Shown in pieces: positions 1-37,477 of a stretch of DNA of 37,477 bases; the first letter of the stretch is position 1, and every line of letters begins with the position of its first letter. The stretch covers positions 1-37,477 of IMG/VR virus record IMGVR_UViG_3300011116_000430; one strand, given 5' to 3'. The notes under the pieces are model-generated. The model saw only the letters and a program-made list of their open reading frames with translations, did not search any database and was not told the DNA's origin. A program made the position numbers and the translations under genes. This DNA comes from a virus.

Positions 1-9
1 GGTTCCCAC
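1..9. repeat. Left copy of 9-bp terminal direct repeat (putative cos)
   Basis: GGTTCCCAC opens the window and is repeated exactly at 37469-37477. With a lambda-like terminase just downstream, the simplest reading is a cohesive-end overhang present at both ends of the sequence. An assembly overlap is the alternative, although nine bases is shorter than usual assembler overlaps. Confidence 0.6.
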
Positions 10-70
10 CGCAAACTTTCTTTGGGAGTTTAGCCTAAAACCCTTATCTCAACATAGTTAGGAAAGAAAA
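10..70 (+). promoter_or_regulatory. Left-end leader and putative cos right arm
   Basis: This untranslated stretch lies between the terminal repeat and the first gene. AAACT at 13-17 and TTTGGGAG at 21-28 are the reverse complements of AGTTT (37460-37464) and CTCCCAAA (37446-37453) at the other end, so joining the ends makes a nested dyad around GGTTCCCAC. A Shine-Dalgarno-like AGGAAAG at about 60-66 serves the gene at 71. I see no clear sigma-70 promoter. Confidence 0.45.
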
Positions 71-535
71 ATGAAGTACCCATCGCTAGTCACAAAGAAA
101 ATCAGCGAACTTTCACCAGCAAAATATAATCCTAGAACCATCACTTCGGATGCGTTGGGAAGGCTCACAAAATCTTTGAGTGAACTTGGGAATCTTCAGC
201 CGATAACTTGGAACGCAAAGACTGGGAATGTGGTTGGAGGCCATCAGCGGTTAAAGTGCTATTCAGCACTTGGCAAAGACGAGATCGAAGTCTGGGCGGT
301 TTGGTTAGATGAGACGCAAGAGAAAGCGGCGAACCTAGCCCTCAACAAATTGAGCGGGGAGTTCGATATGCCCCAACTCAAAGACATCTTAGAGGAACTA
401 GATGCAGGGGAGATCGATATTGATATTACCGGGTTTAGCCTAGATGAGATTGGAAAGATGATGGAGGCAACTAGCCCAGAGGATGAGAAGGGTGGAGAAG
501 GCGAGAAATGCTTGGCGTGTGGGAAGCCTTTGTGA
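71..535 (+). CDS. ParB/Srx-like nuclease-fold protein
   Basis: A 154-residue protein. The N-terminal half follows the ParB N-terminal pattern: LSPAKYNPRTI near residue 15, a helix with LSELGNLQPI near 40, then VVGGHQR near 55, which corresponds to the GGHxR phosphate-binding motif. The C-terminal part is acidic and ends in CLACGKPL, a single CxxC that could bind metal only with a partner. ParB-like proteins next to the terminase are common in phages, where they act as nucleases or as adaptors to methyltransferases; the role here is inferred. The start has a good Shine-Dalgarno sequence (AGGAAAG). The gene ends three bases before the small terminase gene, so the two are probably co-translated. 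Partitioning is unlikely because no ParA is present. Confidence 0.75.
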   Translation: MKYPSLVTKKISELSPAKYNPRTITSDALGRLTKSLSELGNLQPITWNAKTGNVVGGHQRLKCYSALGKDEIEVWAVWLDETQEKAANLALNKLSGEFDMPQLKDILEELDAGEIDIDITGFSLDEIGKMMEATSPEDEKGGEGEKCLACGKPL

Positions 536-538
536 GAA

Positions 539-1138
539 ATGATAAGACAAAAAGAGCTATGCGACAAATGGGGGCTAACAAGGGGGGCAATCTCCCAATT
601 AGTAAAAGCTGGTATGCCCCTTACAAGCGTGAGCGATGCAGAGCGTTGGAAAATAGCAAATCAAAAGAAACCAAGCAGGGCGAGGCCGATCTTGTCAGCA
701 TCAGCGAACTTATCAGAGACATCAGAAAACTCGGATGCCGAATCGATCAAATTGGAAAATCCGCTTGGACGATTACACCGAGCGAGGAGAGCCGAGGTAG
801 TTGCCTACTCATTAGTTCAGAGGGCAACCAACGAAAGAAACCCAGTCGCTATGAGGGCGGCAGTTCAAGGATGGGGCGAAGCAAAAAAGCGAGTTGCAGA
901 AGCAGAAATGGAACACGCTCGATGGGAAGAGATGAACAGAATCACTTTACGAATGGACGAGGTGCAAGAGTGGATAACCAAGTGGCACGGAGGAATAAGG
1001 GCGTTGCTCGATGCGATGCCATCCAGCCTTGCGGCCAGAGCAAACCCAAGCGACCCGGAGTGTGCCAAGCAAGCCATCCAAGACGGAGTTAATCAAATTT
1101 TTATTACAATTCAAAAAGGAGAGGGGGCTTTCAAATGA
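539..1138 (+). CDS. terS: Terminase small subunit (Nu1-like)
   Basis: A 199-residue protein. Residues 1-40 form a winged-helix/MerR-like DNA-binding segment (KELCDKWGLTRGAISQLVKAG, then a DAERW helix), as in lambda Nu1. After a low-complexity linker (about 45-75) comes a long charged helical region (about 80-150) suited to oligomerisation and contact with the large subunit. Its role is to recognise the packaging site and load TerL. The position beside the putative cos end and upstream of a GpA-type terminase supports this. A second open frame at 508-1092 overlaps it but lacks family features. The stop overlaps the next start as ATGA. Confidence 0.75.
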   Translation: MIRQKELCDKWGLTRGAISQLVKAGMPLTSVSDAERWKIANQKKPSRARPILSASANLSETSENSDAESIKLENPLGRLHRARRAEVVAYSLVQRATNERNPVAMRAAVQGWGEAKKRVAEAEMEHARWEEMNRITLRMDEVQEWITKWHGGIRALLDAMPSSLAARANPSDPECAKQAIQDGVNQIFITIQKGEGAFK

Positions 1139-1209
1139 ACGAATGTTTTGCAATTATCTTGTGTGCTTTATGTGTCTTGGCGATAGTGTTACCATTCTTT
1201 GACCGATGA
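1135..1209 (+). CDS. 24-residue single-span membrane peptide
   Basis: A very short frame (MNECFAIILCALCVLAIVLPFFDR) that is almost entirely one hydrophobic helix flanked by charged ends. Its ATG overlaps the small terminase stop (ATGA), and its own stop overlaps the HNH gene start (ATGA), so it sits exactly between two certain genes with coupling at both sides. That arrangement is the main evidence that it is translated. It may alternatively be a coupling device that carries ribosomes from TerS to the HNH gene. Function unknown. Confidence 0.5.
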   Translation: MNECFAIILCALCVLAIVLPFFDR

Positions 1210-1511
1210 AACGCTTTCCCCTTAAACGCAAAACCCCACTCAAGCGAGGTGGAAAGCTACGCCGAGTATCTGCAAAGAGAAAGGGACAAAACGAGGTCTA
1301 TAAAGATGTGCGAGAAAAGTTTTTAACCAACAACCCAATCTGCCAAGTGTGCCGATGCAAGATGGCAAGCCAAGTTCACCATAGGCGAGGAAGGTTTGGA
1401 GATAGGCTCAATGAGGTTGAGTTCTTCTTGGCTGTTTGCTTTGAGTGCCATCAAGAAATCCATATGAAGCCAGCGTGGGCTTATGCAAAAGATTATATGG
1501 TTAAGAGATGA
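1206..1511 (+). CDS. HNH endonuclease
   Basis: A 101-residue protein with a very basic N terminus (residues 1-27, rich in KR) and then an HNH fold: CQVC near residues 46-49, the VHHRRGR motif near 57-63, and a closing CFECHQEIH near 80-88. The two CxxC pairs would hold a structural zinc, and the HH pair supplies the catalytic histidine. Small HNH proteins next to terminase genes are known to cooperate with TerL in packaging-site cleavage in several cos phages, and the position between TerS and TerL fits that. A homing nuclease is less likely because no host gene is interrupted. Confidence 0.85.
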   Translation: MKRFPLKRKTPLKRGGKLRRVSAKRKGQNEVYKDVREKFLTNNPICQVCRCKMASQVHHRRGRFGDRLNEVEFFLAVCFECHQEIHMKPAWAYAKDYMVKR

Positions 1512-1520
1512 AAATAGTTA

Positions 1521-1549
1521 TTGACGATTCAAAATAAACTCAATAAAAC
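1521..1549 (+). promoter_or_regulatory. Candidate sigma-70-like promoter, possibly leaderless
   Basis: TTGACG (1521-1526), a 17-base spacer and TAAAAC (1544-1549) lie in the short gap before the helicase-methyltransferase gene. The -10-like box ends eight bases before the ATG at 1558 and there is no Shine-Dalgarno sequence, so transcription would begin at or next to the start codon. Confidence 0.4.
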
Positions 1550-1557
1550 ATTGAGAA

Positions 1558-3747
1558 ATGAAATCCTATGACGAACTAATACAAGCAAAAATTAAGACCA
1601 CTCAAGAAGCTGGTTTTAGGGCAAAGCCAATCGATGCCCCTCTTTTCGACTGGCAAAAGCATATTGTTAATTGGGCTATTCAGCAAGGCAGATGTGCCTT
1701 ATTTGAAGATTGCGGATTGGGCAAGACCGCCCAACAGCTCGAATGGGCTAGACAAGTTTGCGAGCATACCGGTGGAAATATTTTAATTCTAACACCTCTT
1801 GCCGTTGCCGAACAAACAATAAAAGAGGGCAAGAAATTCGGAATCACAGCTCATCACGCAAAAGACGCAAGCACTCTGAAAAGCGGGATAAATGTTACAA
1901 ATTATGAGAAGCTGGACTTGTTTGATGGCGTTGAATTTGCGGGAGTTGTTTTAGACGAATCAAGTATTCTCAAGAACTTCAGCGGAAAAACAAGAATCGC
2001 ACTTACAGAAAGATTCTCCTCAACCCCATATCGGCTTTGTTGCACAGCCACACCTAGCCCAAATGATTTTACGGAAATTGGGCAACACGCCGACTTCCTT
2101 GGTATATGCTCACCAGCCCAAATGCTTGCAACATATTTTATTAACGACACATTCGATACCGGGACTTGGAGGCTAAAAGGACACGCAGAAAAAGCATTTT
2201 GGAAGTGGTTGGGGTCGTGGGCGGCTTGCGTATCTAGGCCAAGCGATATTGGCTTTTCAGATGAAGGCTATATTCTGCCGACCTTAAACCTAGGCACTAT
2301 TCTTGTAGAAGTGGATGAGCGAGGAGAGGGAGAGGAGTTGTTTAAGCACGCCACGCTATCGGCCACAACAATGCACAGAGAATTAAGGGAAACAGCCAAA
2401 CACAGATCAAAAGCAGTTGCCGACCTAGTCAATGACTCAAAAGAGCCTTGGGTGGTATGGTGCAACACAAACCTTGAGGCCGATGAATTAAGGGCGATAA
2501 TTCCAGACGCAATCGAGATTAGGGGAAGCGATACGCCAGAAAAGAAAGAGAAAAGACTAGAAGCATTTTCAACCGGTGATGCAAGGGTTATTATTAGCAA
2601 GCCATCGATTTGTGGCTATGGGCTAAACTGGCAACATTGCAGAAATGTTGCGTTTGTTGGATTGAGTTATTCGTTTGAGGATTTCTACCAAGCTTTGAGA
2701 AGATCGTATAGGTTTGGGCAAAAGAAAAAGGTTAATGCCTATATCGTGCAAGCAAGAACCGAAGGGGCGATTTTGCAAGCTATAAACAAAAAGATAGGGC
2801 AACACGCCAAAATGCAGGAACAAATGAAGATAGCCGCACTATCTTTAAGAAAAGGAGAAAAACCAAAAACAATGAAAACAGACATAACAAAAGCATCTGG
2901 AAATGGATGGGAGCTTTATCACGGAGACTGCGTGAGAGTGGCAAAGACATTAAAAGAGGAATCAATCGATTGCTCTATATTTTCGCCACCATTCGCCGAT
3001 CTATTCACATACTCATCAGACCCGCAGGATATGGGTAATTGCAATGGCAAAGACGAGTTTGCAGAGCAGTTTAAGTTCCTTATTGATGAGCTATTAAGAA
3101 TCACAAAGCCGGGAAGGATGGCTTGTGTTCATTGTAACGACCTCCTATCAACCAAGTGGAAGCACGGAAAGATTGAATATCAAGACTTCTCTGGTGACAT
3201 CGTAAGAGCATTTAGAACGGCTGGATGGTATTTCCATTCAAGAATAACAATATGGAAAGACCCAGTCGTTGAGATGCAAAGAACAAAAGCCCACGGATTG
3301 TTATATAAAACATTGAGAACAGACTCATCAGATTCTAGGACTGGCTCACCAGAATATGTGCTTATATTTAAAAAGCCGGGAGAGAACAAAGAGCCAATAA
3401 CCCATACCCCAGAGGAGTTCCCTTTAGACCAATGGCAAGAATGGGCTTCACCAGTTTGGAAAACAATAGACCAAGGGAATGTCTTGAATGGGGAAATGGC
3501 TAGAGACGAACAAGACGAAAGGCACATTTGCCCACTTCAGCTAGATGTTATTGAGAGGTGTCTGGTGATGTGGAGCAACGCTGGGGATACTATATTTTCT
3601 CCATTTGCAGGGATAGGAAGTGAGGGCTATCAATCCTTAAAAATGAAGAGAAAGTTTATTGGGGCAGAACTTAAGGACAGCTATTTTAAGCAAGGGTGTT
3701 CCTTCTTGAAAAATGCCAATCTTCAAAAGGAACTGCAATTCTCGTAA
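1558..3747 (+). CDS. Superfamily 2 helicase fused to DNA methyltransferase
   Basis: A 729-residue two-domain protein. Residues 1-435 are an SNF2/DEAD-type helicase: Walker A GLGKT at 53-57, a DEAH-box equivalent reading LDES at 132-135, motif III TATPSPND at 163-170, and motif VI around 378-390 (RRSYRFGQ). Residues 439-729 are a beta-class amino-methyltransferase: SPPF (motif IV) at 476-479 precedes the AdoMet-binding FAGIG (motif I) at 683-687. It would modify adenine-N6 or cytosine-N4, possibly while translocating. Such fusions occur in phages and may shield the genome from restriction. An in-frame ATG at 2872 with an upstream AAGGAG could also give a free methyltransferase of 291 residues. 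TerL starts at the base after its stop. Confidence 0.85.
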   Translation: MKSYDELIQAKIKTTQEAGFRAKPIDAPLFDWQKHIVNWAIQQGRCALFEDCGLGKTAQQLEWARQVCEHTGGNILILTPLAVAEQTIKEGKKFGITAHHAKDASTLKSGINVTNYEKLDLFDGVEFAGVVLDESSILKNFSGKTRIALTERFSSTPYRLCCTATPSPNDFTEIGQHADFLGICSPAQMLATYFINDTFDTGTWRLKGHAEKAFWKWLGSWAACVSRPSDIGFSDEGYILPTLNLGTILVEVDERGEGEELFKHATLSATTMHRELRETAKHRSKAVADLVNDSKEPWVVWCNTNLEADELRAIIPDAIEIRGSDTPEKKEKRLEAFSTGDARVIISKPSICGYGLNWQHCRNVAFVGLSYSFEDFYQALRRSYRFGQKKKVNAYIVQARTEGAILQAINKKIGQHAKMQEQMKIAALSLRKGEKPKTMKTDITKASGNGWELYHGDCVRVAKTLKEESIDCSIFSPPFADLFTYSSDPQDMGNCNGKDEFAEQFKFLIDELLRITKPGRMACVHCNDLLSTKWKHGKIEYQDFSGDIVRAFRTAGWYFHSRITIWKDPVVEMQRTKAHGLLYKTLRTDSSDSRTGSPEYVLIFKKPGENKEPITHTPEEFPLDQWQEWASPVWKTIDQGNVLNGEMARDEQDERHICPLQLDVIERCLVMWSNAGDTIFSPFAGIGSEGYQSLKMKRKFIGAELKDSYFKQGCSFLKNANLQKELQFS
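2852..2874 (+). promoter_or_regulatory. Possible internal translation start for the methyltransferase domain
   Basis: AAGGAG at 2852-2857 precedes an in-frame ATG (2872-2874) by 14 bases, exactly at the junction between the helicase and methyltransferase domains. The spacing is longer than ideal, so initiation would be weak. Confidence 0.3.
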
Positions 3748-5535
3748 ATGAACCAGATCGATGAGGCCAAGAACTTCGCTCGTCTTTTGTTTGAGCCAAG
3801 GGAACAACTCTCAATTCCAGAGTGGGCAGAGAAAAACCTCACCCTTTCCGCAAGAGTAACAAACATACCCGGAGCATATTCGACAACGCTCACGCCCTAT
3901 GTCCGTGAACCACTAGAGGCTTTTGGCGATGATTCGATTCGTAGGGTAGTGTTGGTATGGGGGGCTCAAACAAGCAAGACCACAACTATTCTAGCTGGCC
4001 TAGCGTACCGCATAGCAGAGCGACCTTGCCCCGCTTTGTGGGTAATGCCTAGCGAACATTTGGCTAGGTCTTTCACGGAAACTAGGTGGTTGCCGATGAT
4101 TGACGATTGCCCTGCACTAGCCAAGGAAAAACCAGAGAATACAGATAAGATAAAGATATTGGAACAACACTTTAAGCGATGCTCGGTGTGGTGGGCTGGC
4201 ACAAGCCCCTCGGCTCTTTCCAGTCGCTCGATTGCCTTATTGTGTATGGATGAGGTGGACAAGTTCCCAGAGCAAGCAGGGTCGGGGCGAGAGGCGAACC
4301 CAGTTCAACTAGCAGAGGCACGAGTCAGCACCTACCCAAACCATCTCATCATAGCGACCAGCACACCCACAACTGCCGACTCAATCATTTGGTCTGAATG
4401 GCAGAAGGGTGATATGCGTTTCTATTTTGTTCCTTGTCCTCATTGTGGGCATAAGCAGAAGCTAGTTTGGGGGCAAGTGAAGTGGGACGAGGCCGCCAAG
4501 ATTGAGGATGGAGTTTATGATTTCAAGCTGGTGAAATCTAGCACTCACTACGAGTGCGAGGAGTGTAAGGGCAAGATTACAGACGGACAGAAAACCAAGA
4601 TGTTGAGAGAGGGCGAGTGGAGGGTAACCAATCTAAAGGGCGAACCAGCTAGACGCTCCTATCATCTTAATGGCCTATATGCCCCTTGGGTGTCTTGGGG
4701 GTCGCTGGCTTGCAAATGGCTACAAGACAAGCACAGCGGAATCATCGGCCTACAAGACTTCGTGAACCGAGTTCTAGCCGAGCCTTGGATGGAACACGAA
4801 AGCGAGAAGATGGAGATCGTGGCGGGTGATTACAAGATGGGTGAAGTTCGGATGGGCGAGAAGCTCATTATGGCTTGCGATATTCAAGAGGCTGGGGGAT
4901 TCCACGCTTGGTGCGTTGTGAGAGCTTGGGATTTGGAGGGGAGGTCAAGGCTCGTGTGGGCAGGGAGGCTAGAAACTTGGGGCGACATCAAAGCAAAAGC
5001 CGATGAGTTTGGGGTGGAATCAAAGTGCGTCTTTTGCGATTCGGGCGATCAAACCAGATCGGTGTACTATAATTGTTGTGTGAATGGCTGGATGGCGTTG
5101 GTCGGTTCAGATCGCACGAGCTTCTCCGAGATTGTAGGAGAGCAGAAACTACAACGCCCCTATGCTCGAATCGCTAATGGTGACCCCTTTAGTGGTAAGG
5201 CAGTTCAATCGAAGGCTGGGTGGAAATGGAAGTTCTGCCCAGTTTGGAGGTGGTCGAATCCATCCATCAAAGACATCCTATCGAACCTTATCAAAGAACC
5301 CGGCTACATAGCCCTAGACACACCCGATGTTTGGAGAGTTCACATTGATGCGGAGGTAAAGGTGAGGGTGAAAAACCCTATGACTGGAAGGGAAAGGCTT
5401 GTGTGGAAGCAAGTCGGTAAGCATAATCACTTAATGGATTGCGAATGTATGAACATCGTTGGGGCGGCCTTATATGGACGATTGAAAGTTGCACCCGCAA
5501 GTTTGACAGATGAGGTTGAGAATGGCGAAGGGTGA
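3748..5535 (+). CDS. terL: Terminase large subunit, GpA family
   Basis: A 595-residue packaging motor and nuclease. The ATPase domain has a Walker A-like segment at 71-80 (WGAQTSKTTT), Walker B MDEVD at 167-171 and a coupling motif near 203-207 (ATSTP). Two CxxC pairs (230/233 and 270/273) form the zinc ribbon often seen in GpA proteins. The nuclease domain starts near 375 with the first metal-binding aspartate at D378 (ACDIQ), followed by a CDSGD segment near 430. The length is close to lambda gpA (641). The family packages DNA from cos sites, in agreement with the ends of this window. The ATG follows the previous stop directly. Confidence 0.93.
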   Translation: MNQIDEAKNFARLLFEPREQLSIPEWAEKNLTLSARVTNIPGAYSTTLTPYVREPLEAFGDDSIRRVVLVWGAQTSKTTTILAGLAYRIAERPCPALWVMPSEHLARSFTETRWLPMIDDCPALAKEKPENTDKIKILEQHFKRCSVWWAGTSPSALSSRSIALLCMDEVDKFPEQAGSGREANPVQLAEARVSTYPNHLIIATSTPTTADSIIWSEWQKGDMRFYFVPCPHCGHKQKLVWGQVKWDEAAKIEDGVYDFKLVKSSTHYECEECKGKITDGQKTKMLREGEWRVTNLKGEPARRSYHLNGLYAPWVSWGSLACKWLQDKHSGIIGLQDFVNRVLAEPWMEHESEKMEIVAGDYKMGEVRMGEKLIMACDIQEAGGFHAWCVVRAWDLEGRSRLVWAGRLETWGDIKAKADEFGVESKCVFCDSGDQTRSVYYNCCVNGWMALVGSDRTSFSEIVGEQKLQRPYARIANGDPFSGKAVQSKAGWKWKFCPVWRWSNPSIKDILSNLIKEPGYIALDTPDVWRVHIDAEVKVRVKNPMTGRERLVWKQVGKHNHLMDCECMNIVGAALYGRLKVAPASLTDEVENGEG

Positions 5536-5755
5536 TTTTCTCGGCTTACCCCTAGCCACCCTAACTTCTCTGCGTGATAAATATGTCACTTGTCTTGAAG
5601 CGATAGCGGTGGCGGGTACAAGCTATTCGATAGCGGGTCGTTCTTTTTCAAGGGCGAACCTCGGAGAAGTTCGTGATACTATCGCAGAATTGACCCTAGC
5701 CATTGAGTCTGCCAATGGCACTCGTATCCGCACAACCTACGCAAAGTTCTCGTGA
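5522..5755 (+). CDS. Head-tail joining protein, gpW-like
   Basis: A 77-residue protein from the ATG at 5522, which has a GAGGT Shine-Dalgarno sequence five bases upstream; an ATG at 5510 would add four residues. The pattern resembles lambda gpW: a helix (LATLTSLRDKYVTCLEAI), a short beta hairpin (SYSIAGRSFSRANL), and a second helix (GEVRDTIAELTLAIES). gpW plugs the portal and gives the tail its docking site. The position between TerL and portal is the lambda order A-W-B. It overlaps the TerL end by 14 bases and the portal start by GTGA. Confidence 0.7.
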   Translation: MAKGDFLGLPLATLTSLRDKYVTCLEAIAVAGTSYSIAGRSFSRANLGEVRDTIAELTLAIESANGTRIRTTYAKFS

Positions 5756-8700
5756 AAAAAGCACAGCTAAACTTAATAGATAAAGCCGTTGCTTTTCTGA
5801 ACCCGCAAGGGGCAGTTAATCGGATGATTGCACGACAAAAGCTCGTCAACTTCTCCTATGATGCAGTTAAATATACAAGGGAACGCAAGGGGCCGAGTTC
5901 GCTTTCTGGTGCGGAAGATTATCGTTCCAATTATGACCGAGTAGAGTTGATGAAAAGGGCGAGGGACTTGGCAGAGAATGTTGGCCTAGTTCGCTCTATC
6001 CTAATGAAGTTTGCTTCCCATACCGCCGCCAATATCTCCTACCAAGCCCGAACCGAGAACCCCGAAGTCAATACCGAGGTCGAGGCATATTGGGCAGAAT
6101 GGTGGGACAAGTGCGACCTAACCACAAGACATACTGGGTCAACCCTTATGCAAGTGGCGATGATGTCGATGCTCCGAGATGGTGATTTTCTTTTCGTTTT
6201 AGTCCGAGATAAGGATGGCAATCTAAAGATTCAAGGCATCGAGGCAGATAGATTGGGAGACCCATTTAAGGTTTATACAAGCCTAGATTTGATCGGTGGA
6301 ATCCATATTGATCGTGATACTGGTGCTCCAAGTGCCTACGACATCTACAACCGAAGCATCGGGGATTTCTACACCTACCAAGCAACCATTCCATCTAGCC
6401 AAGCATTCCACTTATTCGACCCGCTCCGCATCGACCAGTACCGAGGAATCTCCGCTTTCCATACTGCAATCAATGATGCAACGGACATCTACGACATTAT
6501 CAACTTTGAGAAAATGGCCGCTAAAAATGCAAGTTCCCAAGCTGGAATCGTGAAGAGGAACAACAACAATGCTTCTGATTTGTCTAGCCTCACAAACGAT
6601 GAGGATTTGAATGGGAACACGATTAAACTAGAAGCGATTGAGTCTGGAAAAATCTCTTACCTAGAACCGGGCGAAGATATTGTTTTCCCAGATGGGCCGA
6701 GCCGTCCCTCTGGTGCGTTTGCAGAGTTCCACAAGATTCTTTTGAGGAACATTTGCCTTGGACTTGGAATCCCATATTCATTTGCCGTAGACCCTTCCGC
6801 TATGAGTGGCCCGACTGCTCGCCTTGAAATGCAACAAGCGGGACGAACCTTCCGCAGATACCAGAAGTTGTTAGATGATAAAGTTCTTCGCCCTATTAAG
6901 AACATCGTGATTGCAGACGCAGTTTCTAGGGGTTTGATTGAAAACAATGTTGGGACAAGAACAACTAGGGGAATCTTTAACTTCGGGGCTAATGTCTCTA
7001 TTGATTTAGGGAGAGAATCCGCTTCCGCAATCTCCGAGTTTAAGACTGGACTCCGCACCGCCGCCGACATCTACGCCGAGCGAGGGCAAGACTTCGAGAG
7101 TGCTATGAGGCAAAGGGCGATTGAGGCCAAGCTGGTGAAGGACTTGGCAGGGGAATACGAAGTTTCAGCAGATACTATTTCCGACATCGCCGCAGAGGGA
7201 TTGACCAGAGATTCACAAAAAGCACAAGCAACCACGCCAGAAGGCGAGCAGAAACCCGCTGGACAGCCTTCGGACGAGGATATGCTTGGAGGTGCTTCAC
7301 TCAATGGTGCTCAAGTTGCTTCGCTTATCAATGTTATCAATGCAGTTGCTATGGGTGCAGTTTCCAAGGAGGGTGCGGTTTCGATTATCACGGCGGCTTT
7401 CCCAACCATCAGTCCAGACCAAGCAAGGGCAATCATCGCTGGGGTCAATGTTGGCACAACCATTCCAACGACCAAGGAAGAGAAACAGCAGATTGCAAAA
7501 GACCAAGGCGAGGATACTTCGGGAGGCTCAACACCCCCAGCCCCAGAACCTCCTACGCCCACGCCCGCCCCCGCTGGCACAACTCAAAAAAAAAGTAATT
7601 TAGAAGTTTTAGAAAACCTCGACCCCTCATCCATCAAGATGCTCATCGAGGGAATGATGGGCGGGATTGAGTTGGCAAAGTATGATGGGATTGATTTTAC
7701 CCCACCACAAGGAGCAAGGGAGGCCGCTAAAAGAGCCTTGGATGTAAGGGAGACGAAACCACCCAGCCAACGAGGAATGACTCCGGTGGGCATCGCCAGA
7801 GCGAGGGATTTGCAGAATGGCGTTAAGATGTCTCCCGACACAATTCGCAGAATGAAAGCCTTTTTTGATAGGCACGAAGTCGATAAAAAAGGTTCAACTT
7901 GGGATGAGCAGGGCAAGGGCTGGCAAGCTTGGAATGGATGGGGTGGCGATGCTGGCTATGCTTGGGCTAGGAAAGTCGTTGGACAGATGGAGGCAAGGGA
8001 CAAGAAAGAACTAGCAGAACCAGCCTCTTGCCCAATCGCAACCCAAGACATCAAAACCAACCTAGCCAATAGGCAAACAGCGGTTGATGACGCTAACTAC
8101 GGCCCAGCCAATCCTAATGAACCAAATGAAGATTATTGGAAAGCCAAGGCAGATGAGTTCCAAGGTGATGTAGCAACGGCCAAGAAGATGCTTTGTGGGA
8201 ATTGTGCGGCCTTCGACCAACGCAAAAGAGTTTTAGATTGTATCTCAAAAGGAATAGGAACTGAAGCTGGCGAGGTTGAAAAAGCTGGCAATCTTGGCTA
8301 CTGCGAGATATTTGACTTTAAGTGTGCGGCAAAAAGGACTTGTGACGCTTGGATTGTGGGTGGGCCGATTACAGACAAAAAGCAACTAGCCCGACCAGTC
8401 TCCCAAACCCCAGCCCCTCCAAAGGAACGAATCAAAGGCTCAAAGGAGAACCCAGAAGGCACAGCATCCACTAGAAGCAAGGCTGGTGACATTGAGATTT
8501 CAGCCGAGAACGAGGAGGCACTAAAGAACAAGATTGCCGAGTTCAAAGACAAGCACCCCTCAAGGAAAGCCCCTAGCCTTGGAGCATTGAAGAAAGTGTT
8601 TAGAAGGGGGGCGGGTGCGTTCTCGACCAGCTTTAGGCCAACGATTACCGGGGGAAAGCCTAACTCACGCAACGCTTGGGCTATGGCTAGGGTGAACAAG

Positions 8701-8769
8701 TTTCTCAAGATGGCTGGTGGGGGAGAGGTCAAGGAGTCGTATCGCAAGGCAGACGGCGATCTTCTTTGA
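5752..8769 (+). CDS. Portal protein (lambda family) with long C-terminal extension
   Basis: A 1005-residue protein; lambda portals are about 530. Residues 1-500 carry the portal fold, including the conserved VDPSAMSGPTARLEM near 344-358. A linker rich in proline (about 580-612) ends in a run of nine A bases at 7586-7594. Beyond it come three further blocks: 673-740 (GMTPVGIARARDLQNG and a tryptophan-rich WNGWGGDAGYAW), a cysteine-rich block at 758-868 (CPIATQD, CGNCAAFD, CEIFDFKC, TCDAW) that looks like a metal or Fe-S site, and a basic helical block at 940-1000 (RRGAGAFSTS), similar to small domains found alone in other phages. The portal forms the dodecameric packaging channel; the extension has no known role to me. 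The start is GTG, coupled to the preceding gene. Confidence 0.85.
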   Translation: MKKAQLNLIDKAVAFLNPQGAVNRMIARQKLVNFSYDAVKYTRERKGPSSLSGAEDYRSNYDRVELMKRARDLAENVGLVRSILMKFASHTAANISYQARTENPEVNTEVEAYWAEWWDKCDLTTRHTGSTLMQVAMMSMLRDGDFLFVLVRDKDGNLKIQGIEADRLGDPFKVYTSLDLIGGIHIDRDTGAPSAYDIYNRSIGDFYTYQATIPSSQAFHLFDPLRIDQYRGISAFHTAINDATDIYDIINFEKMAAKNASSQAGIVKRNNNNASDLSSLTNDEDLNGNTIKLEAIESGKISYLEPGEDIVFPDGPSRPSGAFAEFHKILLRNICLGLGIPYSFAVDPSAMSGPTARLEMQQAGRTFRRYQKLLDDKVLRPIKNIVIADAVSRGLIENNVGTRTTRGIFNFGANVSIDLGRESASAISEFKTGLRTAADIYAERGQDFESAMRQRAIEAKLVKDLAGEYEVSADTISDIAAEGLTRDSQKAQATTPEGEQKPAGQPSDEDMLGGASLNGAQVASLINVINAVAMGAVSKEGAVSIITAAFPTISPDQARAIIAGVNVGTTIPTTKEEKQQIAKDQGEDTSGGSTPPAPEPPTPTPAPAGTTQKKSNLEVLENLDPSSIKMLIEGMMGGIELAKYDGIDFTPPQGAREAAKRALDVRETKPPSQRGMTPVGIARARDLQNGVKMSPDTIRRMKAFFDRHEVDKKGSTWDEQGKGWQAWNGWGGDAGYAWARKVVGQMEARDKKELAEPASCPIATQDIKTNLANRQTAVDDANYGPANPNEPNEDYWKAKADEFQGDVATAKKMLCGNCAAFDQRKRVLDCISKGIGTEAGEVEKAGNLGYCEIFDFKCAAKRTCDAWIVGGPITDKKQLARPVSQTPAPPKERIKGSKENPEGTASTRSKAGDIEISAENEEALKNKIAEFKDKHPSRKAPSLGALKKVFRRGAGAFSTSFRPTITGGKPNSRNAWAMARVNKFLKMAGGGEVKESYRKADGDLL
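7586..7594 (+). other. A9 homopolymer in portal gene, possible slippage site
   Basis: Nine consecutive A bases encode the Q-K-K end of the proline-rich linker. Both other frames meet a stop within a few codons (TAA at 7596 in the minus-one frame, TAG at 7601 in the other). Polymerase or ribosome slippage would therefore yield a portal of about 614 residues without the extension. Confidence 0.35.
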
Positions 8770-8786
8770 CATAATCTCGATGATTT

Positions 8787-9866
8787 ATGCCCCTACCCAT
8801 TCCCTCCGCTGACGAATCCGAACAAGACTTTGTTTCCCGCTTTATGGGAGACGAGCAAGCCATCAGCGACTTTCCAGAAGAACAGCAAAGGGCGGCGGTT
8901 GCCTATTCAACCTATCGGGACGAGGAACTAGAGGAAACCGAGCTAGGTGGAGTTTCAATTTTGGAGGTAGGTGAGGCCAAGGGACACGACCTTTTCGTGG
9001 ATAAAACAAGCCTAGAGACTGCCCTCAAACTTATGGGAAACGCCAAGAATGGCGTGAAGGTAAAGATGAACCACGGCTCTGGTTTGGAGGCGGTTGTCGG
9101 GTTCGCCAGAAACCCCCGCATCGAAGGGGATAAGCTAGTGGCAGACCTTCGCCTTCTCCGCAACTCCCCCCACTACGGCCTTATCAAAGAGATGGCATCT
9201 GAAGCCCCCGACCAGTTTGGCGTTTCATTAGCCTTCGTGAACGAGTCCGAGACCATCAATGGCAAGGATTACATTCGACCCCAGAGCATCGCCTCTGCTG
9301 ATTTAGTTTCCAGCCCAGCCGCCACGAACGGATTGTTCGAGGAGATGGTGAAGTTTATGGAAAAACTCGGTTATGTGCAGGGAGGCAAGACAATCCCAGC
9401 CGTAGCCAAAGAAGCTGTGGAGGAAGCTCCACTTGACAAAAAGGACAAAACAAATATGGAAAACAATTATATGAAAGATATCGAAGATATCAAGGTACGC
9501 TTGGCGGCCATTGAAGATTCGATGAAACCCAAAGACGAAATGAAGAAAGAGGAGATGGCCTCTGAAAAGCCCTCCGAGACTCCCGCCCCCGAAATTTCGG
9601 TTGAGGTTGAGCCCTCCGAAGATAAAAAGGAAGAGATGAGCGAAGTCGTGAAGAAAGTTCTCACCGAGTTCGGCATTAAGCCCATCCCCGCTTCCCCTTC
9701 AATCGAAGTTCCTTCTGAGAAAAAGGAAGAACCCAAAACTTTTGAAGCTCTCGTGGCCGCCCATAGCGACTACGGAACAAGCAAGCTCAAGGCGATAAAA
9801 GCCGTGATGCTCTCCAACCCCAAAGAATACTCCGAGGCTCTGTCTCGTGGTATTACTAAACTCTAA
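8787..9866 (+). CDS. Prohead protease fused to scaffold
   Basis: A 359-residue protein. Residues 1-45 resemble the XkdF-like N terminus (ESEQDFVSRFM, EEQQRAAVAY). Residues 50-190 are a prohead maturation protease; the likely triad is H96 (KMNHGSG), S147 (FGVSLAF) and D172 (ASADLVSSPAATNGLF), the order H-S-D seen in herpes/HK97-type proteases. Residues 215-359 are charged and helical with KKEEM-type repeats, typical of scaffold. It would build and then cleave the capsid core. An internal start at 9456 probably makes scaffold alone, as lambda C does for Nu3. The ATG at 8787 has no obvious Shine-Dalgarno sequence. Confidence 0.75.
   Translation: MPLPIPSADESEQDFVSRFMGDEQAISDFPEEQQRAAVAYSTYRDEELEETELGGVSILEVGEAKGHDLFVDKTSLETALKLMGNAKNGVKVKMNHGSGLEAVVGFARNPRIEGDKLVADLRLLRNSPHYGLIKEMASEAPDQFGVSLAFVNESETINGKDYIRPQSIASADLVSSPAATNGLFEEMVKFMEKLGYVQGGKTIPAVAKEAVEEAPLDKKDKTNMENNYMKDIEDIKVRLAAIEDSMKPKDEMKKEEMASEKPSETPAPEISVEVEPSEDKKEEMSEVVKKVLTEFGIKPIPASPSIEVPSEKKEEPKTFEALVAAHSDYGTSKLKAIKAVMLSNPKEYSEALSRGITKL
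9456..9866 (+). CDS. Nested in-frame scaffold protein (Nu3-like)
   Basis: An in-frame ATG at 9456 (residue 224 of the protease) is preceded by AAGGA (9441-9445) at ten bases, and a second ATG follows five codons on. The product would be 136 residues, acidic and coiled-coil prone, corresponding exactly to the scaffold half. In lambda the scaffold Nu3 is made from the 3' part of gene C in this way. The call rests on gene order, composition and the ribosome site; no internal promoter is needed. Confidence 0.45.
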   Translation: MENNYMKDIEDIKVRLAAIEDSMKPKDEMKKEEMASEKPSETPAPEISVEVEPSEDKKEEMSEVVKKVLTEFGIKPIPASPSIEVPSEKKEEPKTFEALVAAHSDYGTSKLKAIKAVMLSNPKEYSEALSRGITKL

Positions 9867-9884
9867 TAAAAGGATAATACTAAA

Positions 9885-10244
9885 ATGGCAACACATATTG
9901 ACGGCGGTGCAGTTCGCACCTTTAACTTCGCTTCGGCGATTTCGGCTTACCGATTCGTCCAAATCGGAACAGATGGATTGGCAGTAGCGGCAGTCTCCGG
10001 CACGGCTCGTGCAGTTGGCTCGACTATTGCTGACGTAGCGGCTGGTGATAACGGAGCAGTAAAGCTGTTCTACCCAACCTTTTTTGCAACTTGTGACACG
10101 GCGATTGCGGCTGGCGGCCTAGTGGCTACTAGCACGGCTGGCCTTGTGACAACTGCGGCGGCCAATGTTGGCATCGTAGGAGTTGCTCTTGAGGGCGGTG
10201 CGGCTGATGCAGTAATCGAAGTCGCAGTTCCTTTAACCCAGTAA
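9885..10244 (+). CDS. Capsid decoration (cement) protein
   Basis: A 119-residue protein rich in Ala, Gly, Val and Thr. The sequence alternates small beta strands with loops such as AVSGTARAVGSTIADV and GIVGVALEGGAADAVIEVAVP, a pattern shared by short capsid cement proteins of the DUF2190/gpD type. The position directly before the major capsid gene is that of lambda D. It would form trimers on the mature shell and stabilise it against DNA pressure. A poor Shine-Dalgarno-like AAAGGATAA lies upstream. Strong expression with the capsid gene is expected. Confidence 0.7.
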   Translation: MATHIDGGAVRTFNFASAISAYRFVQIGTDGLAVAAVSGTARAVGSTIADVAAGDNGAVKLFYPTFFATCDTAIAAGGLVATSTAGLVTTAAANVGIVGVALEGGAADAVIEVAVPLTQ

Positions 10245-10272
10245 TTCAACCAACCAAGAAAGAATATAAAAA

Positions 10273-11244
10273 ATGAGTTACATTAGCGGCGGTACAAGCA
10301 TTCGGGCAGACATCAACCAAGCCCTCATTGAAGCCCCCCAAGCCGATGTCGGTTTGATTGGAGCACAACTCCTTCCTTTGCAGAATGTTGATGCGAAGGC
10401 TGGAACATACCTCAAAGTTCAACTAGCTGGTGCAGAGTTGCTCTCCAACAATGCAACAGCTCGTGATGCTGGTTCAGCATACAGCCGAGGGATTCGTTCC
10501 TTCAGTTCTGCAAATTACAGCACGGACGAATACGGCCTTGAGGAGTTGCTAGATGATTCAGCCGTTAAGGACTTAAATCGTTTCTTCTCCTACGAGAGTG
10601 AAACTGCCAAGTTCTTGCTCCGTCAGTTGAAGCTCTCCCACGAGAAGCGGGTATCCGATCTTCTCTGGAACGCAACGACCCCATTCACCATCGCTGACCA
10701 GACTCGTGCAGTTGCTTACACGAACACCCTCATCGCTACGGTTGATGTGGCTCGTGATGTGGCGGCCGCCAAACTCGCTCTTAACCAGTATGGTTACGAG
10801 CCGAATTGTGTTGCGATGTCTGCCAATGTGTTTGAGTTAATCAGACGCTCCACCCTCCTGCAAAACCAGTTCTTCGGAGTTATCTCCAATACTGGTGCTC
10901 GGTTGTTGAGCGAAGCTGAAATTGCGGCGGCTCTGGGAATCCAGACCCTCCTCGTTGGTCGTGCGGCGATCAATACCGCTGGCAAGAACAAAGCCTACTC
11001 TGGTTCATTCGTTGTTCCAGATACCAAGATCATCGTAGGTCAGATTTCTGGTGGTGAGTTCACCGCTGGTGGAATCGGACGCACCTTGGTCTGGTCGGGT
11101 GACTCGGCTGGTGGTTTCGTTAGCGAAAGCTATCGTGACGAAGCTCGCCGTAGCCAAGTGCTCCGGGTTCGTATGAACACGGATGAAGTTGTGATTGACC
11201 CGAACGCCGCCGTTCGTATCACCACCAACTACTCCGCTAGCTAA
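10273..11244 (+). CDS. Major capsid protein
   Basis: A 323-residue protein of HK97 fold, size close to lambda gpE (341). The N terminus (SIRADINQALIEAP) is followed by a domain with SYESETAKFLLRQLKLSHEKRVSDLLWN near 103-130, then the region around PNCVAMSANVFELIRR near 175-190 and a late GRTLVWSGDSAGGFVSESYRDEARRSQVLRVR (about 273-305), the typical closing part of E-like capsid proteins. It forms the icosahedral shell. It is the last gene before a strong terminator, so the head operon ends here. Codon use is more GC-rich than the tail genes, as expected for the most abundant product. Confidence 0.88.
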   Translation: MSYISGGTSIRADINQALIEAPQADVGLIGAQLLPLQNVDAKAGTYLKVQLAGAELLSNNATARDAGSAYSRGIRSFSSANYSTDEYGLEELLDDSAVKDLNRFFSYESETAKFLLRQLKLSHEKRVSDLLWNATTPFTIADQTRAVAYTNTLIATVDVARDVAAAKLALNQYGYEPNCVAMSANVFELIRRSTLLQNQFFGVISNTGARLLSEAEIAAALGIQTLLVGRAAINTAGKNKAYSGSFVVPDTKIIVGQISGGEFTAGGIGRTLVWSGDSAGGFVSESYRDEARRSQVLRVRMNTDEVVIDPNAAVRITTNYSAS

Positions 11245-11272
11245 AGATTGTTATTGGTTGTTTCCTCTGAAG

Positions 11273-11313
11273 AAGGGGGGATGGGTGAATAACCTATCCC
11301 CCCTTTTTCTTTT
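11273..11313 (+). terminator. Strong Rho-independent terminator after the capsid gene
   Basis: A 13-base stem (11273-11285 with 11293-11305; ten perfect pairs AAGGGGGGAT/ATCCCCCCTT, then a G-T and two G-C pairs) closes a seven-base loop (TGAATAA). It is followed by TTTTT-C-TTTT. This is the only textbook terminator I find in the window and it separates the head operon from the accessory cassette. Confidence 0.92.
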
Positions 11314-11315
11314 AA

Positions 11316-11349
11316 TTGACATCCCCTAGAAACTAGAAATCCTATCCAA
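11316..11349 (+). promoter_or_regulatory. Promoter/operator-like region before the glycosyltransferase cassette
   Basis: A TTGACA (11316-11321) follows the terminator, but no good -10 box stands 16 to 18 bases on. Between them are two tandem heptamers CTAGAAA (11326-11332 and 11333-11339), close to the CTAGAAG units inside the replication gene at 34036. There is no Shine-Dalgarno sequence before the GTG at 11350. The cassette must restart transcription here, so a phage-specific activator is plausible. Confidence 0.4.
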
Positions 11350-13002
11350 GTGAAATATCCTATATCCGTCTATCTCATCGCTGGAAATGAAGAAGAGTAT
11401 ATCGCCAGATGCCTTGAGTCATTTAAGCCAATTTCAGCGGAGCTTGTTGTTTGCATCGCTAGGGGGAACGCTGTACCAGATAAAACAGAGGAGATTGCGA
11501 GGGGGTTGGGTGCGAAGATTGTTCACTATACCAACAAAAATGATTGGCCTCATATTGACGATTTTGCCACGGCGAGGAATACGGCGTTAGAGGCTTGTTC
11601 TAGCGAGTGGTGTTTATGGGTCGATGCTGACGATGTAATGGCCTCTGATGGGGCTAAGGTAGTCGAAGAGGCTATTGACCTTGCCATTCAAAAAGACGCT
11701 CACCTAGTGGCGTTAAAATATAATGTGGACAACGCCGGACTCATACCACTCCGAGAAGAAATATCAAAGAAGGGCACTTGCTACTGGAAGAACCGGGTTC
11801 ACGAAATGCTTGTTACTAAAGAGCCAAATAAGACGATTGGGGTGGACAAGATTTTCAGAATCCACAAGCCCGATGGGTATAAGCCCAAAAGTGCTGAAAG
11901 GAACTTTAGAATCCTAGAGGATACGCTTTTAACTGCCCCCAACGCCCTATATTACCAAGCCCAAGAATACTTTTTGTCTGGTAAATACGACAAGTGCATT
12001 GAATCCAGTATGCGAGCCTTGGCCTTCCCAGAACTAGAGGACACGCTCCGCTACGATGTTCTATGCAACCTTGGCCGATGCGTTCCAGAAAACGAGAGGC
12101 TTTCCTACCTTGGGCAAGCCATATCCCTACAACCCGATAGGCGAGAGGCTTATTTTTATATTGCTAATCATTGGGCAGGGAAGGGCAACTGGGTAAAGGC
12201 TTATGGTGCGGGTAGGGCTTGTATGGCCTTGCATCGTCCCAAAGCCCACTACTGGAATCTTGTCGAGGCGATCTATAATTGGCAATCGATGGATTTATAC
12301 GAGACGGCGGCGGTATGCGTTAATGAGATGGGCGAGGCAGAGAAGATTCGCAAGTTTAGACCAGCCCCCAAAATCTCAATCGTTCACGCTACCAGAGGGA
12401 GGCCACAAGTTGCTTGGCAGAGGCGTTGGCAATGGCTTTCACTAGCCCAAAATCCACTAGAAATTGAATGGTTGTTTATGGTCGATCACAACGACCCAAC
12501 CGACTACACACCTCATCAAGCCATTAGGTGCAACCCCGGAGGCATAATCAACGCTTGGAATGCTGGGGCTAAAATAGCCAAGGGGGAGATTCTCATTCAA
12601 ATGAGCGATGATTGGACACCACCCCGCCATTGGGATGCCCTAATTTCGCACGCTATTGGGGATACAAAGCAAGAGAAAGTGCTGGCGGTATCAGATGGCC
12701 TACGGCAAGATAAACTCCTTTGTATGGCGATTATGACACAATCTAGGCTCAAGAAGCAGGGGTATATGTTCCACCCAGACTACCAAGACTCTGACGGCAT
12801 CTATTCCGATAATGAGTTCACAGAATCAGCTTACCAAGCTGGGGTCGTAGTTGAGGCTAGACATATCCAATTTAAGCACGATAACCCCTTGTTCACCGGG
12901 GGGCAAGCAGACGAGCAGTTAAAGAACCACAACAAGCCAGAGTTTTATGAGAAAGGGAAAGCGATCTATGAAAAACGCAAAAGCCAAAACTGGCAATCGT
13001 AA
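11350..13002 (+). CDS. Two-domain glycosyltransferase with TPR-like centre
   Basis: A 550-residue protein. Residues 1-180 are a GT-A (family 2 type) domain: VYLIAGNEEEYIARCLESF at the start and the metal-binding VDADD at 91-95. Residues 190-330 are a helical region with TPR-like spacing (ALYYQAQEYFLSGKYDKCIESSMRAL, then YFYIANHWAGKGNWVKAYGAGRA). Residues 339-550 look like a second GT-A domain (ISIVHATRGRP, then MSDDW near 417 in the DxD place). It would transfer sugars from nucleotide donors, perhaps adding two residues in turn. It opens the accessory cassette, right after a terminator. The start is GTG; no signal peptide. Target unknown: virion protein, DNA or host surface glycan. Confidence 0.75.
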   Translation: MKYPISVYLIAGNEEEYIARCLESFKPISAELVVCIARGNAVPDKTEEIARGLGAKIVHYTNKNDWPHIDDFATARNTALEACSSEWCLWVDADDVMASDGAKVVEEAIDLAIQKDAHLVALKYNVDNAGLIPLREEISKKGTCYWKNRVHEMLVTKEPNKTIGVDKIFRIHKPDGYKPKSAERNFRILEDTLLTAPNALYYQAQEYFLSGKYDKCIESSMRALAFPELEDTLRYDVLCNLGRCVPENERLSYLGQAISLQPDRREAYFYIANHWAGKGNWVKAYGAGRACMALHRPKAHYWNLVEAIYNWQSMDLYETAAVCVNEMGEAEKIRKFRPAPKISIVHATRGRPQVAWQRRWQWLSLAQNPLEIEWLFMVDHNDPTDYTPHQAIRCNPGGIINAWNAGAKIAKGEILIQMSDDWTPPRHWDALISHAIGDTKQEKVLAVSDGLRQDKLLCMAIMTQSRLKKQGYMFHPDYQDSDGIYSDNEFTESAYQAGVVVEARHIQFKHDNPLFTGGQADEQLKNHNKPEFYEKGKAIYEKRKSQNWQS

Positions 13003-13192
13003 GGTTGGAATCATTCGCTTTGGAAAGGTTCGACCAGTCCCGCCGATGGTTGAGGTGGATGTGATCTGTGACGAGAAAGCAGAAAAAGATTTATACAAAG
13101 CCGGGATGATTGCATTAAAGTACGATAAAGAGGCAGTAATTGCCTATGTGATTCGCAAGGCTTTAGATGAGAAATTAAAATGCAAGAAGTAA
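12968..13192 (+). CDS. Small protein of unknown function in accessory cassette
   Basis: A 74-residue protein from the ATG at 12968, overlapping the glycosyltransferase end by 35 bases; a start at 12947 would add seven basic residues. The N terminus is basic (MKNAKAKTGNRKVG), followed by a beta-rich segment (GIIRFGKVRPVPPMVEVDVI) and a helix with alternating charges (EKAEKDLYKAGMIALKYDKEAVIAYVIRKALDEKL). It is not recognised. The helix pattern could be a dimerising DNA- or protein-binding segment. It overlaps the next gene start by 13 bases, so translation is coupled within the cassette. Confidence 0.55.
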   Translation: MKNAKAKTGNRKVGIIRFGKVRPVPPMVEVDVICDEKAEKDLYKAGMIALKYDKEAVIAYVIRKALDEKLKCKK

Positions 13193-13788
13193 CCATCCAC
13201 GATTCTTTTGGTAAAGCCCTTGCAAAATATAGCGAGGGGCTAGAGGTTGGCCTAGAGATCGGGGGAGGAACTGGGGATGGCTCGACTCAATGCATTAGGA
13301 CAAAAAGGCTATTCAGCATCGAGAATCATCCAGATCGAATAGGCAGACACTCAATGAACCTATCCGCAAAGGGAGGGGTTTCAGTCAAAGGAACGGCAAC
13401 CCTTCCTAAACTCTGGATGAACCAGTTGGATATAGCAGAGTTTTACGGAACAAACAAAACTGCACTTAATCAATATCCCCTAGATCAAGTTCTTGGGTGG
13501 TATCACGAATGTATTGAATTTGCCCAACCATACAGCACAAACGCAATCGAGGACATCCATATTGAGCATAAGGTAGATTTTAATTTTGTGCTAATTGATG
13601 GTTCGCCTTTTTCTGGTGAGGCAGAACTGCGTTGCGTAAGGCCATTCCTAGCGGAGAAGGCAATCATCGCCTTGGATGATATTAACGATATTAAGAACTG
13701 GGCGAACTATCACAAGCTCAAGGGATTTGCGGAACTACTCTGGGAGGATTGGTCTGTTCGGAATGGGGCGGCCATCTTTCAGTTATGA
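13180..13788 (+). CDS. SAM-dependent methyltransferase-like protein
   Basis: A 202-residue protein with a class I methyltransferase core. Motif I is LEIGGGTGDGST near 25-36, with SIENHP at the end of strand 2, and the motif IV strand is FNFVLIDGSPFSGEAEL near 130-146, followed by IIALDDIND near 160. The closest general resemblance is to small phage methyltransferases that act on sugars or polypeptides. The substrate is unknown. It is placed between glycosyltransferases, which suggests O-methylation of a glycan. The stop overlaps the next start as ATGA. Confidence 0.6.
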   Translation: MQEVTIHDSFGKALAKYSEGLEVGLEIGGGTGDGSTQCIRTKRLFSIENHPDRIGRHSMNLSAKGGVSVKGTATLPKLWMNQLDIAEFYGTNKTALNQYPLDQVLGWYHECIEFAQPYSTNAIEDIHIEHKVDFNFVLIDGSPFSGEAELRCVRPFLAEKAIIALDDINDIKNWANYHKLKGFAELLWEDWSVRNGAAIFQL

Positions 13789-14354
13789 CCATTGTTCAAA
13801 TCGGGTGCAACAATGGGAAAGACCATATCCTAGATTTCTGCCAAAAGAACAAGGACAGCATTGAGACGATACATCTTGTAGAGCCAAACCTAGAAGCACT
13901 TGAGGATTGCAAGCAGACATATTCGGATTTCAAGCAAGCCAGATTCTATAACCTAGCGATTGTCCCGAATGATGCTGATTCTGTGGATTTGCACATCCCT
14001 CGCTCAAAGTCACTCAACGCTCACGCCTCAACATTAAAAAATCACTTAACAGACCACGGCCATATAAGTTTTGATACAATCAATGTGCCAGCCACAAGCC
14101 TTGCTGGTTTCCTAGAAACAAACAAAATTGAGAAGTGCGATAGACTTTATATCGACACAGAGGGATTGGATTGTGTGATTATATTAAACTCTGATATTGA
14201 AAAATACAACATTGGAAGAATTGAGTTTGAGACTCTGCATTCCGATGGATTTCTCACAAAGGGGAATAACTACAACTCTTGCATTGAGAAGCTAAAAACA
14301 CTCGGCTACAAGGCAACAGAAGCGGGTGAATATAATGAGGCTTACGAACTATGA
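13785..14354 (+). CDS. FkbM-type methyltransferase
   Basis: A 189-residue protein from the ATG at 13785 (ATGA overlap); an ATG at 13749 is less likely. It has the FkbM pattern: VQIGCNNGKDH at 4-14 (motif I), HLVEPNLEALEDC near 31-43, FYNLAIVPNDADSVDLHIP near 55-73, the STLKNHL segment, VPATSLAGFLE near 100-110, and the key LYIDTEGLDCVIILNSDIEKY near 122-142 followed by IGRIEFE. FkbM enzymes usually O-methylate sugars or macrolides. Together with its neighbours it points to decoration of a glycan. Confidence in the family is good; the substrate is inferred. Confidence 0.75.
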   Translation: MTIVQIGCNNGKDHILDFCQKNKDSIETIHLVEPNLEALEDCKQTYSDFKQARFYNLAIVPNDADSVDLHIPRSKSLNAHASTLKNHLTDHGHISFDTINVPATSLAGFLETNKIEKCDRLYIDTEGLDCVIILNSDIEKYNIGRIEFETLHSDGFLTKGNNYNSCIEKLKTLGYKATEAGEYNEAYEL

Positions 14355-14890
14355 ACCATATTATTGCAGACTTTGGAGAGGATTGGTTCGACTCGCCCAA
14401 TGTATATAAAATGCTTGTCGAGAATTGTAGGGACGATGGGAAGATTGTCGAACTTGGAGCGTGGAAGGGGAAAAGCTCGGCGTTTCTTGTGGTTGAAGCA
14501 TACAACAAAAGCCCAAAGATTGAGATTCATATTGTCGATACTTGGGGTGGAAACCCCTTTGATGGTTCGCAAGATCAATCTACCGACCTATATAATAAAT
14601 TCATTTCTAATATGTCTCTCCTTGCCAGACCCTACCAAGCCCACAGAATGAAAACAAACGAGGCGGTGGGGCTTTTTAAGGACGAATCTTTAGACGCAGT
14701 TTTTATAGACGCAGATCATTCCTATGAGGCCGTGAAGCTAGACATTCAAAACTGGATGCCGAAAGTTCGCAAGGGCGGGATACTGGCTGGACACGATTAT
14801 AATTCTGCTTGGATGGGAGTCGTAAGGGCAGTTGATGAGATATTTCCAGAGGCTCAAAAAATAGAATCTTGCTGGGTAAAACAATGCTAA
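14351..14890 (+). CDS. Class I methyltransferase (Methyltransf_24-like)
   Basis: A 179-residue protein. Motif I is IVELGAWKGKSSAFL near 32-46, with HIVDTWGG near 60 at strand 2, the DAVFIDADHSYEAVKLDIQNW segment near 115-136 (motif IV with metal-binding aspartates), and GGILAGHDY near 143-151. This pattern matches small methyltransferases that sit among glycan genes (cephalosporin hydroxylase/Methyltransf_24 type). The start is ATGA-coupled to the FkbM gene. The frame ends seven bases into the next gene. Three different methyltransferases in a row suggests several methylated positions or alternative products. Confidence 0.7.
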   Translation: MNHIIADFGEDWFDSPNVYKMLVENCRDDGKIVELGAWKGKSSAFLVVEAYNKSPKIEIHIVDTWGGNPFDGSQDQSTDLYNKFISNMSLLARPYQAHRMKTNEAVGLFKDESLDAVFIDADHSYEAVKLDIQNWMPKVRKGGILAGHDYNSAWMGVVRAVDEIFPEAQKIESCWVKQC

Positions 14891-15651
14891 CTATCTTTAC
14901 CATTGTACTCAACGGGATGCCCTACATCGAAAGGCATCTAGCAGAGTTTCAAAAGCTAAAGATTCCTTGGCAATGGAGGATTGTCGAGGGAGTAAGCGAA
15001 CCTCTGGGATGTACTCGTTGGTGCAAGCAAGTTCCAGACAAGTATCACAAGAACTTCGTGAGCATAGACGGAACGCACGAATATCTTGAGAGTATTAGGA
15101 GAGAGAATGTTTCGGTTTATTGGCAAGCAAAGCCTTTCCCCGGTAAGCTGGCGATGATTAACGAGGCGTTGCAAGGGGTTGAGAAGGGCGTTGTGATGCA
15201 GATTGATTCGGATGAGATGTGGAGAGCCGACCAGCTAGACGCAATCTTTGGGCATCTCAAGGGGTGCGAGGATGGGCGAGCGATGCAGTTTCATTGCAAT
15301 TACTATGTGGGGCAGAATAAAAAAGTAGTGACTAAGGAGGGCTTTGGGTCGAATTGGTACGAGTGGTTTAGGGCTTGGAAATGGGGAAGAGATGTTCACT
15401 TTACAAGTCACGAACCTCCCAAGTTGAATGTGCAATCAATGATGATTCCAAGGGGGGTGACAGAAACTTGGGGGCTAACCTTTAATCACTTTGCCTACGC
15501 CACAAAGGAGCAAGCCCAATTTAAGGAAGATTTCTATGGCTATAAGGGGCTAGTTGAGGGATGGGAAAAGCTACAACAAACCACAAGCCCAGTTCGGTTG
15601 AGGGATTACTTTCCATTCATAACAGATAGGAGCGTTGTTGATGAGTGTTAA
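14884..15651 (+). CDS. Glycosyltransferase family 2-like protein
   Basis: A 255-residue protein from the ATG at 14884. The N terminus (LTIFTIVLNGMPYIERHL) is the first strand and helix of a GT-A fold, and IDSDE at 107-111 is the DxD metal motif after KGVVMQ. Later residues include a tryptophan- and tyrosine-rich acceptor region (SNWYEWFRAWKWGRD) and a histidine segment (NHFAYATKEQAQ). No membrane segment, so it works in the cytoplasm. It overlaps the preceding methyltransferase by seven bases and the next gene by eleven, forming one translational chain. Donor and acceptor unknown. Confidence 0.65.
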   Translation: MLTIFTIVLNGMPYIERHLAEFQKLKIPWQWRIVEGVSEPLGCTRWCKQVPDKYHKNFVSIDGTHEYLESIRRENVSVYWQAKPFPGKLAMINEALQGVEKGVVMQIDSDEMWRADQLDAIFGHLKGCEDGRAMQFHCNYYVGQNKKVVTKEGFGSNWYEWFRAWKWGRDVHFTSHEPPKLNVQSMMIPRGVTETWGLTFNHFAYATKEQAQFKEDFYGYKGLVEGWEKLQQTTSPVRLRDYFPFITDRSVVDEC

Positions 15652-16312
15652 AACGATAAAATACTCGCAGAGGTTGGGCGATGTCCTTCGTTGCCTTCCA
15701 GCCTGCAAATACCTAGCAGACCAAGGCCACGAGGTATTCTTTGATTGCTTCGACCAGTATCACGGAGTTTTTGATTTGGTTAGTTATGTGAAGGCTGGGA
15801 GCAAGGGGGATGTTTTGGATTTGGAGATATGGCCGAATAGATATAACGACTTCATCAAAAGCAGAAAGACTTGGCACGATTTCGTTTATAGCCATCCAGA
15901 GATTAAGGAGGCAGACAAGACCAACATTGTCCTAGATAAGCTAGACGATAAGTCGGCCGAGGGACTACCAGAGGCTTACCACCTAGTTGCCCCTTTCGGC
16001 ATATCCCAAACATTCTACCGCAACCCACTAGAGCTTATTCAAGATGCGGTTAGAGAGCTTGGCAAAGATAGCGTGTTTGTTTTGTGCCCCCCAGATATAA
16101 AGATTCAAGGGCTGAACACCTACACGGCACAATCAGTCGAGCAGATGGTGAAGGCCATTAGGGGAGCGAATGAGTTTTGGGCGGTCAATTCTAGTCCTAT
16201 TATCATAGCCTCTGCGGTTAGGAGGGAGAAGGAAAGCAAGTTTTGGGGCGAGAAAAATGAGTCAGAAGTTCAGAATGTTTTTCACTTTCAAGGGCTAATA
16301 AGGATGGATTGA
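15641..16312 (+). CDS. Glycosyltransferase family 9/GT-B-like protein
   Basis: A 223-residue protein from the ATG at 15641. It has a heptosyltransferase-like outline: SQRLGDVLRCLPACKYLADQGHEVFF at the start (the GD-phosphate loop and first helix), YHLVAPFGISQTFYRNPLELIQDAVREL around 112-140, then FVLCPPDI and a closing ANEFWAVNSSPIIIASAV near 178-195 matching the donor-site helix. It is shorter than usual GT9 enzymes (about 330), so it may be a reduced version or a donor-binding homologue. It is the last gene of the cassette. Its TGA lies in a TTGACA just before the neck gene. Confidence 0.5.
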   Translation: MSVKTIKYSQRLGDVLRCLPACKYLADQGHEVFFDCFDQYHGVFDLVSYVKAGSKGDVLDLEIWPNRYNDFIKSRKTWHDFVYSHPEIKEADKTNIVLDKLDDKSAEGLPEAYHLVAPFGISQTFYRNPLELIQDAVRELGKDSVFVLCPPDIKIQGLNTYTAQSVEQMVKAIRGANEFWAVNSSPIIIASAVRREKESKFWGEKNESEVQNVFHFQGLIRMD

Positions 16313-16328
16313 CATAAGGGGTGGTTTT

Positions 16329-16646
16329 ATGGCTGGCAGTATCCCCACCTCCTACTTCGCAACTGACCTCTCTTATATGATTGAGGACTTGTATCAAAGC
16401 GTAACTGGTCTTGGTTCTTCTACTGTTTCTGCGTCAGTTGCCGATCTAATTACAGCAAGCGAGTTGGAGATCGGCGGCGAGGTATTTAGGGTGACTCAAA
16501 GCCTAGTAGTTTTAGCTTCTGGAATATCTGCCCCCAGCATTGGCTCGCTCTGCACAGTCAGCGGAGTGGAGCGTATGATTGGAGGATTTTCGCAAAGCAC
16601 AGATGGGCTTTCATATACCATCGAACTTGCGGAAATTACGACCTAA
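16329..16646 (+). CDS. Putative neck/head completion protein
   Basis: A 105-residue protein. It is not recognised by sequence alone; the acidic, small-residue-rich pattern (SYFATDLSYMIEDLYQSVTGLG, then beta strands to the end) resembles short head-tail connector proteins, such as the stopper or FII-like group, which lie between the capsid and tail genes. AAGGGG before the ATG serves as Shine-Dalgarno sequence. The next gene starts on its stop (TAATG). The position after the accessory cassette suggests that the cassette split an ancestral head-neck order. Confidence 0.45.
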   Translation: MAGSIPTSYFATDLSYMIEDLYQSVTGLGSSTVSASVADLITASELEIGGEVFRVTQSLVVLASGISAPSIGSLCTVSGVERMIGGFSQSTDGLSYTIELAEITT

Positions 16647-17062
16647 TGGCCTCGATAGAGATGGAGGTTGAGAACGCCCTCCTTAATGTAGTTTCTGGGA
16701 TTGGAGGGGTGAACTTCTTTACTAGCGAAAGAGGCACGGCCAGAACAATGCCGAGCGTAACAGTTCAAGCCCAAATCAGCGGTGAAGAGATTGTTCCCTT
16801 TTCTGGTGTATTCAGAACTCCAGCATCCATTACCTATGTTGCTAGGGCAGACACAACTGCACGAGCCGACTTTGATTCCAAGTTCTACGACATCCTAGAG
16901 CAACTCTATCGTGACCCAGACTTGGCGAGCTACCTTACAACCAACTCAAACATAACTTTCTATGTGGCAAAGGTAACAGATGATACCCCAGCCGTGATAA
17001 GCCAAAACCGCACTTGGTCAAGAGCTATGACCCTAGACATCATAGCAACCGCAAAAAAATGA
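16646..17062 (+). CDS. Tail completion/terminator-type protein, first of two paralogs
   Basis: A 138-residue protein with the pattern of a minor tail or tail terminator protein (U or gp17-like): helix VENALLNVVSGI at the start, strand PSVTVQAQISGEEIVPFSG, helix ARADFDSKFYDILEQLYRD and closing strands TFYVAKVTDDTPAV and WSRAMTLDIIATA. It matches the next protein along its whole length. The stop sits in A AAA AAA TGA (17053-17062), a possible minus-one shift site that would join the two. Role inferred from position before the tail tube gene. Confidence 0.55.
   Translation: MASIEMEVENALLNVVSGIGGVNFFTSERGTARTMPSVTVQAQISGEEIVPFSGVFRTPASITYVARADTTARADFDSKFYDILEQLYRDPDLASYLTTNSNITFYVAKVTDDTPAVISQNRTWSRAMTLDIIATAKK
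17053..17059 (+). other. A_AAA_AAA heptamer before stop, possible minus-one frameshift site
   Basis: The last two sense codons of the upstream gene are AAA AAA, preceded by A and followed by TGA. A minus-one slip places the ribosome on the ATG (17059) of the next gene in frame, giving a fused product of about 301 residues. The same bases also make an ordinary ATGA restart, so both outcomes are open. Confidence 0.4.
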
Positions 17063-17550
17063 CGAATAGCGTTCAAATCAATGTCGAGGATGCTTTAGAC
17101 AATCTTCTCGCAAACATTCCTAATCTCAATGTATATAAGACTAATAGGGTTGGGGCAAAGCTATTCCCATCGGCTACAATCTCAGCTTCGGTAGGAGGTC
17201 AGATTCTTGGAAACTATACCGGGGTTTATGAAGTATCCGTTGCAATCGACTACTCCGACACAGCGGCCAAGATTAGCCAAGAGGACTTTGACGCTGAATA
17301 CTGTTCAATCTTTGAGGCTTTCTACTCTGAAACTCCACCCCTATTTACCAAGATTCAAAATAACATTTTAGACACGAAGGTCTACACGGCAAGAATTACT
17401 GGTCAGACCCCAACCATTAAGACAGCTAAAAGGGCTTGGCAAAGAGGCTTAAAGATGAGCCTTATTTGTACCCCATCAGAACTAGATGATGGCTTGCGAT
17501 ACTTGGACTTCCACGAAAAGCGAAACTCTATGTATGTTGCAGTCATTTAA
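17059..17550 (+). CDS. Tail completion/terminator-type protein, second paralog
   Basis: A 163-residue protein from the ATG at 17059. An upstream ATG at 17014 would add 15 residues but overlaps the previous gene deeply. It aligns with the previous protein: VEDALDNLLANI with VENALLNVVSGI, FPSATISASVGGQ with MPSVTVQAQISGE, DFDAEYCSIFEAFYS with DFDSKFYDILEQLYR, and KVYTARITGQTP with TFYVAKVTDDTP. It carries about 25 extra C-terminal residues. A tandem duplication is the simplest origin. The two could form a mixed ring at the head-tail joint or the tail end. Confidence 0.55.
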   Translation: MTNSVQINVEDALDNLLANIPNLNVYKTNRVGAKLFPSATISASVGGQILGNYTGVYEVSVAIDYSDTAAKISQEDFDAEYCSIFEAFYSETPPLFTKIQNNILDTKVYTARITGQTPTIKTAKRAWQRGLKMSLICTPSELDDGLRYLDFHEKRNSMYVAVI

Positions 17551-17566
17551 CAAAGGATAAGGCTAT

Positions 17567-18508
17567 ATGGCACTTTCTATTTTAGACGGCAACCAGTCGG
17601 CAACTACGCTTTCAACCATCCTTTCTAGTGGGCAACATATCACCGCCCATACTGTTGTTAGCCTTGGCACTCAAGCGATTACAGATATGCGAGGTGCAGT
17701 AAGCGGAAGCGTTGTCTCTATATCAAACCTACCAGCCACCCAGCCAGTATCGATTGCGTCAGTCACAGTCGGCAACACAGTCACAATCGCTGGAACAGTC
17801 ACAGCTAACCCAACTGGCACACAGACGATTGCGGGGACGGTGACTGCAAATGTATTTGGTCAAAGCGTAATTGGTTCTACTAATTTTCCAATACCTATTA
17901 TTGGCTATGATGAAGATATAACCACGGCAGACTTTCAAATTACAGTACCAGTTCAAATTTCAAGTCTTAACGGAAGCGTTGGGTCTAGTAACCCTCTCCC
18001 CATCTCTGGTACGGTTACTGCTGGCGGCCTTTGGTTTGATGGGGCAACCAATATCCCGACCCCATTTAAGGTTGGAGAAGAAGGGGAACTTCTTACATTT
18101 TCATACTTACAAAGTGGCACAAACCGCATCGGCGTGGTGACGATTGGCGGGGGAACGGTAACAATTGGAGCAGGCACAGCCCAGATCGGCTCTGTCACCG
18201 CATCCATATCGAACAGCGTAGTTACATTCTACCCGGCACAAGGAACGACTGTAACTAATAGCAATTTTACCAGCACCACGGCTTCTACTACGCTTGTGTC
18301 GGCAGTTGCGGGCAGGGAAGTACTGACTGTGTTTAACGAGGGAGCTGGCAATCTTCACATTTCGCCCGGTGCTACCTGCACAACCGTGGCCTACCAAGTG
18401 CGTCTATCGGCTGGCGATTATTGGGAATGTCCGCAGGGGCAACTCTCCCTCGCCCATACCGCAGTATTCGCCACGGCTGGCACGGCTAGAGTGACCGAAG
18501 TAAGTTAG
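17567..18508 (+). CDS. Virion-associated beta-repeat protein (fibre-like)
   Basis: A 313-residue protein. Residues 30-120 hold imperfect repeats of the type VTIAGTVTAN and VSISNLP, and residues 195-220 more of them (VTIGGGTVTIGAGTAQIGS). Such threonine/valine beta repeats form triple beta-spirals or beta-helices in phage fibres and head spikes. The C-terminal part (SAVAGREVLTVFNEGAGNLHISPGATCTTV) resembles small receptor- or assembly-associated domains on phage structural proteins. No signal peptide. It sits between neck and tail tube genes, so it may be a head fibre or neck whisker rather than a tail-tip fibre. Function unproven. Confidence 0.5.
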   Translation: MALSILDGNQSATTLSTILSSGQHITAHTVVSLGTQAITDMRGAVSGSVVSISNLPATQPVSIASVTVGNTVTIAGTVTANPTGTQTIAGTVTANVFGQSVIGSTNFPIPIIGYDEDITTADFQITVPVQISSLNGSVGSSNPLPISGTVTAGGLWFDGATNIPTPFKVGEEGELLTFSYLQSGTNRIGVVTIGGGTVTIGAGTAQIGSVTASISNSVVTFYPAQGTTVTNSNFTSTTASTTLVSAVAGREVLTVFNEGAGNLHISPGATCTTVAYQVRLSAGDYWECPQGQLSLAHTAVFATAGTARVTEVS

Positions 18509-18517
18509 GAGTAGGCG

Positions 18518-19285
18518 ATGCCTCTCACAAAAAATCCAAGCAATATCGACAATTTTATTTTTGCCTCTGGGCGAATGAAGATGTATCGAGTTGGATTGGC
18601 TGGCTCATATACAAAGGTTACTGGTACTGGTGGCGTTGCTTCTCTTGCAAATACTGGCGGTTTCCATATGAATTTGAACGCTGGCTCTTCGGCAAGCGGA
18701 ACTTCTAAAATTGGATATTTCGACCCAACTGCGGCACTAATGACGGCAAGTGCTGGCAAGATTGACTATTCAAAGAGAATCAGATTCTCAATCGGCGGGA
18801 TGATGTATATGGCAAGCACAAATTCTGTTATCAGAATGGTATTTGGAGGAACTGGAAACGCTACTGACGCTCCTTTGGCCGGAGTCAATGGACTCACAAT
18901 CAAAGGATTTGGTGTTGAATTTGCCCTTCAATCTAGCGTGATTCAAGCAAGGTTGATTGGATATAACGCTTCGTATCTAACACCAACTTCATATACAACA
19001 TTGACGAATGGATTTGGAACAACTGCATCTGATAATAGGTTTTTTGGAGTAGTCATAGAGTCTGACGGAGGCGGAAATATCAATCTCTACGGAGCAGATT
19101 CTTCCATAAATCCAAATATAAACATTGGACAAGTTCCGCTTTTGACCCTTACTGGCGGGCCAACAAACGACACCAGCACAAATAGATTCGGGCCAGAAGT
19201 TCATTGTTCAAACTCCTCCTCTTCTCCAACGGCAAGTCCTTCTGCAATCCTTCAATCAACACATTGGCTGTTGGATGTTCAGTAA
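18518..19285 (+). CDS. Hypothetical virion protein, beta-rich
   Basis: A 255-residue protein I do not recognise. It starts with a short basic segment (MPLTKNPSNIDNFIFASGRMKMYRV) and is then rich in G, S, T and A, with a predicted jelly-roll pattern: alternating strands such as KRIRFSIGGMMYMA, GLTIKGFGVEFALQSSVIQARLIGY and RFFGVVIESDGGGNINLYG. This resembles carbohydrate-binding or lectin-type virion domains. It follows the beta-repeat protein by nine bases, so the two may work as shaft and head of one appendage. A lipoprotein gene starts on its stop (TAATG). Confidence 0.4.
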   Translation: MPLTKNPSNIDNFIFASGRMKMYRVGLAGSYTKVTGTGGVASLANTGGFHMNLNAGSSASGTSKIGYFDPTAALMTASAGKIDYSKRIRFSIGGMMYMASTNSVIRMVFGGTGNATDAPLAGVNGLTIKGFGVEFALQSSVIQARLIGYNASYLTPTSYTTLTNGFGTTASDNRFFGVVIESDGGGNINLYGADSSINPNINIGQVPLLTLTGGPTNDTSTNRFGPEVHCSNSSSSPTASPSAILQSTHWLLDVQ

Positions 19286-19404
19286 TGAAGCTGTTGTTGG
19301 TCGGCTTCTTGCTCTGCTCTTGTTCTCCACGGCATACGGACAACAACGCCCTGCCACGATATAGCGATATGGGTGCGGCTGAAGATGCGGGGAAGGTGAA
19401 ATGA
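19285..19404 (+). CDS. Small lipoprotein
   Basis: A 39-residue frame with a short signal peptide (MKLLLVGFLLCSCSP). A lipobox-like LLCSC offers Cys11 or Cys13 for lipidation, leaving a mature part of under 30 residues, charged and rich in Asp, Ala and Lys. Its start is TAATG-coupled to the previous gene and its stop is one base before the next start. Tiny lipoproteins of phages serve as spanin subunits or as surface exclusion (anti-superinfection) factors. The second role is at least as likely here because a more convincing spanin lies at 27466. Confidence 0.55.
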   Translation: MKLLLVGFLLCSCSPRHTDNNALPRYSDMGAAEDAGKVK

Positions 19405-19560
19405 ATGAGTGCAACGGAAGATCAAAACACCCCTAGCTGGCGTGACTTTATGGCAAGCCTCAAATTCCTAGAGGCCGAGGGCTATATAGAGATATTTTAC
19501 AACGATAAGGGCGAGCAGATGGTAAGGATCGCCCCCGGTGCAGAAAAAGCAAGGCTATGA
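19405..19560 (+). CDS. Small hypothetical protein (51 residues)
   Basis: A 51-residue frame starting MSATEDQNTPSWRDFM with an AAGGTG Shine-Dalgarno sequence about eight bases upstream. It has one amphipathic helix (DFMASLKFLEAEGY) followed by a short beta hairpin (YIEIFYNDKGEQMVRIAPG). It is soluble and slightly acidic. It is not recognised, but its coupled start and stop (ATGA with the next gene) within a lipoprotein/membrane group suggest that it belongs to the same small module. Confidence 0.55.
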   Translation: MSATEDQNTPSWRDFMASLKFLEAEGYIEIFYNDKGEQMVRIAPGAEKARL

Positions 19561-19811
19561 GTGCAGACCAGATTGGGGAATTAAGGGAGAGATTAGCCCG
19601 AATTGAGGAGCGGCAGACTAATATAATAGCCATCCTAGAACGCCACACTAGCGAACTAGCCCAATGGTCTAATAAGATTAACACGAAGGTAGACACCCTA
19701 GAGAGGGACGCTCACACCATCAAAACAAAGCTCTGGTTGGTTGCCCTAGTGTCGGGTGCGGTATTCTCAACAATCTGGGAGCTAGTCAAAGTCAGAGCGT
19801 TTCCTCGATAA
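19557..19811 (+). CDS. XhlA-like coiled coil with C-terminal membrane anchor
   Basis: An 84-residue protein: residues 1-58 make a long coiled coil (IGELRERLARIEERQTNIIAILERHTSEL) and residues 59-76 a membrane segment (LWLVALVSGAVFSTIWELV) followed by a basic tail. This matches the XhlA/hemolysin-type membrane proteins found in phage lysis cassettes, where they help holin and endolysin. Here it stands in the tail region, about 7 kb from the main lysis genes. The stop precedes a TTGACA with a TATGAT box, so a new transcript may begin after it. Confidence 0.6.
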   Translation: MSADQIGELRERLARIEERQTNIIAILERHTSELAQWSNKINTKVDTLERDAHTIKTKLWLVALVSGAVFSTIWELVKVRAFPR

Positions 19812-19813
19812 TT

Positions 19814-19840
19814 TGACACCCTTAAAGTAGAACTATGATT
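19814..19840 (+). promoter_or_regulatory. Candidate promoter for tail genes
   Basis: TTGACA (19814-19819) and TATGAT (19835-19840) stand 15 bases apart in the gap before the tail tube gene. The spacer is short but both boxes match sigma-70 consensus well. A GAGG-type ribosome site lies between this and the ATG at 19867. Confidence 0.4.
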
Positions 19841-19866
19841 AACAATTTTCTTGAGGTTTCAATCTA

Positions 19867-20211
19867 ATGCCAGCCACGACTATCGGCCAAGCCAATCTTA
19901 CTTTCGGACTAACAGCGGAGACCATTGGACTTGTTCAGAGCTTCTCAGAGACTCGCAATACCGAGAAGGTTGAGGCTCGTAATGCCTCTGGCGATATTAC
20001 TGGCGTAGCATACTATAACCCCACGACGGCTTACTCTATTTCGGTAGCTGTTACTGGATTGGGTGCTCTCACAGTCGGCGGTGCTTATGCGGCTCTTGCC
20101 AACGCTACTACGGTTGGAACTTGCCGAATCGACTCCATCGCCCTCAATAAGACGAATACTGGATTTGTCACAGTCGACATCTCGGCTACTGGATATCCGA
20201 ACGTAAGTTAA
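19867..20211 (+). CDS. Putative major tail (tube) protein
   Basis: A 114-residue protein rich in T, A, G and N: MPATTIGQANLTFGL, then IGLVQSFSETRNTEKVEARNASGDITGVAYYNPTTAYSISVAV and a closing TGFVTVDISATGYP. The mix of KVEARNASGDI and small strands is typical of short tail tube or decoration-type beta-sandwich proteins. The order (tube, one small gene, G/GT chaperone, then tape measure) is the standard one for long tails, which is the main evidence. At 114 residues it is on the short side for tube proteins (usually 120-250). Confidence 0.6.
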   Translation: MPATTIGQANLTFGLTAETIGLVQSFSETRNTEKVEARNASGDITGVAYYNPTTAYSISVAVTGLGALTVGGAYAALANATTVGTCRIDSIALNKTNTGFVTVDISATGYPNVS

Positions 20212-20246
20212 TAGAGGTTCTAATCCTCTAATTAAATCCTAAGATT

Positions 20247-20627
20247 ATGGAAGGTACTTCATACTGGGGAACGACAAACTTAAAAGTTGCATCGTGCGTA
20301 GCCGCCTTCGGTGGAACACTTCGACAAAACGACCCAGTAACGCATATCATTTTGGAGAACGGAACTAGGCAAGTAACATTTTGGTTCAATGGCGGTACTG
20401 GTGCAGAGGCTAAGAAGCAGATGGAATGCAAATGGTCTGATATGAGTTGCGATGTTGAGTCTCCTATTAGATATGTTCGAGCCGCACTAGAAAACAGAGA
20501 GACGCTTCTGGGATTGGTTAAAACAAAGGCCGAGCCAATCCAGATCATAAAGAGGGGGGGGCAGACGCTCCTAGTCCCATTAAACGCCAAACCAGAGCTA
20601 AAGAAGGCCATTCTAAAGGCAATATAA
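20247..20627 (+). CDS. Hypothetical protein between tail tube and tail chaperone
   Basis: A 126-residue protein, not recognised. It has a glycine- and cysteine-containing N-terminal part (NLKVASCVAAFGGTLRQNDPV), a beta pair (RQVTFWFNGGTGAEAKKQMECKW), a helix (ESPIRYVRAALENRETLLGLVKTK) and a basic end. The tract of eight G at 20554-20561 (encoding R-G-G) is prone to slippage. The next gene begins one base after its stop. The position suggests a second tail chaperone or a tail-tube partner; a variant with VRAALENRE could interact with the G protein. Confidence 0.5.
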   Translation: MEGTSYWGTTNLKVASCVAAFGGTLRQNDPVTHIILENGTRQVTFWFNGGTGAEAKKQMECKWSDMSCDVESPIRYVRAALENRETLLGLVKTKAEPIQIIKRGGQTLLVPLNAKPELKKAILKAI

Positions 20628-20628
20628 T

Positions 20629-21009
20629 ATGAGTGACATCCTAGATGACGAATTGAATGCAACCTTTGTACGCCCTAGCAGGGACTACAAGGGGCAACCC
20701 CTAGCTGAATACACCGAAGGCTCAAGGCTTTTGATGATTCAATGCAAAGACCAGCAAGACTCTTCCGTGTATTTTATCTGGTCTTTCCTCTACTTGCATA
20801 TTCTATTAGCTAAGAATAGAAAAGAGGCGATTAAGTTGGCTTGGGATAAGGACGCTTTCAGAGAAAAGGTGTTGGACTGGGTAGCAGATAAAAACTCAGA
20901 AGATCGTGAACTAGCCACAAATATCGTTTCCTCAATCATTGACGAGGCAAGTAAGGCTAGGGTGTCGGTTGTTCAAAGTGGCGAAGGAACTACACTGGGA
21001 AACGAGTAA
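20629..21009 (+). CDS. Tail assembly chaperone, G-like
   Basis: A 126-residue protein with an acidic start (MSDILDDELNATF), an aromatic middle (DSSVYFIWSFLYLHILLAKNRKEAIKLAWDKDAF) and a helical end. It has the size and place of lambda gpG, just before the tape measure gene. The last codons are GGA AAC GAG TAA, and GGGAAAC at 20997-21003 is a canonical minus-one slippery site giving a longer GT product. G and GT coat the tape measure protein during tail assembly. Role inferred from context plus the frameshift. Confidence 0.75.
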   Translation: MSDILDDELNATFVRPSRDYKGQPLAEYTEGSRLLMIQCKDQQDSSVYFIWSFLYLHILLAKNRKEAIKLAWDKDAFREKVLDWVADKNSEDRELATNIVSSIIDEASKARVSVVQSGEGTTLGNE

Positions 21010-21218
21010 CGCCAGCTTGGACGGCTTACAACTTTTTCACGCTGGCAGAAAAGACTGGTTGGAGCTTGGAATATATGTTGTGGAACATTCCAATGGCAAT
21101 TCTTAACCAAGGCACTCACACCTACTTATACGAGAGTGGCGTTAGGCTAATGAGAGAAACATCAACATCTTCATCAGAAAAGCAAGAGATAGCAAGTCTT
21201 ATGGGGATTGAGATTTAA
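20629..21218 (+). CDS. Tail chaperone GT fusion made by minus-one frameshift
   Basis: In the minus-one frame the sequence stays open from 21003 to the TAA at 21216-21218, adding 71 residues after the Asn codon (RVTPAWTAYNFFTLAEKTG, then WSLEYMLWNIPMAILNQ and a serine-rich tail). No start codon with a ribosome site would account for that frame otherwise, and without it nearly 200 bases would be empty. The predicted product is about 196 residues, in the range of lambda gpGT (about 279). The T part recruits the tail tube protein in lambda. The shift heptamer lies only six bases from the zero-frame stop. Confidence 0.8.
20997..21003 (+). other. Slippery heptamer GGGAAAC
   Basis: Read as G GGA AAC in the zero frame, it lets both tRNAs re-pair on GGG and AAA one base back. 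Lambda uses GGGAAAG at the same point of the G/T overlap. The zero-frame stop TAA is at 21007-21009. I did not find a strong stem or pseudoknot directly downstream by eye. Confidence 0.8.
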
Positions 21219-21234
21219 CACCTATACTTATAAA

Positions 21235-22107
21235 ATGAACATTCTAACCGCATCTGTCAATAAAGAGGGCGGTATTGTGTCTAACTATCCACAAGTCCAA
21301 CAAGCTCTTCAAGCCTATGTTATGGTTAGAAATCAAGCTGTATATGATTCTGTTAAAGAGAAGATGGCAAACATAGCTTTTAAGGCATCGCAAAACACAC
21401 GCCACGCCCCAAGAGATAAGATTAGGGCAGAAATAAGCGGCTTACCAATTACAAAAGATAATGGGAGGAAGCGAACTGGGAATACTCAATATGTTGGCCA
21501 ATATAAGCTAATAAATTGGCAGAGGAAAAATATGGGGCTTATTCCTCTTGGTGGGACTAAAAAGATGGTTGTTGGTATGAAGATTACAAAGAAGAAGTAT
21601 TTTAACAAGGGGCTTACAGATTTTGAAAAGGAGACTGTATATAAGTTTAAGCCAATCAAAGGAGACAAAAAATCTCCATCTGGCAACAATAAATTTATGG
21701 ATGGAAAATATAAGGGCTTTTTACAAGCAAGGGCTAGAGGCTCAAAATTCTTGAGGATTGGATGGGCTTGTGCCGCCGCCGCTTTAGGCAAGCCATTCGG
21801 TAGGGGTGACTTCGGTTCGGCCACACTAGAGAGATTATCTGGGAAGGCTTATGGTGGTGGGGCAACTATAACAAAATTAGCACCCGGAAGTAACCAGTTT
21901 ATGATATGGAATGGGGCTGGCATATTTGACTTGAGATATAAGGGAACGCCGATGAGAAGCACGAATGACATAGAAAGGGCAAGAGCCGTACAAGAGGCTG
22001 GGCTTATGCAGGGATTACAAGCTGAAATTAAATCAATGTATGAGCTTGTAATTAAAAGAAATTCGCAAGCGTGGTTTGGCAAAAAGCTGAATGTAAAGGC
22101 CGTATAA
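21235..22107 (+). CDS. Hypothetical tail protein
   Basis: A 290-residue protein from the ATG at 21235; a TTG at 21208 lies inside the GT frame and is less likely. It is basic and lysine-rich in the middle (MKITKKKYFNKGLTDFEKETVYKFKPIKGDKKSPSG), with small-residue helices (GWACAAAALGKPFGRGDFG) and a helical end. It lies between the chaperone and tape measure genes, where a minor tail protein or a tape-measure-bound protein is expected. No domain recognised. AT content is higher than in the head genes. Confidence 0.5.
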   Translation: MNILTASVNKEGGIVSNYPQVQQALQAYVMVRNQAVYDSVKEKMANIAFKASQNTRHAPRDKIRAEISGLPITKDNGRKRTGNTQYVGQYKLINWQRKNMGLIPLGGTKKMVVGMKITKKKYFNKGLTDFEKETVYKFKPIKGDKKSPSGNNKFMDGKYKGFLQARARGSKFLRIGWACAAAALGKPFGRGDFGSATLERLSGKAYGGGATITKLAPGSNQFMIWNGAGIFDLRYKGTPMRSTNDIERARAVQEAGLMQGLQAEIKSMYELVIKRNSQAWFGKKLNVKAV

Positions 22108-22108
22108 A

Positions 22109-23554
22109 ATGGAGCCGCTAGTATTTAAGATCGAAACGCAAGCCGATGATTCGGGAGTGCGTAAGTATGAGAAGAGTATTGGTGGCTTGGATGTATCGTC
22201 AAAAAAAGCCTCGAGTGCATTAAAGAGTTTTGCTCACGATATTGCTCAAGCAAGAGATGGCGCTGATGTTGCGTCAGCCACTCTTGGTGCTTTCTCTAGG
22301 ATTCTTGGTTCATCTTTAGCGGCAACTGGCATTATTATAGCTGTAAAAACTGTTGTCGATGGATTCACAAAAATTGACCAAGCGGTTAAAGAATCAGAAA
22401 AAGCAGTTGCAGATGCCTTTGCTGGAATGGAAAAGGCTGGAGAAGCCCTATCATTTGCTGAAGCAGTTTCGCAAGCAAAAACATTTGAAAATACTGCATA
22501 TAAAATAAGAGAGGAAATCAAAAAGATCAATGAAAGCCCGATGCTTAATATCATTGATGGGCTGATGCAATCGACAGACAGAATGCGGGAGCTTGCGAAG
22601 CAATCAGAAGATCAAGGAATAGCCATCAGAAAGGCTGGGGCAGAATCAGAGCTTGCGTATTTATCCAGAATTGCAAGTTTAGATGCCGAGGGAAAGGCAC
22701 TTGCGGCAAATGAAAGAGCACTACAAAAGGAACTAGAGGGAATTAATCTAGTTAAGGAGGCATCAACAGCATTATCGGTAACTAAAAAATACGAGATTCA
22801 AGCTAACGAGATCATTCAAAAACAAATAGAGGAAAGAAGGAAAAAAGAAACAGAGGCAACAGATGCAAGCAGAAAAAATGCGATGAATGAGTTTCAGTTT
22901 GAGATTGATAGCCGGAATAGAAAGACAGAGGCAGAAAGCAAGGCATTCTTTGAAAAGCTAGAGCGAGACAAGAAAGTGCTGGAACAAGTCAAAAAAATTG
23001 AAGAAGCAGAGCAAAAACTAAATGATCTAATAGCTAAAAGGGCTGAGCTAGAAGATGCCGTATTAAAAGCAAAACAAAATCAAACACTAAGGCAGGGCGA
23101 GCTATCGACTATGACGGCTGGTATTGGTGGTTCGTTGCGTGGGCTGGGACAAAGAAAAACATCTTCTGAAATTGGTATCAATAGGGCTGGAGAACGTGCA
23201 TATCAAAACGAGATAAATAGACAAGCAGAGAGATACGATCAAGGGATAGCCGAGGATTTGTACATACAAAAATCGCTTGAGGGATTAGACCCTCGTGTCT
23301 CAAAAAGTGAAATTCAAAACGAGAAGCAAAGACGAGTAGAAAATGCGGCCAGAGAGAAAGCCAAAAAACAGTTTGAGGATTCAACTCAAAAGAACAAAGA
23401 CAAGGCAACTGGTGATCTCAAAAGAAATCAAATAGAAATTGATAAGCAAAAGGGGGAAGTTAGCAAACTAAAGAAAGAGATGGGGATTGGAGATATTCAC
23501 GATCTATTATCCAAGAACCTAGAAGAGATGCGAACCTACGCACTCGTGAAATAA
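22109..23554 (+). CDS. Tape measure protein
   Basis: A 481-residue protein with the layout of phage tape measures. The N terminus has a beta-containing segment (LVFKIETQADDSGVRKYEKSIGGLD), then a hydrophobic region near 66-90 (GSSLAATGIIIAVKTVVDG), then long coiled coils rich in K, E, Q and A (EEAEQKLNDLIAKRAELEDA and more) to the end. The length at about 0.15 nm per residue implies a tail near 70 nm, shorter than lambda. No peptidase or muramidase motif seen. It follows the chaperone pair, as expected. Confidence 0.75.
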   Translation: MEPLVFKIETQADDSGVRKYEKSIGGLDVSSKKASSALKSFAHDIAQARDGADVASATLGAFSRILGSSLAATGIIIAVKTVVDGFTKIDQAVKESEKAVADAFAGMEKAGEALSFAEAVSQAKTFENTAYKIREEIKKINESPMLNIIDGLMQSTDRMRELAKQSEDQGIAIRKAGAESELAYLSRIASLDAEGKALAANERALQKELEGINLVKEASTALSVTKKYEIQANEIIQKQIEERRKKETEATDASRKNAMNEFQFEIDSRNRKTEAESKAFFEKLERDKKVLEQVKKIEEAEQKLNDLIAKRAELEDAVLKAKQNQTLRQGELSTMTAGIGGSLRGLGQRKTSSEIGINRAGERAYQNEINRQAERYDQGIAEDLYIQKSLEGLDPRVSKSEIQNEKQRRVENAAREKAKKQFEDSTQKNKDKATGDLKRNQIEIDKQKGEVSKLKKEMGIGDIHDLLSKNLEEMRTYALVK

Positions 23555-23557
23555 TTT

Positions 23558-24328
23558 ATGGCAACAAATATAGTCGGCACATTCCCAATTCTGAATAGGC
23601 AAAAAAGCCAAACTGATGAGTATGGCTTTGATTATATTACATACGAATATACTCTAAAGACAGAAACCGTAGACAGATACACGCCACAAAAAGATGATGT
23701 ATTTACTGGAGTTCTATCGCAATCATATTTTAACTTTGGAAGAACGCCGTCTACAGAGTATTTATATGTTGTAGAAAATGTTGAAGTTACCCCTATGAAT
23801 GGAGGCTTGTCTGCGCTAACCGTTCAGACAGTTGGAACAAGAAATTCTCCAGAAACAGCAACTCCCAAGGTATTCATTAGACAGGGTGGGCCGCTTATAT
23901 TTGGGCTTCTTGGTGGCAGAGGATTTGAGGGTAGTGCCGCATTATCTGGTGTTGGACAAGAGATTGAAGTTAAGTTTATGGAGTTTGGCGGGAGTGCCGG
24001 AGAGAATGATGTATATCAAAAATACTTTACAAAAGTAATGCCATCTTCTTTTAGGGGAATAAAATTGCCAACGCCAGCTAGTCAGCCCAAATTTTTTGAT
24101 TATACTATAAATCAAGGTGGTGATCCCAACATACCCGGTAGTGGATATAAGGTTGGAACTAGCGGAGGGTACGATGGCTTTGTTTGTAAGCGTGTTTTAA
24201 CAGAAAGACGAGGCTCTCTTTTGCTTGTTTCAATTTACTTTTCAGAGGCTGGGTATGCTATATTCCACGACACCCGTAATGGAGTTCAGATTAGCTCTAT
24301 AGTCTACCAATTCTCAATCTACGGATAA
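23558..24328 (+). CDS. Putative distal tail/tail-tip protein
   Basis: A 256-residue protein after the tape measure gene. It has a beta-rich first half (TEYLYVVENVEVTPMNGGLSALTVQTVGTRN) and a glycine-rich second half, with no recognised motif. The position directly after the tape measure gene is that of the distal tail or minor tail M/L proteins, which form the first ring of the tail tip. The call is from gene order; the sequence neither confirms nor denies it. It is tightly spaced to both neighbours (three bases each side). Confidence 0.45.
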   Translation: MATNIVGTFPILNRQKSQTDEYGFDYITYEYTLKTETVDRYTPQKDDVFTGVLSQSYFNFGRTPSTEYLYVVENVEVTPMNGGLSALTVQTVGTRNSPETATPKVFIRQGGPLIFGLLGGRGFEGSAALSGVGQEIEVKFMEFGGSAGENDVYQKYFTKVMPSSFRGIKLPTPASQPKFFDYTINQGGDPNIPGSGYKVGTSGGYDGFVCKRVLTERRGSLLLVSIYFSEAGYAIFHDTRNGVQISSIVYQFSIYG

Positions 24329-24331
24329 TAT

Positions 24332-24661
24332 ATGCCACAAGAACCCAGATTAGAAATGCTTCCAGATAAGGACTTAAAACTTACTGGCTCACACTTTAGA
24401 AAGGTAGTTAGAAGAATTGAATCGATTGTGCCTATTGCTGGCGAGGGTATAACTGTTGAACCAGTAGACGGAGGACATAAAATAAGTGTAGAATTTACAG
24501 GCCCCGGATTCGGAGAATGTGGGTTTATAGCGGCTGGATATGCCGACCTATTTCAATCCGTTGCTCTAAATGTATGTTCGAATGGAACTCCAGATGTAAT
24601 TTATGTATTGCAATCAAAAAGAGGAGCAAATGGTGGAGAAGATTTCCTTTGCGAGACATAG
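24332..24661 (+). CDS. Hypothetical tail-tip protein
   Basis: A 109-residue protein. N-terminal half with a basic helix (LKLTGSHFRKVVRRIESI), then a stretch PIAGEGITVEPVDGGHKISVEFTGPGFGECGF that looks like a short beta motif often found at the start of phage tail-tip or fibre-associated proteins. It ends with CET. Not recognised. It is spaced three bases from the previous gene and 30 from the fibre gene, so it is part of the tail-tip operon and may be an adapter for the fibre. Confidence 0.45.
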   Translation: MPQEPRLEMLPDKDLKLTGSHFRKVVRRIESIVPIAGEGITVEPVDGGHKISVEFTGPGFGECGFIAAGYADLFQSVALNVCSNGTPDVIYVLQSKRGANGGEDFLCET

Positions 24662-24691
24662 GCAAAAGCAAGGTGACAAGAGGTTTAGATT

Positions 24692-26380
24692 ATGGCAAGC
24701 AACATTGATATTCTTTTAGATAAGTCTGGTGGTCTGTTGCCCGGTGGGGCCGCCCCCTATGGAGCGTTGCCGAACTTCACTCGCAACGATGTTTATCCAT
24801 TCAGGATTAGGGTGTTGGAAAGGAATGCTAGTGGGGCATATACTGATGCGGTTTTGTCCTCTCCATCATTTAGCCTTGGAATCGGAGACATTGACTCAAT
24901 CCCTACCGATGGCCAATTCAAGCTTACCACCACAACTGGTACATCCAACGCAATATCATTTAATGCAACAACGGCACAAGTATTGAACGCTGTATCTGCG
25001 ATTGCTGGGAATGTTACAGTTACCACCTATGGCTCTAGCGAAGGCTCTTGGATTATTACTGCGGCCACAGCCAACACCGCCCTATCTTTCGGTGGGCTTG
25101 CATTTACACTCTTCCCAACTTCGGCAATTCAGATTAACACTCGCCGTGCCCCCACGGCCTCTGTTTTTGCCCAGCAGATAATTTCGCTTGGCCGTAGTCC
25201 AGCGGTATTTGCAAATTCATTTTCTTCCGTCTCTGGCGATGGTATCTCACTAACAAAAATACAAGACGGCTCATCGACTACCAACGAAACTTATGCACTT
25301 TCAATAGGAAACGATGTTTATGGTGGCTCTTATTCCTTGGCCTATGGCGGCTATTCAGTCGGTATCGACTACAACCAAACGGCAGTTAATGTTACAACCG
25401 TTCTTTCCGCAATTACTGGAATTGGTGGTAACAATATCTCTGTTCAGAGCGACTCAAAGCGTGGTCTAATTATATCGTTCGTTAATGCCCTTGGCCTTCA
25501 GAATGTATCTACTGCCCTCACCTTGGATTCTTCTGGGGTGCAAGTATATAACTGGTACACAGCCACAGTCACAATGTCTACAAGCGAGATTGAGGAGTTG
25601 TTTAACGAGGCTGGAACAGACACTATCACCCCCACTCTTGAGATTGAAATGACGGAGAGTGGGCAAACCAAAACACTTCTTCAATATACCACATCTATCA
25701 GCAAGGATTTGATTCTGACTGGTGCTTCCGTGCCAGCAAGTCAAGCCTCGTATTACACGGCGGCTCAATGCGACTCCTTGTTTATTGCCGATTCTTCCAC
25801 AAATGTTAATGCGTCTAATAGGTCGCTTAAATCATCGTCTGGTGTTACAGCCGTAAATTATGGTGGTCGAACGCTAGTCAATGCGGCTGGCTCTACAGTT
25901 GTTAGCTTTGGTACTGGTCTACAATTATCTGGGAACATCGGATTCTATGGGTCAACCGCTACGGCTCAACCATCTGGAACAAATATCGTCTCTGGCTTAA
26001 CAAACCTTGGGCTTGTTTCATACACCCAGCCCACAGCGGTTAATGTGGTTTCAGCCCTTCATCAAACTGGGCTACTTGTAAATAACAACACGAGCACTTT
26101 CGGTGTGTTCCCGTTTTCTTCTAAAACGCTCACCACAACAGCCTCAATTTATTTTGGACAAGTAAATTCAAACTCAACGAATTCTGTAAGCGTTGTAGTT
26201 ACTGGATGCCAAATTAACGACATAGTTTTACTTGGATTGCCAGCAAGCAATCCTAATGGTCTTTCATTTATAGCCCATTGTACGACGGCTAACGGATTAG
26301 AGGTTGATGCCGTTAATGCAACCAATGGGAACATTACGCCAGCCACAGCAACCTACCGAATTACAGTCATTGGTTATTGA
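24692..26380 (+). CDS. Tail fibre protein
   Basis: A 562-residue protein. An N-terminal virion-binding part (to about 70) is followed by two similar beta domains: residues 72-150 (QFKLTTTTGTSNAISFN, AQVLNAVSAIAGNVTV) and 210-290 (SYSLAYGGYSVGIDYN, VTTVLSAITGIGGNNISV), an internal duplication. Around 410-470 lies GNIGFYGSTATAQPSGTNIV, a motif common near the end of phage receptor-binding proteins, and the C terminus (VVVTGCQINDIVLLGLP) is a compact beta domain seen at the tip of many fibres. It should bind the host surface. The ATG lies within a short gap with an AGAGG site. Confidence 0.65.
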   Translation: MASNIDILLDKSGGLLPGGAAPYGALPNFTRNDVYPFRIRVLERNASGAYTDAVLSSPSFSLGIGDIDSIPTDGQFKLTTTTGTSNAISFNATTAQVLNAVSAIAGNVTVTTYGSSEGSWIITAATANTALSFGGLAFTLFPTSAIQINTRRAPTASVFAQQIISLGRSPAVFANSFSSVSGDGISLTKIQDGSSTTNETYALSIGNDVYGGSYSLAYGGYSVGIDYNQTAVNVTTVLSAITGIGGNNISVQSDSKRGLIISFVNALGLQNVSTALTLDSSGVQVYNWYTATVTMSTSEIEELFNEAGTDTITPTLEIEMTESGQTKTLLQYTTSISKDLILTGASVPASQASYYTAAQCDSLFIADSSTNVNASNRSLKSSSGVTAVNYGGRTLVNAAGSTVVSFGTGLQLSGNIGFYGSTATAQPSGTNIVSGLTNLGLVSYTQPTAVNVVSALHQTGLLVNNNTSTFGVFPFSSKTLTTTASIYFGQVNSNSTNSVSVVVTGCQINDIVLLGLPASNPNGLSFIAHCTTANGLEVDAVNATNGNITPATATYRITVIGY

Positions 26381-26409
26381 CGCAGGGGTGATGGAAGTAA
26401 AGAAATCCT

Positions 26410-26976
26410 ATGGGCAAAGTTTTATTTCCGGGCTATTTCCCACTTACGGAAAATGCACCTTGTGACTCAATAGAAGGTTGGGGAGGACTCTCTCTTGAAA
26501 TGGCGATGGCCGCCTATTGGAAAGTAAAAAGCTGGCAAGTGTCCTTTGGGTTTGCATATCCGGGCTCAACAAATCTCGTCACAAAGACAGTAAATCAAAC
26601 ATTCAGCGTAACTTCGCCAGATTTCGGAATCCCGATAACCGCAGAAGAACAACTCGTTTGTGATAATGGATTAAAAACTTGGGAGTTTGATATTCCAGAA
26701 CCACCGCCAGATATTTTTAATGCTCTCACAGATGCAAGTTTCAGTATTACAAGTTATTCTTGGGATTTCTTTTCTAACTATACCGAATTTGGTGAGTTAT
26801 TTTTCCCCTTTACAACAGGCCAAGGTTCTCCCAACTTTATTCTTCCCATAACAATAACCATCGGAGATTTAACGACGGTGCTTCAAGCTGGCGGTTTCGG
26901 TACTGGAGGTGGGGAAAATCCGGGGAGCGGAAGCGGCTCAATTACAGCGGTTGAATTTTGGCCTTATTCAGATTGA
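26410..26976 (+). CDS. Hypothetical receptor-binding or tail-associated protein
   Basis: A 188-residue protein, not recognised. Aromatic-rich start (VLFPGYFPLTENAPCDSIEGWGGLSLEMAMAAYWKVKSWQVSFGF), then alternating short strands (NQTFSVTSPDFGIPI, ITSYSWDFFSNYTEFGELFFPF) and a glycine/serine-rich tail (GGFGTGGGENPGSGSGS) before a final EFWPYSD. The glycine tail looks like a flexible linker and the many aromatic residues suit a sugar- or membrane-binding face. Placed after the fibre gene, it may be a second tip protein, a fibre chaperone or a lysis-linked protein. Confidence 0.45.
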   Translation: MGKVLFPGYFPLTENAPCDSIEGWGGLSLEMAMAAYWKVKSWQVSFGFAYPGSTNLVTKTVNQTFSVTSPDFGIPITAEEQLVCDNGLKTWEFDIPEPPPDIFNALTDASFSITSYSWDFFSNYTEFGELFFPFTTGQGSPNFILPITITIGDLTTVLQAGGFGTGGGENPGSGSGSITAVEFWPYSD

Positions 26977-26982
26977 TCTATT

Positions 26983-27195
26983 ATGAGTTGTTGTCGTGGC
27001 CTCGTAAAATCTACAGTTCACATTTTGGTTAAAGAAACCTCTAGGAAAAATAGGTTAGATTTATGCAGGAAATGTGAATTTTTTATTGGTAACTTTTGTA
27101 AAAAGTGTAAATGTTTTATGCCAGTAAAGACCAGATTAGCAATCAGCAAATGCCCGATTGGTAAATGGGACAGCGAACCCTTGACACCCTCATAG
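26983..27195 (+). CDS. Cysteine-rich zinc-binding small protein
   Basis: A 70-residue protein with eight cysteines: CC near 3-4, CRKCEFF, CKKCKCFM and a last C before PIGKW. The pattern (CxxC...CxxCxC...RL...KCPxGKW) is shared by small phage zinc-finger proteins that I recall from many genomes. It lies between the tail tip and the lysis genes. Function unknown; a structural or nucleic-acid-binding zinc protein is likely. The stop falls in TCATAG just after a TTGACA (coding for Leu-Thr). Confidence 0.6.
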   Translation: MSCCRGLVKSTVHILVKETSRKNRLDLCRKCEFFIGNFCKKCKCFMPVKTRLAISKCPIGKWDSEPLTPS

Positions 27196-27198
27196 GGT

Positions 27199-27369
27199 AT
27201 GCAACAAATCTTAACCTTCGTTCAGTCTCAAGATGTCTTCGCTTGGTTGGGTGCGTTGGTTGCCCTACTCTCTGCCGTGATTGCCGTTGCCTCTTTGATA
27301 CCCGGTGACGAGCCAGAGGCCACGCTCACCAAGATTGTTTCCTTCCTCTCGAAGTTCTCACGGAAATAA
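27199..27369 (+). CDS. Small membrane protein, holin candidate
   Basis: A 56-residue protein: a short N-terminal part (MQQILTFVQSQDVFAW), a hydrophobic segment (LGALVALLSAVIAVASLIP, residues 17-35) and a C-terminal amphipathic helix (TLTKIVSFLSKFSRK). One membrane span with a basic end fits a class III or pinholin-type holin, and it opens the lysis group, with the endolysin two genes on. No Shine-Dalgarno sequence is clear before the ATG. A second candidate is the next gene. Confidence 0.5.
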   Translation: MQQILTFVQSQDVFAWLGALVALLSAVIAVASLIPGDEPEATLTKIVSFLSKFSRK

Positions 27370-27371
27370 CA

Positions 27372-27533
27372 ATGTGGGAGGCTATTCTCGCCTCGATTGC
27401 TGGATTGATTGGAATCATCGCTTGGTGGACAAAGAACAGAGCCAAGACCCGCAAGGAAAGAGACGATGAAGAAATTGCTTATAAACGCCGTCTGCGTGAT
27501 ACGGAAGTCGATTCTTGGATTCACCGCCGCTAG
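27372..27533 (+). CDS. Small inner-membrane protein, spanin-like (Rz-type)
   Basis: A 53-residue frame: membrane segment AILASIAGLIGIIAWW at 4-19, then a charged helix (TKNRAKTRKERDDEEIAYKRRLRD) to the end. The N-in/C-out layout with a charged helix is that of an inner-membrane spanin subunit, though only about 33 residues would face the periplasm. The lipoprotein gene begins inside it at 27466 in another frame, an arrangement known from Rz/Rz1. The short length is against it; it could also be a second holin or antiholin. Confidence 0.5.
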   Translation: MWEAILASIAGLIGIIAWWTKNRAKTRKERDDEEIAYKRRLRDTEVDSWIHRR

Positions 27534-27744
27534 TTTGATTTGTGGGTGTGCAACCACCCGACCTTACGACATTGGGGAAGTGCCAAACCAAGATTCGATT
27601 ACCGACTACATTATGCGGTGGGACAAGCTCGACAGAACAAAAGCAACCCAAGAAGAATACAGACAGCTTTTTGGGCAAGCACTCAAAACGATATCTCGAC
27701 TCGTGGAGGAGAATGAACGACTCCGAAAGAGGCTCGATCAATGA
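27466..27744 (+). CDS. Lipoprotein, spanin outer-membrane subunit candidate
   Basis: A 92-residue protein from the ATG at 27466 with Shine-Dalgarno AAGGAAAG seven bases upstream. The signal segment ends in the lipobox ICGC with Cys28 as lipid site (SLICGCATTRP), and the mature part has a coiled coil (QLFGQALKTISRLVEENERLRKRL). A GTG at 27496 would give a cleaner signal peptide (MIRKSILGFTAASLICGC) but has no ribosome site. The frame starts within the previous gene by 68 bases. With that gene it could span the envelope and fuse membranes at lysis. The endolysin starts on its stop (ATGA). Confidence 0.6.
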   Translation: MKKLLINAVCVIRKSILGFTAASLICGCATTRPYDIGEVPNQDSITDYIMRWDKLDRTKATQEEYRQLFGQALKTISRLVEENERLRKRLDQ

Positions 27745-28247
27745 CGATTCGGGAGGCCGTGGAAAGGTCAAGAGGCCACATAGAAAAGTGTGAGCCTAGT
27801 TTCGGTAAAAGGGTGGGGGCTTGGTATAGCGAGTTGATGAGCAAAAAGATTCCAGTTCTCATCTACTGCTCGGTTAGGACTCCCCAAGAACAAGAGGAAC
27901 TATACGCACAAGGACGCACCAAGGCGGGGAGGAAAGTCACAAACGCTCGTGGAATACCCCCGCAATCGCTCCACATTGACCAAGGCAAGGGGTCTCACGC
28001 AATAGACTATGTACCCCTAGCCCGAACCCCTAGTGGCAATCTATTGGCATCGTGGGACGATGACCAGACCTATTCCATTTGCCAGAAGATTGCAGAGAAG
28101 CACCAGCTACGGCATCTTGACTGGGAGCAACCCCATCTTGAGGACGCAAACATTTCTGGATGGCGGGAACTTGTGTCTCCACAAAAGCAACAAGTGAATA
28201 ATCAAAAAGTTTCTCTAGTCAGTAAGCGTCCGTGGTCTAGCAGATAG
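27741..28247 (+). CDS. Endolysin, M15-type (D-Ala-D-Ala/L-Ala-D-Glu) peptidase
   Basis: A 168-residue peptidoglycan peptidase. The pattern is that of phage M15 enzymes: VLIYCSVRTPQEQEELYAQGRT near 39-60, then the zinc ligand region SLHIDQGKGSHAID (H78 and D89 as ligands, with a longer loop than the usual SxHxxGxAxD), and the third ligand H132 in LDWEQPHLE. No signal peptide, so it needs the holin. It follows the lipoprotein by an ATGA overlap and completes the lysis operon. The C-terminal 30 residues are basic and low in structure. Confidence 0.8.
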   Translation: MTIREAVERSRGHIEKCEPSFGKRVGAWYSELMSKKIPVLIYCSVRTPQEQEELYAQGRTKAGRKVTNARGIPPQSLHIDQGKGSHAIDYVPLARTPSGNLLASWDDDQTYSICQKIAEKHQLRHLDWEQPHLEDANISGWRELVSPQKQQVNNQKVSLVSKRPWSSR

Positions 28248-28250
28248 AAT

Positions 28251-28613
28251 ATGACATCCGAACAAGGCGTGGAGAAAGCAACCCAAAAACATTTCACTAA
28301 AAAGCACGAACTCCACATGACCACGCTTCAAATGGCGGCGGTCGAATCGATGGAGAAGAAATACAAGCGGGGAGTTGAGGAACACGGCGGTACAAAACTT
28401 TGGGAGATGCCATCGGTGAGGCTGGTTGAAAACGCAATCGAAGAGGCAACCGACCAGCTAACCTATCTGCTCACGCTTCGCTCCCAAATGCACATAGTTT
28501 TGGAATTAGCAAGGGACGGATGCACGGATGAAACATTGACAAACCCTCGTGCTAGAGAGTGTTGCAATCTTATTTACACAACTCTAACTGGACAAACTAA
28601 ACCCCCATTATGA
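28251..28613 (+). CDS. MazG-like nucleotide pyrophosphohydrolase candidate
   Basis: A 120-residue all-helical protein. The motif MEKKYKRGVEEHGGTKLWEMP near 35-55 and the acidic helix VENAIEEATDQLTYLLTL near 60-78 follow the pattern of phage MazG-like proteins, where E..EE..D residues hold magnesium. Such enzymes cleave nucleotide triphosphates and may lower ppGpp or purge unusual nucleotides. A CxxxxxxCC group near the C terminus is unusual. It precedes the metallophosphoesterase with ATGA coupling, so both may work in nucleotide metabolism. Confidence 0.5.
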   Translation: MTSEQGVEKATQKHFTKKHELHMTTLQMAAVESMEKKYKRGVEEHGGTKLWEMPSVRLVENAIEEATDQLTYLLTLRSQMHIVLELARDGCTDETLTNPRARECCNLIYTTLTGQTKPPL

Positions 28614-29350
28614 AGCCATTAAAGTTTGTCGCTTGTGGTGATATACACGGCGATGAACAAGATGCCCCTTCGGTAAAAGCTCTATTGGCCTTCACAAAAG
28701 AATACCAGCCCGATCTAGTCGTTTGCATCGGTGATCTCTGGGACTTCCGAGCAATCCGCAAGGGTGCAGGGGATGAGGAGCAAGCATCGAGCCTTCAGAA
28801 AGACTGGGATTGTGGTGAGGAGTTCTTGCGGGAGTTCTTTAAGTTCGGGGATGAGCGGGTGTTCCTCCGGGGCAACCACGACGAACGCATATATGATATG
28901 GCTCGCAACAGCCGAAGCGGATTGGCAAGGGACTACGCCAACGATGGGATTGAAAACATCGAGCAGATAATGAAGGATACCAAGGCAAGGATGTTCCCTT
29001 ACGATTCAGTCGGTGGGATTTACAAGTGTGGCAACCTCTCCTTTGTTCACGGCTACGGCCACGCTATGCACTCCGCAAAGCAACACGCAGACGCTTACGG
29101 CGATGTTATATTTGGGCACACCCACGCCATCGATTATTTTAGGAGCATCTCCATAGACAATCGATCTGGCTGGAATATAGGTGCTCTTTGCCGACTACGG
29201 CCAGAGTATAATAGGGGACAGCTTCGCAGACTCCGCTGGCAACACGGATGGGCTTATGGGGCAATCTATCCCGACAAGACCCACGATGTTTTTCAAGCAA
29301 GGCAGAGAGGCAACAAGTTCCATCTCCCAACAAACATAAAATCATTCTAA
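28610..29350 (+). CDS. Calcineurin-like metallophosphoesterase
   Basis: A 246-residue protein with all five metallophosphoesterase motifs in order: GDIHG (10-14), IGDLWD (40-45), RGNHDE (86-91), VHG near 145, and GHTH near 169. Two metals would be bound. Substrates of phage homologues range from nucleotides to DNA ends and proteins; none can be fixed here. There is no signal peptide, so it acts in the cytoplasm. It starts on the stop of the MazG-like gene and ends on the start of the next (TAATG). Confidence 0.82.
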   Translation: MKPLKFVACGDIHGDEQDAPSVKALLAFTKEYQPDLVVCIGDLWDFRAIRKGAGDEEQASSLQKDWDCGEEFLREFFKFGDERVFLRGNHDERIYDMARNSRSGLARDYANDGIENIEQIMKDTKARMFPYDSVGGIYKCGNLSFVHGYGHAMHSAKQHADAYGDVIFGHTHAIDYFRSISIDNRSGWNIGALCRLRPEYNRGQLRRLRWQHGWAYGAIYPDKTHDVFQARQRGNKFHLPTNIKSF

Positions 29351-29625
29351 TGAAAACTCCTAGAAATCCTTGGCAGAAACTTCTGCAACAACACATCTAC
29401 AATCGCTACGCACCGCCAAGGCCAGAAGGCTTTTATACTCGGCCAGAAATTGCGAAGCTATGGGGATTGAAGATGAACACGACCGCAAGGCTCATCAAAG
29501 ATATGATGAAAAACAAAAAGCTAGAGATGCGGAAGCACCCATTCATCATCACGACAAAATCAAAACCAGCCCTGCGGCAACTGCAAATCTACAAAATACT
29601 ACCCTTTAAGCACCCTCACAAGTAG
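29350..29625 (+). CDS. Small winged-helix-like DNA-binding protein
   Basis: A 91-residue basic protein. The central segment YTRPEIAKLWGLKMNTTARLIKDMMKNKKLEMRKHPFIITTKSK looks like a helix-turn-helix with a following wing, as in MarR-type or phage winged-helix regulators. The start is taken as ATG at 29350 (TAATG overlap with the esterase gene). It ends the lysis/nucleotide group; a 12-base palindrome CCTATTTATAGG (29626-29637) lies just after its stop and could be its operator. Confidence 0.5.
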   Translation: MKTPRNPWQKLLQQHIYNRYAPPRPEGFYTRPEIAKLWGLKMNTTARLIKDMMKNKKLEMRKHPFIITTKSKPALRQLQIYKILPFKHPHK

Positions 29626-29675
29626 CCTATTTATAGGGACTTATAAACAATCGTCAAAGTAGCATAAAAAAAGAG

Positions 29676-29703
29676 TAGACAACTCAGGGAAGTGTGTTAG
29701 GTT
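29676..29703 (+). promoter_or_regulatory. Extended -10 promoter candidate, leaderless start at 29710
   Basis: TAGACA (29676-29681), a 16-base spacer, and TGT-TAGGTT (TG at 29695-29696, box 29698-29703) make an extended -10 promoter. The ATG at 29710 is exactly seven bases beyond the box and has no Shine-Dalgarno sequence, so the transcript should begin on the start codon. Confidence 0.45.
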
Positions 29704-29709
29704 GTGGGT

Positions 29710-29946
29710 ATGCAAGAAACAACAAACACCAACACCAATACTGAAAAATATGTGGTTTTGAACGGCAAAAATTACTGCGTTGAATTTAGGCAAGATGGAA
29801 GCATTAAAATTACCGGCCAAAGAAGGCAGTTTGATTTGTCTTCAAGAAACAATGCAATTTCCCAATATATTGAGAAATGGGTAAGGATTGATCAATTTGG
29901 GAATCTTGGCAAAAAGATTATTTTTGAAGCCCAGAAAGTTTCCTAA
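29710..29946 (+). CDS. Hypothetical early protein, possibly leaderless
   Basis: A 78-residue protein from the ATG at 29710; a GTG at 29704 would fall on the -10 box. A short N/T-rich start (MQETTNTNTNTEKY) leads into a small beta fold (YVVLNGKNYCVEFRQDGSIKITG) and a helix (DLSSRNNAISQYIEKWVRI). Not recognised. It seems to be the first gene of the early-side transcript, which makes a host-takeover or regulatory role plausible. There is no ribosome site before the ATG. Confidence 0.5.
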   Translation: MQETTNTNTNTEKYVVLNGKNYCVEFRQDGSIKITGQRRQFDLSSRNNAISQYIEKWVRIDQFGNLGKKIIFEAQKVS

Positions 29947-29972
29947 CCCCCAACCAAGAAAGGAACAACCAA

Positions 29973-30272
29973 ATGAAAATACTAGAACGCATATCAACTC
30001 CAACCCGATGCTACACCAAGTATGATGACGAGGGCTTTGTAGGTGCTGGCGTAAAAATCAAAACTTGGGAACAACGAGTTCAAGAGCTAGAAGACCTTGG
30101 TGCAGATAGGAGCGATGCACAAGCAGTAGTCGATGCCGAAGATGTTGTGAATCGAGGGATGCAAGCAGAGACTTTTGCTTTTTCTATGCAATGGAATCGG
30201 CAAGTGCGGCTAGACAAAGCTAGGCAAACAATGACTAAAAATATAGCCAAGAAAGGAAACCAAACCAAATGA
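29973..30272 (+). CDS. Hypothetical protein (99 residues)
   Basis: A 99-residue protein, start ATG with AAGAAAGGAA nine bases upstream. It is mixed charged; the middle (WEQRVQELEDLGADRSDAQAVVDAEDVV) forms a helical hairpin with an acidic face, and the end (RQVRLDKARQTMTKNIAKK) is basic. Not recognised. The charge split suits a protein-protein or DNA-associated small protein. The next reading frame starts on its stop (ATGA). Confidence 0.5.
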   Translation: MKILERISTPTRCYTKYDDEGFVGAGVKIKTWEQRVQELEDLGADRSDAQAVVDAEDVVNRGMQAETFAFSMQWNRQVRLDKARQTMTKNIAKKGNQTK

Positions 30273-30355
30273 ACAAAATTCTAATCGCATACATCATCGG
30301 CCTAATCGTAGGTGCTGGCTCAACCCTTTTCATCGTTGAGCAACTCCTAAAATAA
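30269..30355 (+). CDS. 28-residue single-span membrane peptide
   Basis: A very small frame (MNKILIAYIIGLIVGAGSTLFIVEQLLK) that is one clear membrane helix with a GxxxG-like GLIVGAG motif in the middle. It starts by ATGA overlap with the previous gene. It looks like other phage micro-membrane proteins in this window. Role unknown: a membrane-targeted effector or small regulator are possible. Support comes from the coupled start and the strongly hydrophobic composition. Confidence 0.5.
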   Translation: MNKILIAYIIGLIVGAGSTLFIVEQLLK

Positions 30356-30358
30356 GTC

Positions 30359-30388
30359 TTTACACAACCCCACGAAATCCTCTACAAA
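30359..30388 (+). promoter_or_regulatory. Candidate promoter before ligase-like gene, possibly leaderless
   Basis: TTTACA (30359-30364) and TACAAA (30383-30388) with an 18-base spacer precede the ATG at 30395 by six bases after the -10 box. No Shine-Dalgarno sequence is present, so the mRNA may begin at the start codon. Confidence 0.35.
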
Positions 30389-30394
30389 CAAACA

Positions 30395-30964
30395 ATGACA
30401 TCCTCCATTCACCCCGCCAGACCACAAGCCTCTGCCGTACCGGCCAACCACGAGGAGTTCTCTGATGGGTTTTCCATTGAGGGAAAGCTGAACGGATGGC
30501 GTGGCTTGTTCAATCAAAAGACTGGCATCGGATATAATCGCCACGGAAAGATTGCATCCAACCATAACCTAATGGTTGAGCGTCTCGCCAACGCTGGCAT
30601 CAAAGCTCCATACATTGATTGCGAGATTATGGGACAGCGAACCAAGACTGGCAAAGGCACAATCGTTGTGATGGATGCCTTCGACCCCGCCAACCCCAAG
30701 CCCTATGCGGAACGGATGAAAGAGATCGAACACCTCGAAGCCGTGACCTTCGATGTGCCAGACAACAAGCTCCTCCGGTTTGTTCGCCTTGCCCACCATA
30801 AAATTAATTCGATATGGGCAGAGATGGAGTTTCAGAATAACAAAGCTGGTGAAGTTGTCTGGGAGGGCTTTGTTATGAAGTCTCTTAACGATGGCAAGTA
30901 TCCTTTTATTTCCAAGCCATCCTATTGTTCCTACGAATGGCAGAAGCAAAGGATTCGCTCGTGA
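30395..30964 (+). CDS. ATP-dependent ligase-like nucleotidyltransferase
   Basis: A 189-residue protein corresponding to the nucleotidyltransferase domain of ATP-dependent DNA ligases, without the OB-fold. Motif I reads EGKLNGWRG (30-38), so K31 is the likely adenylated lysine, but the usual KxDG is KLNG (D to N). Motif III is YIDCEIMG (73-80) and motif IV WEGFVMKSLNDGKYPF (156-171), followed by a basic motif V region (SYEWQKQR). It may seal nicks, act on RNA or need a partner for DNA contact. It begins the recombination gene group. Confidence 0.6.
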   Translation: MTSSIHPARPQASAVPANHEEFSDGFSIEGKLNGWRGLFNQKTGIGYNRHGKIASNHNLMVERLANAGIKAPYIDCEIMGQRTKTGKGTIVVMDAFDPANPKPYAERMKEIEHLEAVTFDVPDNKLLRFVRLAHHKINSIWAEMEFQNNKAGEVVWEGFVMKSLNDGKYPFISKPSYCSYEWQKQRIRS

Positions 30965-31176
30965 TCTTTGGCCTCATCATATTTGTGGGGCTGGTGATAG
31001 TTCGAGGGCTTTATCTGATAGCCCAACACATCGACCAGCAGAACTACGAGCGTAGGCAGTTCTATCTTTATGTGGCCGCCGAGTTAGAAAAGATGGACAA
31101 GATCGTGGCCGAGGGCAACCAGCCGAAAGAGCCAGAGCTAGTCCTACCCACAAAGAACTGGGTGGGGCGTAACTAA
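30937..31176 (+). CDS. Small membrane protein (79 residues)
   Basis: A 79-residue protein from the ATG at 30937, overlapping the ligase-like end by 28 bases. One membrane segment (SLVIFGLIIFVGLVIVRGLYLIA, residues 7-29) follows a short acidic start, then a charged helix (YERRQFYLYVAAELEKMDKIVAEG). No signal cleavage site. It resembles small phage membrane proteins that couple to DNA functions or restrict superinfection; the job is not known. It is separated by a single base from the nuclease gene. Confidence 0.5.
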   Translation: MAEAKDSLVIFGLIIFVGLVIVRGLYLIAQHIDQQNYERRQFYLYVAAELEKMDKIVAEGNQPKEPELVLPTKNWVGRN

Positions 31177-31177
31177 A

Positions 31178-31498
31178 ATGAAGCTCACCCCATCAGCCAA
31201 GTTCGAGCTTCTTTGGAGGAGTCTTGGGGGTGGGGAGTTAAAGAAGGAATATAAGTTCGCCGAGGGCAGAAGGTTTAGGTTTGATTACTACCACTCTTCC
31301 GGCGTATCCATCGAACTCGAAGGCGGTGTATGGAGCAGGGGCAGACACACAAGGCCAAGCGGATTCCTTAATGATATGGAGAAATATAATCTTGCGGCAT
31401 CGATGGGCATCCTAGTTTTCAGAGTTCCCTCCCACGACATATCAGCCAAGTGGCTTTCCCCGATAATCAAAACCATTAACGAAAGGACAAAAAAATGA
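31178..31498 (+). CDS. VSR/VRR-like PD-(D/E)xK endonuclease
   Basis: A 106-residue nuclease of the small PD-(D/E)xK group. The core reads RFRFDYYHSSGVSIELEGG (31-50), with D36 and the E46/E48 pair as metal ligands, and then WSRGRHTRPSGFLNDMEKYNLA, in which the GRHTR and D-EKYN parts are typical of phage Holliday junction or VSR-like nucleases (DUF559-type). It would cut branched or mismatched DNA. It sits in a row of recombination genes together with a ligase-like and an annealing-type protein. Start ATG. Confidence 0.75.
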   Translation: MKLTPSAKFELLWRSLGGGELKKEYKFAEGRRFRFDYYHSSGVSIELEGGVWSRGRHTRPSGFLNDMEKYNLAASMGILVFRVPSHDISAKWLSPIIKTINERTKK

Positions 31499-31719
31499 GT
31501 GAAGGTTTCCCCTGTGAACCATATCCACCCCGCCTTGAAGGAGAAACTTTAGAACAATGGGTCACGAGAGTTGATGGCCCGATTCCAGATACCGAGTTCG
31601 ACCAGCGGAATGACTTTAGAAGTTTGAATTTACCAGTCAGAGGAAGCAGAGAAGATCGTGAGTCGCTGGGCGACTACGACTACAACCAACAACCAATAAC
31701 AATAAGGAAAATAAAATGA
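31495..31719 (+). CDS. Hypothetical acidic protein (74 residues)
   Basis: A 74-residue protein with a net negative charge: MSEGFPCEPYPPRLEGETLEQW, followed by VTRVDGPIPDTEFDQRNDFRSLN, and a tail DYDYNQQPITIRKIK. Little secondary structure is predicted apart from one helix at LEQWVTRV. Not recognised. It is joined to both neighbours by ATGA overlaps. Acidic small phage proteins can mimic DNA or inhibit host nucleases, but nothing here proves that. Confidence 0.5.
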   Translation: MSEGFPCEPYPPRLEGETLEQWVTRVDGPIPDTEFDQRNDFRSLNLPVRGSREDRESLGDYDYNQQPITIRKIK

Positions 31720-32543
31720 ATGAACTAGCAGTAACCAACGGCAACGGAGTCTCAACCCACATTCGCCAAGCGACTGATGTGGCTGGGGCTTGTCGAGCCA
31801 TCGTAAAAGAAACTTGCCAACGCATAGGCCAAAAGGATTATGTCCGGGTCGAGGGCTGGCAAGCAATCGCAGTCGCTCACGGATGCGTGGCCTCTGCCCG
31901 AGATGTTGAGCGTCTCGAAGATGGGTATCGTTGCATAGGTGAGGTCAAGAGGATGGACAATGGACAAGTCATATCGAGTGCCGAGGGGTTCTTGGGCGAT
32001 GATGAGCCTATGTGGGCTAATCGCCCCACTTATGCCAAAAGGGCTATGGTTCAGACGAGAAGTATTAGCAGGGCTTGTCGTTCAGCATTCGCACATATCG
32101 TCGTGCTAATCGATTCCAAGTTGAGTACGACACCAGCAGAGGAGATTCCCATCGGTGGGTTCGAGGACATCAACACTAACAAATATGAGGAAGCACCCAA
32201 GGCAGTAAAGCTCGACACAGTTAAGTCAGACTCGATCAGCAAGGCCGACCTTGCAGACATCACGGCAAAACTCAACGGAGTTGCGGTCAAGACCAATGGT
32301 GGAGAGCCGAGAGATATGGAGTTGAAGTTCGGCAAGCACAAAGGCTCAACGCTACGCCAGATTGCCACATTCGGGAATAAAGGATTGGATTACCTTGAGT
32401 GGTTGTCGAAGCAAGACCTCAAACCCGGTGCAGATGGTAAGCCTTATAAGAACGACATAATCAGAAACGAAATCATAGCGGAGATTCTTGCGGAAGCAGA
32501 TGCGATATCGAAAGGAAATCCCAATGACGAAATCCCATTCTGA
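31716..32543 (+). CDS. Single-strand annealing/recombination protein with SSB-like tail
   Basis: A 275-residue protein. The N-terminal domain (1-150: DYVRVEGWQAIAVAHGC, then MWANRPTYAKRAMVQTRSISRACRSAFAHIVVLI) matches phage proteins of the recombination group with this NRPxYAxRxMxQTRAxSRA signature. A second module near 203-238 (MELKFGKHKGSTLRQIA to YLEWLSKQ) is a DUF3820-like FGKHKG block. The protein ends in NDEIPF, like the DDDIPF tail of bacterial SSB, so it may recruit the same host partners or mimic SSB. It stands between nuclease and replication genes. Confidence 0.55.
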   Translation: MNELAVTNGNGVSTHIRQATDVAGACRAIVKETCQRIGQKDYVRVEGWQAIAVAHGCVASARDVERLEDGYRCIGEVKRMDNGQVISSAEGFLGDDEPMWANRPTYAKRAMVQTRSISRACRSAFAHIVVLIDSKLSTTPAEEIPIGGFEDINTNKYEEAPKAVKLDTVKSDSISKADLADITAKLNGVAVKTNGGEPRDMELKFGKHKGSTLRQIATFGNKGLDYLEWLSKQDLKPGADGKPYKNDIIRNEIIAEILAEADAISKGNPNDEIPF

Positions 32544-32712
32544 CCAAGTGCAAGACATCATCAACGATGCGATGAGAAAGGCCGCCGCCCTCGAAAGGGA
32601 GCGGTGTGCCGAACTCGTCCAGAAACTAGCTGACGGAACGGAAGATCAAGTCATCCAAGACATTCTCAACGAGGTTGTCGTAGCCCTGCGGAGGCTTACG
32701 GATGAGCGTTGA
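32524..32712 (+). CDS. Small helical hypothetical protein
   Basis: A 62-residue protein starting ATG at 32524, with AAAGGAA six bases upstream. It overlaps the end of the recombination gene by 20 bases, across the bases that encode its DEIPF tail. It is largely helical with repeated acidic and basic stretches (DIINDAMRKAAALERERCAELVQKLADG). No motif recognised. It precedes another short gene by an overlap of eleven bases. Confidence 0.5.
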   Translation: MTKSHSDQVQDIINDAMRKAAALERERCAELVQKLADGTEDQVIQDILNEVVVALRRLTDER

Positions 32713-32920
32713 TGTCGATGTTCCAAGGGTCAAGTGGTCAATGCTTGAATGGAAAACACCAGAGGAGAAACCAAAAAATGACGAGAGAGTTCTTATGGAT
32801 ATTGGCGGTGAGGTTGTTGTCGGGCGTTTCGTTGATGGCTCGTTTGTCTCTCGAAGCTGGGGACATAGTGAGAGCGATGTTCGGCTTTGGGCATCGTGGC
32901 CGAAAGCACCCAAATGGTGA
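32702..32920 (+). CDS. DUF551-like small protein
   Basis: A 72-residue protein beginning with an acidic stretch and then WSMLEWKTPEEKPKNDERVLMDIGGEVVVGRFVDGSF and a closing VRLWASWPKAPKW. This W-x-x-x-P...VL...G.FVDG...WA.WP pattern is seen in DUF551-type phage proteins of unknown role. It overlaps the previous gene by eleven bases and the next by seven. No catalytic motif is visible. Confidence 0.55.
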   Translation: MSVDVDVPRVKWSMLEWKTPEEKPKNDERVLMDIGGEVVVGRFVDGSFVSRSWGHSESDVRLWASWPKAPKW

Positions 32921-33066
32921 ATTTCCTTTTATCCATCGTGAAACTTTTGTGGGACTTGTTCGTCATAGGTATGGGGTGCTTGTCTCTCTATCTAACCATT
33001 CTATTCGTGAGCGGCCTATTGTGGGATTTGGGAAAAGATATTCTAGAAAGGATTAAAAAGAAATGA
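32914..33066 (+). CDS. 50-residue membrane protein
   Basis: A 50-residue frame, MVNFLLSIVKLLWDLFVIG then MGCLSLYLTILFVSGLLWDLGKDILERIKKK, with one or two hydrophobic helices and a basic C terminus. The start overlaps the previous stop and its own TGA overlaps the next ATG (ATGA). The strong hydrophobic run and coupling on both sides support that it is translated. A holin-like or membrane-targeting role is possible; nothing is recognised. It is too short for usual minimum-length gene searches. Confidence 0.55.
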   Translation: MVNFLLSIVKLLWDLFVIGMGCLSLYLTILFVSGLLWDLGKDILERIKKK

Positions 33067-33272
33067 GCGTTAAAAGATTAAAACTTGTGGACGAGTTTCA
33101 CGGAATTGTATCGAGGCGGTTGAAGGAACTATTCAAGGACTTCGATCACGCCAAGCGTGAGAACTATAAAGACATCATCAGTCACCTAGACTACTCGCAT
33201 CGTATAACAAAAGAGCTATTGGATAGGGCAAAGAAATACCAGAAGAGGGATATGGAGGACAAAAAGAAATGA
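33063..33272 (+). CDS. Basic helical hypothetical protein
   Basis: A 69-residue protein, highly charged and helical: MSVKRLKLVDEFHGIVSRRLKELFKDFDHAKRENYKD, then ISHLDYSHRITKELLDRAKKYQKRD with a lysine-rich end. It is not recognised. Its composition suits an RNA- or DNA-binding or complex-forming small protein. It starts by ATGA overlap from the membrane protein and hands over to the GIY-YIG gene by another. Confidence 0.5.
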   Translation: MSVKRLKLVDEFHGIVSRRLKELFKDFDHAKRENYKDIISHLDYSHRITKELLDRAKKYQKRDMEDKKK

Positions 33273-33646
33273 ATCCTACATTAGAAATAAAAACAAGGGG
33301 GGTAGTTGGTATTTACTTCCTTTATGACTTTGATGGTAGGTGTTGTTATGTTGGTAAAGCAGATTGCATATTTTCTAGGCTCAAAATACATTTTCAAAAT
33401 AACTTCCCAATTAAAGAAGTTGCTTGGGCAGACTTCACCAATTCAATTAAAAGGTTAAAGCATATTGAGGCCAAATGGTTTTTAAGGTGGAAAGAGAATT
33501 TGGCTATATACCAGCGGAAACCATATCTAAACAGAACTAATCCATTTAGTAGCCTTAATAATGTTCATAAGTTTTGGATGGCTTCACCAGACAAAATTAA
33601 AAAATTGATGGTAACATCTTTACCGACTTTGGCGGTTACAAAGTGA
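33269..33646 (+). CDS. GIY-YIG nuclease-like protein
   Basis: A 125-residue protein. The N-terminal motif GIYFLYDFDGRCCYVGKA (14-31) supplies the GIY and YVG halves, SRLKIHF (36-42) gives the arginine and the following helix, HIEAKWF has a glutamate as metal ligand (about residue 67), and LNRTNPF holds the conserved asparagine. It would cut DNA by one-metal catalysis. The gene is visibly more AT-rich than its neighbours, which suggests a recent arrival, possibly as a homing-type element. The stop overlaps the GTG start of the next gene. Confidence 0.7.
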   Translation: MNPTLEIKTRGVVGIYFLYDFDGRCCYVGKADCIFSRLKIHFQNNFPIKEVAWADFTNSIKRLKHIEAKWFLRWKENLAIYQRKPYLNRTNPFSSLNNVHKFWMASPDKIKKLMVTSLPTLAVTK

Positions 33647-34374
33647 AGTTGCCTTGGATTAAATTCTATGTGGCCGACTGGCTTTCTGATGAGGCTCTGC
33701 GGTCTTGCTCGGTTGAAGCTAGGGGGCTTTGGGCTGATATGATTTGCTTAATGGCAAAGTCAGAACGCCACGGATATTTGCTTATTGGAGGCAAGCCAGC
33801 ACGAAGCGAACAACTGGCTAGAATCTGTGGTCTAACCTCACAACGGACAGCGGAGTTGATGGACGAACTACACTCATCCGGCGTGTTCAGCTTCGACAAG
33901 GAAACCATTATTTCACGCAGAATGGTAAAGGATGAGCAAATGCGTAAGTCTGATGCTAGTAGGAAGATGCGTATGCGTCACAGCGATGTCCAGAAAATGT
34001 CCAGCGAATGTCCCACTCAAAGTCCGAGGCAGAGACTAGAAGCTAGAAGCCAGAAGCTAGAACATACAAGGACGCAAGTGCGTCCTATGCGTGCGGATTG
34101 GTTGGCTTATGCAAAGGAAATTGGATGGATAGGAACGGATGTGGAAAGTGCTTTTGATTATTATGAGAGCAACGGCTGGAAGGTCGGAGGAAAAGCCCCA
34201 GTCAAGGATTGGCAAGCGTGTGCCAGAAATTGTCAGCGTAGGAGCAACCAACAACCAACCAAAGGAAACCAACCAATGAAAAAACCAATCAAGTCGGGGT
34301 GCGAATCCCCTCCAACCTATAAACTAGCTGGCTTTAGCACTCACGGCGAGTGGGTAGAAGCGGGGTGTCCGTGA
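33643..34374 (+). CDS. Replication initiator-like protein (O-like)
   Basis: A 243-residue protein with GTG start. The N-terminal domain (LPWIKFYVADWLSDEALRSCS to LARICGLTSQRTAELMDELHSSGVF) is a winged-helix DNA-binding region like DUF1376 and lambda O types. Residues 105-145 form a basic, low-complexity linker encoded partly by a four-unit tandem heptamer (34036-34063). The C-terminal part (AYAKEIGWIGTDVESAFDYYESNGWKVGGKAPVKDWQACARNC) matches the end domain seen in phage replisome organisers. Like lambda O, the gene seems to contain its own origin. No DnaC-like loader is near. Confidence 0.65.
   Translation: MKLPWIKFYVADWLSDEALRSCSVEARGLWADMICLMAKSERHGYLLIGGKPARSEQLARICGLTSQRTAELMDELHSSGVFSFDKETIISRRMVKDEQMRKSDASRKMRMRHSDVQKMSSECPTQSPRQRLEARSQKLEHTRTQVRPMRADWLAYAKEIGWIGTDVESAFDYYESNGWKVGGKAPVKDWQACARNCQRRSNQQPTKGNQPMKKPIKSGCESPPTYKLAGFSTHGEWVEAGCP
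34036..34063 (+). repeat. Four tandem heptamers CTAGAAG-type (candidate origin iterons)
   Basis: Units CTAGAAG, CTAGAAG, CCAGAAG, CTAGAAC follow one another without gaps, in the linker-coding part of the initiator gene. Direct repeats inside the initiator gene are the feature that marks the lambda origin. Seven is not a multiple of three, so the repeat is not a protein repeat. Confidence 0.6.
34069..34086 (+). repeat. Perfect 8-bp inverted repeat beside the iterons
   Basis: AGGACGCA (34069-34076) and TGCGTCCT (34079-34086) with a 2-base centre, six bases after the tandem heptamers. Together they look like an origin core. The AACCAACC-rich, A-rich stretch near 34242-34290 might be the unwinding side. 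Confidence 0.6.
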
Positions 34375-34775
34375 TTGCTCATCCTCAAGAGCTGGTTTTA
34401 GCGGCAACCATCCACCGGGTGAAGCTTTGCGAGGACAAATTAAGGGAGTTTGAGCAAATGGTGACCACACTCACTTCTACAATGGCACAAAATCGAGCAG
34501 AATTGGCCTCTAAAGGGCTTGAAAAGTTCGTTTTAGGGGTAACTACCCCCCTCGACATCCCAAAAGAGCTTGTTCCTACCTATGGAAAGGCTGGGGCAAG
34601 GAGAAATCGTGAGTATTCGACTGTTAAGAAGCGATGGACGCTTTGGAAGCACCAACTAGAAAGCGGAATGTCGATGAGCGAGCTTGCGAAGGCTTGGGGA
34701 GTTCACCCAACAACGATTCTGTTCGCCAAGAGCCGTAACTTCATTGTTAGGAAGGCGAAAGGAGGCTCACGATGA
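34371..34775 (+). CDS. HTH DNA-binding protein
   Basis: A 134-residue protein from the GTG at 34371 (GTGA overlap); a longer GTG start at 34350 is possible. The N-terminal half is a helix-rich coiled segment (LCEDKLREFEQMVTTLTSTMAQNRAEL), and the C-terminal part has a clear helix-turn-helix (SMSELAKAWGVHPTTILFAKSRN, residues 104-126) followed by a basic tail. It could regulate the replication genes or late genes. Its place just after the initiator gene resembles that of lambda P, but no DnaB-loader motif is visible. Confidence 0.55.
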   Translation: MIAHPQELVLAATIHRVKLCEDKLREFEQMVTTLTSTMAQNRAELASKGLEKFVLGVTTPLDIPKELVPTYGKAGARRNREYSTVKKRWTLWKHQLESGMSMSELAKAWGVHPTTILFAKSRNFIVRKAKGGSR

Positions 34776-35044
34776 TTGCGATGGTTGAAACAGAGCAGTT
34801 TGAGTTGCCTTTTATGAGGACAACTCACCCACAAAAGACAGAAGGCCACGATCAAAACGCCAGAATCCTAGCCCACTTGCAATCTGGCCGAACCCTCACG
34901 GCTCTGGAAGCGTTGGAATGGTTCAAGTGCTTCCGACTGGCAAGCCGAGTGTGCGACTTGCGGAAGGCTGGGCATCTAGTCGAGAAGCGAACAATCAAAA
35001 CCAACAGCGGCAAGAACATAGCTCAATACTATTTGCATTGTTGA
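34772..35044 (+). CDS. Winged-helix protein
   Basis: A 90-residue protein: after a variable start (MIAMVETEQFELPFMRTT), the segment NARILAHLQSGRTLTALEALEWFKCFRLASRVCDLRKAGHLVEKRTIKTNSGKNIAQYYL is a winged-helix domain of the type found in small phage regulators, with the wing at TNSGKNIAQ. It overlaps the previous gene (ATGA). A transcription switch or an Arc-like regulator is likely. The gap to the next gene holds a promoter candidate. Confidence 0.6.
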   Translation: MIAMVETEQFELPFMRTTHPQKTEGHDQNARILAHLQSGRTLTALEALEWFKCFRLASRVCDLRKAGHLVEKRTIKTNSGKNIAQYYLHC

Positions 35045-35062
35045 ATAACCCAAAACCACCCC

Positions 35063-35090
35063 TTGCATCAACCAAGACTCAAAGTAGCTT
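35063..35090 (+). promoter_or_regulatory. Promoter candidate before the right-end genes, possibly near-leaderless
   Basis: TTGCAT (35063-35068), a 16-base spacer and TAGCTT (35085-35090), nine bases before the ATG at 35100. No Shine-Dalgarno sequence precedes that ATG. The -10 resembles TAGGTT at 29698. Confidence 0.3.
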
Positions 35091-35099
35091 AAAAACTCA

Positions 35100-35399
35100 A
35101 TGAACGAAGCATACACAACGCCAGAGGTTAAGGCGAGGGGCATTCTTACTGACCGCTACCCCGGCAAGGAATTGGAAAAGCTCTACGCCACGACTCGCAA
35201 CCAAGCTACGATTGATATGCTTCGAGATGCCGTGTTCACACTAATCACAAACGAAATCCCCACTTGCACGATTGCGGAAGTGCTAAAGAAAACCCACGGG
35301 GCGATTCAGTACCACCTACGATATCTTGAGGGTAGAGGCAAAATCAAAAGGCCAAACAAGCGATGCCATTGGACGGAGGTGAAGCGTGAAAATCAATAA
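35100..35399 (+). CDS. Winged-helix DNA-binding protein
   Basis: A 99-residue protein: helical start (ARGILTDRYPGKELEKLYATTRNQATIDMLRDAVFTLITNEI), then CTIAEVLKKTHGAIQYHLRYLEGRGKIKRPNK, a helix-turn-helix with wing, where HGAIQYHLRYLE is the recognition helix. No ribosome site is seen before the ATG. It is not like CI or Cro of lambda. It could be an early repressor or activator of the right end. The next gene begins 14 bases before its stop with a strong ribosome site. Confidence 0.6.
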   Translation: MNEAYTTPEVKARGILTDRYPGKELEKLYATTRNQATIDMLRDAVFTLITNEIPTCTIAEVLKKTHGAIQYHLRYLEGRGKIKRPNKRCHWTEVKRENQ

Positions 35400-35940
35400 G
35401 ATGGAAGCAAAGGCAATCGAGGCACAGATCGACAAGCTCAAGACTCCGATTGACAACGCAGAAGGCAAAAGAACCAAGGGAGACGAATCCCCATCGAGAC
35501 GCTATCAGCACCTATGCGAGCGACTCCACTTCTTAACGATGAAAAAAGCCATCATCATCCTAGCCATCACGCTCTTAACCTCGGTGCAGGGGGCGAACAT
35601 ACTCATCGAAACCCCGAAGCCCCCAGCCAAGAAAACAATCAAGGCTAGAATCACGGCGTATTGGTTGGGCGAGGACGAGTTTGGGTGGAAAAGCTCAACT
35701 GGAAAACGGTTGGTTTCTGGCAAATCTTGTGCAGTAGACCCTAGAATTATCCCCTACGGAACGACCCTACTAATCGAAGGCAAGGCATACCACGCTCACG
35801 ATACTGGAACGGCAGTAATTTCTAGGAAGGCATCGGGCAAAACCAAGCTCCCAGTCGTTGACCTTTTTTACGCAACCGAACGGCAAGCAAGGCGGGAATT
35901 GGCAAGGGTGGGACGAACAGCGTTAGTGGAAATCCAATGA
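35386..35940 (+). CDS. Membrane-anchored 3D-domain (RlpA/MltA-like) protein
   Basis: A 184-residue protein with a GTG start supported by GGAGG six bases upstream. Residues 1-51 are charged and helical; 52-69 form a hydrophobic segment (MKKAIIILAITLLTSVQGA) like a signal anchor; 85-184 contain a double-psi beta-barrel: ARITAYWLGEDEFG, CAVDPRIIPYGTTLLI, HAHDTG and VVDLFYA with the three catalytic-type aspartates of 3D domains. Such domains cut peptidoglycan glycan strands. An internal ATG at 35539 would give a normally secreted form, but lacks a good ribosome site. It may be a second cell-wall enzyme, for lysis or entry. Confidence 0.6.
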   Translation: MKINKMEAKAIEAQIDKLKTPIDNAEGKRTKGDESPSRRYQHLCERLHFLTMKKAIIILAITLLTSVQGANILIETPKPPAKKTIKARITAYWLGEDEFGWKSSTGKRLVSGKSCAVDPRIIPYGTTLLIEGKAYHAHDTGTAVISRKASGKTKLPVVDLFYATERQARRELARVGRTALVEIQ

Positions 35941-36470
35941 ACCACCAAGGCCAAGACCCAGCCGATAGCATCTTGGCTAGCTACACGCCAAATATGGCAG
36001 ACCATATCGATACGCTTGAAGATCGGGTCAAAGAGCGATTGGCACAGATGAAGGCGATGAACCCAATGATTGACCTAAATCAACTAGCGAAGCTCACGGC
36101 AGAGGTGGTGGAGCAGACGATTAAACACGAAGGTGATTCGCAGATGTTGAGGCATAGGCGAGACGATACCTTGGACGAGGCACTCCTAGCCCTAGCAAGT
36201 AACCGAAGCCCAGACAGCCTAACAGCCATAGCCAAGCGTTACATCAACCCCTCAACTGGCAAGCCTTACACAAGGGCGGCCATCTCGGCACGGCTTACGG
36301 AGTTGAGCCAACGCACCGGGCTAGTTTTACGCATCCAACGCTCCGAAAGAGTGAGGCAAATATACAAAGAGCGAGCCTTGCGAGTCCACAAAAAGAGGAG
36401 GGAGCAATGCCCCAAATGGAACAGAGAGGCTTGGGAAAAAGGCATAAAAAAGCGAGGCAAAAAACGGTGA
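35937..36470 (+). CDS. HTH-containing hypothetical protein
   Basis: A 177-residue protein. N-terminal coiled helix (DHIDTLEDRVKERLAQMKAM), a helical bundle (LNQLAKLTAEVVEQTIKHEGDSQML), and a region SPDSLTAIAKRYINPSTGKPYTRAAISARLTELSQRTGL that looks like a helix-turn-helix. The end is strongly basic (KKRREQCPKWNREAWEKGIKKRGKKR). It may bind the phage DNA as a regulator or in packaging-site recognition. ATGA coupling joins it to the 3D-domain gene, and GTGA to the next. Confidence 0.5.
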   Translation: MNHQGQDPADSILASYTPNMADHIDTLEDRVKERLAQMKAMNPMIDLNQLAKLTAEVVEQTIKHEGDSQMLRHRRDDTLDEALLALASNRSPDSLTAIAKRYINPSTGKPYTRAAISARLTELSQRTGLVLRIQRSERVRQIYKERALRVHKKRREQCPKWNREAWEKGIKKRGKKR

Positions 36471-36757
36471 CAACTGGATCGAAAGTAGTCTGTGTGGATG
36501 ATCGCTTTCCACCCGACATCATAGCCTATTACAACGCACTACCAATCAAGGATAGGCAATACACAATAAGGGGAATAGGTATAGGCATAAGCACGAATGG
36601 AGAGGCAGGGGAAGTGGTGGTCTATTTGGAGGGGCTAGAAAATCCCTGCTCAACCACGCCACCGCACCCGGAGCGAGGCTTTGCACAGCACAGATTTCGA
36701 GAGATCGAACCACGCGCAGAAGTCGAGGCCGAGGAGTTGGCCGAGGCTTACGCATAA
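36467..36757 (+). CDS. Hypothetical small phage protein (VCVDD family)
   Basis: A 96-residue protein from the GTG at 36467; an ATG at 36407 would overlap the previous gene by 64 bases. The segment VVCVDDRFPPDIIAYYNALPIKDRQYTIRGI, the strand EVVVYLEGLENPC and the end GFAQHRFREIEP match a family of small phage proteins (pattern VxVDDxFP...YPxKGxxYTVR...RFRxI) of unknown role. The C terminus is acidic and alanine-rich. Probably cytoplasmic. Confidence 0.6.
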   Translation: MTTGSKVVCVDDRFPPDIIAYYNALPIKDRQYTIRGIGIGISTNGEAGEVVVYLEGLENPCSTTPPHPERGFAQHRFREIEPRAEVEAEELAEAYA

Positions 36758-36779
36758 CCCCAAAAAGGACATCCCAAAA

Positions 36780-37262
36780 ATGAGTGAAAAACAAGTCGGA
36801 ATGGAACTGCTTAAAACCATAAGGCTATTGGACAAGGCCAAGGAAAATGCCATCGAGCAGATGGGACAAGCCATAGGACTAGCCGCAGACGCTGGCGATA
36901 TTTTGCTATCGGCTCGCCAAGAAGGATTAGACCTAGAGGCCATCCAGACCCACGCCCAAATAAACGGTGAGCAAGCTAGGCGGTATGAGCGAGTCGCCAA
37001 ATCTCGCCCATCAATTCAAGCCCCTAGCCCCAGTGGTCTCAAGCAACTAGCCCTATGGACTGGATTGCTCCCAGACCCCATTGAGACCTCCACCCCTAGA
37101 TGCGAAGCGGCGTGGCACTCCTATATAGTCAAGGCTAGGCAATGGCTCGCACGCAAGAACATAAAGCAATGGTCATCAAGCCAAAAGGAACAGTTCCTTC
37201 AAGAGGCGAAGCCAATCGTTGATGCCTACCTTGAAGCTGGCGGTGAGGTAGAAAAGACCTAA
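36780..37262 (+). CDS. DUF3102-like helical protein
   Basis: A 160-residue protein from the ATG at 36780. The segment LLDKAKENAIEQMGQAIGLAADAGDILLSARQEGLDLEAIQTHAQINGEQARRYERVAKSRP resembles DUF3102-type or DNA-binding helical proteins of phages in which an INGEQARRYER-like recognition helix follows an amphipathic one. The rest is hydrophilic with AWHSYIVKARQWLARKNIKQW. No function is known. It is the last clear gene before the right end, and a possible small frame follows (37309 onward). Confidence 0.5.
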   Translation: MSEKQVGMELLKTIRLLDKAKENAIEQMGQAIGLAADAGDILLSARQEGLDLEAIQTHAQINGEQARRYERVAKSRPSIQAPSPSGLKQLALWTGLLPDPIETSTPRCEAAWHSYIVKARQWLARKNIKQWSSSQKEQFLQEAKPIVDAYLEAGGEVEKT

Positions 37263-37468
37263 AAAGGCTTAAAAAGTGGCTAAATTTGACCAAAAAGACG
37301 AAGCAACGATGACGATTTACGCGAGTTTTTATACAAAAAAAGCACAAGAAAAAATGCGATTTACACAAGTCTTGTCGCTGATTTTCAGCGAGTTACGCAA
37401 CAGCTTTTGTAAGTGGGTGGGGGGCAGGCAATTAGGAGGCTTCCGCTCCCAAAAATCTCAGTTTAACA
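37263..37468 (+). other. Right-end non-coding region with inverted repeat and cos left arm
   Basis: About 200 bases with no clear gene. An inverted repeat TCGCTGA/TCAGCGA (37375-37381 and 37385-37391, three-base centre) may be a terminase- or regulator-binding site. CTCCCAAA (37446-37453) and AGTTT (37460-37464) mirror TTTGGGAG and AAACT at the left end. An open frame begins ATG at 37309 and would run across the joined ends for 65 codons, but has no ribosome site and is not called. GGAGGC...CTCC just before the arm is a weak hairpin. Confidence 0.45.
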
Positions 37469-37477
37469 GGTTCCCAC
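37469..37477. repeat. Right copy of 9-bp terminal direct repeat (putative cos)
   Basis: GGTTCCCAC, identical to bases 1-9. See the left copy. If a filled-in overhang is present at both ends, the unique genome length is 37468 bases. Confidence 0.6.

Follow-up and report, generated by a model that had tools for sequence, protein, structure and literature searches.

A glycosyltransferase/methyltransferase cassette in the structural gene block of uncultivated phages, with a conserved frame and an exchangeable interior: a putative pathway for virion glycosylation

Few phages have been shown to glycosylate their virion proteins, and such glycosylation is discussed mainly as a means of shielding from antibodies in phage therapy. 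According to PMC11600133, PMC12363180 and PMC12619734, glycosylation genes were described by Freeman et al. (2023) for Corndog/cluster O mycobacteriophages and for Che8, with the Corndog-type genes being reported in PMC11600133 to modify both capsid and tail tube. In Firecracker, a phage of the Corndog type, the order is portal, O-methyltransferase, gp34, a GalNAc-T-like protein, a glycosyltransferase, protease and major capsid protein (MCP). Two protein-modifying systems provide further reference: the TPR part of FlmG binds the acceptor flagellins (PMC7591256), and TibC heptosylates autotransporter proteins (PMC4358343). In other phage lineages, glycosyltransferases modify DNA bases (PMC12619734).

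The sequence analysed here, called the window, is the whole 37,477-bp record of an uncultured virus (IMGVR_UViG_3300011116_000430, positions 1 to 37,477). It carries a cassette of glycosyltransferase and methyltransferase genes best explained as a cytoplasmic pathway by which the phage would glycosylate its own structural proteins with a methylated glycan, a reading to which we assign a probability of roughly 0.65. Virion glycosylation by phage genes being already known, the novelty is a frame fixed at both ends around a middle that is exchanged, maintained clade-wide.

The locus and its predicted enzymes

Upstream of the cassette the window presents a tailed-phage gene order (ParB-like protein, small terminase, a helicase/methyltransferase protein, large terminase and portal), with a Glu/Lys-rich protein and then a small scaffold/decoration-like protein between the portal and the MCP. 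The cassette (11350-16312) is formed by seven ORFs, g1 to g7, arranged in a single chain with successive overlaps of 4 to 35 bases, as proposed by a sequence-only reading of this DNA, which had also correctly placed a strong terminator 5' of the chain (Table 1) and estimated its share at about 13% of the genome (4,963 of 37,477 bases, or 13.2%). The next gene starts at 16329, and the 3' side comprises presumed neck and tail genes, an endolysin and small early-type genes. That the cassette stands "before neck genes" holds as a matter of position: for the genes starting at 16329, 16646, 17059 and 17567 neither PHROG nor Pfam gave an above-threshold match, and they are presumed to be neck genes from their place in the order.

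Table 1. Features of the cassette and of its surroundings in the window
Feature	Position	Strand	Basis
Major capsid protein (MCP), 5' neighbour	10273..11244	+	phrog_1005, 4.5e-27
Intrinsic terminator, interval between MCP gene and cassette	11269..11309	+	18-pair stem, 5-nt loop, T-rich tail
g1, two-domain glycosyltransferase; proposed initiating protein glycosyltransferase	11350..13002	+	PF00535, PHROG and structure-profile matches
g2, small conserved orphan protein, 74 aa	12968..13192	+	conservation in most relatives; dN/dS 0.15
g3, class I SAM methyltransferase-like	13180..13788	+	glycine-rich motif; weak PF13578 match
g4, FkbM-family methyltransferase (accessory)	13785..14354	+	PF05050, TIGR01444
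g5, Methyltransf_24 methyltransferase (accessory)	14351..14890	+	PF13578
g6, GT-A glycosyltransferase	14884..15651	+	DxDE motif; AF2 model and Foldseek
g7, compact GT-B glycosyltransferase, GT9/heptosyltransferase fold	15641..16312	+	AF2 model and Foldseek
n1-n3, presumed neck proteins	16329..17550	+	rho 0.64-0.83 with g1/g7
n4, Ser/Thr-rich (27%) presumed virion protein; candidate acceptor	17567..18508	+	composition; fast exchange

Three glycosyltransferases, three methyltransferases and one small orphan make up the cassette. The sequence-only reading had thus named the right enzyme types, but g1 holds two glycosyltransferase domains and the strict domain count is four, not three. In ordinary profile searches g1, g4 and g5 exceeded family cut-offs, while g3, g6 and g7 did not. 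No sugar-nucleotide synthesis gene is found in the cassette of this record.

The g1 product comprises an N-terminal GT2 domain (1-~110, motif DADD), a TPR-like middle (~195-310) and a second GT-A domain (~340-540, motif SDD). Its match to PF00535 (3.8e-15, 56.6 bits against a gathering cut-off of 23.3) places it among GT2 enzymes, and it also matched phrog_13126 (1.2e-32) and, with the second glycosyltransferase domain, phrog_14945 (3.3e-9). The DxDD and SDD motifs are almost invariant in 24 homologues with identities down to 62%. When profiles were compared with solved structures, GmaR (1.7e-11), SunS (4.7e-9) and TPR proteins were recovered; designed TPR proteins aside, GmaR and the peptide S-glycosyltransferase SunS are the closest solved relatives, a kinship that applies at the level of the GT2 domain. 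The score against the SunS model TIGR04195 (1.2e-8, 34.3 bits) lies far below the equivalog cut-off of 350, so that g1 does not qualify as a SunS equivalog, and the g1 profile reaches wall-polymer enzymes as well (3l7i).

For g2, no family match was found among Pfam, PHROG and NCBIfam profiles. The g3 product falls short of Methyltransf_24 membership (PF13578, 0.022, 16.1 bits, cut-off 26.3), although its motifs EIGGGTGDGST, a glycine-rich motif of class I type, and DDxN are invariant among homologues. The FkbM assignment of g4 is given by both PF05050 (9.3e-10, 39.3 against 22.7 bits) and TIGR01444 (40.4 against 37.7 bits), and that of g5 to Methyltransf_24 by PF13578 (2.6e-18, 67.3 against 26.3 bits), its DADH and GHDY motifs being invariant among homologues. 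A g5-like domain bears the label "DNA methyltransferase" in phrog_2675. Profile searches of the PDB with g3, g4 and g6 returned nothing usable.

The glycosyltransferase folds of g6 and g7 were assigned through structure prediction, because neither had a family match above cut-off. The g6 product scored below threshold against PF00535 (0.03, 14.7 bits), its DxDE motif being nevertheless invariant; its AF2 model, of moderate confidence (pLDDT 73), is GT-A-like, with WrtF as the best Foldseek match followed by TarS, SunS and GtrB (E 1e-5 to 1e-3, at low TM values of about 0.4). For g7 there was no sequence-profile match in Pfam, PHROG, NCBIfam or PDB, but the model is very confident (pLDDT 94) and TibC was its best Foldseek match (2.4e-6, TMq 0.67), ahead of the Veillonella GT9 protein 3tov and of WaaC. 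Its place in GT9 is therefore one of fold and not of sequence profile, and in fold the LPS heptosyltransferase WaaC is about as close as TibC. Other phages encode GT9-like proteins of similar size.

It could be argued that the cassette serves to hypermodify the phage's own DNA, adding sugars and methyl groups to modified bases, as the precedent in other phage lineages (PMC12619734) and the phrog_2675 label would allow. This is very improbable, since the kinship of g1 with protein glycosyltransferases and the TibC-like fold of g7 point away from DNA, the cassette lies in the structural block, and the PHROG and Pfam matches of the subset of ORFs searched included no base-hydroxymethylating or thymidylate-synthase-like gene.

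Recurrence and exchange among relatives

Scans with g1, g7 and the MCP yielded 204 loci of related uncultivated phages. All 56 MCP-seeded loci having at least 2.5 kb of downstream sequence carry g1, and the gap between the two genes is 101-117 bp in most relatives. A near-identity DNA search of cultured phages gave no match, nor did protein searches of cultured phages with the MCP, g3, g6 and g7, and no relative was found in profile scans of 84,980 bacterial and archaeal species genomes with g1 and the MCP.

Complete cassettes were represented by 85 distinct MCP-to-neck intervals, the window included, in which the frame g1...g7 is conserved and the interior, g2 to g6, is exchanged. By tblastn pattern the commonest arrangement is g1-g2-g3-g6-g7 (41/85), followed at a distance by the full seven-gene set (11/85) and by a short form, g1-g2-g7, with a Methyltransf_23 gene in the middle (7/85); g2 is found in most relatives and g4 in a minority of cassettes. 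Alternative interior genes include an FkbM-like gene, GT7, a Glyco_trans_1_2-type GT-B enzyme, Methyltransf_23, and a radical SAM/B12 protein together with an NAD-dependent epimerase. One interior (L052), composed of transketolase, E1 dehydrogenase and radical SAM genes, is odd for simple protein glycosylation and counts against that reading. In relatives the slot 5' of g1 can be filled by surface-type proteins (LamG, LRR or glycine-rich) and in one case holds a sulfotransferase. Two distant relatives (L140 and L141), whose MCP is only 48% identical, keep the order MCP, g1 (31-32%), Methyltransf_23 and g7 (31-33%), and the g1-methyltransferase-g7 frame is thus the oldest core that can be seen.

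In all relatives the cassette sits inside the structural gene block. This bears on whether the enzymes might instead act on the surface of the infected cell, altering precursors of its LPS core, O-antigen or capsule and so blocking superinfection or freeing progeny. FkbM and PF13578 methyltransferases, as found here, are common in surface-polysaccharide loci, the fold of g7 is that of LPS heptosyltransferases, and WrtF, TarS and GtrB are among the fold matches of g6. However, a pathway of this kind is unlikely, given the common structural-block position, the content of the 85 cassettes, none of which has a flippase, a polymerase, a lipid-carrier enzyme or a segment that plausibly spans the membrane, and the PHROG matches of the searched ORFs, which include no integrase and hence no sign of lysogenic conversion. 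For g1 to g7 themselves no transmembrane segment is predicted. The altered host sugars that the sequence-only reading had offered as one outcome thus lose ground, whereas its other outcome, a methylated glycan on the virion, is the best-supported reading, with the qualification that the exact seven-gene set is one variant among many.

Covariation, taken as the Spearman rho of pairwise identities between genes across relatives, separates three blocks: the genes from portal to MCP, a second group in which g1 and g7 join the neck/tail genes, and the cassette interior. Values reach 0.85 for g1-g7, 0.82 for g1-n1 and about 0.8 for g1 or g7 against neck/tail proteins, but g1 and g7 hardly covary with g2 and g3 (0.17 for g1-g3), even though both sit between them; g6 is intermediate (0.40). 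The difference between g1-g7 and g1-g3 amounts to 0.68 (resampling interval 0.60-0.75), and g1-g7 remains clearly the higher of the two inside the window's MCP clade (0.77 against 0.37) and outside it (0.82 against 0.47). One example is a relative (L142) that shares 98% MCP and 93% g3 identity with the window, but only 62% for g1 and 57% for g7. A general rule that g1 always tracks the neck and not the capsid had to be narrowed: it holds in the window's MCP clade, where alone g1 and the MCP are uncoupled, and fails in the remaining genomes, where g1-MCP rho is 0.83.

Median dN/dS values of 0.06-0.15 place all cassette genes under purifying selection, and therefore the exchange is among functional alleles. 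Together with the invariant catalytic motifs, these ratios count in favour of the glycosylation pathway. The swapped interior, with histories largely uncoupled from g1 and g7, and the LamG- and LRR-type proteins in the slot 5' of g1 could also suggest mere linkage, that is, independently acquired enzymes with unrelated substrates gathered at a recombination hot spot adjoining the MCP gene. Such an origin is improbable, because the g1...g7 frame persists across 48% to 98% MCP identity and nearly all inserts are glycosyltransferases, methyltransferases or sugar-type enzymes, which would not be expected from a neutral hot spot. A neighbourhood search for the ordered set had been proposed as a check on the sequence-only reading, with separate histories and no co-occurrence as the contrary outcome; the frame recurs in dozens of relatives, so that co-occurrence is established, while the histories are indeed partly separate, interior genes having been swapped.

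A putative glycosylation pathway and its acceptor

In the proposed model for virion glycosylation, the TPR region of g1 would hold the acceptor protein while the GT2 domain attaches the first sugar; initiation on protein is suggested by the kinship of this domain with GmaR and SunS and by the TPR precedent of FlmG. Extension of the sugar chain would then fall to the second GT-A domain of g1, followed by g6 and g7, with g3, g4 and g5 O-methylating sugars as caps. The donors are presumably host nucleotide sugars, given that the window's cassette has no gene for their synthesis. Interior swaps would yield a chemically different glycan, with both outer enzymes retained, and the benefit may lie, speculatively, in a variable particle surface affecting adsorption, stability or predation.

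As to the acceptor, a neck/tail-module or exposed decoration protein seems somewhat likelier than the MCP in view of the common history of g1, g7 and the neck/tail genes, although this covariation may be explained by linkage alone. One speculative candidate is n4, which is uncoupled from its neighbouring genes (rho 0.2-0.3). The MCP C-terminus (RITTNYSAS) is short and differs in length by two residues between relatives; a mycobacteriophage-like use of this end as acceptor may occur, its sequence being neither for nor against it.

A more far-reaching interpretation, offered tentatively, is that g1 as fixed initiating enzyme and g7 as fixed outer enzyme, both tied to neck and tail, bracket an exchangeable middle by which the chemistry of the virion's glycan coat keeps changing, making the cassette a phage counterpart of a bacterial O-antigen locus. 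If so, virion surfaces would vary combinatorially with no antibody pressure to explain it. Should virion glycosylation itself be correct, a whole environmental phage clade would devote roughly one-tenth of the genome to a glycan-methylation pathway that seems obligatory and varies combinatorially. This would suggest that the coating of virions matters in nature too, with a purpose that can be tested (receptor binding, stability, grazing or adsorption).

Comparison with described systems

With SunS and GmaR the cassette has in common the GT2 domain of g1, whose second GT-A domain is a feature of its own. With TibC and other GT9 heptosyltransferases it shares the GT-B fold of g7, but g7 is shorter (223 aa against 320-390). 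Serotype-converting gtr clusters differ in that they combine a flippase with membrane-bound glycosyltransferases in a prophage, whereas the 85 cassettes hold neither a flippase nor a plausible membrane enzyme and the searched ORFs gave no integrase match.

Two systems come closer. In the Corndog type, exemplified by Firecracker gp33-gp36, glycosyltransferases and an O-methyltransferase also lie inside the structural block, and the claim that no described system has such a set was too strong, considering that an O-methyltransferase and three tandem glycosyltransferase-type genes stand in the head operon of these phages. The present cassette differs in following the MCP gene, in its three methyltransferases, its TPR-bearing double glycosyltransferase and its GT9-fold enzyme, and in that its interior can be swapped. 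Comparison of g1-g7 with Firecracker gp33-gp36 by BLAST and by profiles gave nothing above chance. The cassette is best read as functionally like the Corndog-type set and not detectably homologous to it. In the unrelated, podovirus-like record ctKR88 (MW202524), the order is MCP, GT2/TPR protein, two glycosyltransferases, a Ser/Thr/Asn-rich repeat protein, methyltransferase, glycosyltransferase, methyltransferase and phage stabilization protein. As in the window, the block lies between the MCP and a head-completion gene, methyltransferases follow the first gene, and this first gene encodes a GT2 and TPR protein homologous to g1 (26%, E 1e-12); however, the remaining genes are not homologous, a GT-B part is fused to the first glycosyltransferase, and a repeat-rich structural-type gene is included. 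It is the resemblance of the cassette to both the Corndog-type set and the ctKR88 block that makes modification of the virion its best reading.

Genes on either side of the cassette

Downstream of the cassette, two presumed virion genes lie side by side, and pairwise identities among relatives place the exchange rate of both far above that of the flanking genes. One of them is Ser/Thr-rich with VTI-type repeats, and the other is present in a mere handful of relatives. The two presumed neck genes preceding them in succession have, when judged by eye, the appearance of tandem paralogues.

In relatives L020, L038, L003, L051 and L121, the interval between the major capsid protein gene and g1 (two-domain glycosyltransferase) is a variable slot, occupied across relatives by surface-type proteins, among them LamG-like, BspA-type LRR and glycine-rich ones, with a sulfotransferase in L051. 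This slot of surface-type proteins is absent from the window.

Coordinates of the features
Feature	Locus	Position
Helicase/methyltransferase protein (729 aa)	window	1558-3747
Presumed neck genes	window	16646-17550
Presumed virion genes	window	17567-19285
FkbM fragment, within cassette	L085	4960-5088

Methyltransferase genes

The L085 fragment matches just the start of the FkbM-family methyltransferase gene, over some 43 residues, and is apparently the leftover of a deletion or replacement. The 729-aa window protein is a single product with one match to the DNA helicase family phrog_16 and another to the DNA methyltransferase family phrog_67.

Glycosyltransferase neighbourhoods in other phages

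In phage record ctf1B273 (MW202497), two glycosyltransferase genes flank a GroEL-like gene, the group having the terminase on one side and the portal on the other. In Actinomycetia phage DSL-LC01 (OQ999401), a g1-like glycosyltransferase adjoins collagen-repeat genes and a gene annotated as tryptophan halogenase.
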